From contig JAAZXR010000024.1 in NCBI GenBank assembly GCA_014240065.1, positions 1 to 62,038 on the forward strand: a DNA stretch of 62,038 nt, read 5' to 3'. The DNA is from Myxococcales bacterium (GTDB lineage Bacteria; Myxococcota_A; Polyangia; Nannocystales; Nannocystaceae). Position 1 is the first letter of the stretch. The number at the start of each line of letters is the position of its first letter. Position numbers and translations under genes: made by a program. A model generated the notes under the pieces. It saw only the letters and a list, made by a program, of their open reading frames with translations. It had not been told where the DNA came from and did not search any database. Positions 1-62,038 of the stretch are shown here, piece after piece.

Positions 1-669
1 GGCGACGGCGACCCTCCCCCCTGCGGTTCGCTCAACGTCCAGTTCCGCGACTTTGCCTCGTCCCACCCTGACTTTGAGGTCTACTGGGGCAACAACGCCT
101 ACACGGGCCTCGTGCTCGACACGCTCGGGGTCGACAACAAGCCCGTCTACAACCCCAACGCGAGCGCGCCGCCGGGCTACGTCGGCGCGGACCCACAGAT
201 CACCTCGCAGGCCACGTTTAACCAGTGGTACAACGACGATCCGGTCAACGTCCCGGTGATGCTGCAAATCGACTTGACAGAGACCTCCCCTGGCTCAGGT
301 CTGTACGTCTTCGACGATCAAACCTTCTTCCCGTTGGACGGGCTTGGATTCAACAACGAGACCTTCCCCGACACCCTCAACGACCAGCACAACTTCCATT
401 TCACCACGGAGATCCACACCACGTTCCAGTACGTCGCTGGCCAGACCTTCACCTTCATTGGTGATGACGACCTGTGGCTCTTCATCGACGGGCAGCTCGT
501 GATCGACCTGGGAGGCCTGCACGGTCCGCTCACCGGGACGGTAAATCTCGACACGCTGGGACTCGTCGCTGGCCAGACCTACGCCATGGACATCTTCCAC
601 GCCGAGCGACGACACAATGGCTCCATCTTCCACCTCGAGACCAGCATCAACTGCTTCTTCCCACAGTAG
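1..669 (+). CDS. Fibro-slime domain protein, C-terminal part (5' end outside window)
   Basis: The reading frame is open from base 1, so the gene starts before the window and only the last 222 residues are seen. The visible part begins with [11 protein letters not shown] and ends in a PA14-like beta-rich fibro-slime domain, with [20 protein letters not shown] and [14 protein letters not shown] as clear landmarks. In this family such domains occur in large secreted or surface proteins, and the DDDLW acidic patch resembles the Ca/carbohydrate site of PA14 folds. The protein ends straight after the domain ([10 protein letters not shown]) with no anchor or sorting tail. Secretion is inferred because the N-terminus is missing. 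It converges on the methyltransferase gene, whose stop lies 13 bases away. Confidence 0.8.
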
Positions 670-682
670 TCGCCACCCCCGC

Positions 683-1996
683 TCACGAGTCCACGCGCGA
701 CAGTCGAACCACGAGTTCGACGTGCTCCGTATGCGGCAGCGTATCAAACGCTCGCACCGCTCGTAGCTCGTAGCGACCACCTTCGAGGAGCGCGTCGAGA
801 TCGCGACGCAGTGACTTTGGGTTGCAGCTCATGAGGTGGATGCTGGCAGGCGCCTGCGCCTTAATCTGCCCGCAGACCGAGGGGCCCATCCCACCGCGGG
901 GCGGGTTTGCGAGGAGCACGTCCGGCGCAGGCCCAGCGGCCCTCTTGGCCAAGAACTCCCCCACATCGACCTCCTCAACGAGTTCAGTCGAGCTCGCCTC
1001 CACCTGCACATCACACGCCTCCACGGTCTGAAAGCTCTGCTGGAGGCGCCGGGTCGTGGCCCCTCCTCCCGCATACAGGTCCCACGCCAAGCTCCCCGTC
1101 GCGGGCGCCCCTCCCTCGCCTTCGACGAGCGCATCCATGGCCCGCGCCGCCACCTCAGGGTTGGGTTGCATAAAACCCAAGGGTCCGTAGGTCACCTCTT
1201 TGCCGCCCACGCTCATCGAGAGCGTCCCCGTGCCTCGGAGCACCTCGCAGGTGTCTCCCCGCATCTGATTCCCCTTCGACCCCTGGACACTCCACGCGAC
1301 GCTCTGGGAGCGCGACAGGCGTGCGGACAAGGACCGAGCCATGTCGCCGCCCTCGGGGCCGGTCACCAGCGTCGTGAGGACCTCACGACCGTTTGTCTTC
1401 ATCCACACGAAGCGCAGGTCACCGCTTCCCGCGGCCTCATCCCATGGACGCACTCGGGCCGCGTTCCCGACCTCCACCAGCTCGTCGGCGCACGCGCGAA
1501 TCAGCGGATGCTCCACTTCGCACCCGGCCATGGAGGCCACGGCGTGCGTCCCTCGAACGTAGCTTCCAAGAATGAGCGCCCCCTCGGCCCCCCCCACGAC
1601 CCGCTTCGAGACGTGGCGGTACCCGACCTCGTCCGCGCCGACCTCGACCTCCTCCACCTCCAGGCCAAACACCTGCTTCAGCCAGTCACGTTTCATGCCG
1701 CGCTGAAGACCCCACGTCGCGTGTTGCAGCGAGCAGCCCGTACATCCGACGCCGATATTTCGATCTGCGTGCCGCGGGCAAAACGGGGTCCGACGGTCTG
1801 CGTGGGCCTCCCAGATCTGCTCGAGTTTCGCCAGGTCGGGGCGACCTCCCCGGCCGCGCCGTTCCACACGCAGACGAACGAGCTCTCCCGGCAGCGCACC
1901 CGGAATCCGGAGGACCCGGCGCCTGCCGAGCGTCGCCCGACCTGCAAGTCGCTCATCGACCGCCTCCACCCGAAGGTTATGGACCTCGTCGGGCAT
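683..1996 (-). CDS. rlmD: TrmA/RlmD-family (uracil-5-)-methyltransferase
   Basis: SAM-dependent methyltransferase of 437 residues that methylates C5 of a uridine in RNA, most likely 23S rRNA. An N-terminal TRAM-like beta-barrel (about residues 5-60) is followed by a cysteine cluster (CPRHAD, then GCTGCSLQH) that fits the [4Fe-4S] site of RlmD/RumA enzymes. The Rossmann SAM motif is DLYAGGGATTRRL, the catalytic region is LANPPRGG, the nucleophile is the Cys in MSCNPKSLRRDL, and the general base is the final Glu in DTLPHTEHVE. All key residues are present. It lies 29 bases downstream of the haem-motif lipoprotein on the same strand. The family also contains TrmA and RlmC, so the exact target base is not certain. 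Confidence 0.85.
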   Translation of the reverse strand: MPDEVHNLRVEAVDERLAGRATLGRRRVLRIPGALPGELVRLRVERRGRGGRPDLAKLEQIWEAHADRRTPFCPRHADRNIGVGCTGCSLQHATWGLQRGMKRDWLKQVFGLEVEEVEVGADEVGYRHVSKRVVGGAEGALILGSYVRGTHAVASMAGCEVEHPLIRACADELVEVGNAARVRPWDEAAGSGDLRFVWMKTNGREVLTTLVTGPEGGDMARSLSARLSRSQSVAWSVQGSKGNQMRGDTCEVLRGTGTLSMSVGGKEVTYGPLGFMQPNPEVAARAMDALVEGEGGAPATGSLAWDLYAGGGATTRRLQQSFQTVEACDVQVEASSTELVEEVDVGEFLAKRAAGPAPDVLLANPPRGGMGPSVCGQIKAQAPASIHLMSCNPKSLRRDLDALLEGGRYELRAVRAFDTLPHTEHVELVVRLSRVDS

Positions 1997-2025
1997 CGCT
2001 TATCGCCGGGGGAGCTCTCGACGAG

Positions 2026-2586
2026 CTAGTTGTTCATCGCTCCGTCGAGAATCCACGCGCGAATCCTATCGATCTCGGTCTGCGAAAGCGACGGGAGATC
2101 CTTGGGCATGGCCGCGCCGCAGGTCTGTGTGCCTTCGAGTTTTTGAACGATCAGGCTCGCGTCGGGATTCCCCGGAACCACCCGGACCGCCCCCGTTGGA
2201 CCACACGCCATCCCCATCGCCCCCACCTCCACGAGCGCCGCGTACGTCGACGCCGCATCTGTGATCAAGAGGCCTCCAGTACCGCCCCCATGGCAGTAGC
2301 CATTGTCGCAGCTCGGCGCGATCACCTCTGCGAACAGCGCCCCCCAGGTTTCGTCATTATTTCCCCCGTCTCCACCGGTGGTGTCGGCGTCTGCGCTCCC
2401 GGACGAGTCCTCCATGGCGCCGCTGGTATCTGTAGCGCCCATGCCGCTCGTGTCGCTCATGTCTCCGCCGGTGCCGTCAGTCTCATTGGCCCCGGTCTCC
2501 GCGCTGTCCTCCCCGTCCTCGGCGCAAGCGGCCGCGAGGCATAGAGAGCCTGAAATCACCATCATTCGTAGTCCAAGCCTGATCAT
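2026..2586 (-). CDS. Small lipoprotein with a c-type haem-like motif
   Basis: Predicted lipoprotein of 186 residues. I chose the ATG at 2586 because it gives a proper signal (MIRLGLRMMVISG, then CLAAAC); a longer frame to 2622 would bury it. After the Cys comes a low-complexity linker rich in Gly, Ser, Thr, Asp and Met (about residues 20-65), then a compact domain with PSCDNGYCHGGG, where CX4CH replaces the usual CXXCH. Further on, MPKDLPSLSQTEIDRIRAWI resembles the end of the cytochrome-c-like domains of myxobacterial and planctomycete proteins, with Met as possible axial ligand. Covalent haem is an inference. The gene precedes the TrmA-family gene, but a functional link is doubtful. Confidence 0.7.
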   Translation of the reverse strand: MIRLGLRMMVISGSLCLAAACAEDGEDSAETGANETDGTGGDMSDTSGMGATDTSGAMEDSSGSADADTTGGDGGNNDETWGALFAEVIAPSCDNGYCHGGGTGGLLITDAASTYAALVEVGAMGMACGPTGAVRVVPGNPDASLIVQKLEGTQTCGAAMPKDLPSLSQTEIDRIRAWILDGAMNN

Positions 2587-2788
2587 GGCTGGATAATGAC
2601 ACGAAGCCCCTCCTAGGGCCAAGCAACGAGACTTCGGCGGGCGCGATCTGCATCACGACCTGCCCCGGCCTCGCGGAGCCCCGTTGAAGCGATTCGACCA
2701 CCGTGGAAACCCCCTCGCGGACCGGTCAACCGTCGGATTTCGGCCTCATGCGGCGCCACCGATTTGCGGGTAGGATGCCCTAGAGCCT

Positions 2789-3280
2789 ATGACGACGATC
2801 TGCATGGACTGCCAACGGGTGTGTGGCACGGCCCCGTCCTTGGAAGACGCCTCCACACAAGCGCCGAGCGCGTCACACGGGCTTTGCGTCCGCTGCTACG
2901 CCGCGCGGATGGGCGCGATCGAGACCAGCGAGTTGAAGTACTGGGTGGACTCCGACGTCAATCGGCTCCCCACCGGCAAGATCATCCTCGACAAAGACCT
3001 TAGAGTCATCGGTTATTCGAAGGAAGAAGAGAGCCTCACGGGCCTTATCGCCGCGGAGATCATCGGCAGAGAGTTTTTTGTGGATGTGGCGCCGTGCATG
3101 AATGCCGCGGCGCTCAGCGGCTGGTGTGCCCGGCATGTCGATGACCAGACGCTCACGGACACGAGCATCGACTGGCTCTTGAAGCTGCGTTCGGGTGACC
3201 GTGTCGCCAGTCTCGAGCTGTGCGCTGGAAAAGGAAGGGTCACAATCTTGGTCGACCTCACCGGGTACGGCGCGGCCTAG
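2789..3280 (+). CDS. Photoactive yellow protein-like PAS photosensor with Cys-rich N-terminus
   Basis: A 163-residue protein whose residues 45-163 follow photoactive yellow protein (PYP). The stretch VIGYSKEEESLTG then IIGREFFVDVAPCMN aligns without gaps to PYP around Tyr42, Glu46, Thr50 and the chromophore-binding Cys69, giving Tyr76, Glu80, Thr84 and Cys103, all offset by exactly 34. Arg52 of PYP is Leu here. The first 44 residues are not PYP-like: CMDCQRVC and LCVRC (Cys5, Cys8, Cys12, Cys33, Cys36) could bind zinc or a cluster. There is no signal peptide, so it is probably cytoplasmic. p-Coumaroyl chromophore binding is an inference, as no ligase or lyase gene for it is visible here. The gene stands alone, divergent from the haem-motif lipoprotein. 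Confidence 0.75.
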   Translation: MTTICMDCQRVCGTAPSLEDASTQAPSASHGLCVRCYAARMGAIETSELKYWVDSDVNRLPTGKIILDKDLRVIGYSKEEESLTGLIAAEIIGREFFVDVAPCMNAAALSGWCARHVDDQTLTDTSIDWLLKLRSGDRVASLELCAGKGRVTILVDLTGYGAA

Positions 3281-3671
3281 CCCCCCACGTGCTCATCGGC
3301 GCCACCGCGTATGGGAGGTTGAGGACCACGACAGCGCTGCTCGCCCGCATCCCCTCCCGATTCCGGGCGGCGGGCCCAGCGTGAACGTCGCGCATCCCCC
3401 GCCGATGCCCCGGTCGGTCGATTAACGACACCGCGACCACACGATGAGATCTCGGGACGCTCCCCTGAGTCGCGAAGTCCGCTCGCGCCACGTTGATAGA
3501 ATTGTCACGGAAGGTCCGCCGAAGCGGCCGCTCTCACCCCACATTTGGGCCTGGGAACTGCGCCAGGGGCCCTTCTCCGGGCCTGGCGGTCACGCCTCGT
3601 CACTCCAGGTCGGGCCTCCTCCAGGGCCTGCCATCCGTTGCCACCCCCTCCACTTCGATCCATGATGCAGC
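3281..3671. other. Intergenic region with one GC-rich hairpin
   Basis: About 390 bases without a convincing gene. The short open frames here lack family features and overlap on both strands. It contains an inverted repeat (3561-3587) and presumably the promoter of the downstream GTG-started gene. Confidence 0.5.
3561..3587. repeat. GC-rich inverted repeat, possible terminator
   Basis: Perfect 7-base arms CGCCAGG (3561-3567) and CCTGGCG (3581-3587), with extra CCC/GGG pairing inside. No T-run follows on either strand, so its role as terminator of the PYP-like gene 280 bases upstream is uncertain. Confidence 0.35.
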
Positions 3672-4148
3672 GTGCCCGGAGAAGATGACTTCGTCGCCCG
3701 CCTCCTCGCAGAGGTCAGCAAAGCCCCCGCAACCGCCGGCGAGGACGCCGACTTTGAGGAGCCCGAGGAGGAGGGGGAAGAGCTTGAGCCTCCCACCTTT
3801 GAAGGTGAATTCTCCGACGAGAAGCAGCACGCCTTCGGCATTTTGCAGGGCATCGCCCAAGGATCGGCCATGGCAGATGAGACCTTCGCGCTGCTCAAGG
3901 ACGCCGAGCCTGTCCTCGTCTACTTCCTCTTCCGCTGGCTCAAGAAGTACTACCACAAAGACCACGACGACTATGAGTTCGTGAAGGCCAACCTCAGCGA
4001 CGTTCGAAACAGCCATCGCCAGCTCACCCGCATGGCCAAGGACGGCGAAGAAGATCCCATGGTCGAGTGGTTTGAAGGCCACTACCGCTACCGCGAGATG
4101 AGCGCCTTCGAGTTCATCGACCTCATCATCGAGAAACTGGAAGGCTAG
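3672..4148 (+). CDS. Hypothetical acidic protein
   Basis: I do not recognise this 158-residue protein. It starts with GTG. Residues 1-45 are strongly acidic and look disordered (EEPEEEGEELEPP). The rest looks helical, with a hydrophobic stretch (EPVLVYFLFRWLKKYY) and a C-terminal FEFIDLIIEKLEG. There is no signal peptide. The stop TAG is followed at once by the GTG start of the next gene, so the two are very likely translated from one message. The neighbour is a sorted surface protein, but that says little about this gene's role. Confidence 0.65.
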   Translation: MPGEDDFVARLLAEVSKAPATAGEDADFEEPEEEGEELEPPTFEGEFSDEKQHAFGILQGIAQGSAMADETFALLKDAEPVLVYFLFRWLKKYYHKDHDDYEFVKANLSDVRNSHRQLTRMAKDGEEDPMVEWFEGHYRYREMSAFEFIDLIIEKLEG

Positions 4149-5261
4149 GTGGCCGACGTAGCGCGCCTGCGGCGGTGGCCCCCGTGCGGGCCCCGCGTCA
4201 CGGTGTTGATCAGCCTCGTCATGGTCGCGCTCGCCTCCCCCTGCGTCGCGTACGCCCAACCCACGTCCAGCCCGTTCACGCCGAGCGAGGAGCTGATGCT
4301 CACGAGCCTCGAGGACACCATGGTCGACACGGGCTGGGTCCCCGCGGGCTCGCCCGTTCAACTCCGCCTCCAAGCCGCCGCCGCGAACACGGTGTCCATG
4401 TCGTTCCCCGGACGTGCGAGCTACGAGTGGGCGGCGGACACCCTCTCCTTCGAAGGGGATCCGGACGCCGGCACCTTCGCCACCAACGTGGGCGTCGAGG
4501 TCCACGCCGAGGTACGGATCGACGTGCTCGGGCTGACGTGGGGCTCCGATCTGCTCGGTCCCTACAACCTACTAATCAATGCTACCGCGGCCTTCACCCC
4601 GTACCTCCTCACGGGGAGCCCCGAGCGACCGGTCACGATCTCCGAGGCCACGTCGGGAGTGATGGTCGCGTCGGTGCCGATCGTCCCTGACCTCCTCGTC
4701 GCGTCCGGAAATCTCGACATCGATCTCGCCTTCAGCGTCGACGCGAGCCTCACAGGCGAGCGCATCGACATCCTGCCCAACCCCGAGCAGGTCGAGGATC
4801 CTGGGCTTCGCACCGTTGACGCCCAGGGCGCGACCGTCTCCGTGAGCGCGCTCGACGACGCCGACGCCGTCGAGGCCACCGTCGCGCTCCACGCCGGGCT
4901 CGAAGCCGTGACCACCGTGATCTTGCACCCACACCTGGTGATGACGGTGCTCGGCACGGAGTACGACATCGCGGGCATCGACGTCCCCATCGAGCTCCCG
5001 CCGATCAGTGACACGGTGGTCCTCCCCGCCGAGGACCTCACGTGGGCGCGCCCCGCAGGCTCCGGTGACGCGAGCGGCTCGGGCAGTGGATCGGACGGTG
5101 GCGCCGATGACGGCGGCGGCGAGACCGCAGGCGACGGCGTCTTCGATGCCGCGTCCACCGACGACGGCTGCGCCTGCGCTGCGAGTCAGCCGCGCCCGCC
5201 CCTCGCCCTCCTGGCCTGGATCATGCTGCCCTGCCTCTGTCGATGCCGGCGCCGACCCTAG
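4149..5261 (+). CDS. Exported protein with MYXO-CTERM-like C-terminal sorting signal
   Basis: A 370-residue secreted protein. A Sec signal peptide is clear (VTVLISLVMVALASPCVAYA, residues about 17-36), followed by a beta-rich domain of unknown family. Residues about 300-335 are a Gly/Ser/Asp/Ala linker, and the protein ends in a Cys-containing motif (DDGCACA), a short hydrophobic segment (PPLALLAWIMLPC) and an Arg-rich tail (RCRRRP). This tripartite end matches MYXO-CTERM signals, which are processed by myxosortase so that the protein is anchored by a lipid-modified Cys. The GTG start abuts the stop of the upstream acidic gene. The function of the central domain is unknown. Confidence 0.75.
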   Translation: MADVARLRRWPPCGPRVTVLISLVMVALASPCVAYAQPTSSPFTPSEELMLTSLEDTMVDTGWVPAGSPVQLRLQAAAANTVSMSFPGRASYEWAADTLSFEGDPDAGTFATNVGVEVHAEVRIDVLGLTWGSDLLGPYNLLINATAAFTPYLLTGSPERPVTISEATSGVMVASVPIVPDLLVASGNLDIDLAFSVDASLTGERIDILPNPEQVEDPGLRTVDAQGATVSVSALDDADAVEATVALHAGLEAVTTVILHPHLVMTVLGTEYDIAGIDVPIELPPISDTVVLPAEDLTWARPAGSGDASGSGSGSDGGADDGGGETAGDGVFDAASTDDGCACAASQPRPPLALLAWIMLPCLCRCRRRP

Positions 5262-5278
5262 GCCCCATCGCGAAAGGG

Positions 5279-5358
5279 TGCCCGGGGCGGGACTTGAACC
5301 CGCACTCTTGCGAAGGGGATTTTAAGTCCCCCGTGTCTACCGATTCCACCACCCGGGC
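5279..5358 (-). tRNA. tRNA-Leu (anticodon UAA)
   Basis: The complement folds as a tRNA of 80 bases. The acceptor arms are GCCCGGG and CCCGGGC with discriminator A, the anticodon stem is GGGGA/TCCCC around the loop CTTAAAA (anticodon TAA), there is an 11-base variable arm, and the T arm is GCGGG-TTCAAGT-CCCGC. The 3' CCA is not encoded (the genome has CCC there), so it must be added by the CCA transferase. Confidence 0.95.
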
Positions 5359-5512
5359 CCGGCTCGAACCTACCAGGGGTGGCGATGCGAGGGAAGCCGG
5401 TCCACACCACCGCGCGCAGCCCTGTGCGCGCAGCCCCGTGCGCTCATCCCGGAGCGCCCACAACCGCGGCTGCATACACCCCGCCGCGCGCGACCGCCGT
5501 GCGACCGCCCCT

Positions 5513-6040
5513 CTACAATTCCCCTCCCATGGAGCTCGTCGTCAAACATTCCGCGTACGCTTCCTGCTCCTGCTCCGTGAGTCCGGAGCACGCGAGGATC
5601 TCCGACTCCCAGGCCGAAGAGCAGGAACCCTCGCACCCGAGCTCATCCTCACCGTCCGCGCAATCCGGCCCGCCGTCGCACTGCAACAGCCCCATAATTT
5701 CCTCACCGTCATCGCACGTAAAGGTGCTGCACTGTTGTGCGGAAGCGCAGACTGCGTAGTCCGCGTACGCCTCGACCTGGCACTCGAAAAATGCGGCGGC
5801 CCCTGCAGAGCCGTTCCATATGGCCTCCACACATTCCGTCGCAAACTCGATTTCCACATCGCAGACGTCCAGCGGGTCGTAGCCCGCAAAGATCGCCGCA
5901 CACTCGCAATAGACAGAGTGCGTCTCCTCGATCGCAGCGACCAGGTCGTCAACTCCCGTCTTCGCCTCGTTCTTACACCCCGCCAACATCGCCGCGGCGA
6001 CGGCAGACATCAGGATCAATGTGCTTGAGTTCGTGTTCAT
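5513..6040 (-). CDS. LDLa-like cysteine-rich lipoprotein (paralogue 1)
   Basis: Predicted outer-envelope lipoprotein of 175 residues. The signal MNTNSSTLILMSAVAAAMLAGC has a good lipobox (MLAGC). The mature part has many cysteines and an LDL-receptor class A-like segment near residues 110-135 (CDDGEEI, then CDGGPDCADGEDELGC), whose acidic residues would bind Ca. It shares layout and motifs with the next gene downstream in coordinates: CKNE/CKND after the lipobox, YCECA, the CDDG and CDG repeats, and a final Cys-rich tail. The two are probably a tandem duplication. The function is unknown; LDLa modules usually mediate protein binding. Confidence 0.75.
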   Translation of the reverse strand: MNTNSSTLILMSAVAAAMLAGCKNEAKTGVDDLVAAIEETHSVYCECAAIFAGYDPLDVCDVEIEFATECVEAIWNGSAGAAAFFECQVEAYADYAVCASAQQCSTFTCDDGEEIMGLLQCDGGPDCADGEDELGCEGSCSSAWESEILACSGLTEQEQEAYAECLTTSSMGGEL

Positions 6041-6340
6041 ACCCGCAATCCGAGGGGTGTTCCTCAGGCCGATCGAGTCTTTCGCTCACCTCGGTGACCT
6101 CGCGAGCGCGTTCCCACTGGAGCCATCCGAGGTCGAACGCCGTTCAGCGCGGCCCCGCGTTGGGCGAGCATCACCTCCGCGAGGCCAACAAATCCGAAGC
6201 CAACCTCGACAATCTCTGGAGCCACAGGCGGGAACACCTACGCGTAACGAACCTCGCCTGCCGGGGGGATTCATCGTCGCGCGTGCTCGAGACGTCCCCA
6301 ACCTGAAGGGCGTCTCCCACGGTCACCCACGACCTACCTA
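6041..6340. other. Spacer between the two LDLa-like lipoprotein genes
   Basis: About 300 bases with no gene I can support. It should hold the promoter of paralogue 1 and the 3' end of the paralogue 2 transcript. I see no repeats. Confidence 0.45.
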
Positions 6341-6898
6341 CTAGTAGTAGTAATCGTCCGGAACGCACGCGTCGAACGCATCTTCGTCGGCCTCCGAAAA
6401 TTGAGGGCACGCGTCCACGCCCACCGTGTACTGATACTCACAAGCAACGGAACCAGTCGCGCTTTCACACTCCGCTTCGTCCTCTCCACCTGCACAGTCG
6501 AGGTCCCCATCACACTGATAATCTCCCGGAAATTCTATTCCGTCATCGCACACAAAATCCGGAAGGTCCTCGTCACATCCCACAGCGATGAGGCAATCTA
6601 CGTAGGATTTGGCGATGGCCAGCTCACACTCGAACGTCTCCGACGCGGTGGGTGAGCGCTCGATCACGCCCTCAAGACACGATTCATACTCCGGGTTTAG
6701 CCCGTAGTAGCCCTCGCTGGAGCACTCACTGGGAGCTCCTCCTTGCGCCGCGACCGCACATTCGCAATAAAACTGCCCGAGTCTCGCGTAGAGGGCGACG
6801 TATTCGTCCACGAGCGTGGACCCATCATTTTTACAACTCACGGAGGCTCCTCCGAGGAGAAAAACCAGACCCATGGATGTGCCAAGCTGTCGTTTCAT
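6341..6898 (-). CDS. LDLa-like cysteine-rich lipoprotein (paralogue 2)
   Basis: A 185-residue relative of the gene at 5513-6040. The ATG at 6898 is chosen because it gives the signal MKRQLGTSMGLVFLLGGASVSC; an upstream in-frame start at 7042 would add 48 unlikely residues. The mature protein has YCECAVAA, several Cys pairs and an LDLa-like segment CDDGIEFPGDYQ, then CDGDLDCAGGEDEAEC. It ends in four aromatic/acidic residues, DYYY. By eye this gene and its upstream region are richer in A/T than their neighbours, which hints at relaxed selection or later acquisition. The function is unknown. Confidence 0.72.
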   Translation of the reverse strand: MKRQLGTSMGLVFLLGGASVSCKNDGSTLVDEYVALYARLGQFYCECAVAAQGGAPSECSSEGYYGLNPEYESCLEGVIERSPTASETFECELAIAKSYVDCLIAVGCDEDLPDFVCDDGIEFPGDYQCDGDLDCAGGEDEAECESATGSVACEYQYTVGVDACPQFSEADEDAFDACVPDDYYY

Positions 6899-7125
6899 GT
6901 GCCCAAGTTTACGTGCCACGATTGCCGATACCACCCCAAAATCACGGAGAACGAATGTCGCTATCCGCTGTGCATCTTCCCGTTGATCGCCAAGACTCCG
7001 GCGCCATCCATGGTCCAACTTACGCCGGACTTTAGGAGACACGGAACACCGTCAAGCGCATATATCCAACGTACGATGTGACCACGATCGAGACCAAACG
7101 CTCTCAAATATCGGTACAGTGAGGA

Positions 7126-7542
7126 ATGCAATTTTTGCACACCATGATCCGGGTGTCAGACGTCACCGCCGCCCTCGATTTCTTTTCGCTTCTTGGTTTG
7201 GTGGAGCTACGGCGCAAAGAGGTCCCCGCCGGCCGTTTCACCCTCTATTTCCTCGCGACCGAGGAGGGCGCCCCCGAGATCGAGTTGACCCACAACTGGG
7301 ATGAATCGGATCCCTACTCCCAAGGCAGGAACTTTGGCCACCTCGCGTACGAAGTGGAGGATATCTACGAGATTTGCGAACGACTCCAGCGCGGCGGCGT
7401 CACCATCGCCCGTCCGCCCCGTGACGGTCGCATGGCCTTCGTGCGCTCCCCGGACGGCATCTCTATCGAGCTGCTGCAACGCGGGCAGGCCCTCCCCGTC
7501 GCGGAGCCGTGGTCGTCGGCGCCCAACCACGGGAGCTGGTGA
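7126..7542 (+). CDS. gloA: Lactoylglutathione lyase (glyoxalase I)
   Basis: VOC-fold metalloenzyme of 138 residues that isomerises the methylglyoxal-glutathione hemithioacetal to S-lactoylglutathione in the cytoplasm. The four metal ligands of bacterial GloA are present: His5 (FLHTMIRV), Glu53 (EIELTHNWD), His72 (NFGHLAYEV) and Glu115 ([10 protein letters not shown]). The length equals that of the family. A GAGG just before the ATG is a plausible if very close ribosome binding site. It converges on the sucrase/ferredoxin-like gene. Confidence 0.92.
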
Positions 7543-7572
7543 GGGATCCGCAGGGGCCTCGCGAGCCGCGCT

Positions 7573-8580
7573 TCACTCCCCGATCCCCGACAGCTGTCGA
7601 ATCTCTCGCAGCTCGTAGGGGTAAAACCCCTTCGCTTCTCCGTCGCCGCAGCTCGCGATCACCTCCAGCGGGGCGCCGCGCCTCACGAGCTTCACCTCAT
7701 AGCGCGCTTCGCCCACCGTCACGCGCACGGTCGCGCCGCTCGAAGTTAGTTGGGGAGAGGACGCCTCCACCGCACCAAACGCGCGCTCATCGAGCATCCG
7801 CCGCACGCACAGCTCGGCCACCTGGGCGGACGGATGCCTGCGGCTCGATCCTCGCACGTGCGCCAGGCTGAACAGTCGCCCGGTCGCGACGGCCGCGAGT
7901 AATGCGGCGGCGTTCTTCGCTTGTACGCGCCCGTACACGTGCGCGTCGGGCAGCGAGAGCGCGACCGCGGCGAACCGGTGCCCCCCCAGATGAGAGGTCT
8001 GCCAGACCTCGGGGAGTGGCGGGGTCGCCGAACCATCCCCCCCCGCCAGCACGGCCCGATCCCTGGCCTGTTCGAGCGCGAGGTACAGCCCGACCCCGTG
8101 GCGGGCACAGCAAGCGTCGCGCGCCCCGTTGGTACACACGAGCACCAGCGGCCGCGCGCACACGCGCCACGGGCCGTCTCCCCGCGCAGCGGCCTCCCAG
8201 CTCTGCTCGACACCTGTCGCCGCCCAGTCCTCCTCCAGCAGCGCCTCCACGTCGGGGACCTCCCGCGTCATCATCCTCGGTCCCTCGCGCCCGGGCTCCA
8301 CGAGGAAGACGCGCAAGGGGCCGCGGCCCCCCGCGAGCGGGCGCCGAATTAACTGCACCCGAGTCCCCTGGGCCAGCCGACCTTCAGCCCCCGCGAGCAC
8401 GGATCGGAGCGCCTCAGACAGCCCCTCGGTGTCTCGCGGCACCTTCGCTCCCCAGCGCCCGTAGTGCTCGACAAGGAGCCACCGCTGGACCGCATCATTC
8501 GCTGTCCCCCACAGGGGCTCGCCCGCGTTGGTCGAGGAGCTGCTGCACGCCGAATGCGAGGACACACCCAAGTCTACCAA
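7573..8580 (-). CDS. Sucrase/ferredoxin-like family protein
   Basis: A 335-residue protein of the sucrase/ferredoxin-like (Apd1-type) family, a thioredoxin-like fold that carries a [2Fe-2S] centre in characterised members. Diagnostic pieces are VCTNGARDACCARHG (about residues 150-165) and QTSHLGGHRFA (about 195-205), where the paired Cys and the HxGGHRFA His residues would hold the cluster. The C-terminal third is a separate small domain of unknown role. The longest frame begins with TTG at 8580, and the true start may lie slightly downstream. No partner oxidoreductase is visible next to it. The name sucrase is historical and does not imply sugar cleavage. Confidence 0.8.
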   Translation of the reverse strand: MVDLGVSSHSACSSSSTNAGEPLWGTANDAVQRWLLVEHYGRWGAKVPRDTEGLSEALRSVLAGAEGRLAQGTRVQLIRRPLAGGRGPLRVFLVEPGREGPRMMTREVPDVEALLEEDWAATGVEQSWEAAARGDGPWRVCARPLVLVCTNGARDACCARHGVGLYLALEQARDRAVLAGGDGSATPPLPEVWQTSHLGGHRFAAVALSLPDAHVYGRVQAKNAAALLAAVATGRLFSLAHVRGSSRRHPSAQVAELCVRRMLDERAFGAVEASSPQLTSSGATVRVTVGEARYEVKLVRRGAPLEVIASCGDGEAKGFYPYELREIRQLSGIGE

Positions 8581-8679
8581 AGGTTTCTTCGCCCCGTCGT
8601 CTCCGCGACCACCACGAGAAAGGGCGGGACCGACCGCTCGCCGTCCCCGCCCTCACGCCGCGCTCCCACGCGAGGCTTC

Positions 8680-11600
8680 CTAGCCGCCCGTCGTGTCCCC
8701 GCCGCCGTCCTCGCCATCGCCGCCGCTGATGACCTGCGCTTGGCAGCGCAGGGTGTCGTCGATGAAAGATGGCGGGCACTTCGCTCCCGTGGTGAGATCG
8801 ATGGCGCCCGTGTCAGGGTTAATGTAGGGCTGGTTGTCTGGATCGAAGAAGAAGGGACAAAGGTCCGTGCTCCCGGTGATGAAGTCGAGGACGCCGTCAT
8901 AGTCCTGATCCCACTGAGGATCGAAGCACATCTTCGACCACAGCTCGGCGGCGTCACCGCCCACATCATCCAAGGAGAGCCGTACGTTCTCCTCTGCGGT
9001 CAATCCCGCCGCCGCCAGCGCCGCCTCACACCCAGCCGGCAAAAACACCACGCCGGGGCGACCCGAGGTGGGGTCCGCCACCTCGGACGGCACGGAGACG
9101 CAGGTGGTGCCGTCTGGAACCGGAACGGTCCCTGGCTCGGGCGGGGTGTCGCAGACTTGCTTCACGGGCACTCCATCCGGGCTGCACATGATGCCGTTGA
9201 TCACGCCGCCGCGCTCGGGGCTGACGCACACGAAGCCCGTGCCATTCCCATAGAGGTCCTCGGCATCGTCGACGTAGGTCCCATCACCGATGTAGGTGAG
9301 CGAGCAGCACCGACCGTAGGCCGACACTTCGCGGAATGAATATGGCCGCGGATTCTGGGAGTTGGACGAGCGCTGCGGCTCACATTCGTTCCCCACGAAA
9401 TCGCTGTCTGGATCGCCCTCGTCGGGACCACCGATCGCATTTTGATCGGGGTTGGGTGTCTGCGGGCAGTTGTCGCAGATATTACCCACCTGGTCGTTGT
9501 CGCTGTCGAAGTGGTTGTCACAGAACCCTCCCACACACACCGAGGTGTTTCCGCCCGAGCAGTCCGTGTCCGCGACGCACGGGATCGGCGTGTACGGGAA
9601 GCGAGGACAAAAGTCGCTGGCGTTCGCGATGCCATCTTGGTCGAAGTCATCGTCTGGGCCCATCCCGACCACGCCCGCCGCCCCCGGGTTCGGTTGCTGT
9701 CCATCGCAAGCATCCCCAACCCAGTTGCCGCCCGGAGTACCCATCGCGTCTTCCTTGTCCACCTGGCAGATGTCGCCGTCTTGGCTGTTGATCGCCGTGT
9801 TGACGACCCACGGGGTCAGCCCATCCGCCACCGGCCCAAACGACTCGCAGTTCGCGACCGTGGGGCAGTTGTCGCACGCGTCGCCGATGCCGTCTTGATC
9901 GGTGTCTTGCTGGAACGGCACGTTTCGAATCCGCATCTGAGGCGTCGCGTTGATGACGTCCACGGCGCCCTCCAACGTGTTGTAGCTGTTGGGCTGGCGA
10001 GAGCAGGTGTCGCAGTCGTCACCGACCGAGTCTTTGTCCGCGTCCCCTGTGTTTTGTGGCGTCGCCGTGACGGCGCACTTGTCTTCGACGTCGCCGAATC
10101 CGTCAAGATCGGCGTCGTTTTGATCTGGGTTGAAGTAGCTCGACGCGTTGTCGCAGCTAGACTCGATGCCGTCGAAGTCGTCGTCATCTTTGCACGCCGC
10201 GTTGTCGATCTTGATGTCGTACCAGAAGTCGGGTCGCGCGTCTGCGTCCCGCAGCCCGGCCGTCACGAGCGGCATCCCGCAGGAATCCTGGAACGCGGAG
10301 CGATAGACTCCCTGCTTCTCTTCTTCGGTGAGGGCGCTGTCGGACCAGAGCTCGTCGAGGCTCTCCCAACCGTCTTCTTGGAGCGGCACGCCGTCGGCCG
10401 TGTAGCCATGGAGTCCTGGCACGACCAGGCGGTACCACCCCGAGCCCCCGGACGATTCCGGGAACAAACGCGGGCCGAAGATCGCGTCGTCCACCTTGAA
10501 GTTCAAGAGCCCCTCACGCGCGAAGTAGACGCTGATTTTGAGGCATGGCACAGCGGTGCCCGCCTCAACAGCCGCGACGTCATCGACTGTGCAGCCATCC
10601 CCTCCGGCGACACGCTCCACGAAGCTGAAGCAGGTCGGGTTGCTCTCCGAGATGTCCCCGGCGTCGCTACACCGCGCGTCATCACCGGGGGTGTACTCGA
10701 TATTCCACAGCTGCAGCTTGCGCAGGTTCGCGGGATCGAGGTCGTACTTGTTCGAGAAGCCAAGATCGAAGTCGGTGCAAGGACCGATCGTCAAGTTGTT
10801 GAGCGGCTTGCGATTGGTGATATCCACATGGAACTGCGGCGTCTCGAACACGTAGGTGTCCTTGAAGCGGAGCGTGTTATCGACCTTGTCTTTAAGGACC
10901 TGCTCCCCCTCTCGGGTCGCGAACACCATGCGGTACTCCGCTCCCGAGCACATCGCGGAGTCGTAGTCCACGAACCGCTCCGCCGCGCCACGGCCGGACT
11001 CGGACATCCGCCACCCGTCGATCACGCCGGCGTCACCGATCAACACCGGCGTGACGTCGTCGGCTCGCGCCTCGACGCGAGCCCGGCTGTAGTTCCCGAG
11101 ATCCGCCGGGCGATAGGCGAGTCCCTTAACCGCTGGATCGTAGATCACACCACCGAAGCTACTCACGGGCCGCTGGATGTACGTGTTCGCGGGGACCGTC
11201 CCGATGCCGTACGGCGCCGCGCAGAATTTCTCCACGTCCGCAGCGCAAGTTTCATTTTGCCCTGGCCCGCAATAGCAGCGTGCTTCCGCAGGGAGCGCGA
11301 AGTCACGATCATAGATCGGTCGAGGCGTCAGCGCGGCGAGCTGGTCGTAGATGGGATCGCAGGTCGCCCCCCCTCCAAGCTCTGCTGAACAGCACTCCTC
11401 CGCCGTCAAGATGCCGTTGCGATCGGTGTCGCAGGCCGAGAGGCGGGTCCCCGCCGGCTCCATGGTCGCGTTGCCCTCCTCGTCGAATACGGTGAAGGGG
11501 ACGTTGGACTCGAAGCACGCGCCCGCGTTGCGGTCTTTGTAACGTTTGTCGCGGCAAAATCCCTGGCTCCCGGTGGTGTTCGTGTCGTCGTCGCACTCCA

Positions 11601-12855
11601 CGAACCATTCTTGCGTACACCGAAGATCGCCGCAGTCGGCGGTGTCGACACACGCGAGCCCGTTCGAATCGAAGCCGACACATGCCGCCCCCTCACCGCA
11701 ATCGTTGTCTTGCGTACAGGCGATATTTCGCTGCTCCCACAGGGGGTTCCCGTTCTCATCTTTCGGGCGATCATCGGGGTGCAACGAGCGGAGCTTGTCG
11801 TACCGCGGCACCTTTTGGCCACGCTCGTCGGCAGAGATCACGCCATCTCCATCGAAATCATAGTCGTAGGAGCTTGGATCCCCTGCGCGGTCGACGTAGG
11901 GGACGAAGTCCTTACACTCCTGGTAGACATCTCCCGCAGGATCACAGGTGATAGCGTTCGCCGACGTCAGGCGCGTGTCGGGGTTACCAGCCTCAGCCAC
12001 GCCATACTTCGCCACGTTGATCGACAACATAAAGTCCGTCGCCGAGCAACAGTTGTCGATGGCCCCGTCGGTGATCGGATTCTCACAATCCAAGCCCAGG
12101 TCTGTGGTCCGCCCCGTGAACGACGGCATCTGCCCCTGCTGCAGCTTGCGCGGGACCGGCGTGCCTGCCACGTCATCCACTGTGTCGCACAAGAACGGAT
12201 CCTCCTGAATCTTCTCGTGGTAGGGGGTGTTGCCGAGGACACCGCTGGCGGAGATGTTGTCGATGCACGACAGGTTCACCGCGCGCTCGATGAAGCCTTC
12301 GCCGCTCGCCCCTTTGACGTAGTCGCCGTTAAAGCGGGTGATGGGCCCCTCGATATTGGCGAGCCGGTTCTTCCAGTCGTAGACCTCGAGGCGCTGCGGA
12401 TCGTCGATCTGCTTGCGCACGAGCTCGATCGATTCGGGGTCGAGGAGGTTGTTGAAGATAAATTCCAGCTGGTATTCGCCGCCGAGCACCACGATGGGCG
12501 CGACCTTGCAATACTCCTCGGGAGTCCGGCTCACGCTGTCGCGATTGGCCGCTTCGCTCTCTTCACAGGTGCTGACCTCGTTCACGAAGTAGTCCGCGGT
12601 CGTCAGTTTCTCCGTCGGGCACTCAGGCCCCTCGCAGTCGGGGCTCAAGATCCAGATCTGGTCCCCTTGGTAATTGGGTCCGGACATGATCTCGAGGACG
12701 AGGTTGTCAGGATCGCAGATGCCACAGTCGGGATCGGAGATGCAGCCCGTCACCGAGGCGGCCACGCCGGACACCGCGGCGAACGCGAGGAAGCCGAGGC
12801 GGCGTCGGGTGGATTGAGGCTTAAGTCCAAATTGAGTTGGTTTGCTGTCTCGCAT
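8680..12855 (-). CDS. Giant Ca-binding lipoprotein with thrombospondin type 3 and EF-hand-like repeats
   Basis: Lipoprotein of 1391 residues; the signal ends in the lipobox SVTGC (about residue 38). AAGGA 8 bases before the ATG is a good ribosome binding site. The first ~950 residues are Cys-rich with unknown fold and contain two EF-hand-like loops (DYDFDGDGVISADE and CDTDRNGILTAEECC). From about residue 950 there are at least six thrombospondin type 3 repeats, for example DTDQDGIGDACDNC and DSDNDQVGNICDNC. These bind many Ca ions and form a rigid rod. It ends in an acidic, Gly-rich tail (GGDGEDGGGDTTGG). It is the last gene of the Tol-like operon, 57 bases after the second exbD, so it may be the outer-membrane client of that motor. 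Confidence 0.85.
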   Translation of the reverse strand: MRDSKPTQFGLKPQSTRRRLGFLAFAAVSGVAASVTGCISDPDCGICDPDNLVLEIMSGPNYQGDQIWILSPDCEGPECPTEKLTTADYFVNEVSTCEESEAANRDSVSRTPEEYCKVAPIVVLGGEYQLEFIFNNLLDPESIELVRKQIDDPQRLEVYDWKNRLANIEGPITRFNGDYVKGASGEGFIERAVNLSCIDNISASGVLGNTPYHEKIQEDPFLCDTVDDVAGTPVPRKLQQGQMPSFTGRTTDLGLDCENPITDGAIDNCCSATDFMLSINVAKYGVAEAGNPDTRLTSANAITCDPAGDVYQECKDFVPYVDRAGDPSSYDYDFDGDGVISADERGQKVPRYDKLRSLHPDDRPKDENGNPLWEQRNIACTQDNDCGEGAACVGFDSNGLACVDTADCGDLRCTQEWFVECDDDTNTTGSQGFCRDKRYKDRNAGACFESNVPFTVFDEEGNATMEPAGTRLSACDTDRNGILTAEECCSAELGGGATCDPIYDQLAALTPRPIYDRDFALPAEARCYCGPGQNETCAADVEKFCAAPYGIGTVPANTYIQRPVSSFGGVIYDPAVKGLAYRPADLGNYSRARVEARADDVTPVLIGDAGVIDGWRMSESGRGAAERFVDYDSAMCSGAEYRMVFATREGEQVLKDKVDNTLRFKDTYVFETPQFHVDITNRKPLNNLTIGPCTDFDLGFSNKYDLDPANLRKLQLWNIEYTPGDDARCSDAGDISESNPTCFSFVERVAGGDGCTVDDVAAVEAGTAVPCLKISVYFAREGLLNFKVDDAIFGPRLFPESSGGSGWYRLVVPGLHGYTADGVPLQEDGWESLDELWSDSALTEEEKQGVYRSAFQDSCGMPLVTAGLRDADARPDFWYDIKIDNAACKDDDDFDGIESSCDNASSYFNPDQNDADLDGFGDVEDKCAVTATPQNTGDADKDSVGDDCDTCSRQPNSYNTLEGAVDVINATPQMRIRNVPFQQDTDQDGIGDACDNCPTVANCESFGPVADGLTPWVVNTAINSQDGDICQVDKEDAMGTPGGNWVGDACDGQQPNPGAAGVVGMGPDDDFDQDGIANASDFCPRFPYTPIPCVADTDCSGGNTSVCVGGFCDNHFDSDNDQVGNICDNCPQTPNPDQNAIGGPDEGDPDSDFVGNECEPQRSSNSQNPRPYSFREVSAYGRCCSLTYIGDGTYVDDAEDLYGNGTGFVCVSPERGGVINGIMCSPDGVPVKQVCDTPPEPGTVPVPDGTTCVSVPSEVADPTSGRPGVVFLPAGCEAALAAAGLTAEENVRLSLDDVGGDAAELWSKMCFDPQWDQDYDGVLDFITGSTDLCPFFFDPDNQPYINPDTGAIDLTTGAKCPPSFIDDTLRCQAQVISGGDGEDGGGDTTGG

Positions 12856-12912
12856 GCGAGTGTTCCTTGAGAGTAGGGTCTTGAACGGAAAAATCTGTGG
12901 CGGGCGCGCTCG

Positions 12913-13350
12913 TCAGAGGCCGATGAGGCTGTCGGGGACCGGGCGGTCCTTTTTTTTCATGATACCGAGCACCTCGGCGCCGGCCTTCTTTGCGATTCCA
13001 AGCACTTCAACCGCTTCTCCGTACTTGGCGTCGTCTTCAAAATCCACGAACACCACGGGGTCACGACCGCGCAGGCGCGACTCCACCACCTCGCCGAGCC
13101 CGGCCTTGTCCACGGGGTTGCGGTTGACGGTCACCCCGCCCTCTTTCGACAGGCCGATCACCAGCGTCTCCTTGTTGGTCTGCGGCGTCGAGCGCTTGCT
13201 CTCCGGTGGAATTCGGACCGAAATTTCAGGGACGGTCTTGGGCACCATCACCATGAAGATAATCAACAGCACGAGACATACGTCTACGAGCGGCGTCACG
13301 TTAATTTCTCCGGTAGGTTCGTCTCCAGAGTTGCCTGCTGCCATTCCCAT
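12913..13350 (-). CDS. ExbD/TolR-family protein (second copy)
   Basis: A 145-residue ExbD/TolR-type protein with a short cytoplasmic N-terminus, one membrane helix and a periplasmic domain. The helix NVTPLVDVCLVLLIIFMV carries the essential Asp that lines the proton channel. GAGGAG lies 11 bases before the ATG at 13350. It is the second of two adjacent exbD genes, which share the helix and differ in the periplasmic part. The 115-base spacer from the first copy is short enough for one transcript. The periplasmic domain ends in a Lys/Asp-rich tail (MKKKDRPVPDSL). Confidence 0.9.
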   Translation of the reverse strand: MGMAAGNSGDEPTGEINVTPLVDVCLVLLIIFMVMVPKTVPEISVRIPPESKRSTPQTNKETLVIGLSKEGGVTVNRNPVDKAGLGEVVESRLRGRDPVVFVDFEDDAKYGEAVEVLGIAKKAGAEVLGIMKKKDRPVPDSLIGL

Positions 13351-13465
13351 GGGTGAAAGTTCTCCTCAGTCGCTGTCGGTCGGTGTGGGGTGAGAGATTA
13401 CGAGATGCTGCGTGTTTTGCGAAGAGACGCGGCCCCGCGCGGATGGCGCCGGGGCGAAGGCTCCC

Positions 13466-13948
13466 CTATTTGTCTAGATCGACCACCAGCGCCACGTCGC
13501 GCAGGGTTTCGGACTGCTTGATCCACTCCAGGACCACGCGGACGCGCCCGTAGTTGGTGTTGCGATCTCCCTTGAGGAACAGCAGCGGGCCCTCGTAGCC
13601 GTTGGCCGCGGCTTTGCCCTCGGCCTCCTTGATTCGGACCTTGAGGGCGTCGAGGAAATCACGCCTGCTGTTGAAGATGTCTTGATCGAGGTAGGCCCCG
13701 GTGTCGTCCACCGAGACGAAGACCTGGTCGCCTTCCTTGTGCTCGCTGGCCTCCACCAAGGTCGGGAGCTTCACGTCTTTGCCGCGACCCAACATGGGGG
13801 TCACGACCATGAAGATGATCAAGAGCACCAGGCACACGTCGACAAGCGGAGTCACGTTGATCCCACCTTGGGGCTCGTCCGTGTGGACCTTCGACTCCTT
13901 CTTGTACGGGATGGACCGGCGACGCCGTCCCGTGTGCACGTCGCTCAT
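13466..13948 (-). CDS. ExbD/TolR-family protein (first copy)
   Basis: A 160-residue ExbD/TolR-type protein. A basic, Lys/Arg-rich N-terminus (RRRRSIPYKK) is followed by the helix NVTPLVDVCLVLLIIFMV with the conserved channel Asp, and then by a periplasmic domain with DxDIFNSRRDF. Its ATG overlaps the TAA stop of exbB by one base (TAATG), a sign of translational coupling. With ExbB it should form a proton-driven stator that passes force to the TonB-like protein. Confidence 0.92.
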   Translation of the reverse strand: MSDVHTGRRRRSIPYKKESKVHTDEPQGGINVTPLVDVCLVLLIIFMVVTPMLGRGKDVKLPTLVEASEHKEGDQVFVSVDDTGAYLDQDIFNSRRDFLDALKVRIKEAEGKAAANGYEGPLLFLKGDRNTNYGRVRVVLEWIKQSETLRDVALVVDLDK

Positions 13949-14673
13949 TAGTAGCGGCCCTCTTTCAGCACGTAGTCGATGAGCTCGGAGGCCACATCGT
14001 TCATGTCGATCTGCAGCTTCAGCACTCGACTCGTGAAGTAGTTGTACGCAGCCACCGCGGGGATGGCGACCAAGAGGCCGACCGCCGTGGCGAACAGCGC
14101 CTCGGAGATCCCGCCGGCCACCGCTCCGAGGCCGCCGCCTCCGTCTCCGGACAGGCCCGCGAAGGCGTTAATGATCCCGACGACGGTCCCGAACAACCCG
14201 ATGAAGGGCGCGGTGGTCCCGGTGGTGGCGACGAGCCCCAAGCCGCGCTTGAGGTTGGCGGTCTCACGCTCCTTGGCCCGCTCCATCTGGCGGTTCACGG
14301 CGTCGACCACGTCGAAGTCTCCGACGTCCTCGGGCCCCTCCTCCTCGAGCGCTTCGAGCCCCGAGACGTACTCTTTGAGCCCGGCGCCCACGAGCTTCGC
14401 GATCGGGCTGTCGGCGTGGGCCTTGGCGGCGGCGATCGCCGAGTCGTGGTCACGCTCGTTCATGAAGGTCTGCAGCTTCAAGATGTACGCCGCGCCCTGG
14501 CTGTTGGCCCGGCTGTAGACGCGCATGCGCTCAAAGGCGATGGCCAGCGTGATAACGAACTGGATGCAGAGCAAGATAAGCACGAGTTTGGCGACGAGGC
14601 CCATCTGGGCCCACATGCCCCCCAAAGAGAAGTCGTGAGCGGCGCCTTCAGCGATCAACAGTAGCGATTCCAT
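13948..14673 (-). CDS. MotA/TolQ/ExbB proton channel protein
   Basis: Inner-membrane proton channel subunit of 241 residues. The first helix (KLVLILLCIQFVITLAIAF) is followed by a long cytoplasmic region and then the signature helices TTAPFIGLFGTVVGIINAF and SEALFATAVGLLVAIPAVAAY, including the channel Thr residues of the family. AGGA lies about 9 bases before the ATG. It overlaps exbD by one base. One TolQ-type gene followed by two TolR-type genes also describes the AglRQS gliding motor and TolQR-like sets of myxobacteria, so sequence alone does not decide between Exb, Tol and Agl roles. Confidence 0.92.
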   Translation of the reverse strand: MESLLLIAEGAAHDFSLGGMWAQMGLVAKLVLILLCIQFVITLAIAFERMRVYSRANSQGAAYILKLQTFMNERDHDSAIAAAKAHADSPIAKLVGAGLKEYVSGLEALEEEGPEDVGDFDVVDAVNRQMERAKERETANLKRGLGLVATTGTTAPFIGLFGTVVGIINAFAGLSGDGGGGLGAVAGGISEALFATAVGLLVAIPAVAAYNYFTSRVLKLQIDMNDVASELIDYVLKEGRY

Positions 14674-14761
14674 AGTGTGTGTTCCTGTGTGTGGTGCCCT
14701 TGGAGCGGGCGAGCTTTGTCAGTGAGTGCGCGTGCGTGCGCGGGTTCGGTGACGCTGCGCG

Positions 14762-15541
14762 TCACTTAAACTTGATATTGAAGGTTTTCTCCGTGCACAT
14801 CTCGACGGGCTTTCCGCCCACCTTAAACGGCTTGAAACGATATTTTTTGACGGTGTCCCGGCAAATTTTGTCGACCGCAGGGTCGCTGCGGAACTTCCTC
14901 TTGGTCTTCACCTTCACGACCTTGCCTGTGGTGTTGATGCAAAAGGACGTCACGTTGACGCCGGAGCGTCGGTCGTGCTTCCCAGAGTTCGTCTGCGCGA
15001 GCTTGCGCGAGTCGAGCTTCGGCATGAACTGGGCCTGCGCGGAGATCGCAGAGAATGGCTTCTTGAACGACTTTTTGCCCGACCCCTTGGTGTTGATGGC
15101 TCGCCCAGTGCCCCCGAGCGTGCCACCCACGACGCCGCCGATGACGCCGCCGGGCACACCGCCGGGCACACCGCCCGCGACGCCAGGCACCTTGCGGCCC
15201 TTGGGGCCCTTTTTCTTGTCAGGGAGCTTGTCGGGCGTGTCCTTGGGCTGGGTGAGCTCCTCCTCGATGAGGTCGTCTTCCGGCACCTCTTCTTCGTCGG
15301 GGCTGTCGTCGCCCGCGGGCGGCGGCGGCGGCGGCGGCGGCGGGGCCGCGTCCACATCGGTCAGCTGGACGAGCACGAATTCGATGGTCGGGGGATCCAC
15401 CATATTGATCCCCATCTTCCCGAGCACCCACAAGATGATCAAAAAGGCGAAGGTCGAGACGGTGGAGAGCGTCGTCGCGGCGACGAGCAGCCGCCGCGCG
15501 CGGAAGTTGGGTTGCTTGGATTGGAGATATACGTCGAACAT
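14762..15541 (-). CDS. TonB-like / AgmX-type energy-transducing protein
   Basis: A 259-residue protein with a TonB plan. One membrane helix lies near residues 20-45 (TLSTVSTFAFLIILWVLGKM), followed by a run of nine Pro, an acidic linker (DEEEVPEDDLIEEE), a Gly-rich hinge with repeated VPGG/VIGG (about 115-145), and a C-terminal domain (about 190-259) resembling TonB or the myxobacterial AgmX/PglI C-terminal domain (TGKVVKVK, YRFKPFKVGGKPV). It sits immediately upstream of exbB in the same operon and should carry force from the channel across the periplasm. The C-terminal domain has a Cys pair that is not typical of E. coli TonB. Confidence 0.82.
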   Translation of the reverse strand: MFDVYLQSKQPNFRARRLLVAATTLSTVSTFAFLIILWVLGKMGINMVDPPTIEFVLVQLTDVDAAPPPPPPPPPAGDDSPDEEEVPEDDLIEEELTQPKDTPDKLPDKKKGPKGRKVPGVAGGVPGGVPGGVIGGVVGGTLGGTGRAINTKGSGKKSFKKPFSAISAQAQFMPKLDSRKLAQTNSGKHDRRSGVNVTSFCINTTGKVVKVKTKRKFRSDPAVDKICRDTVKKYRFKPFKVGGKPVEMCTEKTFNIKFK

Positions 15542-15598
15542 CTTCGTTGTCTCGCTGGTTTCTTCCTGAGCGGATGAACGCCGGGGCGCTGCCGCCGG

Positions 15599-17113
15599 CT
15601 AGCGATTCTCCTTTCCGTCGGTCTGCTCTGGCTCGAGCGCGGCGAGCTCCGCCTCGAGGGTTTTCTTCAGCTCCATGTCCGCGGCGTAGTCTTCGTCCGA
15701 GATCGGGGCTGGCGGACAGCACATGGCCGGCAACTCCTCTTTCGTCTCGAACAAGCCCCCCTTGAAGGTGCCTGTCAGCGTCAGCTGTTTGCCATTCGTC
15801 CAGCCTTCCACGACCTCCGCCGTGTGCGCCTCGAACTCTTGTTTCGCGACCACCACTGGATCGACAGCGGGCTCCGCCGCCTCCTCCGAGTCCTCTTCGG
15901 CCGGCTTTTTCTCCTCGACGACCGGCGGCACAAATTCAAAGGCATAGCGCACCCGCACCACCTGCACATCGGCTTGGGCGGCGGCCTCCGAGGGCGCGGC
16001 TCCGGCTGCCTCAGCGGCGGGCTCCGCGTCCCCCTCTGCCTCAGGAGCGGGGGGCGTCTTGAGCGTGAGCGAATAGACGCTCTTCGTGGCCGTGGAGCTC
16101 GGGTCTCGGCTCACGGAGCCGGGGACCACCTCTCCCGTGACGACCACCCGACGCCCCTCGAACAGCGCCGGGGTGCGCGCGGCCTCTCCAAAGTCGACCT
16201 CCACCGGACACGCGGGGGTCTCGTTGAGATCGCAGAGGGCTCTCTCTTCTTTGTAGGCGAGCATGCTGTCGTTGCGAGCGAGGAGCGCTTGCAGACGATC
16301 CTGCGGCTCGTTGCTCTCCTCGTCGTACACCCGCGCGAACTGCCGCTGGATATACGCCATCTTGCGATACGAGTAGGGGTCTTGGTACTCCGGGCGAATC
16401 CCGGTGGCTTCGTTGAGCTGCTCGATCACCTCGTTGGCTATCTTGAGCCGCCTGTCCGCCGGGATCACGTCGTTGAACGGGAGGCCCGACTCGCCATCCG
16501 GGAACAGCTGCGTGAAGTTGCGCACCGCCAGCGCGTACCAGGCTTTCTCCGATTTGGGGAAGTCCCGAACGCGCTTTCGATACCACTCGGTGGCCTTGTC
16601 CACCTGCCCGCACACGTCCTCTTGGATGCGCGCGATCCGTGTGTACTGGGTCTCGTCTTGGGGATCTTCGCGGTGTTTTTGGAGATAGTACGACACCAAA
16701 TCGTCGCAGCGATTGTCGGCGCGCATCAAGGCGAGTCGGTGAGACTCCACCGTCTTCGCTTTGTCCTCTTCGCGCACCTCGAGGCCGTCGAGCCACGCGG
16801 CGAAGTCTTTCATCGCGATCTCCGCGAACTCGCCTCGCGCCTCCACCTGCTTGGGGTCGGTCGCATCTTTTAGATTGATGACCAAGCTCTCCGCAGCGCA
16901 CGCGCGATTCCAGAGCACAGAGACCCCGTCTGGCTCCAGCTCGAGCGACGCGTTGTACTTCTCGATCGCCTGCTCAAACTGGCCGTCGGAGTACGCCGCG
17001 TTGCCCTCACGAATGAGGTCGCGAGACTGCACTTGGTCGGTGAGGGTGCACCCCGCAACGAGTGGCAAGGTGACGGCGAATAACGCGAAAATTCGTCCCA
17101 TTGGCTCGGGCAT
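15599..17113 (-). CDS. TPR lipoprotein, first gene of the Tol-like operon
   Basis: Lipoprotein of 504 residues. The frame is open further upstream, but the ATG at 17113 (or 17101) gives the signal MGRIFALFAVTLPLVAGC with a lipobox, so the longer form is rejected. A canonical TPR follows (REGNAAYSDGQFEQAIEKYN) with further helical repeats up to about residue 290. A beta-type domain with VVVTGEVVPGS and a later LTLTGTFKGG comes next, interrupted by low-complexity Ala/Glu/Pro linkers. CC pairs occur near the end. It lies 57 bases upstream of the TonB-like gene, so it is probably a periplasmic or outer-membrane partner that docks the motor. Confidence 0.78.
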   Translation of the reverse strand: MPEPMGRIFALFAVTLPLVAGCTLTDQVQSRDLIREGNAAYSDGQFEQAIEKYNASLELEPDGVSVLWNRACAAESLVINLKDATDPKQVEARGEFAEIAMKDFAAWLDGLEVREEDKAKTVESHRLALMRADNRCDDLVSYYLQKHREDPQDETQYTRIARIQEDVCGQVDKATEWYRKRVRDFPKSEKAWYALAVRNFTQLFPDGESGLPFNDVIPADRRLKIANEVIEQLNEATGIRPEYQDPYSYRKMAYIQRQFARVYDEESNEPQDRLQALLARNDSMLAYKEERALCDLNETPACPVEVDFGEAARTPALFEGRRVVVTGEVVPGSVSRDPSSTATKSVYSLTLKTPPAPEAEGDAEPAAEAAGAAPSEAAAQADVQVVRVRYAFEFVPPVVEEKKPAEEDSEEAAEPAVDPVVVAKQEFEAHTAEVVEGWTNGKQLTLTGTFKGGLFETKEELPAMCCPPAPISDEDYAADMELKKTLEAELAALEPEQTDGKENR

Positions 17114-17498
17114 CGTACCGGCCTGCCCGCCAAGATCAACCGAAGAAGTCGCCTCAAGATGGAGGCCGTCTCGGCGTGAATGTCTTACGGCGGGAGTCGC
17201 GCTCCTCGATGTCGAGACGATGCGTCTGCCCCACCGGGGAGGGCTGTATTCGCACCCGTCCGCGCGAACGATCGCCGCGGCCGCGCGACCCCTCGAGGGG
17301 GCGTGGGTGGAATGGCGCGAGGATCGGAAAACTGCAAACGCGGGAAGATTCGACACTTCGGCGCTAACGGCCCACCGATGCCAAGGATGTAGTCCTGCGT
17401 TGGCATCGCGGCGGATCCGCGCTTGGACCGGGCGTTCGATAGATCGAGCCAACTCGCGAATCCGCCCGTCCCAAAGCCAGGAGCCGCCGATCAAACAG
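17114..17498. other. Intergenic region upstream of the Tol-like operon
   Basis: About 385 bases between the 3' end of the EpmA gene and the TPR lipoprotein start. I see no gene with family features. It should contain the operon promoter, but I cannot place -35/-10 boxes with confidence. Confidence 0.5.
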
Positions 17499-18515
17499 CT
17501 AGGAAACGAGGCCTGAGCCAGCGCACAAGCCCACCTCATCGAGGCTGTCCACCCCGGCGGCGAGCATCAACAGACGATCAACGCCCAGCGCTATCCCCGC
17601 GCAATCGGGGAGCCCGTGGCCCGACCGGAGGGCCGCGAGAAACCGCCGCGGCATGGGCAGCGCCGGCGCCCCTTGATACCCGCGCAGCGCGTTCACGCGC
17701 TCGAACCGAGACTCCTGCTCGACGGAGCACTGTAACTCCTCGTAACCATTTGCAATCTCGACACCAAAGGCGAAGCTCTCGCTGCGTCGCGCCCGGCCGT
17801 TCCGCACAGCGGCGAGCGCCGCGAGGTCCGCCGGAAACTCCTCGAGGTGGACACCCACGGATCGTCGCTGCTCAAGCCACGGCTGCAGGGCGACGTCGGA
17901 CCACGCGCTCAAGAGGGCGCTCCAGATCCAAAGAGCCTCCACCGCGGGATCCTCCGGACCGCGAGCGGGGAGCGCTGGGGCGCCGAGTCGTGCCCCGAGC
18001 CCGTCGGTCCGCGCCCGCAGCTGCGCTGGGGATGCATCCGGGGCGAGCACCTCACCGGTCGTCGCTTCAAACAGTTCAAAAAAGCTCCAACGCTCCCAGC
18101 GGTCGATGGGGCGAGGTGTCCCCCCGACAGCCGCGACCCGTGCGCTCACCTCCGCCACCACCCGCTCCACGTCTCGCTGGAGATCCCCGAGGGTCCCAGG
18201 CGCTCTGTACCACTCCGCGAGATGAAACTCCGGCGCGTGTACAGCCCCTCGCTCTCCCCGTCTGAGGACGTGCGCCACCTGAAAACTCGAACCCACGCCC
18301 GCGCAGAGCAGGCGCTTCATCCAGAGCTCAGGTGAGGTAATCAGACAACGATCCCCGACGCGAACGGGCTCAATATAGGGCTCGATGGCTACCTCCTCTG
18401 CGCACCACGGGGTGGAGACCTCCACCATCCCCTCTTGCCGCAGATATCTGCGGATCGCGTCGAGCCCCGCGTCCCAGATCTTGGCGCGCGCGCGCGCGCC
18501 GAGCGCTGGCTTCAT
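17499..18515 (-). CDS. epmA: EF-P (R)-beta-lysine ligase, class II LysRS-like
   Basis: A 338-residue paralogue of the lysyl-tRNA synthetase catalytic core that lacks the anticodon-binding domain. In E. coli it activates (R)-beta-lysine and attaches it to a Lys of elongation factor P. Motif 2 is seen in APEFHLAEWYR, motif 3 in GIALGVDRLLMLAAG, and the EpmA-type region in FGVEIANGYEELQCSVEQ. The ATG at 18515 starts exactly where family members start (MKPALGARARAKIWDAGL); a frame open to 18650 is an artefact that overlaps efp. The gene begins 37 bases after the efp stop, so enzyme and substrate are co-transcribed. EpmB (the aminomutase) is not in this window. Confidence 0.92.
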   Translation of the reverse strand: MKPALGARARAKIWDAGLDAIRRYLRQEGMVEVSTPWCAEEVAIEPYIEPVRVGDRCLITSPELWMKRLLCAGVGSSFQVAHVLRRGERGAVHAPEFHLAEWYRAPGTLGDLQRDVERVVAEVSARVAAVGGTPRPIDRWERWSFFELFEATTGEVLAPDASPAQLRARTDGLGARLGAPALPARGPEDPAVEALWIWSALLSAWSDVALQPWLEQRRSVGVHLEEFPADLAALAAVRNGRARRSESFAFGVEIANGYEELQCSVEQESRFERVNALRGYQGAPALPMPRRFLAALRSGHGLPDCAGIALGVDRLLMLAAGVDSLDEVGLCAGSGLVS

Positions 18516-18552
18516 GCGTTGCTCCCGACGGTCGCCGTCGTCCCCGGCCAAT

Positions 18553-19113
18553 TCACCGATTGACGCGCTCGACGTAGTCCCCGGTGCGCGTATCGATCTT
18601 GATAAGTTCGCCCTCCTTGATGAACAAGGGCACCTGCAAGGACAACCCACTTTGCACCGTCGCGCCCTTGGTGGCGCCCGTCGCGGTGTCTCCTTTGACC
18701 CCCGGCTCCGCCTCGGTGACCTCCATCACGACGTGCCCCGGGAGCGTCACGCCGACCGCACGGTTTTGGAAGAACAAGACCTCCACCTCCAGCTGGTCGA
18801 TCAAGAATCGCGCGTCGTCGCCGACGACCTCGGAGGCGATCTCCACCTGGTCGTAGGACTCCGAATCCATGAACGTGTACTGGACGCCATCCGTGAACAG
18901 GTACTGCATGCTGCGCGACTCGACGTTCGCCGTCTCAAGCTTCTCACCCGAGCGCCACGTCCGGTCGACGACGGCCCCCGAGATCATGTTCTTGATCTTG
19001 CACTTGTAGAGCCCCTGACCTTTGCCGGGCTTTACGAACTGAAAATCGGTGACCATCCACGGGTTGCCGTCGATGAGGAGCTTAACATTCTTCTTGAGAT
19101 CGGAGACGTCCAT
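18553..19113 (-). CDS. efp: Elongation factor P
   Basis: EF-P of 186 residues, the usual length. It binds between the P and E sites of the ribosome and relieves stalling at polyproline. The KOW domain carries the modified Lys in KPGKGQG (Lys31 with the chosen start, equal to Lys34 of E. coli), matching the EpmA ligase encoded just downstream. Two OB domains follow, ending in TGDYVERVNR. The ATG at 19113 gives the family-like N-terminus MDVSDLKKNVK; a start at 19155 would add 14 residues. The polyproline runs of neighbouring proteins, such as the TonB-like protein, are likely clients. Confidence 0.95.
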   Translation of the reverse strand: MDVSDLKKNVKLLIDGNPWMVTDFQFVKPGKGQGLYKCKIKNMISGAVVDRTWRSGEKLETANVESRSMQYLFTDGVQYTFMDSESYDQVEIASEVVGDDARFLIDQLEVEVLFFQNRAVGVTLPGHVVMEVTEAEPGVKGDTATGATKGATVQSGLSLQVPLFIKEGELIKIDTRTGDYVERVNR

Positions 19114-19216
19114 GATTCGAGCGGGGCCCAGCCCTGGGACCGTCCTAGCCGCCATGGGCGGGAGGTGTCAAGCCGCCCACGTGAACGGAGAAGATCTGGC
19201 ATGATCGCGGGACATC

Positions 19217-19975
19217 TTGGAAGCTCCTCCACATCCTGGCGCGCGCCCCCCCGTCCGCCAGCGCACGGTTTCCGGGCCGCCGATGCTCGTCCTCATCGGC
19301 CTCGGAGGCCTGGGCTGCCCGGTCATCCTCTCCTCACTCACGAGCGGTGTCCGCCGGATGCTCCTCGTCGACGGGGACTCCGTGTCCACGAGCAATCTCC
19401 AGCGTCAGGTGTTGTACCGCGGCGCCAGCGAGGGCCACCCGAAAGCCGCCGCCGCCCGCCGCTTCATCCGCGCCCGCAGCCCCGCCACCGCCGTGGAGTG
19501 CATGGAGCGTGACCTGAGGCCCGATGAGCTCCCGGCCCTCCTCTCGGGCCTCCCCGCCGGCGCCATCGTCCTCGAGTGTTCCGACGCACCCGCGATGAAA
19601 TTCGCGGTCAACGACGCTTGTCTCGCGGCGGGCGTCCCGGCCGTCATCGGGGGGGTCGTGCGGTGGAGCGGGACGGTGTTGGGGGTCGCGCGCGGTCACG
19701 CCTGCTATCGCTGCTACTTCGAGCGGCCGCCTGATTCACGCCTCGCGCCCGCCTGCGAGACCGTGGGTGTGCTCGGACCCGCCGCCGGTGTGATGGGGGG
19801 CTGGATGGCCGGCGTCGCGTGGGGACTGGGCGCTGCGCCCTCCGCCCACGCGGGCAAGCTCCACGCCGTCGACCTGCGGACCTTGCGACCCCGGGTGCTG
19901 CGCGCCCACCCACGCGCGGGCTGCCCCGGCTGCGACCTCGCGCCAGCCGACGCAACCGAAGGCCAGGCGCCATGA
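19217..19975 (+). CDS. ThiF/MoeB/HesA-family E1-like adenylyltransferase
   Basis: A 252-residue E1-like enzyme that should adenylate the C-terminal Gly of a small ubiquitin-like or sulfur-carrier protein. It has the nucleotide-binding loop LVLIGLGGLGCPV, then VDGDSVSTSNLQRQVLY with the Arg and Asp of the adenylation site, and two zinc-site Cys pairs (CYRC and CPGC). The APACETVGVLGPAAGVMG segment matches MoeB/ThiF. The frame begins with TTG at 19217; an ATG at 19283 would remove 22 residues before the nucleotide loop. Its stop overlaps the JAMM start (ATGA), so the two are translationally coupled. No ThiS, MoaD or ubiquitin-like gene is next to it. Confidence 0.85.
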   Translation: MEAPPHPGARPPVRQRTVSGPPMLVLIGLGGLGCPVILSSLTSGVRRMLLVDGDSVSTSNLQRQVLYRGASEGHPKAAAARRFIRARSPATAVECMERDLRPDELPALLSGLPAGAIVLECSDAPAMKFAVNDACLAAGVPAVIGGVVRWSGTVLGVARGHACYRCYFERPPDSRLAPACETVGVLGPAAGVMGGWMAGVAWGLGAAPSAHAGKLHAVDLRTLRPRVLRAHPRAGCPGCDLAPADATEGQAP

Positions 19976-20616
19976 GCGAGGCGCAGGTCCTCGGACTCCA
20001 CCCGCAGACGATGCTGGCGGTCTACGCGGACGCCGTCGCGCGAGCACCCCACGAGTGCTGCGGATTCCTCTCCACGGACGGCGGACGGGCGCGGCTGTTC
20101 CCGTGCGTCAACCGAGCGGGTCACGGCGCCGCGAGCGACGCCGCGGCGAGCACCCGCAGCTTCCACATCGACGGAGACGAGCTGCTGTCACTCCATCGCC
20201 ACGTGGACGACGAAGCCCGCGCCGTCGTCGTCTACCACTCCCACCTCGAAGTCGGCGCCTACCTCTCGACGCTCGACATGGACGCTGCGCGCGCGCTCGG
20301 GCGCCGCGTGAGGCACCTGGTGGTCGATATTCGCGGCGGTGATTGCGTCGGCGCGCGCCTCTTCAGCGCGCATATTTCGTCGGTTTCCAGGTCCCCGATG
20401 GCCATCCGCGGTACATTTGAGATGCATGAGTCGCATCGCTTCAACGCGGACGGGCGGGCCCTTTGCTTCGAGCCCGCCCCCTGCGATCGTCCGGTCGGCA
20501 TCGCGGCCTACAACGCCGCGCTCCTCGCCCCGGACCGCTCGACTCCGGAGGCTCCTGCCTGCCCTGGTGGTGGGCCTGCTCGTCGGTGCGCCGAACCCCA
20601 TGGTTCGCGCGGATGA
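19972..20616 (+). CDS. JAMM/MPN+ metalloprotease (Mov34/Mec+ type)
   Basis: Zinc isopeptidase-like protein of 214 residues. The full JAMM signature is present: Glu28 in HECCGFL, then His89-Ser-His91, Ser99 and Asp102 in HSHLEVGAYLSTLD. The relatives closest in size cleave a C-terminal extension from sulfur-carrier proteins (Mec, next to CysO) or release ubiquitin-like modifiers. The start overlaps the ThiF-like stop by four bases. The catalytic domain ends by about residue 140. The last ~65 residues are not domain-like and overlap the next gene in another frame, so the true 3' end could be a late frameshift or a genuine overlap. Confidence 0.85.
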   Translation: MSEAQVLGLHPQTMLAVYADAVARAPHECCGFLSTDGGRARLFPCVNRAGHGAASDAAASTRSFHIDGDELLSLHRHVDDEARAVVVYHSHLEVGAYLSTLDMDAARALGRRVRHLVVDIRGGDCVGARLFSAHISSVSRSPMAIRGTFEMHESHRFNADGRALCFEPAPCDRPVGIAAYNAALLAPDRSTPEAPACPGGGPARRCAEPHGSRG

Positions 20617-21181
20617 TCCCACCGCGGCCTCGCCGGTGGACTCGCAAAAGCGCTCCAAGAAAGAAGCGCAGATGCGAGCAAAGGCGCGCGCCGCCGGCCG
20701 CGAGTCGGAGCGCCGGTCCAACTCCAAGCGGCGCCGGTCGAAGCGGGCGGCGTCGCCGCTTTGGGCCTACTCCCTGCACAGCCGAGAGATCCTGATCCTC
20801 GACGACCCCGCGGCACCCTCGGCGGCCGCGATCAACGCGTTCTTCCGCTGCAGAACGACGACCCAGCAAGCCACCATCCCACCAGAGCTCATCGCCCGCA
20901 TTTTGGAGGCCGCGGAGCATTTTGACGCCGCGCAGGTCATGGTCGTCAGCGGCTATCGCTCTCCAAAGTTTAACCTCTCTTTGCGAAAAAAGGGGCGGCA
21001 AGTGGCGGCGAAGAGCCAGCACACCCTCGGGCACGCCATCGACTTCTATCTCCCAGGTGTGCCCGTTCAAAAACTCTACCGATGGCTGCGTGAGCACCAC
21101 GACGGGGGGGTTGGATTTTACCCGGTCAGCGAATTCGTCCACATCGACACCGGCCGCAAGCGGACCTGGCGCGGGACCTGA
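20426..21181 (+). CDS. M15-type murein endopeptidase-like protein (DUF882, YcbK/MepK family)
   Basis: A 251-residue protein with a C-terminal peptidase domain. VSGYRSPKFN, SQHTLGHAIDF and FVHIDTGRKR hold the zinc ligands (His, Asp, His) of YcbK/MepK enzymes, which cut peptidoglycan cross-links. A hydrophobic segment (LLPALVVGLLVGAPNPMVRA, about residues 47-66) would be a signal peptide or anchor, followed by a Lys/Arg-rich linker (SKRRRSKRAA). The only good upstream start is the ATG at 20426, which makes a long N-terminal leader and a 190-base out-of-frame overlap with the JAMM gene. The start is therefore uncertain; the domain call is not. Confidence 0.78.
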   Translation: MSRIASTRTGGPFASSPPPAIVRSASRPTTPRSSPRTARLRRLLPALVVGLLVGAPNPMVRADDPTAASPVDSQKRSKKEAQMRAKARAAGRESERRSNSKRRRSKRAASPLWAYSLHSREILILDDPAAPSAAAINAFFRCRTTTQQATIPPELIARILEAAEHFDAAQVMVVSGYRSPKFNLSLRKKGRQVAAKSQHTLGHAIDFYLPGVPVQKLYRWLREHHDGGVGFYPVSEFVHIDTGRKRTWRGT

Positions 21182-21206
21182 TCGTGACTGCGCGAGCCTC
21201 CCCGGG

Positions 21207-21656
21207 TCATCCGCCGTCGCGGAGTCTCGCGGCGACGACCTGGTCGGCTGTGAGGAACTCTTCCTCACGGAGCGCCTCGGGGCGCAGGCGAACGATCGCG
21301 GCGCCATCCACCGGAGTCAAGGAGCGCCACCACGCCTGATCCGCCGGCGCGCGCACCTCAAAGAAAATCACGACGACATCGGGGCCCGGCTCCGGGTAGT
21401 CATGCCGGACCACCTCCAACACCCTCCCGATCACCAGCCGCTTCGCCCCTTCGCCCCACTCCTCGCGCAATTCCCGAGCGAGCGCAGCCCGTGGCTGCTC
21501 TCCAGGTTCCAGTTTGCCGCCCGGAAACTCCAGCGAGCCCGCGCCGTGCCCCCGCCCGCGGCGCTGCACCAAAAGCTCGCCTCCGGCCCAGATCACGCCG
21601 GCGACGACGGGCAGCGGGGGCCGCCCCAACAGCTTTTTGGACTCCGCCATGGACAA
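21207..21656 (-). CDS. Nudix hydrolase, MutT-like
   Basis: A 149-residue Nudix hydrolase with a complete Nudix box: Gly47-x5-Glu53-x7-Arg61-Glu62-Leu63-x-Glu65-Glu66-x-Gly68. The spacing and the PVVAGVIW start match MutT-type 8-oxo-dGTP pyrophosphatases, which sanitise the nucleotide pool and prevent A:T to C:G mutations. Substrate choice within the family cannot be read from the sequence. The gene converges on the peptidase gene and is divergent from DUF507. Confidence 0.82.
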   Translation of the reverse strand: MSMAESKKLLGRPPLPVVAGVIWAGGELLVQRRGRGHGAGSLEFPGGKLEPGEQPRAALARELREEWGEGAKRLVIGRVLEVVRHDYPEPGPDVVVIFFEVRAPADQAWWRSLTPVDGAAIVRLRPEALREEEFLTADQVVAARLRDGG

Positions 21657-21709
21657 ATACTCGCACGGTAGACGCGCAACGTCTCCCGTCCTATCCTCGC
21701 CCGAATCCC

Positions 21710-22225
21710 ATGCGCCTGTACGCGACCAAAATTCCAGTCATCGTCGACCATGTCTACAAAGACCTCGTGGACTCCAAAGACGTCGAAGTCAGCAACGGGA
21801 CCGAGTTCCGCCAAGATGTGGAGTCCATCCTCCGAGAGTATCTGCGCGCGAATCGAGAGTTCACCGAGCGGGCCAAGGACCTCCTCGAGGCGCGAGGCCT
21901 CCCGTACTCCGATCTCTACCGCACGCGTCGCGAGCTGGCCGAGTCCCAAGACTTCGGGATCGGTGACGACGCCCCCAAGTGGATCGCCAACCAACTCGTA
22001 GAGCTGTTCATGGCCTCGAATTTTGTCGAAGAGGTCTACGCGGAGGACGCGTCCATGCGCAAAAAGCTCACGGCCATCCTTCGGCGACACATGCAAGTGG
22101 ACGGCGACCTTGATCGTGAAGTTCGAAAGCACCTGCGCCACCTCAACGACGGCACCGAGGCCTTCGAGATCGAATACCAAAAACAGATCGAGACTTTCCG
22201 ACGAAAGCACGGGCTCGCAGACTAG
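21710..22225 (+). CDS. DUF507 family protein
   Basis: A 171-residue protein of the DUF507 family, found mainly in Deltaproteobacteria-related phyla and Aquificae, with no known function. The ATG at 21710 gives MRLYATKIPVIVDHVYKDL; a longer frame is rejected. Two similar halves are visible, each with a long helix of the type DVESILREYLRANREFTERA and MRKKLTAILRRHMQVDGDLD, suggesting an internal duplication. The C-terminus is charged (QIETFRRKHGLAD). Its stop TAG is followed at once by the ATG of the ETF-like gene, so it heads a three-gene operon. Confidence 0.82.
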   Translation: MRLYATKIPVIVDHVYKDLVDSKDVEVSNGTEFRQDVESILREYLRANREFTERAKDLLEARGLPYSDLYRTRRELAESQDFGIGDDAPKWIANQLVELFMASNFVEEVYAEDASMRKKLTAILRRHMQVDGDLDREVRKHLRHLNDGTEAFEIEYQKQIETFRRKHGLAD

Positions 22226-23041
22226 ATGGCCTCCCTCGTCGTCCATGTCCTCCGCGCTCCGGCGAGCATTCATCCCGCGAGCGCCGTCGCCCTCTGTGTG
22301 GCGCGGGATTTCGCGACGCGGAGAGGCGCCACGGTCGTCGCCCTCGCCATGGGTGACGCCGGCGACGGCGACCAGGACGTGGCGGCGAAATGCAGCCGCT
22401 ACGGCGCCGATCAGATCCTCTTCGTTGGCCCCGAGGATCTCGGTCGACTCCAAGAGCGCGTCGCGCCGCGGAGGGTGTTCGCACCGAACACTCCAGAGGG
22501 GCGCGGCTTCCTCGCCGGACTCGGCGTCGAAGAAGCCGACACGGCCTCGCTTCTTGTGGGACGCCCCGTCGACGCCGAGGCGCTCGGGGAGACCAAGGGG
22601 CTGCTGATTCACGCGGGCACGCTGCCGTGGCACGCGCTCGAGGACGTGGTGGAACCCGACTACGGGGAGCACTTCGCGGACGGCGTCCCCGTCCCGTGGG
22701 GATCCGCGAGCGGAGACGGCGCCCCGGCCAGCTTCTATATGCTCGACGACGACCCGGCGCTCTCGACCGCTGAGCTCGAGTCGCTCAAGGTGGAGACCAT
22801 CGCAGCGACGGCGATCGCGTCCTTGGAGCGCGGCACCTTGCTGTGCTCGGCTCCCGGATATCGCGGCGCCTCCGACGCGCTCGCGTCCCGTCACCGCGCG
22901 GTCCGCCTGTGCATCATCGACGCGAGCGAGCCCCCGCTCTCTCCACCGACGACGGCGGCCGCCGACTTTGTCTTCGCGGGCCCCACCGACGCGGTCGTGA
23001 CAGCGCTGAAGGAGCCGGAGTGGCGCGAAGCGCTGGGCTAG
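22226..23041 (+). CDS. ETF-alpha-like nucleotide-binding protein
   Basis: A 271-residue protein. Its first ~110 residues resemble the N-terminal domain of electron transfer flavoprotein alpha (VVALAMGDAG, then YGADQILFVGPE and the following RVFAPNT). The FAD-binding C-terminal motifs of ETF-alpha are not recognisable, so flavin use is doubtful. It starts one base after the DUF507 stop and overlaps the following ATP-grasp gene by 22 bases, giving a tight operon DUF507 - ETF-like - ATP-grasp. It may be a degenerate or repurposed acyl-CoA-type electron or nucleotide-binding subunit. Confidence 0.5.
   Translation: MASLVVHVLRAPASIHPASAVALCVARDFATRRGATVVALAMGDAGDGDQDVAAKCSRYGADQILFVGPEDLGRLQERVAPRRVFAPNTPEGRGFLAGLGVEEADTASLLVGRPVDAEALGETKGLLIHAGTLPWHALEDVVEPDYGEHFADGVPVPWGSASGDGAPASFYMLDDDPALSTAELESLKVETIAATAIASLERGTLLCSAPGYRGASDALASRHRAVRLCIIDASEPPLSPPTTAAADFVFAGPTDAVVTALKEPEWREALG
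23009..23014 (+). promoter_or_regulatory. Shine-Dalgarno site that fixes the ATP-grasp gene start
   Basis: AAGGAG lies 5 bases before a GTG at 23020, inside the end of the ETF-like gene. This favours GTG 23020 over an in-frame ATG at 22843, which would add 59 low-complexity residues. Confidence 0.75.
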
Positions 23042-24687
23042 AAGACGCGCTCGCCTCGCTCCTAGACGAGCGCCCCTCTCGGCGCGGGCGCCGACGGTTG
23101 CTCGCCAGTGAACAGGCGCTCTCGCTGCTGGACCTCCGCGCCGCCGCGACCACATCCGTCGACGAGAAGCAGCTCGCCAAGCACCTCTCGGACGACGGGG
23201 ATCCGTGGTTGATCGTCGCCACCTCCCGACTGAGCGCCGGCCTTGTTCGCGCCGTACGTCGCGCGCCTCCCAGCCTGCTGATCGTCGCGGGAGACGCGAG
23301 CGCGGCGGAGCGAGAGCGCCTCGACGCGCTCTCGTCTGAGGGCGTTCCGACGCTCGGTCCAAACGCCGCCCTCCACGTCGGCGAGGGCGAAGGGTTGCGA
23401 TGTGCGGGCAACCCCGACGAGCTCGCGGGCCTGCTCCGCAGCACGCCCCCCTGCAAGATCGCGCTGGCGCCGACCCCTGCGTGGCTGCTGTCATGGCTCG
23501 ACGCCCCCGCCCTCTCGGACGCGCCGCCCATCGGATACGTCACGAGAGACGGCCTCAACGCGGACTGGCCCCGCTGGGTGCGTGATCGTGAGGACGACCA
23601 CGCCCTCGTGCCCCTCGGCGTCGAGCAGGTTGAGTTGACGCCGTTCGAGCCGGCGCTCGAACGCGTCGCCGCAGCCCACGCCCTCGAGCGACTGACGGGC
23701 CCCGTCTTCCCGGCGCCTCGGGTGCTCGGACTCATCCTCGATCCGCCCCCAAGCACCCACGCCCCGTCCAACGAGGATCTCTCCATGTGGCACCAAGCCC
23801 GCCGCGCCCTCCCCCTCACAGGCGGCGTCGCTGGCATGTCGCAGCCGGAGCACGATGTCGCCCTCGCGGTCCCGACCGCCGCCTTCCTCGCGCAGCGCGC
23901 CCGCCTCCGCCGCCGTGTCGCGCTCGACAGCCTCGCGGCACCTCAGGATCCCAACGACCCGCTGTTGGACGCGGACTGCGACCTCGATCGCTGCGTCGAA
24001 GTCCTCGCGGCCTGCGGTGAAGCCCTCTCCGAGCACGAGGGCAAGGTGGTGCTTCGGCGCGCCGGAATCCAATGTACGCGGCAGGCGGTCGCGGCCTCGG
24101 CCAGCGGCGCGGTGCAATTTGCCGACAAGATCGGCTATCCCGTCGTGCTCAAACCCGTGAGCCCGGACCTCCGCCGCAAGAAGGACGCGGGCCTCGTCCT
24201 CTTGGACTTGGTGAACGCCGCGGCGGTGCGACGCGGGCACGCCAACATCCTCGCCACAGTGCGGGCCCTCCCGACGCGCCCGCGGGTCGATGGCGTGATG
24301 GTGGCAGAGCAGGTCCCCGCGGGGCTCGATCTGCGCTGTGGCATGACCCGCAGCGCCGCCGGAGTCCCCATTTTTTTCGGCCATGCGCAGACCCAAGAGA
24401 TGTACTCCGAGCCCGTGCTCGCCGCCGGCCCGCTGTCGGACCGAGACGCCCTCCTGCTCGCGAACTCGGTGATCACGAGCCTGCGACTCCCACAGCTCCG
24501 CCGTGACTCCGATCCCAGCGTGCGCGCGCTCGCGAAGTTCTTCGCGCGGCTCGACGCCTTGGTCGCCCACTCAGGTCGTCGCATCACCCACGTCGAGGTG
24601 GCGCCGCTGCGACTCCTCGACGCGGAGCGCGGGTTCATCGCCCTCGACGCTCGCATCGAGCAAGAACCACACGTGGACGGGCTCTAG
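23020..24687 (+). CDS. NDP-forming acyl-CoA synthetase-like protein with degenerate ATP-grasp
   Basis: A 555-residue protein, start chosen from the AAGGAG site. The N-terminal half has a CoA-binding/Rossmann look (GVPTLGPNAALHVGEGEG resembles the GPNC region of ADP-forming acyl-CoA synthetases). The C-terminal half is an ATP-grasp_5-type domain (KIGYPVVLKPVSPDLRRKKDAG, GVMVAEQV, ITHVEVAPLRLL). The usual His/Gly of SPDxxHKxDVGG is replaced (RRKKDAG), and I cannot find a phospho-His, so catalysis may be altered or lost. The stop TAG overlaps the stop of cca on the other strand (CTAG), so the genes converge with no spacer. It is probably made with the ETF-like protein. Confidence 0.62.
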   Translation: MARSAGLEDALASLLDERPSRRGRRRLLASEQALSLLDLRAAATTSVDEKQLAKHLSDDGDPWLIVATSRLSAGLVRAVRRAPPSLLIVAGDASAAERERLDALSSEGVPTLGPNAALHVGEGEGLRCAGNPDELAGLLRSTPPCKIALAPTPAWLLSWLDAPALSDAPPIGYVTRDGLNADWPRWVRDREDDHALVPLGVEQVELTPFEPALERVAAAHALERLTGPVFPAPRVLGLILDPPPSTHAPSNEDLSMWHQARRALPLTGGVAGMSQPEHDVALAVPTAAFLAQRARLRRRVALDSLAAPQDPNDPLLDADCDLDRCVEVLAACGEALSEHEGKVVLRRAGIQCTRQAVAASASGAVQFADKIGYPVVLKPVSPDLRRKKDAGLVLLDLVNAAAVRRGHANILATVRALPTRPRVDGVMVAEQVPAGLDLRCGMTRSAAGVPIFFGHAQTQEMYSEPVLAAGPLSDRDALLLANSVITSLRLPQLRRDSDPSVRALAKFFARLDALVAHSGRRITHVEVAPLRLLDAERGFIALDARIEQEPHVDGL

Positions 24688-25964
24688 TCTGCGGCGGCGG
24701 TCAGCTGGTTCGCGCGTGCCGTGAGCGCCCCCGTTGTATTGCGCGTCGGGTCCTCGAACGTCCACGCCAACAACGCCTCCTGCAATTCACGCACAGCCGG
24801 TCCGGGGGCCACCAATCCGCGCTTGATAAGCTCCCCACCCGAGAGTGCCAGCTCCTTCGCGGTCAGCGGCGCCCCATCGAGCGCCGCGAGGACGCGGGCT
24901 CGAGTCGACGGATCCACGCTGAGCACGGCGCAGGCGTCGTCCACGTGCTCCCGCCCGAGCAGGCTGGCGACGCGGCGCGTCTCCGTCGGGTCAGCGGTCA
25001 CCAACAGGCTCACGAGCGGCCCCACGAGCGCGTCGCAGCGGCGGCGCTCCGCGCGGCTCAGCTTGAGGGCGTCGAGGGTCTCCGCGACGGTGAGAGCCCC
25101 GCCCGGCGCGGCCCCGCGCAAGATCATCGTGAGCCGCACCAGGGGGTTCGCAGCCGCCTCGTCGACGCGGAGCATCAGGGCCTCTTGAGCGCCCTCCTCC
25201 ACCGCAGGGAGCACGCGCTCCCAGAGCCGCGAGGCCCACATGGCCGCCAGCGCCTTCGACGGCGCGAGCGCGCCGAGCAGCTTAAACAACTCCACGCGTA
25301 TCCGCTCCTTCGCGACCTTCTCAAACACCGGCAGCCGCGGCTCGATCGCGCGGAAGGTCGCCTCCTCGATGTCAAATCCCAGCGTGGCGCAAAACCGCAG
25401 CCCACGAATGACGCGGAGCCCATCCTCGGCGAACCGATCCAGAGGATCGCCCACGGCGCGGATCACCCCGCGGTGGAGGTCACCAAGCCCGTCGAACTCG
25501 TCGAAAAAATCCCCCGTGATCGGATCAAAGGCGAAGGCGTTCACAGTGAAATCCCTACGCTCGAGATCCTCACGCACGTCGCGCAGGAACGTCACCGCCT
25601 CAGGGCGGCGTCCGTCTCGATAGCCCGACTCACCGCGGAACGTGGTCACCTCCACGGCGCGCCGCTCCTCGCCTCCCCCGATCAAGACGGTCACCGTGCC
25701 GTGCGCGACGCCGGTGGGGATGGTCCGGCGAAAGACCTCCATCACCTCCGCGGGGGTCGCAGACGTCGCCACGTCCCAATCACCGACCGGGCGCCCGAGC
25801 AGGCAGTCGCGGACCGCCCCCCCGACGAGCAGCGCGGCGTAGCCCGCGTCTTGCAAGCGTCGCGTCACCTCCAAGATCACCGCGGGGATGGAGGCTTGGG
25901 CGCAGACGCGTCCGGCGTCTTCGGGCTGCAGCGGCGCGATCCCAGATGAGGATGATTCGGTCAT
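24684..25964 (-). CDS. cca: CCA tRNA nucleotidyltransferase
   Basis: A 426-residue class II nucleotidyltransferase that adds or repairs the 3' CCA of tRNAs. The active-site Gly/Asp cluster is LVGGAVRDCLLGRPVGDWDV, followed by RRDFTVNAFAFDP, and the RNA/nucleotide motif EDGLRVIRGLRFCATLGFDI. The C-terminal half is a helical body. The closely related poly(A) polymerase I cannot be fully excluded, but the motif set fits CCA-adding enzymes. It is relevant here because tRNA-Leu and tRNA-Arg in this window do not encode CCA. polA starts 51 bases upstream on the same strand. Confidence 0.88.
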   Translation of the reverse strand: MTESSSSGIAPLQPEDAGRVCAQASIPAVILEVTRRLQDAGYAALLVGGAVRDCLLGRPVGDWDVATSATPAEVMEVFRRTIPTGVAHGTVTVLIGGGEERRAVEVTTFRGESGYRDGRRPEAVTFLRDVREDLERRDFTVNAFAFDPITGDFFDEFDGLGDLHRGVIRAVGDPLDRFAEDGLRVIRGLRFCATLGFDIEEATFRAIEPRLPVFEKVAKERIRVELFKLLGALAPSKALAAMWASRLWERVLPAVEEGAQEALMLRVDEAAANPLVRLTMILRGAAPGGALTVAETLDALKLSRAERRRCDALVGPLVSLLVTADPTETRRVASLLGREHVDDACAVLSVDPSTRARVLAALDGAPLTAKELALSGGELIKRGLVAPGPAVRELQEALLAWTFEDPTRNTTGALTARANQLTAAAD

Positions 25965-26015
25965 GGCGACTCCCCGGTCACCATACCTCGTTCCCTTCGC
26001 GCGCGCCCAGCTCGC

Positions 26016-28829
26016 CTATCCCTTGGTCTCGGCCCAGGTGCGTCCCCACCCCGCGTCCACCACGAGGGGGACGTCCATGCTCGCCGCCCGCTCCATCAAC
26101 GGGCGCACCACTTCGATCAGCTCTTGTTCACGCCCCGCGTCCACCTCAAAGATCAATTCATCGTGTACGGTGAGCACCATCTCGGCCCACGCGGTGTCAG
26201 CGAGCGCGCGCTCCACCTTGATCATCGCCACCTTCAAGATGTCGGCGGCGCTCCCTTGGATGGGGGTATTCCGAGCGATTCGCTCCCCGTAGGCCCGCGC
26301 AGGTCCACGCCTCCCGAGCTCCGGAATTCGCCGTCTGCGCCCGAGAATGGTCGAGGTCTCCCCCGCTCGCTTCGCGCGCTCGACGAGCTCATCCATGTAG
26401 ATGTTCACGCCGGGGATGCGCTCGAAGTACCGCTTGATATAACGCGCGGCCTTCCCTTGCGGGATCCCGAGCGTCTTCGCGAGTCCGAAGGCGGTCTGCC
26501 CGTAGATGACCCCAAAATTGACCGCCTTGGCGACGCTCCGCTGCTCCGACGTCACGTCGGCGCGCTCGATCTCGAACACCTCGGCGGCGGTGCGCGCGTG
26601 CACGTCGTCGCCATCGCGGAAGGCGGCGCACAGGCTCTTGTCTTGCGAGAGGTGCGCGAGCACCCTCAACTCGATCTGTGAGTAGTCGAGCGCGACGAGC
26701 ACGCCCCCCTCCCTCGCTACGAACGCCTCTCGAATCCTCCGCCCGCGCGCGCTGCGGACCGGGATATTCTGGAGGTTCGGGTCGCTGCTCGAGAGCCTCC
26801 CGGTCTGCGCCACCGCCTGGCGAAATCGTGTGTGCAGGCGACCGGTGCGAGGGTTCACGAGCTTGGGGAGCGTGTCCAGGTAGGTCCCCTTCAGCTTGTT
26901 GAGGCTGCGATGTTCAAGGATCAGGTTGACGATGGGATCCAGGAGGCTCAACTCCTCGAGCACCTTGGCGTCCGTGCTGTACCCGGTCTTGGTCTTCTTC
27001 TTCGCTGGAAGCCCGCGGTCTTCGAACAACAGCTTCTGGAGCTGCTGCGGAGACTCCGGGTTCACCGGGTAGCCCGCGTCCTCTTCGATCTCTCGGCGGA
27101 TCTTGGCGAGCGCCGCCCCGAGCTCCTCCGACTGCGCCTCAAGAACCTTCGGGGCCAAGCCCACACCTCTCCGCTCTAGCGCCGAGAGCACCTCGGAGAG
27201 CGGCAACTCGACCTCAGCGAACAATCGCTGCTCATCGCCGGAGGCCCGCGCCACAGCCGCGGCCATCGCGTTCCCCAGCTCGAGCACGCACAACACCCGC
27301 TCCACCGCGTAGGGCCCCGCCTGGTCGACGAGCACCTGGTCGTAGGCGATCTGCTTGCGCCCCTTGCCCACGATCCGCTCCTCAGGCGTGAGCGCGTGCC
27401 CCAACACATCGAGCGAGAGCGCGTCGAGTTCGTGGCTCCCGCGCGCCGCGTCGAGGGTATACGAGGCGAGCATCGGATCCATGACCACGCCGTGGAGCGC
27501 GAGCCCGTGCTCTGCGAGCAGGACGCCCTGGGACTTGGCGTTGAACAACACCTTCCGAACCGAGGCGTCCGCGAGCGGCGCGCCGAGTCGCTCACGAAGC
27601 AGGTCGGCGCTCCAGCCCTCTGACGCGTCGTCTTGCAAGTTCCGGTGGCCTACCGGTAGATACAAGGCGCTCGGGGTCCCGCCTCCACGCGCGAGGGCGA
27701 GCCCGATAATGTCGGCCCGCATCGGCTCCGGGTGGCTGCCGAACACTGTGATCGCGAGCGCTCCCTCCGGGGGAATCTCCCGGAGCCACGCCTCGAGTTC
27801 CCCCGCCTTCGAGGAGGGCAGCACGCGCCCATTCGCCGCGTCGATGGTGACACCGTCCACCACGGGGAGCGCCGCCGCCCCCGAACTCGGACTCGGCGCC
27901 ACGCCAGATCCCCGCCGCCCAGACTGCCCCTTGCCCCCCTGCAACAACCCCGCGAGGGTGGTTTTGAAGCCGAGGGGCGTGAAAAACTCGGTCACCGCGG
28001 CGTGGTCGAATCCACCATCTCGAAGCTCATCAAGGGTGCACGAGACCTCGACGTCACGCTTCAATTCCACGAGGATCCTGCTCAAACGAGCGTCCTCGGC
28101 GTGCTCGATGAGCCGCTCTCGGCGTTTTTTTTGCTTGATCGATGGGGCCGCCGTCAACACATCCTCCAGCTCCCCGAACTCGAGGAGCAGCGCCGCCGCG
28201 GTCTTCGGACCGATCCCTGGCACCCCCGGCACGTTGTCCACGCTGTCTCCCATGAGCGCCAACAGATCGCCGAGTCGCTCGGGGCCGACGCCGTGGTACT
28301 TGTCGCGCACCTGCTCTGGTCCGACGAGCCGCCGCTTCATCCCGTCGTAGAGACGGATGCAACCTCCGTCTGGACCGGGATCGTCCACGAGCTGCATGAG
28401 GTCCTTGTCGGAAGACAAGATGAACGCCCGCATTCCCGCAGCCCGTGCGCGCACGGCCAACGTCGCGATCACATCGTCCGCTTCCACACCCTTGATCTCC
28501 AGCAGCGGGATCCCCAAGGCTCGCGTCGCCGCGCGGACGAGCGGAAACTGGGGGCGGAGGTCCTCGGGTGGCGGCGAGCGGTTCGCCTTGTACTCGTCGA
28601 ATAACTCGTCTCGAAATGAGGGTCCGGGCGCGTCGAACACCGCCACGATACGCTCTGGAGAAAAATCGACACGCAGCGCTTGGAGCATCCGAACGAAGCC
28701 GTGCACCGCGTTGATCGGCGTGCCGTCGGGGGATGTGAGCATCGGCAGCGCATGGAACGCCCGGAACACATAGTTGTTCGCGTCGATGATAAAGATGCTG
28801 CCAGGTCCGCCGGTGGGTCGGTCGCTCAC
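26016..28829 (-). CDS. polA: DNA polymerase I with intact 5' nuclease and degenerate proofreading domain
   Basis: Family A polymerase of 937 residues. The start is taken as GTG 28829 (VSDRPTGGPGS), since the frame further upstream runs into lapB. The N-terminal 5'-3' exonuclease has FIIDANNYVFRAFHALP and the acidic cluster near VEADDVIATLA. The middle domain keeps the fold but lacks the DxE of exo I (TVFGS instead), the exo II Asp (NAKSQG) and the exo III YxxxD (YAVER), so 3'-5' proofreading is probably absent, as in Taq. Polymerase motifs A (VALDYSQIELRVLAHLS), B (KAVNFGVIYGQTAFGL) and C (LTVHDELIFEV) are complete. It follows lapB by 76 bases. Confidence 0.93.
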   Translation of the reverse strand: MSDRPTGGPGSIFIIDANNYVFRAFHALPMLTSPDGTPINAVHGFVRMLQALRVDFSPERIVAVFDAPGPSFRDELFDEYKANRSPPPEDLRPQFPLVRAATRALGIPLLEIKGVEADDVIATLAVRARAAGMRAFILSSDKDLMQLVDDPGPDGGCIRLYDGMKRRLVGPEQVRDKYHGVGPERLGDLLALMGDSVDNVPGVPGIGPKTAAALLLEFGELEDVLTAAPSIKQKKRRERLIEHAEDARLSRILVELKRDVEVSCTLDELRDGGFDHAAVTEFFTPLGFKTTLAGLLQGGKGQSGRRGSGVAPSPSSGAAALPVVDGVTIDAANGRVLPSSKAGELEAWLREIPPEGALAITVFGSHPEPMRADIIGLALARGGGTPSALYLPVGHRNLQDDASEGWSADLLRERLGAPLADASVRKVLFNAKSQGVLLAEHGLALHGVVMDPMLASYTLDAARGSHELDALSLDVLGHALTPEERIVGKGRKQIAYDQVLVDQAGPYAVERVLCVLELGNAMAAAVARASGDEQRLFAEVELPLSEVLSALERRGVGLAPKVLEAQSEELGAALAKIRREIEEDAGYPVNPESPQQLQKLLFEDRGLPAKKKTKTGYSTDAKVLEELSLLDPIVNLILEHRSLNKLKGTYLDTLPKLVNPRTGRLHTRFRQAVAQTGRLSSSDPNLQNIPVRSARGRRIREAFVAREGGVLVALDYSQIELRVLAHLSQDKSLCAAFRDGDDVHARTAAEVFEIERADVTSEQRSVAKAVNFGVIYGQTAFGLAKTLGIPQGKAARYIKRYFERIPGVNIYMDELVERAKRAGETSTILGRRRRIPELGRRGPARAYGERIARNTPIQGSAADILKVAMIKVERALADTAWAEMVLTVHDELIFEVDAGREQELIEVVRPLMERAASMDVPLVVDAGWGRTWAETKG

Positions 28830-28905
28830 GGAGCCGTTGTAACACGACCGGGCCTCGATACGCGCCGCCGGGTGACGCGCCGCCGCGACCGATCCTGACA
28901 CCGGC

Positions 28906-30030
28906 TCAAGCCTCGCGCACGCCGGTGTCCCAGCGCTGGCACCGCTCGCAGCGAAACGGCGTCTCGCGCAGGTCATCCCGGCAGCGCCCGCAGACGAGCC
29001 GCGCCGACGCCGTGGCCCTCAGCGCCGCCTCGCGAGCCTGATCTCGTTGGCCCCTCCGCAAGCGCAGGCGGATCAGGGCGAGCTGCGCGAAGCTCGACGT
29101 CGCGACGACTTGTTCGAGCGCCGACGCGGCCTGCTCGGGGTGCTGCAGCGCGACCCGATGCGCCAGCGCGATGGCGAGCGCGGGGTCGGTCGTATCTCTC
29201 GACGACGCCAGCATCCTCGCCATGACGTCCGCCTGCCGCCCCTGACGCTCTGCAAAACGCCACGCCTCTTCCACGATCTCACCGGCCTGCGCCGGCCCCA
29301 GCTCCCACGCACGCTGCCACGCGATCATCGCCTCCTGCGGATCGCCCACGGCGGCCTCCACTCGAGCCCGGACGCTCCAAGAATGCGCGCTGTCGGGCGC
29401 AAACATCGTGCCCCGCTCCGCGCTGCGACGGGCACGTTTCTCGTCCCCGGCGCGCCGAAAATTCTCGGCCTGCTCCGCGAGGGCGTGACCTCGCCCGATC
29501 TTGGCGTCCCGGGCCGCGCGCCCGTGCACCTGACGCTCGACCCGCTCCCAGGCCGCCGCCGCGCGCTCCCACGCGCCCGCCTGTTCGAGGGCCTTCGCCA
29601 ACGAGCGCAGGGTCGCCACAGAGCGCGGAGAGAGGCTGTTGGCCCGCACCAACGCGCCAACCGCCGCGCGTTCGTTCCCCTCGCGTAGCAGATCGCGCCC
29701 GAGGCCGAGCAGCGCCGCCACACGTTGCTCGGACGGAAGATCCTCGGACGCGAGCACGGTGCGGTGAATCGACTTCGCTCGACCAATTCTCTCCCGCTCC
29801 CGATCGATGGCGGCCAACGCTAAGAAAAGTGATGGGTCGGCGGTCTCCCGTTCGCAGGCCTCCTCCAATTCATCGCCCACTTGCTCAAGATCCCCCTCCG
29901 CCAGCTCGTACAGCAGTCGGCTCCGCAACCGGAGGGCCTTGATCTCGGCGCGGCCGCGGAGCCAACGAGCGTAGGAGAGGCCCGCTCCGGCGGCCGCACC
30001 CGCGACAAAGGCCAGCACCGCCGCGATCAT
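28906..30030 (-). CDS. lapB: LapB (YciM)-like TPR protein with rubredoxin-type metal site
   Basis: A 374-residue protein with one N-terminal membrane helix (MIAAVLAFVAGAAAGAGLSY), several TPRs in the middle and a C-terminal rubredoxin-like site CGRCRDDLRETPFRCERC (two CxxC). This is the LapB plan. In E. coli LapB regulates LpxC turnover and LPS assembly at the inner membrane. The start ATG overlaps the lapA stop (ATGA), the usual lapA-lapB arrangement. It ends 76 bases before polA on the same strand. Confidence 0.85.
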   Translation of the reverse strand: MIAAVLAFVAGAAAGAGLSYARWLRGRAEIKALRLRSRLLYELAEGDLEQVGDELEEACERETADPSLFLALAAIDRERERIGRAKSIHRTVLASEDLPSEQRVAALLGLGRDLLREGNERAAVGALVRANSLSPRSVATLRSLAKALEQAGAWERAAAAWERVERQVHGRAARDAKIGRGHALAEQAENFRRAGDEKRARRSAERGTMFAPDSAHSWSVRARVEAAVGDPQEAMIAWQRAWELGPAQAGEIVEEAWRFAERQGRQADVMARMLASSRDTTDPALAIALAHRVALQHPEQAASALEQVVATSSFAQLALIRLRLRRGQRDQAREAALRATASARLVCGRCRDDLRETPFRCERCQRWDTGVREA

Positions 30031-30473
30031 CGACCGAGCTCCTCGCGCGCGCCCGCATCATCGAGATCTGCGAGCACCGTACCTCGCCCGAGCGCCAACT
30101 GCGCCTCGCGGGCCAGCTGTTCGTCTTCTTCCCGCTGCCGGAGCGGCAAGGTCCTCAACTTCAACACCTCGCGACGAAGCGCCCGAAGCTCGCGCTGCGT
30201 CGCGGCGGATCGGCGAATTCGTGCGGGGAGGCGCCACGCCAAGAAACAGATTCCGCACCCCACCCCCGCCCAACCGGCGAGCATGAATGGCAGGCCCACC
30301 TCATGACGAACGGACGCCCCGACCGCGTCCCCAGTCCATGACGGGACGAACAGCCACACCTCCAATCGCTGGATCGCATTCTCCGCGAACGTGAGCGTGT
30401 GAAGTGTCCACAGCAAGAAGACACATACGACGAGAAACAGGACGTAGAGATATGTTTTTGCGAGAAGGTTCAC
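30027..30473 (-). CDS. LapA-like (YciS-like) inner-membrane protein
   Basis: A 148-residue protein with two membrane helices (TYLYVLFLVVCVFLLWTL near residues 7-24, and a second at about 63-81) and a coiled, charged cytoplasmic C-terminus. It fits the LapA/YciS family, which partners LapB in LPS assembly, but it is longer than E. coli LapA (about 100 residues). It overlaps lapB by four bases. The upstream MopE-type lipoprotein is divergent with only 41 bases between the starts. Confidence 0.68.
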   Translation of the reverse strand: MNLLAKTYLYVLFLVVCVFLLWTLHTLTFAENAIQRLEVWLFVPSWTGDAVGASVRHEVGLPFMLAGWAGVGCGICFLAWRLPARIRRSAATQRELRALRREVLKLRTLPLRQREEDEQLAREAQLALGRGTVLADLDDAGAREELGR

Positions 30474-30514
30474 CGGCGCTCGTGAAAACCTACCAAGACG
30501 TGTATCCTACCGCC

Positions 30515-31264
30515 ATGGCGAAGAGGTTTTCCATCGTGAACGGTGCTCACACCCTAGCAGTGGGGGCGGCCGCCTCCGTTTTATTGGCCGGCTTCCTCTC
30601 GTCGGGTGGATGCGCCACCAACGACCAGCTCTCCGAACTCGAAAAGGAGTACCAGCAAGCGCTCAAAGACAAGGAGGATCGGGCCCCCGCCGAGTGCCAC
30701 CCGGGCGTCAAAGAGCCGTGCTACGAGGGTCCGGACGGCACCGCAGGTCGCGGTATCTGCCGCGAAGGCGCTCGCTCCTGCGACGAGCGGGGTCGGTGGC
30801 TCGAATGTGAAGACCAGACCACTCCGGCAGCCAGCGAGTTGTGCAACAAGACCGACGATGACTGCAACGGCACCGTCGACGACGGCTTCCAGCGCGAGGG
30901 GACGAAGTGCTGGGCGGGCGAGGGAGAGTGTCGCAGCGAAGGGACCTACCGCTGCGCCGCCGACGGGAGCGCCTCAGAGTGCAACGCGCCGGTCATCGCA
31001 GCCAGCGCAGAGATCTGCGACGGCAAAGACAATGACTGCGACGGTCAAACGGACGAGGACGACACCAAGGGCACAGGTACCGAGTGCGCCACCGGTCAAA
31101 AAGGCGCGTGCGCGGCCGGCGTCACCAAGTGCATCGCCGGCGCCGTCCAGTGCATGCCCAGCCACACTCGAACAGTGGAAGTCTGTGAAAACTCCATCGA
31201 CGACAACTGCGATGGCAAGACAGACGAGAAGGGTTGTGTCGACCCGGAAGACCTCCAAGGGTAG
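30515..31264 (+). CDS. MopE-type metal-binding-repeat lipoprotein
   Basis: Lipoprotein of 249 residues. The ATG at 30515 gives MAKRFSIVNGAHTLAVGAA, then LLAGFLSSGGC as lipobox. A short charged helix (SELEKEYQQALKDKEDRA) follows, then at least three MopE-like repeats: ELCNKTDDDCNGTVDDG, EICDGKDNDCDGQTDED and EVCENSIDDNCDGKTDE. These Cys/Asp repeats are common in surface proteins of myxobacteria and are thought to bind divalent metals. It precedes uridine kinase by 32 bases; the two may be co-transcribed, though a functional link is unlikely. Confidence 0.8.
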   Translation: MAKRFSIVNGAHTLAVGAAASVLLAGFLSSGGCATNDQLSELEKEYQQALKDKEDRAPAECHPGVKEPCYEGPDGTAGRGICREGARSCDERGRWLECEDQTTPAASELCNKTDDDCNGTVDDGFQREGTKCWAGEGECRSEGTYRCAADGSASECNAPVIAASAEICDGKDNDCDGQTDEDDTKGTGTECATGQKGACAAGVTKCIAGAVQCMPSHTRTVEVCENSIDDNCDGKTDEKGCVDPEDLQG

Positions 31265-31296
31265 CTCTTCGCCCTCGCGAAACCGCGGTACGCCCC

Positions 31297-31935
31297 ATGC
31301 ATCCACTCGATCGCCCCCCGTTTATCGTCGGAATTGCAGGCGGCAGTGGGTCCGGAAAAACAACCGTCGCCCACAAGATTGTGGAGGGGCTGCCGGCCTC
31401 GAGCGTCTCCACTATTCAGCACGACGCCTACTACCGTGACCGCCCCGATCTCGATGAGGCGGCGCGGGCCGCCGTAAATTATGACCACCCCGATTCCCTG
31501 GAGACCGTGCTGCTCGTCGAGCACCTCCAACAGCTGCGTGACGGCCACGCGATCCAAGCGCCGATCTACGATTTCAAGAACCACCGCCGGTCGCGCTCTC
31601 AAACCCGCGTCGTCCCATCGCCTGTGATCGTCGTGGAAGGTATTTTGGTGCTCGCCGCCCCCAAGCTTCGCGCGCTCTTTGATCTCTCCTTGTTCGTCGA
31701 CACCGCGGCCGACATCCGCGCCTTCCGCCGAATCAAACGGGACATGGAGGAGCGCGGGAGGACCTTCGAGTCGATCCGTGGCCAGTACTACGACACTGTG
31801 CGCCCCATGCATCTCGCCTTCGTCGAGCCCTCGAAGCTCCACGCCGATCTCATCATCCCGGAGGGCGGAGACAACCGGGTCGCGGTGGACGTCATCCTCG
31901 CTCGACTCCTGGCGTCAGTCCCGCCGAGCGCGTGA
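31297..31935 (+). CDS. udk: Uridine kinase
   Basis: A 212-residue nucleoside kinase that phosphorylates uridine/cytidine with GTP or ATP in pyrimidine salvage. The P-loop is GIAGGSGSGKTT (residues 13-24), then QHDAYYRD (substrate-binding Asp/Tyr), NYDHPDSLET, VVEGILVLAAPKLR and the lid/Arg region RIKRDMEERGRTFESI. All are typical of Udk, and length matches the family. The ATG at 31297 is preferred to a longer frame from 31234. Confidence 0.92.
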   Translation: MHPLDRPPFIVGIAGGSGSGKTTVAHKIVEGLPASSVSTIQHDAYYRDRPDLDEAARAAVNYDHPDSLETVLLVEHLQQLRDGHAIQAPIYDFKNHRRSRSQTRVVPSPVIVVEGILVLAAPKLRALFDLSLFVDTAADIRAFRRIKRDMEERGRTFESIRGQYYDTVRPMHLAFVEPSKLHADLIIPEGGDNRVAVDVILARLLASVPPSA

Positions 31936-31962
31936 CCGCGAGCGCCTCACCCGGCGTGGCGC

Positions 31963-31979
31963 GGGGGAGAGCCTCCCCC
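31963..31979. terminator. Hairpin between convergent udk and giant TPR genes
   Basis: 7-base arms GGGGGAG (31963-31969) and CTCCCCC (31973-31979) around a 3-base loop, in the 77-base gap between two convergent genes. No T-run follows, so it would act as a GC-rich, possibly bidirectional terminator. Base-pairing is seen; function is inferred. Confidence 0.4.
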
Positions 31980-32012
31980 CCCCCGTCTACGCGGCGGCGT
32001 GAAGTCGTCAGC

Positions 32013-35000
32013 TCAGGTGCCTATCTGCTGAAGCCGGCTCGCGAGCTCGGGGTGCTCGGGGTCCTCTTGCAGCCCGCGCCGCAGCATCGCCTGCGCCTTC
32101 GGCAGCTCGTCGAGGCGGACGTGGATATCTGAGAGGTGGAGGTAGATGTCGCCGCGCCGCAGCAGACCTGATCGGTCCGCGTTTTGGAGCAACATCGCCC
32201 GATACACCTTCAGCGCATCCTCCCAGGAATGCGCCTGCTCGTGGATGTCACCGAGGACCATCAACAACTCGACGTTGGTCGAATCCATGCCATACGCGCG
32301 ATCGAGCATGGCCATCGCCGATTCCGTGTCGCCCTCCGACATCTCAATCCGAGCCAAGCGAGTGAGGTACAACGCGAGGGACTTGCTGCGAGCGTTCTTC
32401 GCCCCCTCCGTCTCCACGAGCCAGCGATACATCCCGGCGGCCTCCCCTAGTTGCCCCACGCGGAACAACAAGTCCGCGATCCTCGCGTTGATATCCACGT
32501 CATCTGCGACCTGTTCGTACACCCCAGCGAGCACCCGCAGCGCGGAGTTGGCGTCCCCGAGCCGATAGGCGAGCACGTCGGTCCGTTCGAGCGTGAGTCG
32601 CCGTCGCTCCGCCGGATCCTCTGTCCTGCTCGCGGAGAGCTCTAGCAGATACGCCACCCGGTCCCACGCCTCGCTCTTTCGACTCAACTCCAGCAAGCGC
32701 GACGCGGCCACGGCGTTGGAGGGATCGAGCCCGAGCGCCTGCTCCAAGTGCACCCGCTGCGCCTCAGGGTCGTCGCTCAAGCCCGCGAGTCGAAGCTGCA
32801 AAGCGGCGCCCTCTTGACCTTGGGGCGCCAAGCTGGCGGCGCGCTGTAGCATCAATCGCATCGCGCCCTCGTCGCCGCGGGCCTCGTAGACGTCCGCCAG
32901 CGCGAGGATTCCGTGCACATCATCCGGCCTCCGTTCCAAGACCTCCTTCAACAGCTCTTGGGCCCGGTCCGTCTGCTCCAGCTTCCCTGCGAGGATCTCG
33001 CTCAGCTTGTAGGTCGCGGCCGCGACAGCGGTCTCGTCTTCGTTCACCCTCGCGGCTTCCACCCGCGCCTCGAACGATTCGGAGAGGGCCTCCCACTGCT
33101 CCTCTGATTTGAAGATGCGCTCCATGGCGCCCCGCGCCTCCTCGAGCGTCGGCTGCTCGAGCAGGATTCGGCCGTAGATCTCAGACGCCTCCGCGGACGC
33201 CCCGAGTCGCTCGTCACAAAGCCGCGCCATCTCCATCATGATCGGCGTCCGATCCGACGGCTCGACGGTCTCTTGTTTGCGCTCCAGCAGGTCGCGAACA
33301 TCGGACCATCGCTCGAGTCGACGCAGCAAGATCTCTTGCTCTCGCATCGCCTCAAGGTCCGAGTAGTCGTCCGCGAGCATGTCGCCGTAGACCTCGACGG
33401 CCTCCTCGAGCGAGTCCAGCCGCTCCGCGAGAAGATTGGCGAGGCTGTACCGCAGCTGCCGTCGTCGCGCGTCATCCTCGGCGACCATGACCCGGCCACG
33501 CAAGAGCTCGCCGAGCTCCTCGAATCGCTCTCCGTGGTGGAGCAACGTCATGAGTTTTTGCGCCGCGCCAGCGTCTCCTTCGTCCGCCATCAGCACAGCG
33601 TTCAGCGCGTCGATCGCTCGCGCCTGGTCCCCCATCGGACCCTCCGCGATCTCCGCGGCCTCCCGCAGCATCGAGAGCGCCTGCTCGTGCTCGTCGCTCA
33701 CTTCAGCGAGCGCCATCAAGGCGCCGTAGAGTTGCTCTGGATCGGCGGACAGCCGCGCCGCCTGTACGCAAAGGGCGAGCCCTCTCACGTGGCCCGGCAC
33801 CTCTTCAAACAGGTCCTCGAGGACGCGCGCTGCGCGGGCGCTGTCTTTTAGGACTTCCACGAACAGTCGACCCGCGGCGAGGGCGGACTTCCCATACACG
33901 CGCCCTTCGTCCTTCGCCTTCGCCACCGCCGCTACGAGGAGGTCGGCTACGCGCGCCTCTTGCTCAAGACCGCCGCCCACCTCGAGCGCACGCTCGAGCG
34001 CCTCCCCATGATCCGCGTCGGCCGCGAGCACCTCACCCCACGCCTCAAGCGATTCCAGGCTCGCGCCCGTCGCCCGATCTTGGAGCCGCGCGAGTTCTTG
34101 CTGGTGTGCCAGGGCGCTCGCAGGATCGTCGGCCTGCCGCCGTCGCGCGCGCGCGACGAAGATCAAGCCCTCCACAGTGTCCGTCGCCTGATACGCCTGC
34201 GACAGCGTGTCCAGTCCATCGGCGGGGATCTCGGAGGGGTCCATCGCCTCGGCGATCGAACGAATCCCCTCCACCGCCCCCTGCACGAGCGCGTCTTCTT
34301 GGAGCGCCTCTCGGAACGCGTCGATCGCCCCGTCCGTGTCCTCTGTGTTCGCGCGCGCCGTACCGAGACGCACCAACACAGCGGGGATTTCCTCCACGTC
34401 GGGCAGTCGTATATGCTCTTCGAGGGCCCGAACGACCATCGGGTGCCGCGATTGCTCCCCGGCGAAGCGCTCGAGCGCTTCGCACAGCGGGAGCGAACTG
34501 ACCCCAGCGTGAAGCAGGTCGTCAAGCAGCGAGACCGCCTGTTCAGGTTGGGCCAACAAGTCGTAGAGCGTCGTCCCTGCCGAGAGCCCCAGAACGCAGC
34601 GAGCGCCATTGTCCTTGCTGTCTTGGCTCGCGAGCGCTCCACAGTGCTCGGCGAACGATCCGAGCACTTCGAGCTGAGCGGCGAGTTTCATCCCACGCTC
34701 GACGGCGCGCTCGAGCGCTTCACCCTCCGCGACTTCAAGCAGCGCCAGGTTGGACTGGTAGGCCGCGCCCGCGTCTGAGAGCCGATCGTTGCACAACTCG
34801 ACGAGCTCTTCGACTCGCTGCGCTTTCTCGACCGGATCTTCGGCGTGACCGATGCGGTTGCGGAGCACCTGGGCGAGGTCCTCGAAGCGCCCCAGCTGCT
34901 CAAGCTGCGGTCGAAGAATCTCCTCGATCAGCTCCGACACCTCTCCGTGTGAGCTCAGGTTGATGAGATCACCGATGGCGCCCTCCTGCCCAGGCGCGAT

Positions 35001-38000
35001 GCGGAGCACCTCTTCGTACTGCTGCACGGCGCCGCTCAGGTCTTCGATGGGGCCCGCGTACGCGCGCGCGACCTCCAGCAAGAGCGCGGCCCGCCGCTCG
35101 TCGTTGACGGCCGCCATGGCACGATCGCGAATGGTCTCGGCCGCGTCGGCCCACTGCTCTTCGGCGACGTAGGCCCGCGCGAGCGCCGCCATCGCGTCGT
35201 CGTCGTCTGGCACCTCCTCGAGCAGCGCCCGCAACGTGTCAATCTCCGACGCCCGATCCTTGAGCCCCTCACGGTGCAGGCTCGCGAGTTGGATCCTCAG
35301 CTCGCGTCGCTCGTCGGTCTGGGAGGACGCATCGATCCTCCGCTCAAGCAGGCCTACGAGATCGGAGGAGTGTCCCTGCCGCTCGTACACTTTGCTGAGG
35401 CGCTCCAGCGCGACCTCGTCGCTCGGCGAGATTTCAAGGAGTCCCCGCCACACTGGCTCGGCGTCTGCGGCCCGGCCGAGCACGTCCTCCAACAGGCTCC
35501 CCAAGCGCCGCGAGAGCTCCACGCGGGTCTCATCTTCTGCCTCCAACTCGATCCGCCGAGCCAGGGTCTGGCTCAACGCGTCATGGAATCCCAGGCGGAC
35601 CTGCGCGGCGTCCAGCAGCGCCAGCGCCTCCGGGCTCATCTCGCGGATCCCGAGCACGAGCTCCATAATCTCGACGACCCGTGCCGCGTCGCCGGAGTCC
35701 AATTGCAGCTGGCCCGCCGCGAGCAACAGCTCGATGCGTCGATCCTGATCCTCTTCGAGACGGGGGGAGGACGCCGCGGTCACCTGCGCGTCGGACAACG
35801 CGCCCGGCATATTCAGCGACGCCGCGAGCCGTCGAGTCTCCTCGTCGAGGCTCTCAAGCACAAACTGAGGCCCCGGCTCGCCCAGCGCGCGAAGCAGGGT
35901 CCGGAAGGACGCCTCCCGCCCCTCCTCATCTTCGCCGAGCACATCCGCGATCCTCGTATAGTGTCGATGCCGCTCCTCTGGGTCCTCCGCTACGGTGAGG
36001 CGCCACTCGCTGATCTCGATGAGCCGCGCACGATTTCCTAGCTCCTCGTAGACCGGCTCCACGATGTCGAGGATTCGCGCGCGCGCGTCCGGTTGGGCCT
36101 CCGCGACCTGCTCAAGAATTTGTACGACCTCCATATCCCCGGAGGACTCCATCAAGACCGCGGAGAACGTGTCGATCGCGTCGTCCATCGCCTCCAGTGG
36201 TCCGGACTGCACGAGCCCCATACGGATCGACGCCGCTCGCTGATCTGCTGGACTCGCCGCTCGATCACGGCGCTCGTGAAGTTGCTCCAGCAGGTCGTCC
36301 CACCGCTCCGCGCGCTCCAGCAACATCTCAAGTTGATCGCGCGCCATTTCGTGATCTGGATCGATATCGATGGCCGCACGGAACGCGCGCACGGCCTCTT
36401 CAAGGTCCTCCAATTTCTGCACCGCGACGCCCGCGATCCGACCCAGAAGATCGATTTGGCGAGCCGAGTCGGTCGCGGCATCGACGGCCGACCAGTACGT
36501 GTCCACGAGCTCACGCCACATCTCACCAGCGACCAAGGCCTGCTCCATGGCGGCGAAGGCCTCCGTCGCGTCGGGTCGCGCTGTGATGATGCGACCGTAC
36601 AGTGGCACCGCTCGATCATGCTTTCGGACCGAGAGCGACCACAGGTCCGCCGCCGCGCGAGCGAGCTCGAGGGTGTCCTCGCTCTCGTCCCCCGCCGCGT
36701 CGTTCTCCAGGTGATGGGTCAAGAGCTCGGCGAGCGCCTCTTGCTTGCCGATCACGCCGGCGATCCTGGTCAACTGACCCCGTGTGTACTTGTCGGTCGG
36801 AACCTCCTCGAACACCCTCGCGTACCCCGCGAACGCGCCGTCCAGATCCTCCAGCTGCTCCTCCTGAATCTGAGCGATTCGAAGCAGGCTCTGAATTCGC
36901 TCGGCCTCATCTGTGGACTCCGCGAGTTTAATTTCGCAGATCTTGACGAGCCGCTCCCAATCGCCGACCGACACGAAGATCGGCTCAAGGATGTGGGCCA
37001 CCCGAAGCCGCATATTCGGGTCTTCGAGGTAGCGGTTCAATTCCTCCGATCCCATCGCGTGCTCCGGGTCGAGACGGAGCGCCGCCCCTAGGTGTTTAAG
37101 CCCCTCCTCCGGATCGTCGAGTTGCTCGCCGTAGAGCCGCCCTAGCCGCAGATGAGTCCCCACCTTTCGCGTACCATCGAGGGAGATGAGCCGGCGATTC
37201 AGCAGCGCCGCGAGCTCACGATAGCGCTCCGTCTTCTCGTACAGGGACTCCAAAACATCCTGCACCTGCGCGTCGGACTGCGCCTCCGCCGAGAGGCGTT
37301 CATAAAGCCCCATGGCGCCCTCCACGTCGTCGAGCACCGTGCGATGGATCTCTCCAGCGCGCACCAAAATCTGATCGCGAGCGCCCGGCGAGACCTCTCG
37401 ATCCGCCCGCCGCTCAAGGAGCGACGCCAGCTCAACGTATGCGTTTTGCCGCAGGTAAATACTCTCGAGCGCCTCTCCGACCCCGCATTGAGCGGGCGCT
37501 GTGTCCACGACCTTTTCGTACACGTCACGCGCGATGTCTAGTCGGCCGAGGCGCTGCAACGAGACCGCGCCCATGCTCAAATACACCCGCAATTGGATGT
37601 CGGAGTCGAGGATGTGATCGACCGTCGTCTTGTACGCCTCCATGAGCCTCTCCGCCCGCTCAGGGGCTTCGCCCAGCCGCTCCACGCGCTCGAGGATCTC
37701 CACCAGCTCCGGCTGGTCGCCCGCCTCTGAGAGCGCCTCGCACAGCACGACAAATGCCCGCTGCTCGTCGCCGAGCCGCTCTTCTTGCGTGTCCGCGACC
37801 CCGAGCAGGGCCTGCAACCGCCGCCGACCCGAGGGCTGACTCCGCGCTTGGAGTTCTTGCAGCTCGAGGAGCGCGGTCCAGTTTTGCTCCGCCTCGTACA
37901 GCGGCGTCAAAATACGAATACCTCGATCTCGTGCGCCGTCCTCCACCAGCAACGAGCTCACCTGCATCCGAGCCCGCGCGTCGGTCGGAGACAGATCGAG

Positions 38001-41000
38001 CACCCGCTTGAGGACGTCGAGCGCTTCCACCGGGCGCCCGAGTCGCGACTTCAGCACCTCGGCCGTTTGCACCAAGTGCTCGACTCGATCCGCGTCGCGA
38101 TCCGCCAAAGAAACCAGGCGCCGTAGACTCTCCTCCACGTCCGGCCAGTGCTCCAGCTCGCGATGAATTTCGACCAACTTCTGAATCGCGTGCACCGTGT
38201 CCTCGCGACCGACCTTCAAGTCGATCACAGTCTGGTACGCGTCGATCGCCCCCGGCAAGTCTCTCAACTTTTCGAACCGAAGATCACCTGATCGGCGCCA
38301 GAGCTCCGCCCGCGCGCGGGTGTCTGGGGTGACGTCCGTGCGATGCGTGAACACCTCATCCAAGCGCTCCCACTCTTCCTCCTCCACAAACAAGCGCTCC
38401 AGAGCGTCGAGCGCCTCTTTATTGGCGGGGTCCGTGTCCAAAACCTCGCTCCACGTCAGCGCCGCCCCCACGCGATCAAACAGGTAGTCGAGCTGCGTCT
38501 TCGCGAGCTTGAGGCGCAGACGGATCTGCTCATCGCGCTGGTTTGTGTACCTCAGCAGCGTCTGCTGCGTCTCGACGAGCGCGATAAAATCACCGGCCTG
38601 CATGTGCAGCCGGCAAAGGGATCCTACCGTCTCTTCGACGAGGCGGGCGTCTGGGGGATCGAGCTTCAACAATTCCGCGTACGCGTTGCGCGCCTGCTCT
38701 GGGAGGTTGAGCACCTCGTCGAGCACCCGCGCGATCCTGCTGGTGAGGTCGATCCGGAGCGTCTTGTCGGTCGCCCGGTCATGGTCGAGCGCCGACGCCC
38801 ACACCCCGATCAACGCCCGATGCTGCCCGAGCACCTCTCCGAGGCGAGTCACCTCGTCCAAGGTATCGAAGCGCCGAGGATCCATCAGGTAGGCCGCTCG
38901 CGCGGTGCTGAAGGCGGTCCCCATGTCGTTGAGGTCGTGCTCCTCGATCCGGGCGATCGCCAAGAGATGGCTCGTGGCCTCGTCAAGCGAGCCCTCGCGC
39001 TCGGCCTTGGCGTGCCGTACGCGGTGAATTCGGATGCGACCGTGGTGGTCCTCTGCCCGCTCGTACAGCGGTTGCAACAACGACGCGACCTGTGCTTGCA
39101 CAGCGTCAGCCTCCAGCAGTTTCTCGAGGATCTCCTTCGCCGCCGGGTCCTCTGGATGCTCGCCGAGAATCGCCCCGGCGAGGTCGACCGCTCCAAAGGG
39201 GTCGTCGAGCTTCTCGACCCGGAGCGCGGCGCGCTGACAGGCCAGGTACAGTCGGCGCGCTTCGTCGGTCTCAAGCTCGCCCCACCGTCCGAGGAGCTCA
39301 TCGAGCTTCTCGTGATCTTCGATGCCCTCTCCCCCGGCGTACATCCCGGCGAGGGACTCGATGATATCCATGTCTTCCGGGTACAGCTCATGCAGCTCTT
39401 CGGCCGTCTGGATCGCCGCCTCTCGATCGTGGAGGCGCTCAACCGCGATCCCAACCATCCGCTCGAGCAACGTCCGCTGCTCGTCTTGGTTGAACACCGC
39501 GTCGACCCTCCTGCGGTAGAAAGTGAACAACTCCGCGAAGGCCTCGCGGGCCAACAGCAGCCGCTCCAACGCCTCATAGGCGGTCTGATTGGTCTCGTCA
39601 CGCTCGAGCACCTCTCCGAACGCGCGCTCCGCGTCTTGCGGGCGATCAAGATCGCGCTGGAGCAGCTCACCGAGTTCGAGCAGGATGTCGCGTCGCAGGC
39701 CCGCGTCCGCGCGATCGAGGGTGCGACCCTGCGCGTCGGCCTCCTCCGCCTTGAGGGCCAAGGCCGCTCGGACCGCCTCGAAACGGCGCGCAGCCTCCGT
39801 CTGGTCGCCGAGCTCTCGAGACAATCGCACGAAGGTCTTGCGGACCTCCCAGTCCTCGGGCGCCGACTCGAAGAGGTCGCCGTACAGCCGCAACGCGTCC
39901 GCGCGGCGGTGCTCCATCTTCCCATAAATTGCCGCGAGTTCTCTGCGCTTGTTCGCCCGGCTCTCCGCGTCCTCTTCCGCGTTGAGCAGCACCTCCATGG
40001 CCTCCGCCTCTTTGTCCCGGTCCTCCACGCGATGGTAGTACGGCCGCAGGCCCCGCATGATCGGGAGCTCGGTGCTGGGGTCATCCCTCCGGAGCCGCTC
40101 CAACACCGCGACCGCGCCGCCATGCGTGGGCTCGTAGTCAAGGATCTTGAGCATGCCTTCGATGGCGCGATCGGGCTCGTGCGTCTTCGACGCTTGCAGC
40201 GACGCGAGCTCAAACAGCACCGGCACCTGAACGGTTCCCATCTGGCTGTAGTCAAGCTTGGCTTGCAACACGCTCGCGAGCGGCTCCCACGAGCCTCGGT
40301 TCCGGTGAATCGCGACCAACGAATCGAGCGCCGCGTTGTCGTCGGGGGCAATCTCCAGGATCGCCTCGAACGAGCGAGTCGCGCTGTCGAGGTCGCCAAG
40401 TTGCGACTCTTGGAGCCTCGCGAGGCTCCGAAGCGTCTCAAGGCGCTGGTCGGGATCGGTCGTCACATCCAGACGCTTCGTATAGACCCCAGCGAGATCG
40501 TCCCACCGCCTGGTCGTCGTATAAATCTGCTCGAGCGCTCCCATCGCCAGCGCGCTCGACGGATCGATCTCGATGACGCGGCGAAAATAACGCTGGGCGT
40601 CGTCGGGCTTGAACAACCGATCCCGAGCGATCGTCGCGAGCTTGTCGAGCAGCAGCAGCTGCTCTTCATCGGAGACGTCCGGCGCGGCGATTCTCTCCTC
40701 GAAGATACCGGTCAGTTCGTCCCAGGCGTCCGCGCGCTCCGCCGATTCTTCAAGCTGTTCACGAAGATGGACCTGCGTCGGCCCCACGAGGTAGGCCCTC
40801 CCCGCCCACGAAAAGGCCATCGCCGGGCTGTTGATCTTGTCCCGGTAGATCTGGATGATTCGCGAGATGCTCTCGATTTGCCCGCCCTCGTCCAGCTCGG
40901 CCGCGAGCAGCAGCTCCTCCATCGCCGCGAGCCTCGTCCAGTTTCGCTGCTCACGATAGATCGGCACCAGCTCTCTCGTGACCTCCAAATTGTCCGGCTG

Positions 41001-42698
41001 AATCGCCAAGGTCCGCTCCAGCGCCTTCACGGCGCGCTCCGGCTGCCCGAGCGTGTCACGGCACAAGTCGGCGACGCGTCGATAAAGTTCGACCCGATCA
41101 GACACATCTTGGAGGCGCTCCGCCGCACCCTGGAGCACCTCGACGAGTTCGACGCTGCGATCCTCTTGCGAGAAAAGATCAGTCAGATCCTCCCAGCGAT
41201 GCCCTGACACGTAGACATCGCGGAGGCTCCGAATCGCCTTGTCGTGCCCCGGCTGCTCCGACAGCACCTGCTGATACGCCGTCACCGCTCGATCCTCATC
41301 GCGCACCCGATCGGAGTAGATCGAGGCGAGCTGCAACAACATCGGGAGGCGCGCCTCCGCGTCCTCGACGAGGTCTGCGTGGCGCTGCAAAATATCCGCG
41401 GCGGCCGTCCAGTCTGATTCACGCTCGTAGAGGCGTCGCAACGCGGTGAGGGACTCTGTGTTCGCAGAGTCCGTATCGAGGACGTCGTTCCAGGCCTCGA
41501 TGGCGGCCCCGCGATCACCGAGCTTCTCCTCGGTGAGCCGCGCCAACTCGATGCGGCTCTCCAGCGCCTCGTCACCGAACAGCGACGCGATCTCTTCACG
41601 GCGAAGCTCGAGGAGTGACCGCCAGTCCCTGCGCATCTCATAGATCTTCGCCATCAGTCCGCGCGCCTCGGGATCGTCGGGGCTCAGCTCGCGTACGCGG
41701 CGGAGCGGCTCGAGGGCGCGTTGCGGATTCCCGAGCGAGTCTACCCAGAGCGCGGCGGTCTTTCGCAACAGATCAAGTTCGGCGTCCTCGTCGTCCTCTG
41801 TCCGGGCGCGCTCCAGCATCCGCGCGTAGATGGAGATCAGGTCGTTCCATCGCTCCTCCGTGGCGTAGGTCGCGGCGAGGAGCTCTAGGCTCTCACCATG
41901 CGAAGGCTCGATCTCAAGAATTCGCTGGAGTGTCGTGAGCGCCATGGCGCCGAGGTTCAAAGGGCCGCGATACAGATTCACGATCTCCATTAATTTTTCA
42001 ATGCGTCGGTCTTTCGACGCCTCGTCCGCCGGGATTTGTTCGAATTCGTCCTTGAGCAGCTCTACGAGCGCGCTCCATTTCTCCTCCCGCTCGTAGAGCT
42101 CGCGCAGGCGCAGCAGCACGCGGCCGTCCCAGTCTTTCTCGCGCATCGCCGTACGCCAGACCTCGATCGCTCGGTCGACGCTCTTGAGGCGCAACTCGGC
42201 GAGCGTGGCCATCTCCTCCGCGAGGGCGTAGCGCTGCTCTTGATCCTCCGCACCTCGTCGAGCCGCCATCAGCACCTGCATGAGCTGGCTCCCGTCGGAC
42301 TCCCCCTCAAACAACTCACGGTAAAAGTCGAGCACCCGTGGGTCCGCGGGGAGCGCACGGCGCACCCGCCGAAAATAGGGCTCGGCGATCTTCGCTTCCT
42401 CCCCCATCTTCCACACCACCATGCCCGCGAGCACCGCGACCTCCGCGCCGCTGGCGTCACGGCCCGCGCGCTGCGCCAGCGCCTTCGCCGAGTCCACCAG
42501 CATCTCTGCCTCGGATCCCTCCGCGATCAACTTTCCAAACACAGCCGCCACCTTCTCCGGGTCATTCGGATTTGCTTTGGCGTCGAGACGCGCCGCCTTC
42601 AAATCGATGGCGTCCGTCGCCGCGGTGAGTGCGTCGATTCCCTTCTGTGAATCGTAGGCATCTAAAAATGAGAGGAGTTCGGATTGCATGGCTGTCAT
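32013..42698 (-). CDS. Giant tetratricopeptide-repeat protein (3561 residues)
   Basis: A single intact frame of 10.7 kb. AAGGGA 4 bases before ATG 42698 sets the start (MTAMQSELLSFLDAY); a 26-residue longer frame is rejected. There is no signal peptide, membrane helix or enzyme motif, so it is probably cytoplasmic. Almost the whole length is helical repeats with TPR character (typical: AIEAWNDVLDTDSANTESL). They group into longer units of roughly 100-120 residues that each begin near an RW-x2-L/W-x2-L element (RWNDLISIYARML, RWEDLTDLF, EWERLDEVF). I estimate on the order of 30 such units. The composition is rich in Glu, Arg, Leu and Ala. It is a likely scaffold for a large complex. Confidence 0.85.
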   Translation of the reverse strand: MTAMQSELLSFLDAYDSQKGIDALTAATDAIDLKAARLDAKANPNDPEKVAAVFGKLIAEGSEAEMLVDSAKALAQRAGRDASGAEVAVLAGMVVWKMGEEAKIAEPYFRRVRRALPADPRVLDFYRELFEGESDGSQLMQVLMAARRGAEDQEQRYALAEEMATLAELRLKSVDRAIEVWRTAMREKDWDGRVLLRLRELYEREEKWSALVELLKDEFEQIPADEASKDRRIEKLMEIVNLYRGPLNLGAMALTTLQRILEIEPSHGESLELLAATYATEERWNDLISIYARMLERARTEDDEDAELDLLRKTAALWVDSLGNPQRALEPLRRVRELSPDDPEARGLMAKIYEMRRDWRSLLELRREEIASLFGDEALESRIELARLTEEKLGDRGAAIEAWNDVLDTDSANTESLTALRRLYERESDWTAAADILQRHADLVEDAEARLPMLLQLASIYSDRVRDEDRAVTAYQQVLSEQPGHDKAIRSLRDVYVSGHRWEDLTDLFSQEDRSVELVEVLQGAAERLQDVSDRVELYRRVADLCRDTLGQPERAVKALERTLAIQPDNLEVTRELVPIYREQRNWTRLAAMEELLLAAELDEGGQIESISRIIQIYRDKINSPAMAFSWAGRAYLVGPTQVHLREQLEESAERADAWDELTGIFEERIAAPDVSDEEQLLLLDKLATIARDRLFKPDDAQRYFRRVIEIDPSSALAMGALEQIYTTTRRWDDLAGVYTKRLDVTTDPDQRLETLRSLARLQESQLGDLDSATRSFEAILEIAPDDNAALDSLVAIHRNRGSWEPLASVLQAKLDYSQMGTVQVPVLFELASLQASKTHEPDRAIEGMLKILDYEPTHGGAVAVLERLRRDDPSTELPIMRGLRPYYHRVEDRDKEAEAMEVLLNAEEDAESRANKRRELAAIYGKMEHRRADALRLYGDLFESAPEDWEVRKTFVRLSRELGDQTEAARRFEAVRAALALKAEEADAQGRTLDRADAGLRRDILLELGELLQRDLDRPQDAERAFGEVLERDETNQTAYEALERLLLAREAFAELFTFYRRRVDAVFNQDEQRTLLERMVGIAVERLHDREAAIQTAEELHELYPEDMDIIESLAGMYAGGEGIEDHEKLDELLGRWGELETDEARRLYLACQRAALRVEKLDDPFGAVDLAGAILGEHPEDPAAKEILEKLLEADAVQAQVASLLQPLYERAEDHHGRIRIHRVRHAKAEREGSLDEATSHLLAIARIEEHDLNDMGTAFSTARAAYLMDPRRFDTLDEVTRLGEVLGQHRALIGVWASALDHDRATDKTLRIDLTSRIARVLDEVLNLPEQARNAYAELLKLDPPDARLVEETVGSLCRLHMQAGDFIALVETQQTLLRYTNQRDEQIRLRLKLAKTQLDYLFDRVGAALTWSEVLDTDPANKEALDALERLFVEEEEWERLDEVFTHRTDVTPDTRARAELWRRSGDLRFEKLRDLPGAIDAYQTVIDLKVGREDTVHAIQKLVEIHRELEHWPDVEESLRRLVSLADRDADRVEHLVQTAEVLKSRLGRPVEALDVLKRVLDLSPTDARARMQVSSLLVEDGARDRGIRILTPLYEAEQNWTALLELQELQARSQPSGRRRLQALLGVADTQEERLGDEQRAFVVLCEALSEAGDQPELVEILERVERLGEAPERAERLMEAYKTTVDHILDSDIQLRVYLSMGAVSLQRLGRLDIARDVYEKVVDTAPAQCGVGEALESIYLRQNAYVELASLLERRADREVSPGARDQILVRAGEIHRTVLDDVEGAMGLYERLSAEAQSDAQVQDVLESLYEKTERYRELAALLNRRLISLDGTRKVGTHLRLGRLYGEQLDDPEEGLKHLGAALRLDPEHAMGSEELNRYLEDPNMRLRVAHILEPIFVSVGDWERLVKICEIKLAESTDEAERIQSLLRIAQIQEEQLEDLDGAFAGYARVFEEVPTDKYTRGQLTRIAGVIGKQEALAELLTHHLENDAAGDESEDTLELARAAADLWSLSVRKHDRAVPLYGRIITARPDATEAFAAMEQALVAGEMWRELVDTYWSAVDAATDSARQIDLLGRIAGVAVQKLEDLEEAVRAFRAAIDIDPDHEMARDQLEMLLERAERWDDLLEQLHERRDRAASPADQRAASIRMGLVQSGPLEAMDDAIDTFSAVLMESSGDMEVVQILEQVAEAQPDARARILDIVEPVYEELGNRARLIEISEWRLTVAEDPEERHRHYTRIADVLGEDEEGREASFRTLLRALGEPGPQFVLESLDEETRRLAASLNMPGALSDAQVTAASSPRLEEDQDRRIELLLAAGQLQLDSGDAARVVEIMELVLGIREMSPEALALLDAAQVRLGFHDALSQTLARRIELEAEDETRVELSRRLGSLLEDVLGRAADAEPVWRGLLEISPSDEVALERLSKVYERQGHSSDLVGLLERRIDASSQTDERRELRIQLASLHREGLKDRASEIDTLRALLEEVPDDDDAMAALARAYVAEEQWADAAETIRDRAMAAVNDERRAALLLEVARAYAGPIEDLSGAVQQYEEVLRIAPGQEGAIGDLINLSSHGEVSELIEEILRPQLEQLGRFEDLAQVLRNRIGHAEDPVEKAQRVEELVELCNDRLSDAGAAYQSNLALLEVAEGEALERAVERGMKLAAQLEVLGSFAEHCGALASQDSKDNGARCVLGLSAGTTLYDLLAQPEQAVSLLDDLLHAGVSSLPLCEALERFAGEQSRHPMVVRALEEHIRLPDVEEIPAVLVRLGTARANTEDTDGAIDAFREALQEDALVQGAVEGIRSIAEAMDPSEIPADGLDTLSQAYQATDTVEGLIFVARARRRQADDPASALAHQQELARLQDRATGASLESLEAWGEVLAADADHGEALERALEVGGGLEQEARVADLLVAAVAKAKDEGRVYGKSALAAGRLFVEVLKDSARAARVLEDLFEEVPGHVRGLALCVQAARLSADPEQLYGALMALAEVSDEHEQALSMLREAAEIAEGPMGDQARAIDALNAVLMADEGDAGAAQKLMTLLHHGERFEELGELLRGRVMVAEDDARRRQLRYSLANLLAERLDSLEEAVEVYGDMLADDYSDLEAMREQEILLRRLERWSDVRDLLERKQETVEPSDRTPIMMEMARLCDERLGASAEASEIYGRILLEQPTLEEARGAMERIFKSEEQWEALSESFEARVEAARVNEDETAVAAATYKLSEILAGKLEQTDRAQELLKEVLERRPDDVHGILALADVYEARGDEGAMRLMLQRAASLAPQGQEGAALQLRLAGLSDDPEAQRVHLEQALGLDPSNAVAASRLLELSRKSEAWDRVAYLLELSASRTEDPAERRRLTLERTDVLAYRLGDANSALRVLAGVYEQVADDVDINARIADLLFRVGQLGEAAGMYRWLVETEGAKNARSKSLALYLTRLARIEMSEGDTESAMAMLDRAYGMDSTNVELLMVLGDIHEQAHSWEDALKVYRAMLLQNADRSGLLRRGDIYLHLSDIHVRLDELPKAQAMLRRGLQEDPEHPELASRLQQIGT

Positions 42699-42702
42699 CT
42701 GG

Positions 42703-42708
42703 TCCCTT
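42703..42708 (-). promoter_or_regulatory. Shine-Dalgarno site of the giant TPR gene
   Basis: AAGGGA on the minus strand, 4 bases before ATG 42698. It decides between this ATG and the in-frame start at 42776. Confidence 0.6.
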
Positions 42709-42864
42709 GGCCCTTGAATTCCGCCGTCGTCTCGCTTGGCCAACTGACCACAACAGCGCCGGAAAGAGGGAGTCAAAGCTACCTCGACGCGCCGGCGAAC
42801 ACATCAGAATTTTGGCCTCTGCGGACAAATAGGGGGCAAGACGCGCAGATACGCGGTTCTCGAC

Positions 42865-43659
42865 TCACGCGAGCATGGAGAGCGCCACTGCTGCCGCTGC
42901 GCTGACGTTAAGCGACCCTACCTGGCCACCACCATCGATCCGCGCGAGGTACTCGCAGCGGTCCCGGGTGAGGCGTCGGAGACCGCGCCCTTCGCTCCCC
43001 ATCACCAAAACGAGACGATCGGGGAGCTCCCCGCGGACGAGTGACCGGAGCGGGGTGCCGCCGTCTACCACGGTCCCCACCGTCCACACGTCGTGCTGTA
43101 GACACAGCGCCAGAGCCCGTGAAAGATTTGTGACCTGCGCTACAGGCAGCCGTTCGCTCGCTCCCGCGGAAGCGCGCACAGCCACTGGTGACAGCGGCGC
43201 GGAGCGGTCGCGCGCCCAGAACGCACCGGAGGCCCCGAAGAACTCCGCGCTCCGCAGCAGCGCGCCGAGGTTGTGGGGGTCCACGACACCATCGAGCGCC
43301 AACAACACCCGGCGACCCGACGGCACCGTCGCCGGGGTGTCGTCGAGCACCGCGAGCAGCGGCTCCACCCCCTCGAGCAGCGGGCTCTCCGCAGCCGCGA
43401 CGACGCCGCGGGCGAGCCCAGGCCCGACCAAACCCTCAAGTTCATCCCGTGGACGCGGCGCGCATGCAACACCACACGCGGCGGCGAGCGCGAAGAGGTC
43501 AGGGAAATCACGCCCCTCCTCCGTCCACACCTGCAGGACGCGACCGGGCGACGCCCGCAACAGCTCCGTCACCGCGCGCGCACCGGGGACCAGGTGCCGC
43601 CCGTCGTGCGGGAGGCGACGTCTGGCCTCCTTACGGGGCTTGCGCGGCGAGCGGGACAA
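42865..43659 (-). CDS. rlmB: RlmB-like 23S rRNA 2'-O-methyltransferase (SPOUT family)
   Basis: A 264-residue SPOUT (TrmH-like) methyltransferase that should methylate the 2'-OH of a guanosine in 23S rRNA. Signature blocks are LDGVVDPHNLGALLRSAEFF (motif 1), LVMGSEGRGLRRLTRDRC (motif 2) and GSLNVSAAAAVAL (motif 3, trefoil knot). An N-terminal substrate-binding domain has PGARAVTELL. The start is TTG at 43659, supported by AAAGGAGG five bases upstream that lies within the 3' end of the preceding gene; the two genes overlap by 29 bases. The target could also be a tRNA, as in TrmH. Confidence 0.87.
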   Translation of the reverse strand: MSRSPRKPRKEARRRLPHDGRHLVPGARAVTELLRASPGRVLQVWTEEGRDFPDLFALAAACGVACAPRPRDELEGLVGPGLARGVVAAAESPLLEGVEPLLAVLDDTPATVPSGRRVLLALDGVVDPHNLGALLRSAEFFGASGAFWARDRSAPLSPVAVRASAGASERLPVAQVTNLSRALALCLQHDVWTVGTVVDGGTPLRSLVRGELPDRLVLVMGSEGRGLRRLTRDRCEYLARIDGGGQVGSLNVSAAAAVALSMLA

Positions 43660-45316
43660 GCACCCCTCCTTTCATCACGTACAGCGGAGGTGATGAAGAG
43701 ATATCGAGGCCGGCGGCCCCGCCTCGTTCGCCACCCGCCCACGCCAACGCCAACGCGCGAAATACGAGCCGCGCCTGGTCCGTGGGGGGCCGGCCCTCTT
43801 GAAGTTCGAACGCCGCGTCGAAACCTCGCACGTCGAGGGCGGGCCCCACCATCGGAGCGAACACGTCCCCCTCCATCGCCGAGGCCGCGCGGGCGAGGAC
43901 CGCCGGCCCGAGGCCTTCGCTCGTCGTGTAAATTACCACGCGCGTACCTTCCCGCTCGCGCCGCCGAATTTGCCGCACCACGAACGCGACGCGCGCGAGC
44001 GCGTCGGCGATCAGCACGCCGGAAGAGGGGCGAAGTCTTCGCATCAGCCCATCGATCTTTGACGACAAGTCGGCGCCGCCCTCGTCGATCTTGATCATCG
44101 AGATCGAGAGGTCGCCGCCGTCACGGCCGCCGCTGCTGCCCAGGTTCGCGTTGGCGATCAGGGCCTCGACGCCTCGACCGTAGGCGTTGTCGGGGGCGAG
44201 CACGAACAGCTCGCGCAGGCCTCGCCGCTCGGCCTCGTCGACGAGGGTGGCGAGCCTCACCGAGAGGCTCTGCGCGACCCCTACCCCCCCACGCCGCGCC
44301 TCACCCGGAATCACAACGTTCGCTCCGATCTCGGCGGTCGCACGAATTTGGGCGGGCATGATCGGCCCCACGAGCCAGCCGGCGCCCCGCTGCAACAGCC
44401 GCCTCGAGGCGGCGACAGCGCTCGCTTCGGTCGATCCCGAATCTTCAAAAAAGACCTCGACCTCGCGCTCCACCGACAGCAGGGCAACGGCCACCGACAC
44501 CGCGGCGAGGTGCTCGCTCGCGAGGCCGGCGAGCCGCCCGCTGCGGGGGAGCGATACTCCCACGACCCGCGGTCGATTTTGGCATCGATCCACCCACCCC
44601 GGGTACGACCCCGCCACCGTCACGCCGGCGCGTAACGCAAAGCAGGCCCGCGCGTCACCTCCAGCGGCCGAGCCCGCGAGCGCCGACGCTTGCTCCAGCG
44701 AGAGCGCCTCCAACCTCGCCCTCAGCCGACCCTCCGCATACGAGGCCTCCACCGTCGCGTCGCCGAGGACCGCCCTCCATTCGGCCAGCGCCTCCGCCGC
44801 CGCGGCGGCCCCGCCGAGTCGATCGAGCGCGGCCGCCCGGGCGCCCCGCAGCTCGACCGTCGGGAGCCGGTCGTCGTTGGCGATCGCGCTCAGCAGACCG
44901 AGCGCGCGTCGAGCGCTGCCGCCGCGGGCCAGCGCCGACACAAGCACGCGCCGCAACTCGAACGTGAGGTCATCAGGCACACCCGGCAACGCGAGCCCCT
45001 CGTCGCACCACCGGATCGCCGCGGCGTCATCTCCGAGGCGCGCCGATTTTTTGCCCGAGAGCAGGTGCGACGCTGCCAGCTCTTGATGGCTCGCCTCTTC
45101 AGCGGAGCGCGCGGGCGAAGCCGCGTCGAGTCCCACGCCACGCGCCTTCGCCCGCGCTCCGGTGACAGCGCACGCCATGGTCGCGCCTGCGAGCAGACAC
45201 AGCGCCGTACTCAGCCGTTCCCTGCGAGAGCGCACGCGCTTGAACGCCGCCGCGCCGTATCTGGACCGCTGCACCCTTTCATCATAGTTCTGAACGCCCC
45301 GGACCCCAAGCCTCAA
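43631..45316 (-). CDS. Exported periplasmic-binding-protein-fold protein (LpoA/LivK-like)
   Basis: A protein of up to 561 residues with an N-terminal helical part (about residues 60-230, TPR-like) and a C-terminal type I periplasmic-binding fold (RPRVVGVSLPRSGRLAG, WLVGPIMPAQIRATAEIG, ELFVLAPDNAYGRGV). This plan resembles penicillin-binding protein activators such as LpoA, and branched-chain amino-acid receptors. The start is uncertain: the longest frame begins with TTG at 45316, while GTG at 45235 (VRSRRERLSTALCLLAG) gives a cleaner signal peptide. It overlaps rlmB and is divergent from the TPR/zincin-like gene. Confidence 0.72.
   Translation of the reverse strand: MRLGVRGVQNYDERVQRSRYGAAAFKRVRSRRERLSTALCLLAGATMACAVTGARAKARGVGLDAASPARSAEEASHQELAASHLLSGKKSARLGDDAAAIRWCDEGLALPGVPDDLTFELRRVLVSALARGGSARRALGLLSAIANDDRLPTVELRGARAAALDRLGGAAAAAEALAEWRAVLGDATVEASYAEGRLRARLEALSLEQASALAGSAAGGDARACFALRAGVTVAGSYPGWVDRCQNRPRVVGVSLPRSGRLAGLASEHLAAVSVAVALLSVEREVEVFFEDSGSTEASAVAASRRLLQRGAGWLVGPIMPAQIRATAEIGANVVIPGEARRGGVGVAQSLSVRLATLVDEAERRGLRELFVLAPDNAYGRGVEALIANANLGSSGGRDGGDLSISMIKIDEGGADLSSKIDGLMRRLRPSSGVLIADALARVAFVVRQIRRREREGTRVVIYTTSEGLGPAVLARAASAMEGDVFAPMVGPALDVRGFDAAFELQEGRPPTDQARLVFRALALAWAGGERGGAAGLDISSSPPLYVMKGGVLVPLAAQAP
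43665..43672 (-). promoter_or_regulatory. Strong Shine-Dalgarno site for rlmB (TTG start)
   Basis: AAAGGAGG on the minus strand, five bases before TTG 43659. It lies inside the coding end of the periplasmic-binding-fold gene, indicating translational coupling, and is the reason to accept a TTG start. Confidence 0.75.
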
Positions 45317-45400
45317 GTGGGCCCCCCTGCTTTTTTTTCCCGCGGCGTGAGGGCGCCGACGACCTACCGTTCCTCGCCCGGCGTGCTATCGTGCGCCACG

Positions 45401-46609
45401 GTGAGCAAGGACGAGTCCGACGACGAGCACCTCAGCGGCGAGGCCAGCCGATTTGCGGCCCACATCGATCGCGGATGGGGTCTGTTCGAGCGGGGAGAAT
45501 TCGCGGGCGCTCGAGAGTCCGCGGTCCTGGCTCGCGACCTGTGCCCTGGCGGCTGCGAGGCGCCGGTGTTGCTGGGCGCGATCGCCTCCGCGACGCTGCA
45601 ACCCGAGGCGGCGATCGAACACTACGCGCGGGCGCTCGAACTCGACGCTGACCTGCCAGAGGCCCTCATCCCCCTGGCGCAGATCTGGTTGCTTGACATG
45701 CAGGCGCCGTCGAGCGCCCGCGAGCTGTGCGAGCGCGCGCTCGAGACCAGCGACCTCCCTCACATCGACCGACTCGATCTCCGCGTCATCGCAGCTGAAT
45801 CCGCCGCCGCGGAGAATGACGAGCGGTGCGCCCGGGCGTACATTGAGGACGCCGACGAGGCCCCCCTCCTGCGCGCGGCGATGTCTGGGACCTCCGGCGA
45901 ATCCGAGGCCGCAATTCGTATCCTCTGCGGCGCGCTTGAGGATGACGCCCCTGACGAAGAGGAGCGCGCCGTCCTCTACCGCCGCTGCCGTGAAATGGCG
46001 CTGAGGATGGCTCGAATCTACATCGAATATGACGAAGCACAGCTCGCGCGTGAATGGCTTGAGCGCGCGATCGTCTGCGACAGCGAGGACGCCGACGCCT
46101 GGTACCTGCTCTCCGAGGCGCAGTTGAGGCTCGGCGATGTCGGCGAGGCGATGTCTTCGTCCCTGCGCGTGCTCCGGCTCGACCTCGCGGAAGAACTCCC
46201 GACATGGTGCCCGAGCGACGTGCTCTTTCACGCCGCCGCCAGAGAGTTCGTCGACACCTCGGACGTGCCGGAGTTGAGCGCCCTCGTCGCCGAGGACGCC
46301 CCCACACCCCTCCTTTGCCGGGAGCTCCCGAGCGAGGAGCTGGTCCTTGAGGGGATGGACCCGCGCGTGCCAGCCGTGCTGCTCGCGCATCGCTCGGAGG
46401 TCGCGGACTCGCCACCGCAGGTGACGGCGCTCGTCGTCTACCGCCGCAACGTCCTCCGCGCCGCCTCGTCCATCGAGCAGCTCCCACTGGTGATGGGCGA
46501 GGCCGTCCTGGAGGAGCTGGCGGCGTTCTACGGGTTCTCACCAGAGCGTCGCGCGCGACTGGGCCTGCCAGCTGTACCTGGTTCACCCGCCAAGGGACGA
46601 GCCCACTGA
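45401..46609 (+). CDS. TPR protein with inactive zincin-like (DUF1025-type) C-terminus
   Basis: A 402-residue protein starting with GTG (VSKDESDDEHLSGEAS). Residues about 15-250 are TPR-like helices (AIEHYARALELDADLPEAL). The C-terminus follows the plan of the small zincin-like metallopeptidase family PF06262 (ALVVYRRNVLRAA, then VLEELAAFYGFSPERRARLGL). The HExxH motif expected at this point reads EELAA (371-375), so both zinc His are lost and it is probably not a peptidase. Nearby it is divergent from the periplasmic-fold gene and converges on the PP2C gene. No signal peptide, so it is cytoplasmic. The family assignment is from motif reading only. Confidence 0.65.
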   Translation: MSKDESDDEHLSGEASRFAAHIDRGWGLFERGEFAGARESAVLARDLCPGGCEAPVLLGAIASATLQPEAAIEHYARALELDADLPEALIPLAQIWLLDMQAPSSARELCERALETSDLPHIDRLDLRVIAAESAAAENDERCARAYIEDADEAPLLRAAMSGTSGESEAAIRILCGALEDDAPDEEERAVLYRRCREMALRMARIYIEYDEAQLAREWLERAIVCDSEDADAWYLLSEAQLRLGDVGEAMSSSLRVLRLDLAEELPTWCPSDVLFHAAAREFVDTSDVPELSALVAEDAPTPLLCRELPSEELVLEGMDPRVPAVLLAHRSEVADSPPQVTALVVYRRNVLRAASSIEQLPLVMGEAVLEELAAFYGFSPERRARLGLPAVPGSPAKGRAH

Positions 46610-46619
46610 GGGCCGCGGG

Positions 46620-47909
46620 CTATCTGCGCGAACGAAACGGGGACAGGATCTCTAGCTCCCGCGTCCCGCTCTTGCTCGAGGAGGCGAGCGCGGTGGGTGC
46701 GGGCGCGAGCAACTTCTCGTCATCGAGTCGGGTCGCGAGCGACTGCGCGATCTTCCAGAGACACTTCACCGCGATGTCTGGCTCTGTCCGGACCAAGTTC
46801 ATAAACGCCTTCCGCTCAAGTCGCAACACTCGCACCTTCGACACCGCAGACACCGTCGCGGTCCGAGGCTGCCGAGACAGCAGCGCCATCTCGCCGAAGT
46901 GCGTGCCCTTCGTCAGTTTCGCGACGACCTCTTGACCCTTGCGGATCTCTACGCGCCCCTCTACGAGGATAAACATGGAGTCATCTCGGGCCCCTTCCTT
47001 GACCAGCACCGACCCGTCCGCGTGACTCTCCGCCTTGAACAGTCCGCCGAGGCGCATCAACTCTCGCATCTCGAGATCGATGAACAGCGAGATGTGTCGC
47101 AGGGCCCGGAGATCCGAGTCGATCGCCAGCGACCGCTGCGACCGGGCCGCCCCCCCTGGGGGCTCACTCGCGACGATCAGCGCCGTGATATTGTCAGACC
47201 CTCCCCGCTTGTTGGCGAGCTCGACGAGCGCCTCCACGCCCTTCTCCAACACGTCTGGCTGCATCAACGTGGCGAGCTCGACCAGATCCTCCGTGTAGCT
47301 GTGGAGCCCGTCGGAGCACAGCAAGAAACGATCACCCTCGGAGATGTCGACGGTGAGCGTGTCCACCTTGACAGAGGCCTGCACCCCGACGCCGCGCGTG
47401 ATCATGTGCGCGTGGGGGCTCTTCTCCGCTTCTTGCAGCGTCATCCACCCCGCCTTCACCGCGTCGTTGAGGTAGGTGTGGTCGTCCGTCAGCTGCCACG
47501 CCGCGCCGGCGCGGCACATGTACACGCGGCTGTCCCCCACGTGTCCAATATGCGCCCGACCTTCACGCGCGAGCACGGCGACACAGGTGGTCCCCATCCC
47601 ATGCCTCCCCGTGTGCTGCGCGCCCTCGTCAAACACCGCGCGAGAGGCAATCTCGATCGAGTTCCGCAGGATCCGCTCAAGCGTCGGCGAGTCCCCACGC
47701 TCGACCGCGGAGTCAATCTCCTGGGCGCGAGCGTCGACCTCCCGCTGGATCGTCTCGGCGGCGAGCCGCGAGGCCACCTCCCCAGACGCGTGTCCTCCCA
47801 TGCCGTCGCAAACGATGAAGATCCCACGTTCTTGATCGCAGATGAAGAAGTCCTCGTTGTGACCTCTCGCCTGCCCCACATCCGTCTTGCCAGCGCCGGA
47901 GAATTCCAT
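46620..47909 (-). CDS. PP2C-type Ser/Thr phosphatase fused to a cyclic-nucleotide-binding domain
   Basis: A 429-residue two-domain signalling protein. Residues 1-245 are a PP2C phosphatase with the metal motifs GHNEDFF, VCDGMGGHASGE, GHVGDSRVYM, LLCSDGLHSY and GGSDNITALIV, all intact. Residues about 275-395 form a cNMP-binding fold (GSVLVKEGARDDSMFILVEG, THFGEMALLSRQPRTATVSA, with the Glu and Arg of the phosphate cassette). A cyclic nucleotide could therefore control dephosphorylation. It lies 61 bases downstream of dnaE on the same strand. The kinase it opposes is not in the window. Confidence 0.9.
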   Translation of the reverse strand: MEFSGAGKTDVGQARGHNEDFFICDQERGIFIVCDGMGGHASGEVASRLAAETIQREVDARAQEIDSAVERGDSPTLERILRNSIEIASRAVFDEGAQHTGRHGMGTTCVAVLAREGRAHIGHVGDSRVYMCRAGAAWQLTDDHTYLNDAVKAGWMTLQEAEKSPHAHMITRGVGVQASVKVDTLTVDISEGDRFLLCSDGLHSYTEDLVELATLMQPDVLEKGVEALVELANKRGGSDNITALIVASEPPGGAARSQRSLAIDSDLRALRHISLFIDLEMRELMRLGGLFKAESHADGSVLVKEGARDDSMFILVEGRVEIRKGQEVVAKLTKGTHFGEMALLSRQPRTATVSAVSKVRVLRLERKAFMNLVRTEPDIAVKCLWKIAQSLATRLDDEKLLAPAPTALASSSKSGTRELEILSPFRSRR

Positions 47910-47970
47910 GGCGTCATTGTGCCCCAGTCCGCCGCCGGTGGGAAGCGTAATGCACCCCCACGAACGTTGG

Positions 47971-50900
47971 TTAGAGCGCCTCGGCCACCCGACGGCCGAA
48001 CAGCCGCTCCAGGGCGATCATCAGGTCATCGTCCACCGACACCTTGAACTTGTCGCCAAACACGAGCCGAGTTCGAAAGGACTCCTTGACCACGACGTCA
48101 AAGTGCATCGGGTAGACGCCCCGATGATCCGCCACCAGGTGTTTCAGACCGAGGACTCGCTCATCCGTGAGCTCGTGCGCCTCGACCCGCACGAGCACCC
48201 CCCTGGCCTTCGTCTTCCTAATATCGCGCAGGGCTTGGGCACCCGAGATCAGAATTTTGCGACTCTCGATCTCATCGCTGCCCTCGATTTGGCTCACTTC
48301 GAGGCGCCCGGTCACGATGACAGGCTCCTCGTCGAGCCCGAGGAAGAACTCTCCGAGCGTCTCCGACGGGCCATCCGAGGGGGAGGCGCCGCCGCTGAGC
48401 GACTGCCCCCACGCGCGCGTGAACGCGACGCACTCCACCCGACCGACCTGATCTTCGAGCTGAAAGAACCCCATCGGCCCCCTGCCAGAGCGGGTCTGGA
48501 CCTCCCGAAGCTCGCACACCATCCCCCCTACACGCACGTCTTTGCCCGCCAAATGAACCCCGAGCCCGTCCGTCCGGACCGTCGCGTGCCGCGCTATCTC
48601 CATCTGATAACGATCGAGCGGGTGCCCCGTCAGATAAAATCCGAGCGCCTCGTTTTCGTTGCGCAAGCGCGTCCGCGTGTCCCACGGTCGCTCGCTCGCG
48701 TAGGTCTCCACGTATTCGATGCTCGGATCGCCGAGCGCGGCGAACAAACTCACCTGATTCGTGCCGCGATCGCGCGCGGCGGATTGTCCCTGCTCCACCG
48801 CCGCGTCAATCGTGGCGAACAACACGCTCCGGCTGTGCTCCCGGGCCACGCCATCAAACGCCCCCGACATCACCAGCCCCTCTAGGGTCCGTTTGTTGAC
48901 CCGCTTCAGGTCCACTCGACGGGCAAATTCGAAGACGCTCTCGTAGGCCCCCTCGCCTTCGCGGGCGTTCATGATCGACTCCACAGCGTTGGCACCAACG
49001 TTGCGCACGCCGCCAAGACCGAACCGGATCGCGCGAACGAGGCCGCTCGCCTCATCGCGGTGCTCGACGACGGAGAAGTCACTCTCGGACTCATTGACAC
49101 ACGGCGCCAACACCTTGATTCCCATGGACCGGGCCTCGGCGATGAACTTGACCACGTTCTCGCTCTTGTCTTTGTCACAAGACATCAGCGCGGCCATGAA
49201 CGGCTCTGGATAGTGATGCTTAAGAAAGGCGGTGCGGTAGGTGATGAGCCCGTATGCCGCGGAGTGAGACTTGTTAAATCCGTAGCCCGCGAACTTGTCG
49301 ATGAGGTCGAAGATCTCGTCGCCGAGCGCCTTCGGGATGTCATGGCTGTGACGGCACCCCTCCACGAACAGCTCGCGCTGCCGATCCATCTCCGCCTTCT
49401 TCTTCTTCCCCATGGCGCGCCGCATGATGTCCGCGCCGCCGAGCGTGAAGCCCGCCAGCACTTGCGCCGCCTGCATGACCTGCTCTTGGTACACAAAGAC
49501 CCCGTAGGTCTCCTTGAGGACGTCCTCGAGCAGCGGATGCGGGTAGACGATCTCTTGGCGCCCGTGCTTGCACTCGATGAACTGGTCGACCATCCCCCCC
49601 TCAAGCGGGCCCGGTCGATACAGCGCGACGGCGGCGACGATGTCCTCGAAGCAGTCTGGCTGGAGGCGCTTGAGCAGGGTCTTGAAGCCGCTGGACTCCA
49701 GCTGAAACACCCCCGTAGTCTCCCCCTTGCTGATCATCTCGAAGACCCCTGCGTCGTCCATCGCGACCGCGTCTATCTCGAAGTCCCCGCTGCCGTCGAG
49801 ACGCCGGATCAGCCGCTCTGCGGTCGCGATGACCGTGAGGGTCTTGAGCCCGAGGAAGTCAAACTTCACGAGCCCGGCGGTCTCCACGTCCGTCATCGTG
49901 TATTGGGTGACAATCTTACCGTCGGCCTTAAAGCACGGGACGTGCTCCCACAGGTCACGGTTGCCGATGACGATGCCCGCCGCGTGCATGCCCGCGTGTC
50001 GATTCAGGCCTTCGAGCGAGCAGCCCACGTCGAGGATCCGGGCGACCTCTCCATCGAGGTCGGCGCGCATCCTCAGTTTCTTCGCGGCGTCCGCCACCTC
50101 CACCACATCCTTAAGCTCCTTGGCCTTGCTCTTGTCCTTGCGCATCGCTTTCTTGAGCGGCGCAGGATCGGTCATGCACATGGACAGCGACACCTTTGGG
50201 CCCTCGGGGACCAGCTTCGCGATCTCGTTGCCAAATGATGGCGGGTGACCGAGCGTTCGGCACACATCCCGGACGAGCCCACGTGCCTTCAGGCTGTGAA
50301 AGGTCGCGATCTGGCCGACCCGCGAGGCGCCGTATCTCTCGGTCACGTACTGCAGCACCTCCTCGCGCCGATCCATACAAAAATCGATGTCGAAGTCCGG
50401 CATGGAGACGCGCTCCGGGTTCAAAAAACGCTCGAAGAGCAGGTTGTACTGCATCGGGTCGATGTCCGTAATACCCATGGCGTAGGCCGCGATAGAGCCG
50501 GCGCCTGAACCACGGCCGGGACCCACCGGGACCCCGAGCACCTTCGCCTCTCGGATGAAGTCCCAGACGATCAAAAAATAGCCCGGAAAATTCATGGAGA
50601 CGATGATGTCGAGCTCGGTCTCGAGCCGCGCTCGATACAGATCCTCGTTGGGACGAATCCCTCGCGCGCGCAGCTCGAGGAGGCGGACCTGCAGGCCATC
50701 GCGAGCCACCTTGCGCAGGTAGCCGCCCATGTCGAGACTCGCCTCGTCAGGAATTTGAAAGTTGGGCAACTCCGGGTTCCCGAGCGACAGCTCCACGTTG
50801 CACATCTGCGCGATGCGACAGGCGTTCTCGAAGGCAGACGGATACTGCGAGAAGTAGCCCATCATCTGCGCTTCCGTCTTGATATAGAATTCGTCGCACG

Positions 50901-51639
50901 AGTGCCTGAGCCGGTTCTCGTCGTCGAACTTTCGCCCCATGCCCATGCACATCAAAATCTCATGGGCGTAGGCCTCCTCCCGGTTCACGTAGTGGCAGTC
51001 ATTCGTGGCCACCAAAGGGACGTCGAGGTCCCTCCCGAACTGAGCGAGGTGAGCGTTCACCACTTCTTGCTGCGCCATCCGATTCGGCTGCAGCTCCAGG
51101 AAGTATGAGCCGGGCTCGAAGATGTCCTTGTATTCGAGGATGGTCTCTCGCGCGTCGTCCATCCGATCCTCGTTGATCAGCTTGGAGATGTGCCCCCCGA
51201 GGCACGCCGAGAGCCCTATCAACCCCTCGCTGTGCTCGCGCAGCATCTGCCGATCGATACGAGGGTTGTAATAAAATCCTCGCAGGTGACCGAAGCTCAC
51301 CAAGCGCTGGAGGTTCTGAAATCCGACCTCGTTCTTCGCGAGGAGGACGATGTGAAAATTCCTGCGATCGGTCTTGGCGGCGGCCTCCCCCTCCGACATG
51401 TACGCCTCGCAGCCAAAAATCGGCTTGACGCCGTGGGCCTTCGCGGTCTGAAAAAACTGCACGGCCCCGAACATATTGCCGTGGTCTGTGACGGCGACGG
51501 ACTTCATCCCTCGCTCGCGGACCTTCCCGCACAGATCCTTCATCCGAATCGCGCCGTCGAGGAGCGAATACTGGGAGTGAAGATGGAGGTGAGCGAAGTC
51601 GGAGGTCCCCGTCACGTCGCCAGTGCCGTCGAGCGCCAT
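47971..51639 (-). CDS. dnaE: DNA polymerase III alpha subunit
   Basis: Replicative polymerase subunit of 1222 residues. The start ATG at 51639 (MALDGTGDVTG) is preferred to an upstream frame. The N-terminal PHP domain keeps HLHLHSQYSLLDG and VTDHGNMFG. The palm has MPDFDIDFCMDRREEV with the catalytic Asp pair. The rest contains GRGSGAGSIAAYAMGI, RPGPLEGGMVDQFI and AYGLITYRTAFLKHHYPEPF. A C-terminal OB fold and tail follow. Length and order match DnaE1. The PHP domain seems complete, but proofreading activity cannot be inferred from that alone. Confidence 0.95.
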   Translation of the reverse strand: MALDGTGDVTGTSDFAHLHLHSQYSLLDGAIRMKDLCGKVRERGMKSVAVTDHGNMFGAVQFFQTAKAHGVKPIFGCEAYMSEGEAAAKTDRRNFHIVLLAKNEVGFQNLQRLVSFGHLRGFYYNPRIDRQMLREHSEGLIGLSACLGGHISKLINEDRMDDARETILEYKDIFEPGSYFLELQPNRMAQQEVVNAHLAQFGRDLDVPLVATNDCHYVNREEAYAHEILMCMGMGRKFDDENRLRHSCDEFYIKTEAQMMGYFSQYPSAFENACRIAQMCNVELSLGNPELPNFQIPDEASLDMGGYLRKVARDGLQVRLLELRARGIRPNEDLYRARLETELDIIVSMNFPGYFLIVWDFIREAKVLGVPVGPGRGSGAGSIAAYAMGITDIDPMQYNLLFERFLNPERVSMPDFDIDFCMDRREEVLQYVTERYGASRVGQIATFHSLKARGLVRDVCRTLGHPPSFGNEIAKLVPEGPKVSLSMCMTDPAPLKKAMRKDKSKAKELKDVVEVADAAKKLRMRADLDGEVARILDVGCSLEGLNRHAGMHAAGIVIGNRDLWEHVPCFKADGKIVTQYTMTDVETAGLVKFDFLGLKTLTVIATAERLIRRLDGSGDFEIDAVAMDDAGVFEMISKGETTGVFQLESSGFKTLLKRLQPDCFEDIVAAVALYRPGPLEGGMVDQFIECKHGRQEIVYPHPLLEDVLKETYGVFVYQEQVMQAAQVLAGFTLGGADIMRRAMGKKKKAEMDRQRELFVEGCRHSHDIPKALGDEIFDLIDKFAGYGFNKSHSAAYGLITYRTAFLKHHYPEPFMAALMSCDKDKSENVVKFIAEARSMGIKVLAPCVNESESDFSVVEHRDEASGLVRAIRFGLGGVRNVGANAVESIMNAREGEGAYESVFEFARRVDLKRVNKRTLEGLVMSGAFDGVAREHSRSVLFATIDAAVEQGQSAARDRGTNQVSLFAALGDPSIEYVETYASERPWDTRTRLRNENEALGFYLTGHPLDRYQMEIARHATVRTDGLGVHLAGKDVRVGGMVCELREVQTRSGRGPMGFFQLEDQVGRVECVAFTRAWGQSLSGGASPSDGPSETLGEFFLGLDEEPVIVTGRLEVSQIEGSDEIESRKILISGAQALRDIRKTKARGVLVRVEAHELTDERVLGLKHLVADHRGVYPMHFDVVVKESFRTRLVFGDKFKVSVDDDLMIALERLFGRRVAEAL

Positions 51640-51905
51640 GGATCGGAATCTAGCGCAGGCGGCCCCGCCGCATGGGACTTCCGGCGGTCTAGAAATGAAC
51701 AATCACTGACGTTTGGCCGTTTTCCAGCCCAGACCCGAGAGATCCCCCCGCGCATGCGCCCCGCGGTGAAAACGCGCCTTCACCGCACGAGCATGGAGTG
51801 GCGGCCCCGCCAGCGCCGGGGTCCCGCCGCGCCGCGAAAACTCACCTGCCCCGCCACCTCCCCCCCTAGACACGGCCGCGAGTCCAGCCTAGCGTGCCGG
51901 CCGTC

Positions 51906-52325
51906 ATGCAGCGCACCTTCGCCCTCATCAAACCTGACGCGGTGGCCGCCGGCCATCAGTCCGCCATCCTCTCCCGCATTCAAAGCGAGGGCCTCAGGGT
52001 CGTCGCGCTGAAGTCCCTGCGCCTGAGCAAAGCTCAAGCGGAAGGCTTCTACCACGTGCACGCGGAGCGCCCGTTCTTCGGCGACCTGGTCACCTTCATG
52101 ACCGAAGGACCCATCGTGGCCATGGCCCTCGAGGGTGAAGACGCCATCCGCCGATGGCGCGACCTGATGGGTCCGACCGACGCCGCCGCCGCTCCTGCGG
52201 ACACCCTCCGCGGTCAGTTCGGGACCAACATCGAGCGCAACGCGACCCACGGCTCCGACGCCACGGACACCGCCGCCTTCGAGCTGGGCTTTTTCTTCAG
52301 CGGCCTCGAGCTCGCCGGGCTCTAA
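51906..52325 (+). CDS. ndk: Nucleoside diphosphate kinase
   Basis: A 139-residue NDK that balances NTP/dNTP pools through a phosphohistidine intermediate. The start RTFALIKPDAV, the Kpn-loop region and the active site NIERNATHGSD with catalytic His115 are all present. GTG 51894 would add four residues (MPAV) and is an equal alternative start. The gene is divergent from dnaE and is followed 47 bases later by rlmN. Confidence 0.95.
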   Translation: MQRTFALIKPDAVAAGHQSAILSRIQSEGLRVVALKSLRLSKAQAEGFYHVHAERPFFGDLVTFMTEGPIVAMALEGEDAIRRWRDLMGPTDAAAAPADTLRGQFGTNIERNATHGSDATDTAAFELGFFFSGLELAGL

Positions 52326-52372
52326 GCCCCGCGCTGCGGGGCGCCGCGACCTCGTAGTATCATAGAGGACTC

Positions 52373-53563
52373 ATGGTCGCGCTCGTGCCCATTCGCAAGC
52401 CGGCGAGGGGAATCCCTCGCCCGCTTCGCCCCAACCTTCGCGGGCTCACGCGGATCCAGCTGGAGACGTTTGTCACGTCCAAACTGGGCGCGCCGCGATT
52501 TCGAGCAGATCAAATCTTCGAGTGGGTCCACCGGCACCGCGCCAGCGACGTGCACGAGATGACGAATCTCCCCAAGCCGCTCCGGAGCCTCATCGACGAG
52601 CACGCAGACCTGCGCCGCCTCGAGCGGCACGGTGACTTCGTGGCGCGCGACGGCACCCGAAAGCTGCGCTTGAGGACACTGGACGGCCACTACATCGAGA
52701 GCGTCCTCATCCCCAATGACCAGCGCGGCTTCACCCTCTGCGTCAGCTCACAGGTCGGATGCTCCATGACCTGCCGGTTCTGCGCGACCGCGAGTCTGAC
52801 CTTCGAGCGAAGCTTGGCCGCGTGGGAGATCGTCGACCAAATCGAGCAAGCGCAAGATCTGCTCGAGCAAGCCTCCCAACGGGAGGGGCGCGACCACGGG
52901 AGGAGCGACGATCCCGAGTCCTGGCCCTACCGGCTGTCCAACGTGGTCTACATGGGGATGGGAGAGCCGCTTCATAACTTCATCCCCGTCAAAGCGTCGG
53001 TGGAGATCGTGACCGATCCAAAGGGTGCAGCGATCACAGCCCGAAGAATCACCATCTCAACCTCGGGCCTCGTCCCGGCCATTGAACGATTCTCCCGGGA
53101 TCCGCTGAGCGCCCAGGTGGGGCTCGCGGTCAGCTTGAACGCCACCACCGACGACGTGCGTGACGACGTCATGCCCATCAACCTGAAGTGGCCACTCTTG
53201 GCGCTGCTCAACGCCGTTCGCGCGCTGCCGGACGCGCGACGAAGAGACCTCACCTTCGAGTACGTGCTGCTCAGCGAGGTCAACGACTTCGAGGACGACG
53301 CGCACCGGCTCGCGGACCTCGTCCGTGAATTCGACTGCCATATCAACGTCATCCCATTTAACCCGCACCCGCACGCCCCCTACAAGAGGCCATCATCCAA
53401 TCGCGTTCGTCGCTTCATGGATGTCGCGAAACGACGAGGGCTCCGCGTATACCTTCGAACGCCACGAGGCGATGATATCGGGGCCGCGTGCGGTCAGCTC
53501 GCGCTTGAAGGGGAGTCAGGGCAAGCGCCGGCCGCTCCTCTCGAGGAGGGACGCACCACGTGA
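52373..53563 (+). CDS. rlmN: Radical SAM 23S rRNA/tRNA (adenine-C2)-methyltransferase
   Basis: A 396-residue radical-SAM enzyme that methylates A2503 of 23S rRNA. The cluster motif is C130-SMT-C134-RF-C137. VVYMGMGEPLHN and the C-terminal GAACGQLA, whose Cys forms the methyl intermediate, are conserved. GAGGA shortly before the ATG supports the start. An insertion of about 25 charged residues (DLLEQASQREGRDHG...) after the first helical segment is absent from typical RlmN. The stop overlaps the next start (GTGA). Confidence 0.95.
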   Translation: MVALVPIRKPARGIPRPLRPNLRGLTRIQLETFVTSKLGAPRFRADQIFEWVHRHRASDVHEMTNLPKPLRSLIDEHADLRRLERHGDFVARDGTRKLRLRTLDGHYIESVLIPNDQRGFTLCVSSQVGCSMTCRFCATASLTFERSLAAWEIVDQIEQAQDLLEQASQREGRDHGRSDDPESWPYRLSNVVYMGMGEPLHNFIPVKASVEIVTDPKGAAITARRITISTSGLVPAIERFSRDPLSAQVGLAVSLNATTDDVRDDVMPINLKWPLLALLNAVRALPDARRRDLTFEYVLLSEVNDFEDDAHRLADLVREFDCHINVIPFNPHPHAPYKRPSSNRVRRFMDVAKRRGLRVYLRTPRGDDIGAACGQLALEGESGQAPAAPLEEGRTT

Positions 53564-54663
53564 CATTTCAATCTTCCCGCGACCTCCCAAGCGCCTCCCG
53601 GCCGCTCGCGCTCTCGCCGGGCCGCGGGCGGATCGCCTCGGTCGCGTTCGCGGTGGCCGCGGTCACGCTCGGCGCGCCGGTCTCCGCGGCGGCGCGTCCC
53701 GACGCCCTCGCCCTCGCCCCCGCGCCGGCGCCGTCGGCCACGGCCTCATGGGAGCTGCTCGAAGACCTGCGGATTTTGACCAACGAAGATCCCGCCGAGT
53801 ACGCTCCTCGGCTGGAGGCGCTGCTCGCAGCATTCCGCGAGGTGCCCCCAAAGGACTCCCTTGAGCGCGCTCGCGCGGAGGAGAATCTCACCAAGCTGCG
53901 CCGCGCCCGCCTCACCCTCGCGCGCGCCCACCTCGCCAACGGCGACGAGGAGGCCGCCCTGCGCACGCTCGACGCCATCCGACGAGAGAGCGTGGGTGTC
54001 GACGTCGACTTCGGCGCCATGGGACCGAGCCTCGCGGACCTCGCCAAGACCTTGGATCCTCCGCGGGGCGCCCCTCCGACCATCACGTGTGGGAGCGCCT
54101 GTGTGGTCGTGCTCGAGGGCCGCATCGTCGCGCTCGACACCCGCGGACAGCCCCAGTCCCTCCGGGTGCCTTACGGGACCTACGAGCTCATCATCGCCCC
54201 GGCCGGCGGGCTCAGCCCGACGCCCACGGGCAGTTCTTCACCCGATGAGGTGGAGCGCACCTTCGTCACCATCCGCCAAAACGAGTCGACGCCTGCGTCG
54301 CTCCGATGGCCATCCGCGGCGTACGACGAGGCGCCTGCCTCTGCGCCACCACCATCCCCCCAAACGGACTCGTCGACGCTCCGGGCGGGGTTCCCCGACG
54401 CGCGGTCACGACGCACAGCGGCGCTCGCCCTCGGTATCACCGGCGGTGCGCTCGCGGTGCTCGGCGCCGTGCTCGTGGGCCTGCGGCCGGGGTGCTCGAC
54501 CGCCCCGTGCGCCACGTCCCCCGCCGTGCTCACGGGCGTCGCCGCCCTCGGCGCAGGAATCCCACTGACCGCAGGCGCGCTCGGCATCGGGCTCACGCGC
54601 GATCCGTCCCCGTCTCCGGCGCAGGCCTCCGGCTACCGACTCGTGGTCCACGGACGCTTCTAA
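53560..54663 (+). CDS. Exported protein with C-terminal membrane hairpin
   Basis: A 367-residue protein starting at a GTG that overlaps the rlmN stop. A signal peptide is seen near residues 25-43 (VAFAVAAVTLGAPVSAAA). The middle is helical (about 65-145) and then a small beta part with ITCGSACVVVLEG and VPYGTYELIIAPAGG, which resembles the PEGA-like domains of myxobacteria. Two hydrophobic segments close to the C-terminus (LALGITGGALAVLGAVLVGL and VLTGVAALGAGIPLTAGALG) could be a membrane hairpin. The function is unknown. The next hairpin ends the transcript. Confidence 0.65.
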   Translation: MTFQSSRDLPSASRPLALSPGRGRIASVAFAVAAVTLGAPVSAAARPDALALAPAPAPSATASWELLEDLRILTNEDPAEYAPRLEALLAAFREVPPKDSLERARAEENLTKLRRARLTLARAHLANGDEEAALRTLDAIRRESVGVDVDFGAMGPSLADLAKTLDPPRGAPPTITCGSACVVVLEGRIVALDTRGQPQSLRVPYGTYELIIAPAGGLSPTPTGSSSPDEVERTFVTIRQNESTPASLRWPSAAYDEAPASAPPPSPQTDSSTLRAGFPDARSRRTAALALGITGGALAVLGAVLVGLRPGCSTAPCATSPAVLTGVAALGAGIPLTAGALGIGLTRDPSPSPAQASGYRLVVHGRF

Positions 54664-54684
54664 GAGCTCGCGACGCCCGCGACC

Positions 54685-54703
54685 GGGCGCACCAGGTGCG
54701 CCC
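54685..54703. terminator. Hairpin between convergent genes
   Basis: GGGCGCACC (54685-54693) and GGTGCGCCC (54695-54703) are perfect inverted repeats in the 52-base gap between two convergent genes. No T-run is present, so action as a bidirectional terminator is inferred. Confidence 0.5.
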
Positions 54704-54715
54704 CCGTCGATTCGC

Positions 54716-55591
54716 TCACGGTGGAGACGACGCGCCGAAGATATTGTTTCCCCAGCACTTCAGCCCCCCGGTCTCGAGCACACCGCAGGCGTGGTCGTGC
54801 CCCACGGCGAGCGTCTGGAACGAGTTCGGCGGCGGCGTGAGCGAGCCGCCCAGAAGATCGCCCCAACACGCGGCGACGCCGCTCGGTCGGCGGCCGCACG
54901 AGAACGTGCTCCCCGCGTGGATGCTCGCGAGGTCTGTCGTGCTCGGCGCGGCCTGCCCTTGGACGTTATTCCCCCAGCATTTCGCGACGCCACCTTGGGT
55001 CAGTCCACACGTAAAGTCCAAGCCTGCGCTGATCGTGGCGAACTGATCCGACGGAGGATCCGACTCCCCAAACTGGTTGCTCCCCCAACACTCGACCGAT
55101 CCCGTGGGACGAATCCCACACGAGTGCTCGCTCCCCGCGGTCACCGCGGTGAACACCCCCGCCGGCGAATTGGTCTGCCCCTCCGTCGCCGCGCCCCAGC
55201 ACACGATGGCGCCTCCGTCGTCGATGGCGCAGGAGTGGAACGCGCCGACTTCAACCGCCACGTAGGAGCCTCCTGGCGGCTCCGCCTGACCGAGCCCGTT
55301 GTTTCCCCAACACTCGACGGTGTTGAACGACGTCAACCCACACCCATGATCCGTCCCTAAGGAGAGATCGGCGAACCGGCTCGCGGGCGCGAAGGTCTTG
55401 TCGAAATCGTCCATCCCCCAACACACCGCGCGTTCATCCGTATCGATCGCGCACGCGAACCGATCTCCGGCCGCTACGAGCGTGTAGGTCGTCGCGGGGT
55501 CGCCGGCGCACGCGCTCAACAGCAGGCTCGTCAGCGCGACGATTTTACCCACTGGTTTCGCCGCCGTTACGGGCCACGCGGTGGAGCTCAT
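54716..55591 (-). CDS. RCC1-like repeat lipoprotein
   Basis: A 291-residue lipoprotein. The ATG at 55591 gives the signal MSSTAWPVTAAKPVGKIVAL, then LLLSAC. Residues about 35-285 carry seven RCC1/BLIP-II-like beta-propeller repeats, each with the pattern G-x-H-x-C-G/A-x, then CWG-x-N, and GQ/GE-x-x-PP (for example ECWGNNGLGQAEPP). The paired Cys and repeated PP turns are typical for this group in myxobacteria. Family members are thought to be surface proteins that bind proteins; the partner is unknown. A convergent gene lies 52 bases away. Confidence 0.82.
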   Translation of the reverse strand: MSSTAWPVTAAKPVGKIVALTSLLLSACAGDPATTYTLVAAGDRFACAIDTDERAVCWGMDDFDKTFAPASRFADLSLGTDHGCGLTSFNTVECWGNNGLGQAEPPGGSYVAVEVGAFHSCAIDDGGAIVCWGAATEGQTNSPAGVFTAVTAGSEHSCGIRPTGSVECWGSNQFGESDPPSDQFATISAGLDFTCGLTQGGVAKCWGNNVQGQAAPSTTDLASIHAGSTFSCGRRPSGVAACWGDLLGGSLTPPPNSFQTLAVGHDHACGVLETGGLKCWGNNIFGASSPP

Positions 55592-55644
55592 ACCCGACCC
55601 TACCACAAACGAACGCCCCCATCGAAGGAGGCGAACTGGCGCGG

Positions 55645-55718
55645 CGCGCTCGGCAGGATTCGAACCTGCGACCAACGGCTTAGAAGGCCGTCGCTCTATC
55701 CGACTGAGCTACGAGCGC
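55645..55718 (-). tRNA. tRNA-Arg (anticodon UCU)
   Basis: 74 bases. The acceptor arms GCGCTCG/CGAGCGC with discriminator G, D arm GCTC/GAGC, anticodon stem ACGGC/GCCGT with loop CTTCTAA (anticodon TCT), and T arm GCAGG-TTCGAAT-CCTGC are all standard. CCA is not encoded. Confidence 0.95.
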
Positions 55719-55726
55719 AGTGGGGT

Positions 55727-55803
55727 TGGTCGGGGTGAAAGGATTCGAACCTTCGGCTTCCTGCTCCCAAAGCAGGCGCGCTACCAAACTGCGCCACACC
55801 CCG
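55727..55803 (-). tRNA. tRNA-Pro (anticodon UGG)
   Basis: 77 bases including an encoded 3' CCA. Acceptor CGGGGTG/CACCCCG, D arm GCGC/GCGC, anticodon stem CCTGC/GCAGG with loop TTTGGGA (anticodon TGG), T arm GAAGG-TTCGAAT-CCTTT. It lies 8 bases upstream of tRNA-Arg on the same strand, so both are probably on one primary transcript. Confidence 0.95.
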
Positions 55804-55961
55804 TTAAGGTTGCCGAGTGTATCCACGCCCCCCCCCCGTTGGCTAGCCGAATTTTCGAGTAAATGTGCGGTATTTTCGAGGCGTACAAACAGCGCTTCCA
55901 GACCACAACACCTGCCAACGCCGCGCCCCAACCGGAGGCGAGTTCCCCCATGGTTCGGTCC

Positions 55962-56651
55962 TCAGCACCCAAATTCAGCCCATCGCGCCATCATCGCACG
56001 CAGCGCGTGCCCCCGGTGAGAGCGGCGGGATTTCTCCTCATCACTCAAGTCCGCGAAGGTGCGGGCGCCCCCGTCGATCCAAAAGTAAGGATCGTAGCCA
56101 AAGCCGCCCTGGCCCTGGCGTGTGATGCGAACCTCCCCCTCACACCGACCCTCGAACAGGAGCGCTCCCCTCCGGTCGGCGAGGCTCGGGGGCGCCTCGG
56201 GGCCGGGCGACGCCAACGCCAAGGGCGTCCCGTCCACCCGCGCCACCGCCAGCACGCAGGCGTAATGTGCGGCGCTCCGGTCGAGTCCGCCCGCGCGCAG
56301 GGCTTCGACCATGGCCGCGTTGTTCGCGTCGTCCGTGGCGTCTTCGCCAGCGAATCGCGCCGAGCGGACCCCGGGGGCTCCCTCCAACGCGTCAACGCAA
56401 ATTCCGGAGTCGTCCGCGACGCAAAGATCGTCGGGCGAGGCGCCGGTGAGCCCGCGCAGCCACGACGCGAAGCCGACGGCCTTCAAGACGGCGTTGCCCG
56501 CGAAGGTGTCCGCGGTCTCCTCGATCTCCGGGGGGGTGCCGAGCGCTGCGGCGCTCATGACCTGCGTCGCGTCGCCGGTGGCCGCGAACATCCCCGCGAT
56601 TTCACGGACCTTGTGCGCGTTGGTCGTCGCCAGGATCAGCCGACCAGTCAC
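55962..56651 (-). CDS. rdgB: XTP/dITP pyrophosphatase (RdgB/HAM1)
   Basis: A 229-residue HAM1-family enzyme that removes dITP, XTP and related damaged nucleotides from the pool. LILATTNAHKVREI, VADDSGICVDALEGAPG and GYDPYF with the final SHRGHALRAM are the family's substrate and metal sites. It starts within a four-base overlap (ATGA) with RNase PH, forming the common rph-rdgB pair. The length is slightly above E. coli RdgB (197) because of a loop after about residue 150. Confidence 0.93.
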   Translation of the reverse strand: MTGRLILATTNAHKVREIAGMFAATGDATQVMSAAALGTPPEIEETADTFAGNAVLKAVGFASWLRGLTGASPDDLCVADDSGICVDALEGAPGVRSARFAGEDATDDANNAAMVEALRAGGLDRSAAHYACVLAVARVDGTPLALASPGPEAPPSLADRRGALLFEGRCEGEVRITRQGQGGFGYDPYFWIDGGARTFADLSDEEKSRRSHRGHALRAMMARWAEFGC

Positions 56652-57394
56652 GCCCGCGACTCCTCGAGGCCGCGGCGCTGCATCGCCATCAAGCGCCCGA
56701 TGCCCCCCTCGGCCAAATCGAGCATGGCGTCGAGCTCGCCGCGGCTAAAGTCGCCATGTTCGCCGGTGCCTTGGACCTCGATGAGCCCTGTCGGTCCTTC
56801 GGCGTCCCCCGACATCACCACGTTTAAATCGACGACCGCGTCACGATCTTCGAGGTAGCAAAGATCGAGGAGTGACGCTCGCTCCTTCGAGGTTCCGTTC
56901 ACGACGATCCCCACGCTCACCGCCGCCACCTGCCGAACGATCGGTGACGCGGCGAGCTTGCCCTCGCGCATCAACCGCTCGATCGCGATGGACAACGCGA
57001 CAAATCCGCCGGTGATCGAGGCGGTTCGCGTGCCGCCGTCGGCTTCGATCACGTCGCAGTCGATCACCATGGACAGCGGCCCGTTGGGTCCCACCAGCGC
57101 GGACATGTCCACCGCCGCCCGCAACGAGCGCCCGATCAACCGCTGGATCTCTTTGCCGCGCCCTCCGGCGTCGCGACGTCCCCTCGGTGATGTGGCCCCG
57201 GGGAGCATCGCGTACTCGGCGGTGACCCAGCCTCCGTCGCTGAGCCACGAGGGCGTCTTTGTGACGCTCGCCGTACACAGCACCCGCGTGCCGCCGGTCT
57301 CCACGAGCACCGAGCCCATCGCCTGGCGGGTGAAGTGGGGGTGCAAGGCGTGAGGCCGGAGCGTGTCGGCAGACTCTCGTTGGTCGATGCGCAT
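56648..57394 (-). CDS. rph: Ribonuclease PH
   Basis: A 248-residue phosphorolytic 3' exonuclease that trims the 3' end of pre-tRNA, including removal of bases before the CCA. VLCTASV, SGTRTASITG-type phosphate binding (GGTRTASITGGFVALSIA), AEYAMLPGATSPRG and the C-terminal EVQGTGEHGDFSR match the family. The frame ends in an overlap with rdgB. The ATG start MRIDQRESADTLRP fits family members. Confidence 0.95.
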   Translation of the reverse strand: MRIDQRESADTLRPHALHPHFTRQAMGSVLVETGGTRVLCTASVTKTPSWLSDGGWVTAEYAMLPGATSPRGRRDAGGRGKEIQRLIGRSLRAAVDMSALVGPNGPLSMVIDCDVIEADGGTRTASITGGFVALSIAIERLMREGKLAASPIVRQVAAVSVGIVVNGTSKERASLLDLCYLEDRDAVVDLNVVMSGDAEGPTGLIEVQGTGEHGDFSRGELDAMLDLAEGGIGRLMAMQRRGLEESRA

Positions 57395-57500
57395 GCAGGC
57401 AACCTACCCAAACCAGCGCGTTGTTCCTAGGGGCCATCGGCTCCCGACGTGGCGGCGACACCGACTCGCCACCGCCTCCGGCTCCGCCGAGCCCAACAAA

Positions 57501-57541
57501 TTAAAAAAGAAGGAGCGCGGCCAATGCCTCGCCCCTTCTTT
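57501..57541 (-). terminator. Rho-independent terminator
   Basis: Inverted arms AAAGAAGG (57506-57513) and CCTTCTTT (57534-57541), with further GC pairing inside. In the minus-strand direction the stem is followed by a run of T (CTTTTTTAATT), the classic intrinsic terminator for the low-complexity lipoprotein gene. Confidence 0.7.
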
Positions 57542-57547
57542 ATGAAG

Positions 57548-57576
57548 GAGACGCGCGCCCGAAGGCCGCGCGTCTC
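57548..57576 (-). terminator. Perfect GC-rich hairpin just after a stop codon
   Basis: Arms GAGACGCGCG (57548-57557) and CGCGCGTCTC (57567-57576) around a 9-base loop, starting 8 bases after the stop at 57585. It stands directly before the intrinsic terminator and may protect the 3' end or reinforce termination. Confidence 0.5.
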
Positions 57577-57584
57577 GGGTTGAT

Positions 57585-57938
57585 TTACTTCGCGGCGCCT
57601 TCAGCGGGCTTCGCGTCTGCTGCGGGTGCTGCTGCTGCGCCCTCTGCGGGCTTCGCGTCCGCTGCGGGTGCTGCTGCCGCGCCGTCGGCGGGCTTGGCGT
57701 CTGCTGCGGGCGCTGCTGCTGGAGCGGCGGGCTTGGCCTCTGCTTTGGCGTCTGCCTTGGGAGCGTCGGCTTTCTTGGCGTCTGCCTTGGGAGCGTCGGC
57801 TTTCTTGGCGTCTGCTTTTTTGTCGTCTGCCTTGGCGTCTGCCTTCTTGTCATCGGCCTTGGGGGCCCCACCACCGCAGGCGGGAGCGGTAAGAGCAGTA
57901 GCGACGAGTGCGGCGAAAAGGGTCTTGGTGAGATTCAT
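57585..57938 (-). CDS. Low-complexity Lys/Ala/Asp/Pro-rich lipoprotein
   Basis: A 117-residue lipoprotein with signal MNLTKTLFAALVATALTAPAC. The mature part is entirely low-complexity: first ADDKKADAK-type charged units (residues about 27-65, two copies of KKADAPKADA), then Ala/Pro-rich units of 14 residues (AAAAPAADAKPAEG, three copies). No fold is expected; it could act as a flexible envelope spacer or a sink for peptidoglycan/DNA binding by its Lys residues. Function is not recognised. It has a strong terminator behind it, which suggests a highly expressed short transcript. Confidence 0.7.
   Translation of the reverse strand: MNLTKTLFAALVATALTAPACGGGAPKADDKKADAKADDKKADAKKADAPKADAKKADAPKADAKAEAKPAAPAAAPAADAKPADGAAAAPAADAKPAEGAAAAPAADAKPAEGAAK
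57598..57723. repeat. Three tandem 42-base repeats in the lipoprotein gene
   Basis: Units at 57598-57639, 57640-57681 and 57682-57723 encode 14-residue Ala/Pro/Lys units. They differ at a few bases, so they are old enough to have diverged. Confidence 0.75.
57751..57810. repeat. Two identical 30-base tandem repeats in the lipoprotein gene
   Basis: 57751-57780 and 57781-57810 are identical and encode KKADAPKADA twice. The absence of any change suggests a recent duplication by slippage or unequal recombination. Confidence 0.9.
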
Positions 57939-58398
57939 GAGTGTGTTTCCTTCCGGTGTTCGGTGAGGCCCGAAACGTCCTGACTTGTATCCAACCTCCG
58001 CACTTCACTGCAACGCTGAACATGACCAAGGTGCGAAAAAAATAGCGCACCGGCGCATAGCGCGCGATTCGTATGGGCGCGAGCGCAGGCCTTCTGCGAG
58101 CCCAATAACCGTTGTTTCGCGGCTTTGAAGCCCCTGGCGTCGCGCGGCGAACACGATCGCGTCACCCAGGGCAATCTCTCAAGAGTCCAAAAGATCGCCG
58201 CGAAGACGGCTTGTTTCACCCGCGAAGTCGCGCGCGAGCGCTGAAATGCGGAGGTATTGGGCCTTCCGACGCCCGCGCCATCCGGCGTTCGCGGACGCGC
58301 TCGGCGCCACGTTCTGTCGGTGTTCGAGGTCTGCTCCCCTCGCAGCACAGTGAACTTCCTCAAAGAGGCGGCTGCACACCTCGCGGCCGAGAGTACCT
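57939..58398. other. Divergent promoter region, no gene
   Basis: About 460 bases between two divergent genes. A 142-residue open frame on the minus strand overlaps the start of the lipoprotein gene and has no family features; I do not call it. Promoters for both flanking genes must lie here, but boxes cannot be placed reliably. Confidence 0.5.
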
Positions 58399-60477
58399 AT
58401 GCTGCGGGCGATGAACGCCGAACTCCCGCCGCACTTGAACGCCGTGTTCCACCCCTCCGCCGACGCGCCGGTGCGCGCCGCCCTCGTCGCGGGCGCCTGC
58501 GGCAACGTCGGCTTCGGCAAGGCGGGCCAGTTCCTCCGACTCCTGTCGAAGTACGACATCCCGGTCATCGCCCTCGACCTCTCACCGAGCGTCAAGCAGG
58601 TGCCCGAGAAACTACGCGCAGCCTTCGCCAAGAAATTCTCGCCAGAACAAATCGACGCCATGCTCGATAAGCTCGTCGTCGTCCACGGCACCCTCGACGA
58701 CGTCCCCGCGACGCTCCCCCTCGGCTTCGTGTTCGAGGCCATTCCTGAGCGCCTCGACATCAAGCGACCGTTCTACGAGGCGATCCGCGCGCGAGACCCC
58801 GAGGCCTATGTGTTCTCGGCGACCTCCGGAATCACCACCCAGAAACTCTTCAAGGGGATCGCTGGGGCGGATCGCAGCGGCGTCCTCCACCCCTTCTTCC
58901 CCCACCTCACCAACAAGCTGTGGGAGCTCCCGGTGCGCGGCGCCACCACCAGCGCCGAGACGCAGAAGGTCATCGGCAAGATGTTCGCGGCGCTCGGCAT
59001 GAGCCCCCTCGCGGTGGCGGATGTCCCCGCCTTCGCGGCGGACCGCCTGTTTTGCGGCATGATGCTCGAAGCCGTGCGGATTCACGTGGACACCGGGCTG
59101 AGCCCCGCGCAGATTGACGACGCGTGCAAAAAGCTGCTCGGCACCTCACCGTTTTTCGTCCACAACCTGATCCCGGGGGCCAACTACCTCTCGGCGCACT
59201 GCATGGAGCTGATGACCGAAGAGGTGGACTCGACCCTCTTCGCCATCCCTGACGCCTGGGTCCCGTTCACCAAGGACCCAAAAATGCAGTGGCCATACAC
59301 CCGCGGCGAGAGGTGCCCCGCGGACATGATGGACACGGTGCGCACGCGGATGTACGGCATGCTGTTTTCGCTCACCGCGTACATGCTCGAGCATGACGTC
59401 GCCGGCCACGACGCGCTCAACTTCTTGTGCGAGCAAGCCCTGGCGTTCCGTCTCGGGGTCCCCGCGCTCATTCAGCTTCTCGGCACCGAGGAGGCCGCCT
59501 CCATCGCGCGCACCTTCCTCGGCCAGCAACAGATCACCAAGGCGGACGAGGTGGCGCCGCTGGGCGCCCTCGACACAACAAAGCCCGGATGGGGAAATCT
59601 GTACGTGTCCACGGCGGTGCACGGGGGTGTGGGCCTGCTCTCGCTCAAGCGCACCACCCTTAACCATGTTTTCGTCGCCGAGCTCGACGCGGCCTACGAC
59701 ACCCTCGCCAACGACGACAGCGTCAAGAGCATGGTGCTGGCCCCGGACGGCACCTTCGCCCGGGAGTTCGGGCACGGCGCGGACCCCAACTGCTTCGTGG
59801 AGGTGCTCGGGGACCACGAGCGCGCGCTCGCCCTCATCAACGGATGGAAGGCCCCCCTCGCGAAGCTCCGACAAGGCAAACCCACCGTCGCCGCCCTCGT
59901 CGGCCGGGTGCTCGGGGGAGGTCTTGAGTTCGCCTCGTCCTGCCACGCACGCGTCGCGGCGAATGGCACGCGCCTCGGCCAACCCGAGACCACCGTGGGT
60001 GTCATTCCAGGCCTCGGCGGCTGCCATCTCATCCACCGACAGTCCTCGCCCGACGCCACCGCGCGCATCAACGAGCTGCTGCTGACCGGCCACGGCTTCA
60101 CCGCCGAGGAGGCCGCCGAATGGGGCTTTGTCTCCAAGCTCGTGAAGGTGCGCGACCTCCCCAAAGAGAGCATGGCGTTCGCGGCCGGGCTCGCCGACGG
60201 GTCGATCCCCATGCCCGCCTTTCGCAGCGCCGCCGCGGCGGTGGAGGTTCACACCGACGTCGCGACCACCAACGAGGCGGGCGTCCCGCTCGACGCGAAG
60301 TTGCGCGAGTTGCTGGCCGAGACCATCACGGCCGCCAACGGCACCGACGCCGCCAGCGGCAGCGGCATCGAGGGGACCAACGCGGCGACCTCCCTCACCA
60401 TGAGCTCCAGCGCCATCGGTGTGAAGGCCATGACGCGAGGCAAGCCGCCGGCCTTTGAGCACCCGCTCGAGGGCTGA
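58399..60477 (+). CDS. 3-Hydroxyacyl-CoA dehydrogenase / enoyl-CoA hydratase fusion
   Basis: A 692-residue fatty-acid or short-chain acyl-CoA enzyme. The dehydrogenase half comes first (VAGACGNVGFGKAGQFL, a variant NAD-binding loop; HPFFPHLTNKLWELP; C-terminal helices with the DMM and LSLTAYML region), then the crotonase half (GLLSLKRTTLNHVFVAELDAAY, ALVGRVLGGGLEFASSCHARVA, TVGVIPGLGG). This order is the reverse of E. coli FadB/FadJ and matches the archaeal-type hydroxybutyryl-CoA dehydrogenase/crotonase fusions. The HGxGxG-like NAD motif is altered (GACGNVGFG), so cofactor use should be tested. A start four codons in (ATG 58411) is possible. Confidence 0.8.
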   Translation: MLRAMNAELPPHLNAVFHPSADAPVRAALVAGACGNVGFGKAGQFLRLLSKYDIPVIALDLSPSVKQVPEKLRAAFAKKFSPEQIDAMLDKLVVVHGTLDDVPATLPLGFVFEAIPERLDIKRPFYEAIRARDPEAYVFSATSGITTQKLFKGIAGADRSGVLHPFFPHLTNKLWELPVRGATTSAETQKVIGKMFAALGMSPLAVADVPAFAADRLFCGMMLEAVRIHVDTGLSPAQIDDACKKLLGTSPFFVHNLIPGANYLSAHCMELMTEEVDSTLFAIPDAWVPFTKDPKMQWPYTRGERCPADMMDTVRTRMYGMLFSLTAYMLEHDVAGHDALNFLCEQALAFRLGVPALIQLLGTEEAASIARTFLGQQQITKADEVAPLGALDTTKPGWGNLYVSTAVHGGVGLLSLKRTTLNHVFVAELDAAYDTLANDDSVKSMVLAPDGTFAREFGHGADPNCFVEVLGDHERALALINGWKAPLAKLRQGKPTVAALVGRVLGGGLEFASSCHARVAANGTRLGQPETTVGVIPGLGGCHLIHRQSSPDATARINELLLTGHGFTAEEAAEWGFVSKLVKVRDLPKESMAFAAGLADGSIPMPAFRSAAAAVEVHTDVATTNEAGVPLDAKLRELLAETITAANGTDAASGSGIEGTNAATSLTMSSSAIGVKAMTRGKPPAFEHPLEG

Positions 60478-60517
60478 GTTCTCCGTCGACGGCAAGCGCC
60501 CTCGCCCGTCGTTGGGA

Positions 60518-62038
60518 TCACTCTGGCAGGCACGGCCAGTTGCCCCGGAGCTGCGCGTTCACCCGGTAGCGCTCGAACCCCCGCCAGCTAGGAATCTGCA
60601 CCCTGGGCACCACCCCGGTCTCGGAGATATTGGTGACGGTGTAGCTGTACTGGTTCCAGATACGGCGGGCTTGAATCCAACGATCGGAGACGTCGCGGAA
60701 CACCTGCAGCACCGGAGCGTTGGCCGCGGAGACCACGAGGACCTCCGCGGATCCGTCGTTGTCGACGTCGACCACGATGGGATACTCCATATTGGTGCCG
60801 CTGCTGCGGGGCACCTTGAGCACCTCCTCGTAGCCACTGTCAGTGCTGGCCCACCCGTAGGCGAACTGCTCGTCCGAATACACGGGCTCAGGGAGCCCGT
60901 CCCCCAAAAAGTCGAAGGCCGTGGCGCCAGACGCCCCCGAAAAGTCTGAGATGGTGGTGGTGAACAGGGGGGTCAGCCCCTCGCTGTCGACGTCGTAGAT
61001 GCCGAAGGTGTTGCACGAGGACACCGCGATCTCGGCGACGCCATCGTCGTCGAAGTCCGTCACCGCGGCGGGGCGCATCATCTGCCACGCGCCCAGCGAT
61101 CCGGTCCCCTCGCAGGTGTCGAGGTTGCTCGGCTTGATCGGCGCGGCCCCCCACGTCTGCGTGCCGTCGTGTTCGAGCATGAAGAACCCGTCAGAGGTGG
61201 TCAGCAGCACCTCTGGATCGTCATCGGCGTCGAAGTTCCCGACCTGCGGAATCGAGGTGCCGGGGATGATCGCCCCGTCCAAATAGTCCCAGAGTTTCGT
61301 GCCGTTGAGGTCGTCGTCGAACTTCCAGGCGGTGGTGCCGGTGACGATCTCCATATTCTCGTCCGGGTCACCGTCGAGATCCACCACCATCGTCGATTGG
61401 AGATAGGTGGGCCAGAAGAAACTGTCGTTCTCACTCTCGAACCAGCGCAGCGCCCCCGACGCGTCCCACATGATGTGGTTAAAGATCACCTCGGGCACCC
61501 CGTCCGCGTTGATGTCTGCGAGGTTCATCGCCCCGTTCTCGAAGGCGTTGGGCAGCCAGTGCGGCTGGTTCGCGAACTCGGAGGCCACCACCACAGTGCC
61601 GTCCGCCTCGAGGGCGACAAAACCGTAGTTCGCCGTGTTTCCGTCGCGGGCCAGCGCCACGATCTCTGGGACCCCATCCTCGTCCATATCTCCGAGGGCA
61701 GGCGTCCCGTCACAGATCACCTGCCCGTCCATATACTCGTGCTCAAAGTGCACGCTCCCGTCCGCCCCGTCCAAGATATACATGCGGCAGCCCCCCGGAA
61801 TCCCCGCGAGCAGCACCACGTCGGGTGTGTCGCACTGATTGATCTCGTCGTCGCCGTTGTCGTCGGTGAGGTTGGCCACCACCGGCGTGGTGGTGGTGCC
61901 GACGTCGGGCACATCGAGGGCCCATTCGAGCACCGGGGTAAACGCGCTGCCCAGCGTCTGCTCATCGCAGGTGGGGATGCCGCCCCGGGCCGCGATGGCG
62001 TCGAGGTCGTTGGCACCGCAGGCCAGCGGATCCAGCGG
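60518..62038 (-). CDS. FG-GAP/VCBS-like beta-propeller protein, N-terminus outside window
   Basis: The frame stays open to base 62038, so at least 506 residues of the C-terminal part are present and the start is lost. It is built of repeats with calcium-binding DxDxDGxxE motifs (LGDMDEDGVPEIVAL, LADINADGVPEVIFN, VTDFDDDGVAEIAVS, VVDVDNDGSAEVLVV), the hallmark of FG-GAP/VCBS-type propellers. The visible end (RRIWNQYSYTVTNIS...LRGNWPCLPE) is typical for secreted myxobacterial members. Such proteins are secreted or surface bound and often bind other proteins; function is unknown. Two Cys-containing segments suggest disulfides. Confidence 0.83.
   Translation of the reverse strand, partial: PLDPLACGANDLDAIAARGGIPTCDEQTLGSAFTPVLEWALDVPDVGTTTTPVVANLTDDNGDDEINQCDTPDVVLLAGIPGGCRMYILDGADGSVHFEHEYMDGQVICDGTPALGDMDEDGVPEIVALARDGNTANYGFVALEADGTVVVASEFANQPHWLPNAFENGAMNLADINADGVPEVIFNHIMWDASGALRWFESENDSFFWPTYLQSTMVVDLDGDPDENMEIVTGTTAWKFDDDLNGTKLWDYLDGAIIPGTSIPQVGNFDADDDPEVLLTTSDGFFMLEHDGTQTWGAAPIKPSNLDTCEGTGSLGAWQMMRPAAVTDFDDDGVAEIAVSSCNTFGIYDVDSEGLTPLFTTTISDFSGASGATAFDFLGDGLPEPVYSDEQFAYGWASTDSGYEEVLKVPRSSGTNMEYPIVVDVDNDGSAEVLVVSAANAPVLQVFRDVSDRWIQARRIWNQYSYTVTNISETGVVPRVQIPSWRGFERYRVNAQLRGNWPCLPE

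Follow-up and report, generated by a model that had tools for sequence, protein, structure and literature searches.

A strongly diverged PYP-family protein with a predicted zinc-ribbon-like N-terminal module in a Myxococcales bacterium

The closest described relatives of the protein reported here are the PYP of H. halophila, represented in NCBIfam by TIGR02373, and the PYP domain of R. centenum Ppr (1mzu). A conserved Cys69 serves as the criterion for PYP family members, and TIGR02373 covers only ~20% of PYP homologues (PMC9664959). The signal output of single-domain PYPs is an open question (PMC9664959, PMC12826048). Like both of these systems, the 163-residue protein analysed here has a predicted PAS fold in constant register with PYP and harbours Tyr42, Glu46, Thr50 (Ser in Ppr), Cys69 and eight of nine pocket residues. 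It differs from them by an N-terminal Cys-rich ribbon, the loss of the aromatic array, a C-terminal sheet conserved with a single orthologue and two extra conserved Cys residues.

The gene lies in a 62,038-nucleotide stretch of DNA (hereafter the window) from a Myxococcales bacterium. The ORF at 2789-3280 (+) is intact, with an in-frame stop five codons before the ATG and a coding-like GC content by codon position (0.57/0.49/0.80). Judged from its sequence, it is a real gene whose match to PYP is beyond chance. The main features are as follows.

2789..3280, + strand: zinc-ribbon-like + PYP protein, 163 aa (ATG start, homology, orthologue, codon GC)
2801..2896, + strand: putative zinc-ribbon-like module, residues 5-36, C5-M-D-C8...S29-H-G-L-C33-V-R-C36 (orthologue, L066, L044, L052)
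2918..3262, + strand: PYP/PAS domain, residues 44-158, including an N-cap-like segment (TIGR02373, AlphaFold2 model, PDB structural matches)
3014..3016, + strand: Tyr76, PYP Tyr42 (phmmer to PDB PYPs, 75-sequence alignment)
3026..3028, + strand: Glu80, PYP Glu46 (phmmer, alignment; invariant, 75/75)
3038..3040, + strand: Thr84, PYP Thr50 (phmmer, 75-sequence alignment)
3095..3097, + strand: Cys103, PYP Cys69, the p-coumarate thioester attachment site in PYP (phmmer, alignment, structural register)
3125..3127, + strand: Cys113, position of PYP Phe79 (Cys only in this protein and its orthologue among 75)
3167..3253, + strand: C-terminal sheet IDWLLKL..GD.VA.L.LCAGKGRV.IL, residues 127-155, with Cys145 (71% identity between orthologues)
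2026..2622, - strand: upstream neighbour in divergent orientation, a secreted-type protein whose cytochrome-c-like match is sub-threshold, without evidence of linkage to the ribbon-PYP gene

Assignment to the PYP family and the chromophore pocket

TIGR02373 matched residues 53-129 with an E-value of 1.7e-12, at 47.5 bits a third of its equivalog cut-off of 143 bits, which was passed in only one of the 377 genomes of our phylum sample. PYPs were the sole significant sequence matches in the PDB (phmmer, E 4.6e-8), and Pfam returned only weak, sub-threshold PAS/PAS_4 matches. Over the domain, identity amounts to 22% with H. halophila PYP and to at most 29% with any PYP except the orthologue; the lowest pairwise identity among 984 surveyed PYPs is 27% (PMC12826048). 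A scan of our genome collection yielded one distant PYP only.

An AlphaFold2 model generated with an alignment of six homologues (L134-L138, which are virus proteins described below, and L002) reached an overall pLDDT of 65.5, with values of 85-89 for residues 61-100, ~66-71 for residues 101-160 and ~45-54 for the ribbon; a single-sequence model was useless (pLDDT 37) and was discarded. The model has a PAS fold, and its best PDB matches are PYPs (1odv, Z 11.7, 2.6 A over 93 residues), with residues 62..158 superposed on residues 28..125 of the PYP chain, consistent with an offset of 34. As the input alignment held PYPs, this structural match supports the assignment and is no independent proof of it.

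In the structural ranking, PYPs were closely followed by non-PYP PAS domains. Together with the weak Pfam matches, and with the absence of Cys69 from the nearest group in our tree (see below), this ranking would fit a generic ligand-binding PAS domain that keeps the PYP core for folding and binds another small molecule. We consider this quite improbable, given that the PYP signatures FF-x-D-[VI]-APC and Y..E...T are kept in both orthologues and that no PDB sequences other than PYPs matched significantly. By its chromophore residues, and not by the equivalog cut-off, the protein is a member, though strongly diverged, of the PYP family of PAS domains.

The sequence-only reading of this DNA had equated Tyr76, Glu80, Thr84 and Cys103 with Tyr42, Glu46, Thr50 and Cys69 of PYP at a constant offset of 34, and phmmer, the 75-sequence alignment and the structural register all agree with it. 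Eight of the nine p-coumarate pocket residues listed in PMC12826048 are kept (I31, Y42, E46, F62, V66, A67, P68 and C69); the ninth, F96, is replaced by Leu, and Phe96 is only 56% conserved in the family (984 PYPs, PMC12826048). That reading had also held Arg52 to be the only replacement. Leu does occupy this position, but it is the consensus residue in 984 PYPs (PMC12826048), so that we dismissed R52L as a sign of lost function, and many other positions differ. In the 75-sequence alignment the aromatic array is largely lost (F28T, F75L, F79C, F92I, F96L, with no counterpart of Trp119), and further departures include N43S, T70M, M100S and V105A. F92, F96 and W119 are likewise absent from clade C PYPs (PMC9664959).

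A lyase and a ligase for p-coumarate, for which a search elsewhere in the genome had been suggested, both have candidates. The genome codes for two PF00221 lyases, namely L014, of HAL type (Ser-His pair, KEDHVSMG), and L015, on another contig (C160) and of PAL/TAL type (Phe-His pair, NQDKVSMG), as judged by the criterion of PMC3992019, Gln in place of the Glu of HALs. The first selectivity position is reported as His in TALs, so that with its Phe-His pair L015 may use phenylalanine as its substrate. It is part of a cluster of aryl-polyene/flexirubin-like arrangement (L064, G000:C160:2341-17492) which, by sequence reading, comprises acyltransferase, AMP ligase, ketosynthase, ketoreductase, dehydratase, LolA-like and exporter genes. 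The ligase of this cluster is the best match in the genome to TIGR02372, the PYP-activation 4-coumarate-CoA ligase model, though below its cut-off (100.5 versus 334.7 bits). In the flexirubin cluster of Chitinophaga pinensis, a lyase produces 4-coumarate and a ligase converts it to 4-coumaroyl-CoA (PMC3992019). The proximity of a PAL/TAL-type lyase to a pCL-like ligase thus makes a p-coumarate supply in this genome plausible.

No PAL/TAL-type lyase was found in the draft genomes of the orthologue (72% complete) and of two other bacteria with ribbon-PYP proteins (L052, 77%; L044, 90%), which yielded only HAL-type and non-canonical lyases. These three genomes (G333, G363 and G365) harbour tandem pairs of aromatic amino acid lyases (L122-L124, L126-L128); one member of the pair is HAL-like with SSGD, and the second has AAGD (AAGS in G363) for the usual ASGD active-site triad.

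An N-terminal module that recurs with PYP domains

As had been read from the sequence, the first 44 residues contain five Cys, at positions 5, 8, 12, 33 and 36. The CxxC spacing holds for the 5/8 and 33/36 pairs, which form a CxxC-x24-CxxC pattern with SHG ahead of the second pair. These pairs and SHG are kept in the only full-length orthologue that we found by searching sampled genomes of the phylum, the class and the orthologue's order (L048, G333:C172:2125-2625), which belongs to a different bacterial family and shares 49% identity; Cys12 is not kept. Our genome searches overall covered only a few hundred genomes.

The pattern C..C-x(10,40)-[ST]HG.C..C occurs once in the six frames of the window, at this module. 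A related module, with the same two CxxC pairs and SHG, lies at the C-terminal end of L066, a PilJ-type protein of the same genome; it differs in being C-terminal on a PilJ-type sensor and not on a PYP, and it corresponds to no Pfam family. The search that identified L066 began from a general consensus motif, which served as a lead; the match is the result. A possible second ribbon copy at G000:C162 contains a stop and has an E-value of 0.03, and we attribute it to chance. The ribbon alone had no match in the PDB, and the ribbon of L066 had none in plasmids by tblastn; the whole protein gave only distant PYP-like plasmid matches (Caballeronia, Niveispirillum, Indioceanicola).

The N-terminal module is probably zinc-ribbon-like, with two CxxC knuckles and a predicted structural Zn2+, and a structural or docking role appears likelier than metal sensing. 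The PYP surveys PMC12826048 and PMC9664959 do not mention zinc; the former counts as multidomain only proteins longer than 200 residues.

The Cys-rich extension described in the sequence-only reading holds as a zinc-ribbon-like module, but it is no one-off. Two other bacteria have a ribbon before a PYP domain, L044 (G365, ICAWC..THGICASC) and L052 (G363, IICAWC..THGVCLEC), as do five virus contigs (L134-L138). In all seven proteins a CxxC..CxxC ribbon precedes a PYP domain that has kept Glu46 and Cys69; they differ from the 163-residue protein by their more ordinary PYP C-terminal halves. By sequence comparison, ribbon plus PYP is a pairing that recurs, a new architecture in a known family.

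We built a tree of 75 PYP domains over 129 columns, in which long branches limit placement. The 163-residue protein and its orthologue share a long branch (support 100/99). Their nearest group, also on long branches, consists of PYP-like proteins without Cys69 (L102, L096 and L097), comparable to the 'PYP_like' branch of PMC9664959; the 163-residue protein differs from them in keeping the Cys. These three proteins have Gly at that position (VAPG/IAPG). L044 and L052 are placed elsewhere in the tree, and the virus proteins form their own group (98/94). A single origin of the ribbon-PYP pairing was neither rejected nor proved (AU p 0.08 to 0.26).

Other domain partners of PYP were also observed. 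A motif match revealed a MerR/BldC-type helix-turn-helix N-terminal to the PYP domain in nine sequences (L020, L021, L024, L027, L028, L029, L034, L050 and L051), and scans of L027 confirmed an HTH_17/MerR/BldC-like domain. These MerR/BldC-PYP fusions are candidate one-component light-responsive regulators; the texts of PMC9664959 and PMC12826048 contain neither 'MerR' nor 'helix-turn-helix'. PYP-type domains with Tyr42 and Glu46 also precede histidine-kinase-like sequences in L003/L059 (G018) and L054 (2075, -), the latter with HAYC in place of VAPC.

Light sensing or thiol chemistry

The ribbon is present in the orthologue, as are Tyr42, Glu46, Thr50 and Cys69. Each of the orthologue's seven Cys residues is shared with the 163-residue protein (chance ~0.007 if sites were all alike), and two of them in the PYP domain, Cys113 and Cys145 (positions 79 and 110), are Cys only in this pair among the 75 domains. 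The C-terminal third is 71% identical between the orthologues and has a median identity of 16% to other PYPs, compared with 48% and 38%, respectively, for the chromophore half; this excess conservation is suggestive only (Fisher p 0.07). It suggests that the C-terminal sheet has a conserved function specific to the pair.

The conservation of this sheet and the pair-only Cys residues keep alive the main rival to light sensing, namely that a former photoreceptor became a thiol or metal sensor that uses Cys103, Cys113 and Cys145, possibly together with the ribbon, and binds no chromophore. With most of the aromatic array gone and Cys113 and Cys145 kept at 49% overall identity, a non-photochemical thiol function deserves consideration; methylobacterial Ppr-PYPs have been proposed to perform light-to-redox switching (PMC9664959). 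We nevertheless rate this rival as possible but rather unlikely, since Tyr42, Glu46, Thr50 and the rest of the pocket are kept with no obvious need in a protein devoid of chromophore, and no redox partner gene was found among the nearest genes or those sampled in the rest of the window. Should no chromophore be bound, the protein would offer a clear-cut example of a photoreceptor that became a thiol or metal sensor while retaining its chromophore residues.

Our preferred reading, which we hold with about even confidence, is that the protein is a diverged PYP that senses blue light and docks a partner through its ribbon; the odds of light sensing itself are also about even. It is based on computed homology, the PYP fold, Tyr42, Glu46, Thr50 and Cys69, and the ribbon kept in the orthologue. 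Cys103 would carry p-coumarate, and the PAL/TAL-type lyase and pCL-like ligase from elsewhere in the genome would supply it in activated form. The chromophore would isomerise under blue light, Glu80 would lose its proton, and the sheet and N-cap would rearrange as in PYP. The N-cap is the part that is loosened on PYP activation. The four-Cys ribbon, probably with a structural Zn2+, would sit directly ahead of it, and the ribbon and C-terminal sheet might together form a docking surface for a partner protein encoded not nearby. Kept between bacterial families and also found in virus contigs beside a repressor gene, the ribbon is a concrete candidate output element.

The sequence-only reading had taken the free-standing PYP to suggest signalling by protein contact; this arrangement is ordinary, 83% of 984 PYPs being single-domain (PMC12826048). 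No signalling partner is evident among the nearest genes, which code for a TrmA-like methyltransferase, a secreted-type protein, two proteins without Pfam matches, a glyoxalase and a sucrase/ferredoxin-like protein, and sampled genes across the rest of the window add no linked one. We considered an operon with the downstream gene and judged it unlikely because of the 391-base gap. Elsewhere in the window, two Cys-rich lipoprotein-like paralogues with an LDL-receptor class A-like domain are encoded at 5513-6040 (-), which passes the Pfam cut-off of 24.1 bits (28.4), and 6341-7042 (-), which remains below it (19.5).

Ribbon-PYP genes in virus contigs

Scanned with an alignment headed by ribbon-PYPs, IMG/VR yielded five contigs of 51-64 kb with a ribbon-PYP gene.

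L134:3001-3420, IMG/VR contig: ribbon+PYP gene
L135:3001-3417, IMG/VR contig: ribbon+PYP gene
L136:2992-3402, IMG/VR contig: ribbon+PYP gene
L137:2995-3423, IMG/VR contig: ribbon+PYP gene
L138:2983-3417, IMG/VR contig: ribbon+PYP gene

The encoded proteins, of ~136-157 residues, keep Glu46 and Cys69. They differ from the 163-residue protein by a shorter ribbon without SHG and by the replacement of Tyr42, with Phe in four of them and Val in L138. They had no match among the 50,697 phage records of INPHARED, and our literature search on PYPs with prophages found nothing relevant. A terminase large subunit match is present in three of the five contigs, and an integrase match likewise in three.

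In L134, L136 and L137, the upstream gene, which the ribbon-PYP gene directly follows or overlaps, has a Peptidase_S24 domain and matches a PHROG repressor. The genes preceding it in L135 and L138 are small; their products look DNA-binding by eye but lack Pfam and PHROG matches. In the virus case a candidate partner, the repressor, is thus encoded next door. As the gene adjoins or overlaps a small upstream gene in all five contigs, S24/LexA repressor-like in three, we propose that zinc-ribbon PYPs may form an undescribed class of compact light switches with the ribbon as output, and that temperate phages may use them to couple blue light to the repressor, a proposal we regard as doubtful. The recurrence of the pairing in a few bacteria and five virus contigs, usually beside a virus repressor gene, indicates that it may be an undescribed light-signalling design. 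Light-coupled lysogeny in L134-L138 is a possible lead. L135 and L137 have ParB-like genes on the opposite strand, and NinG is encoded in L134.
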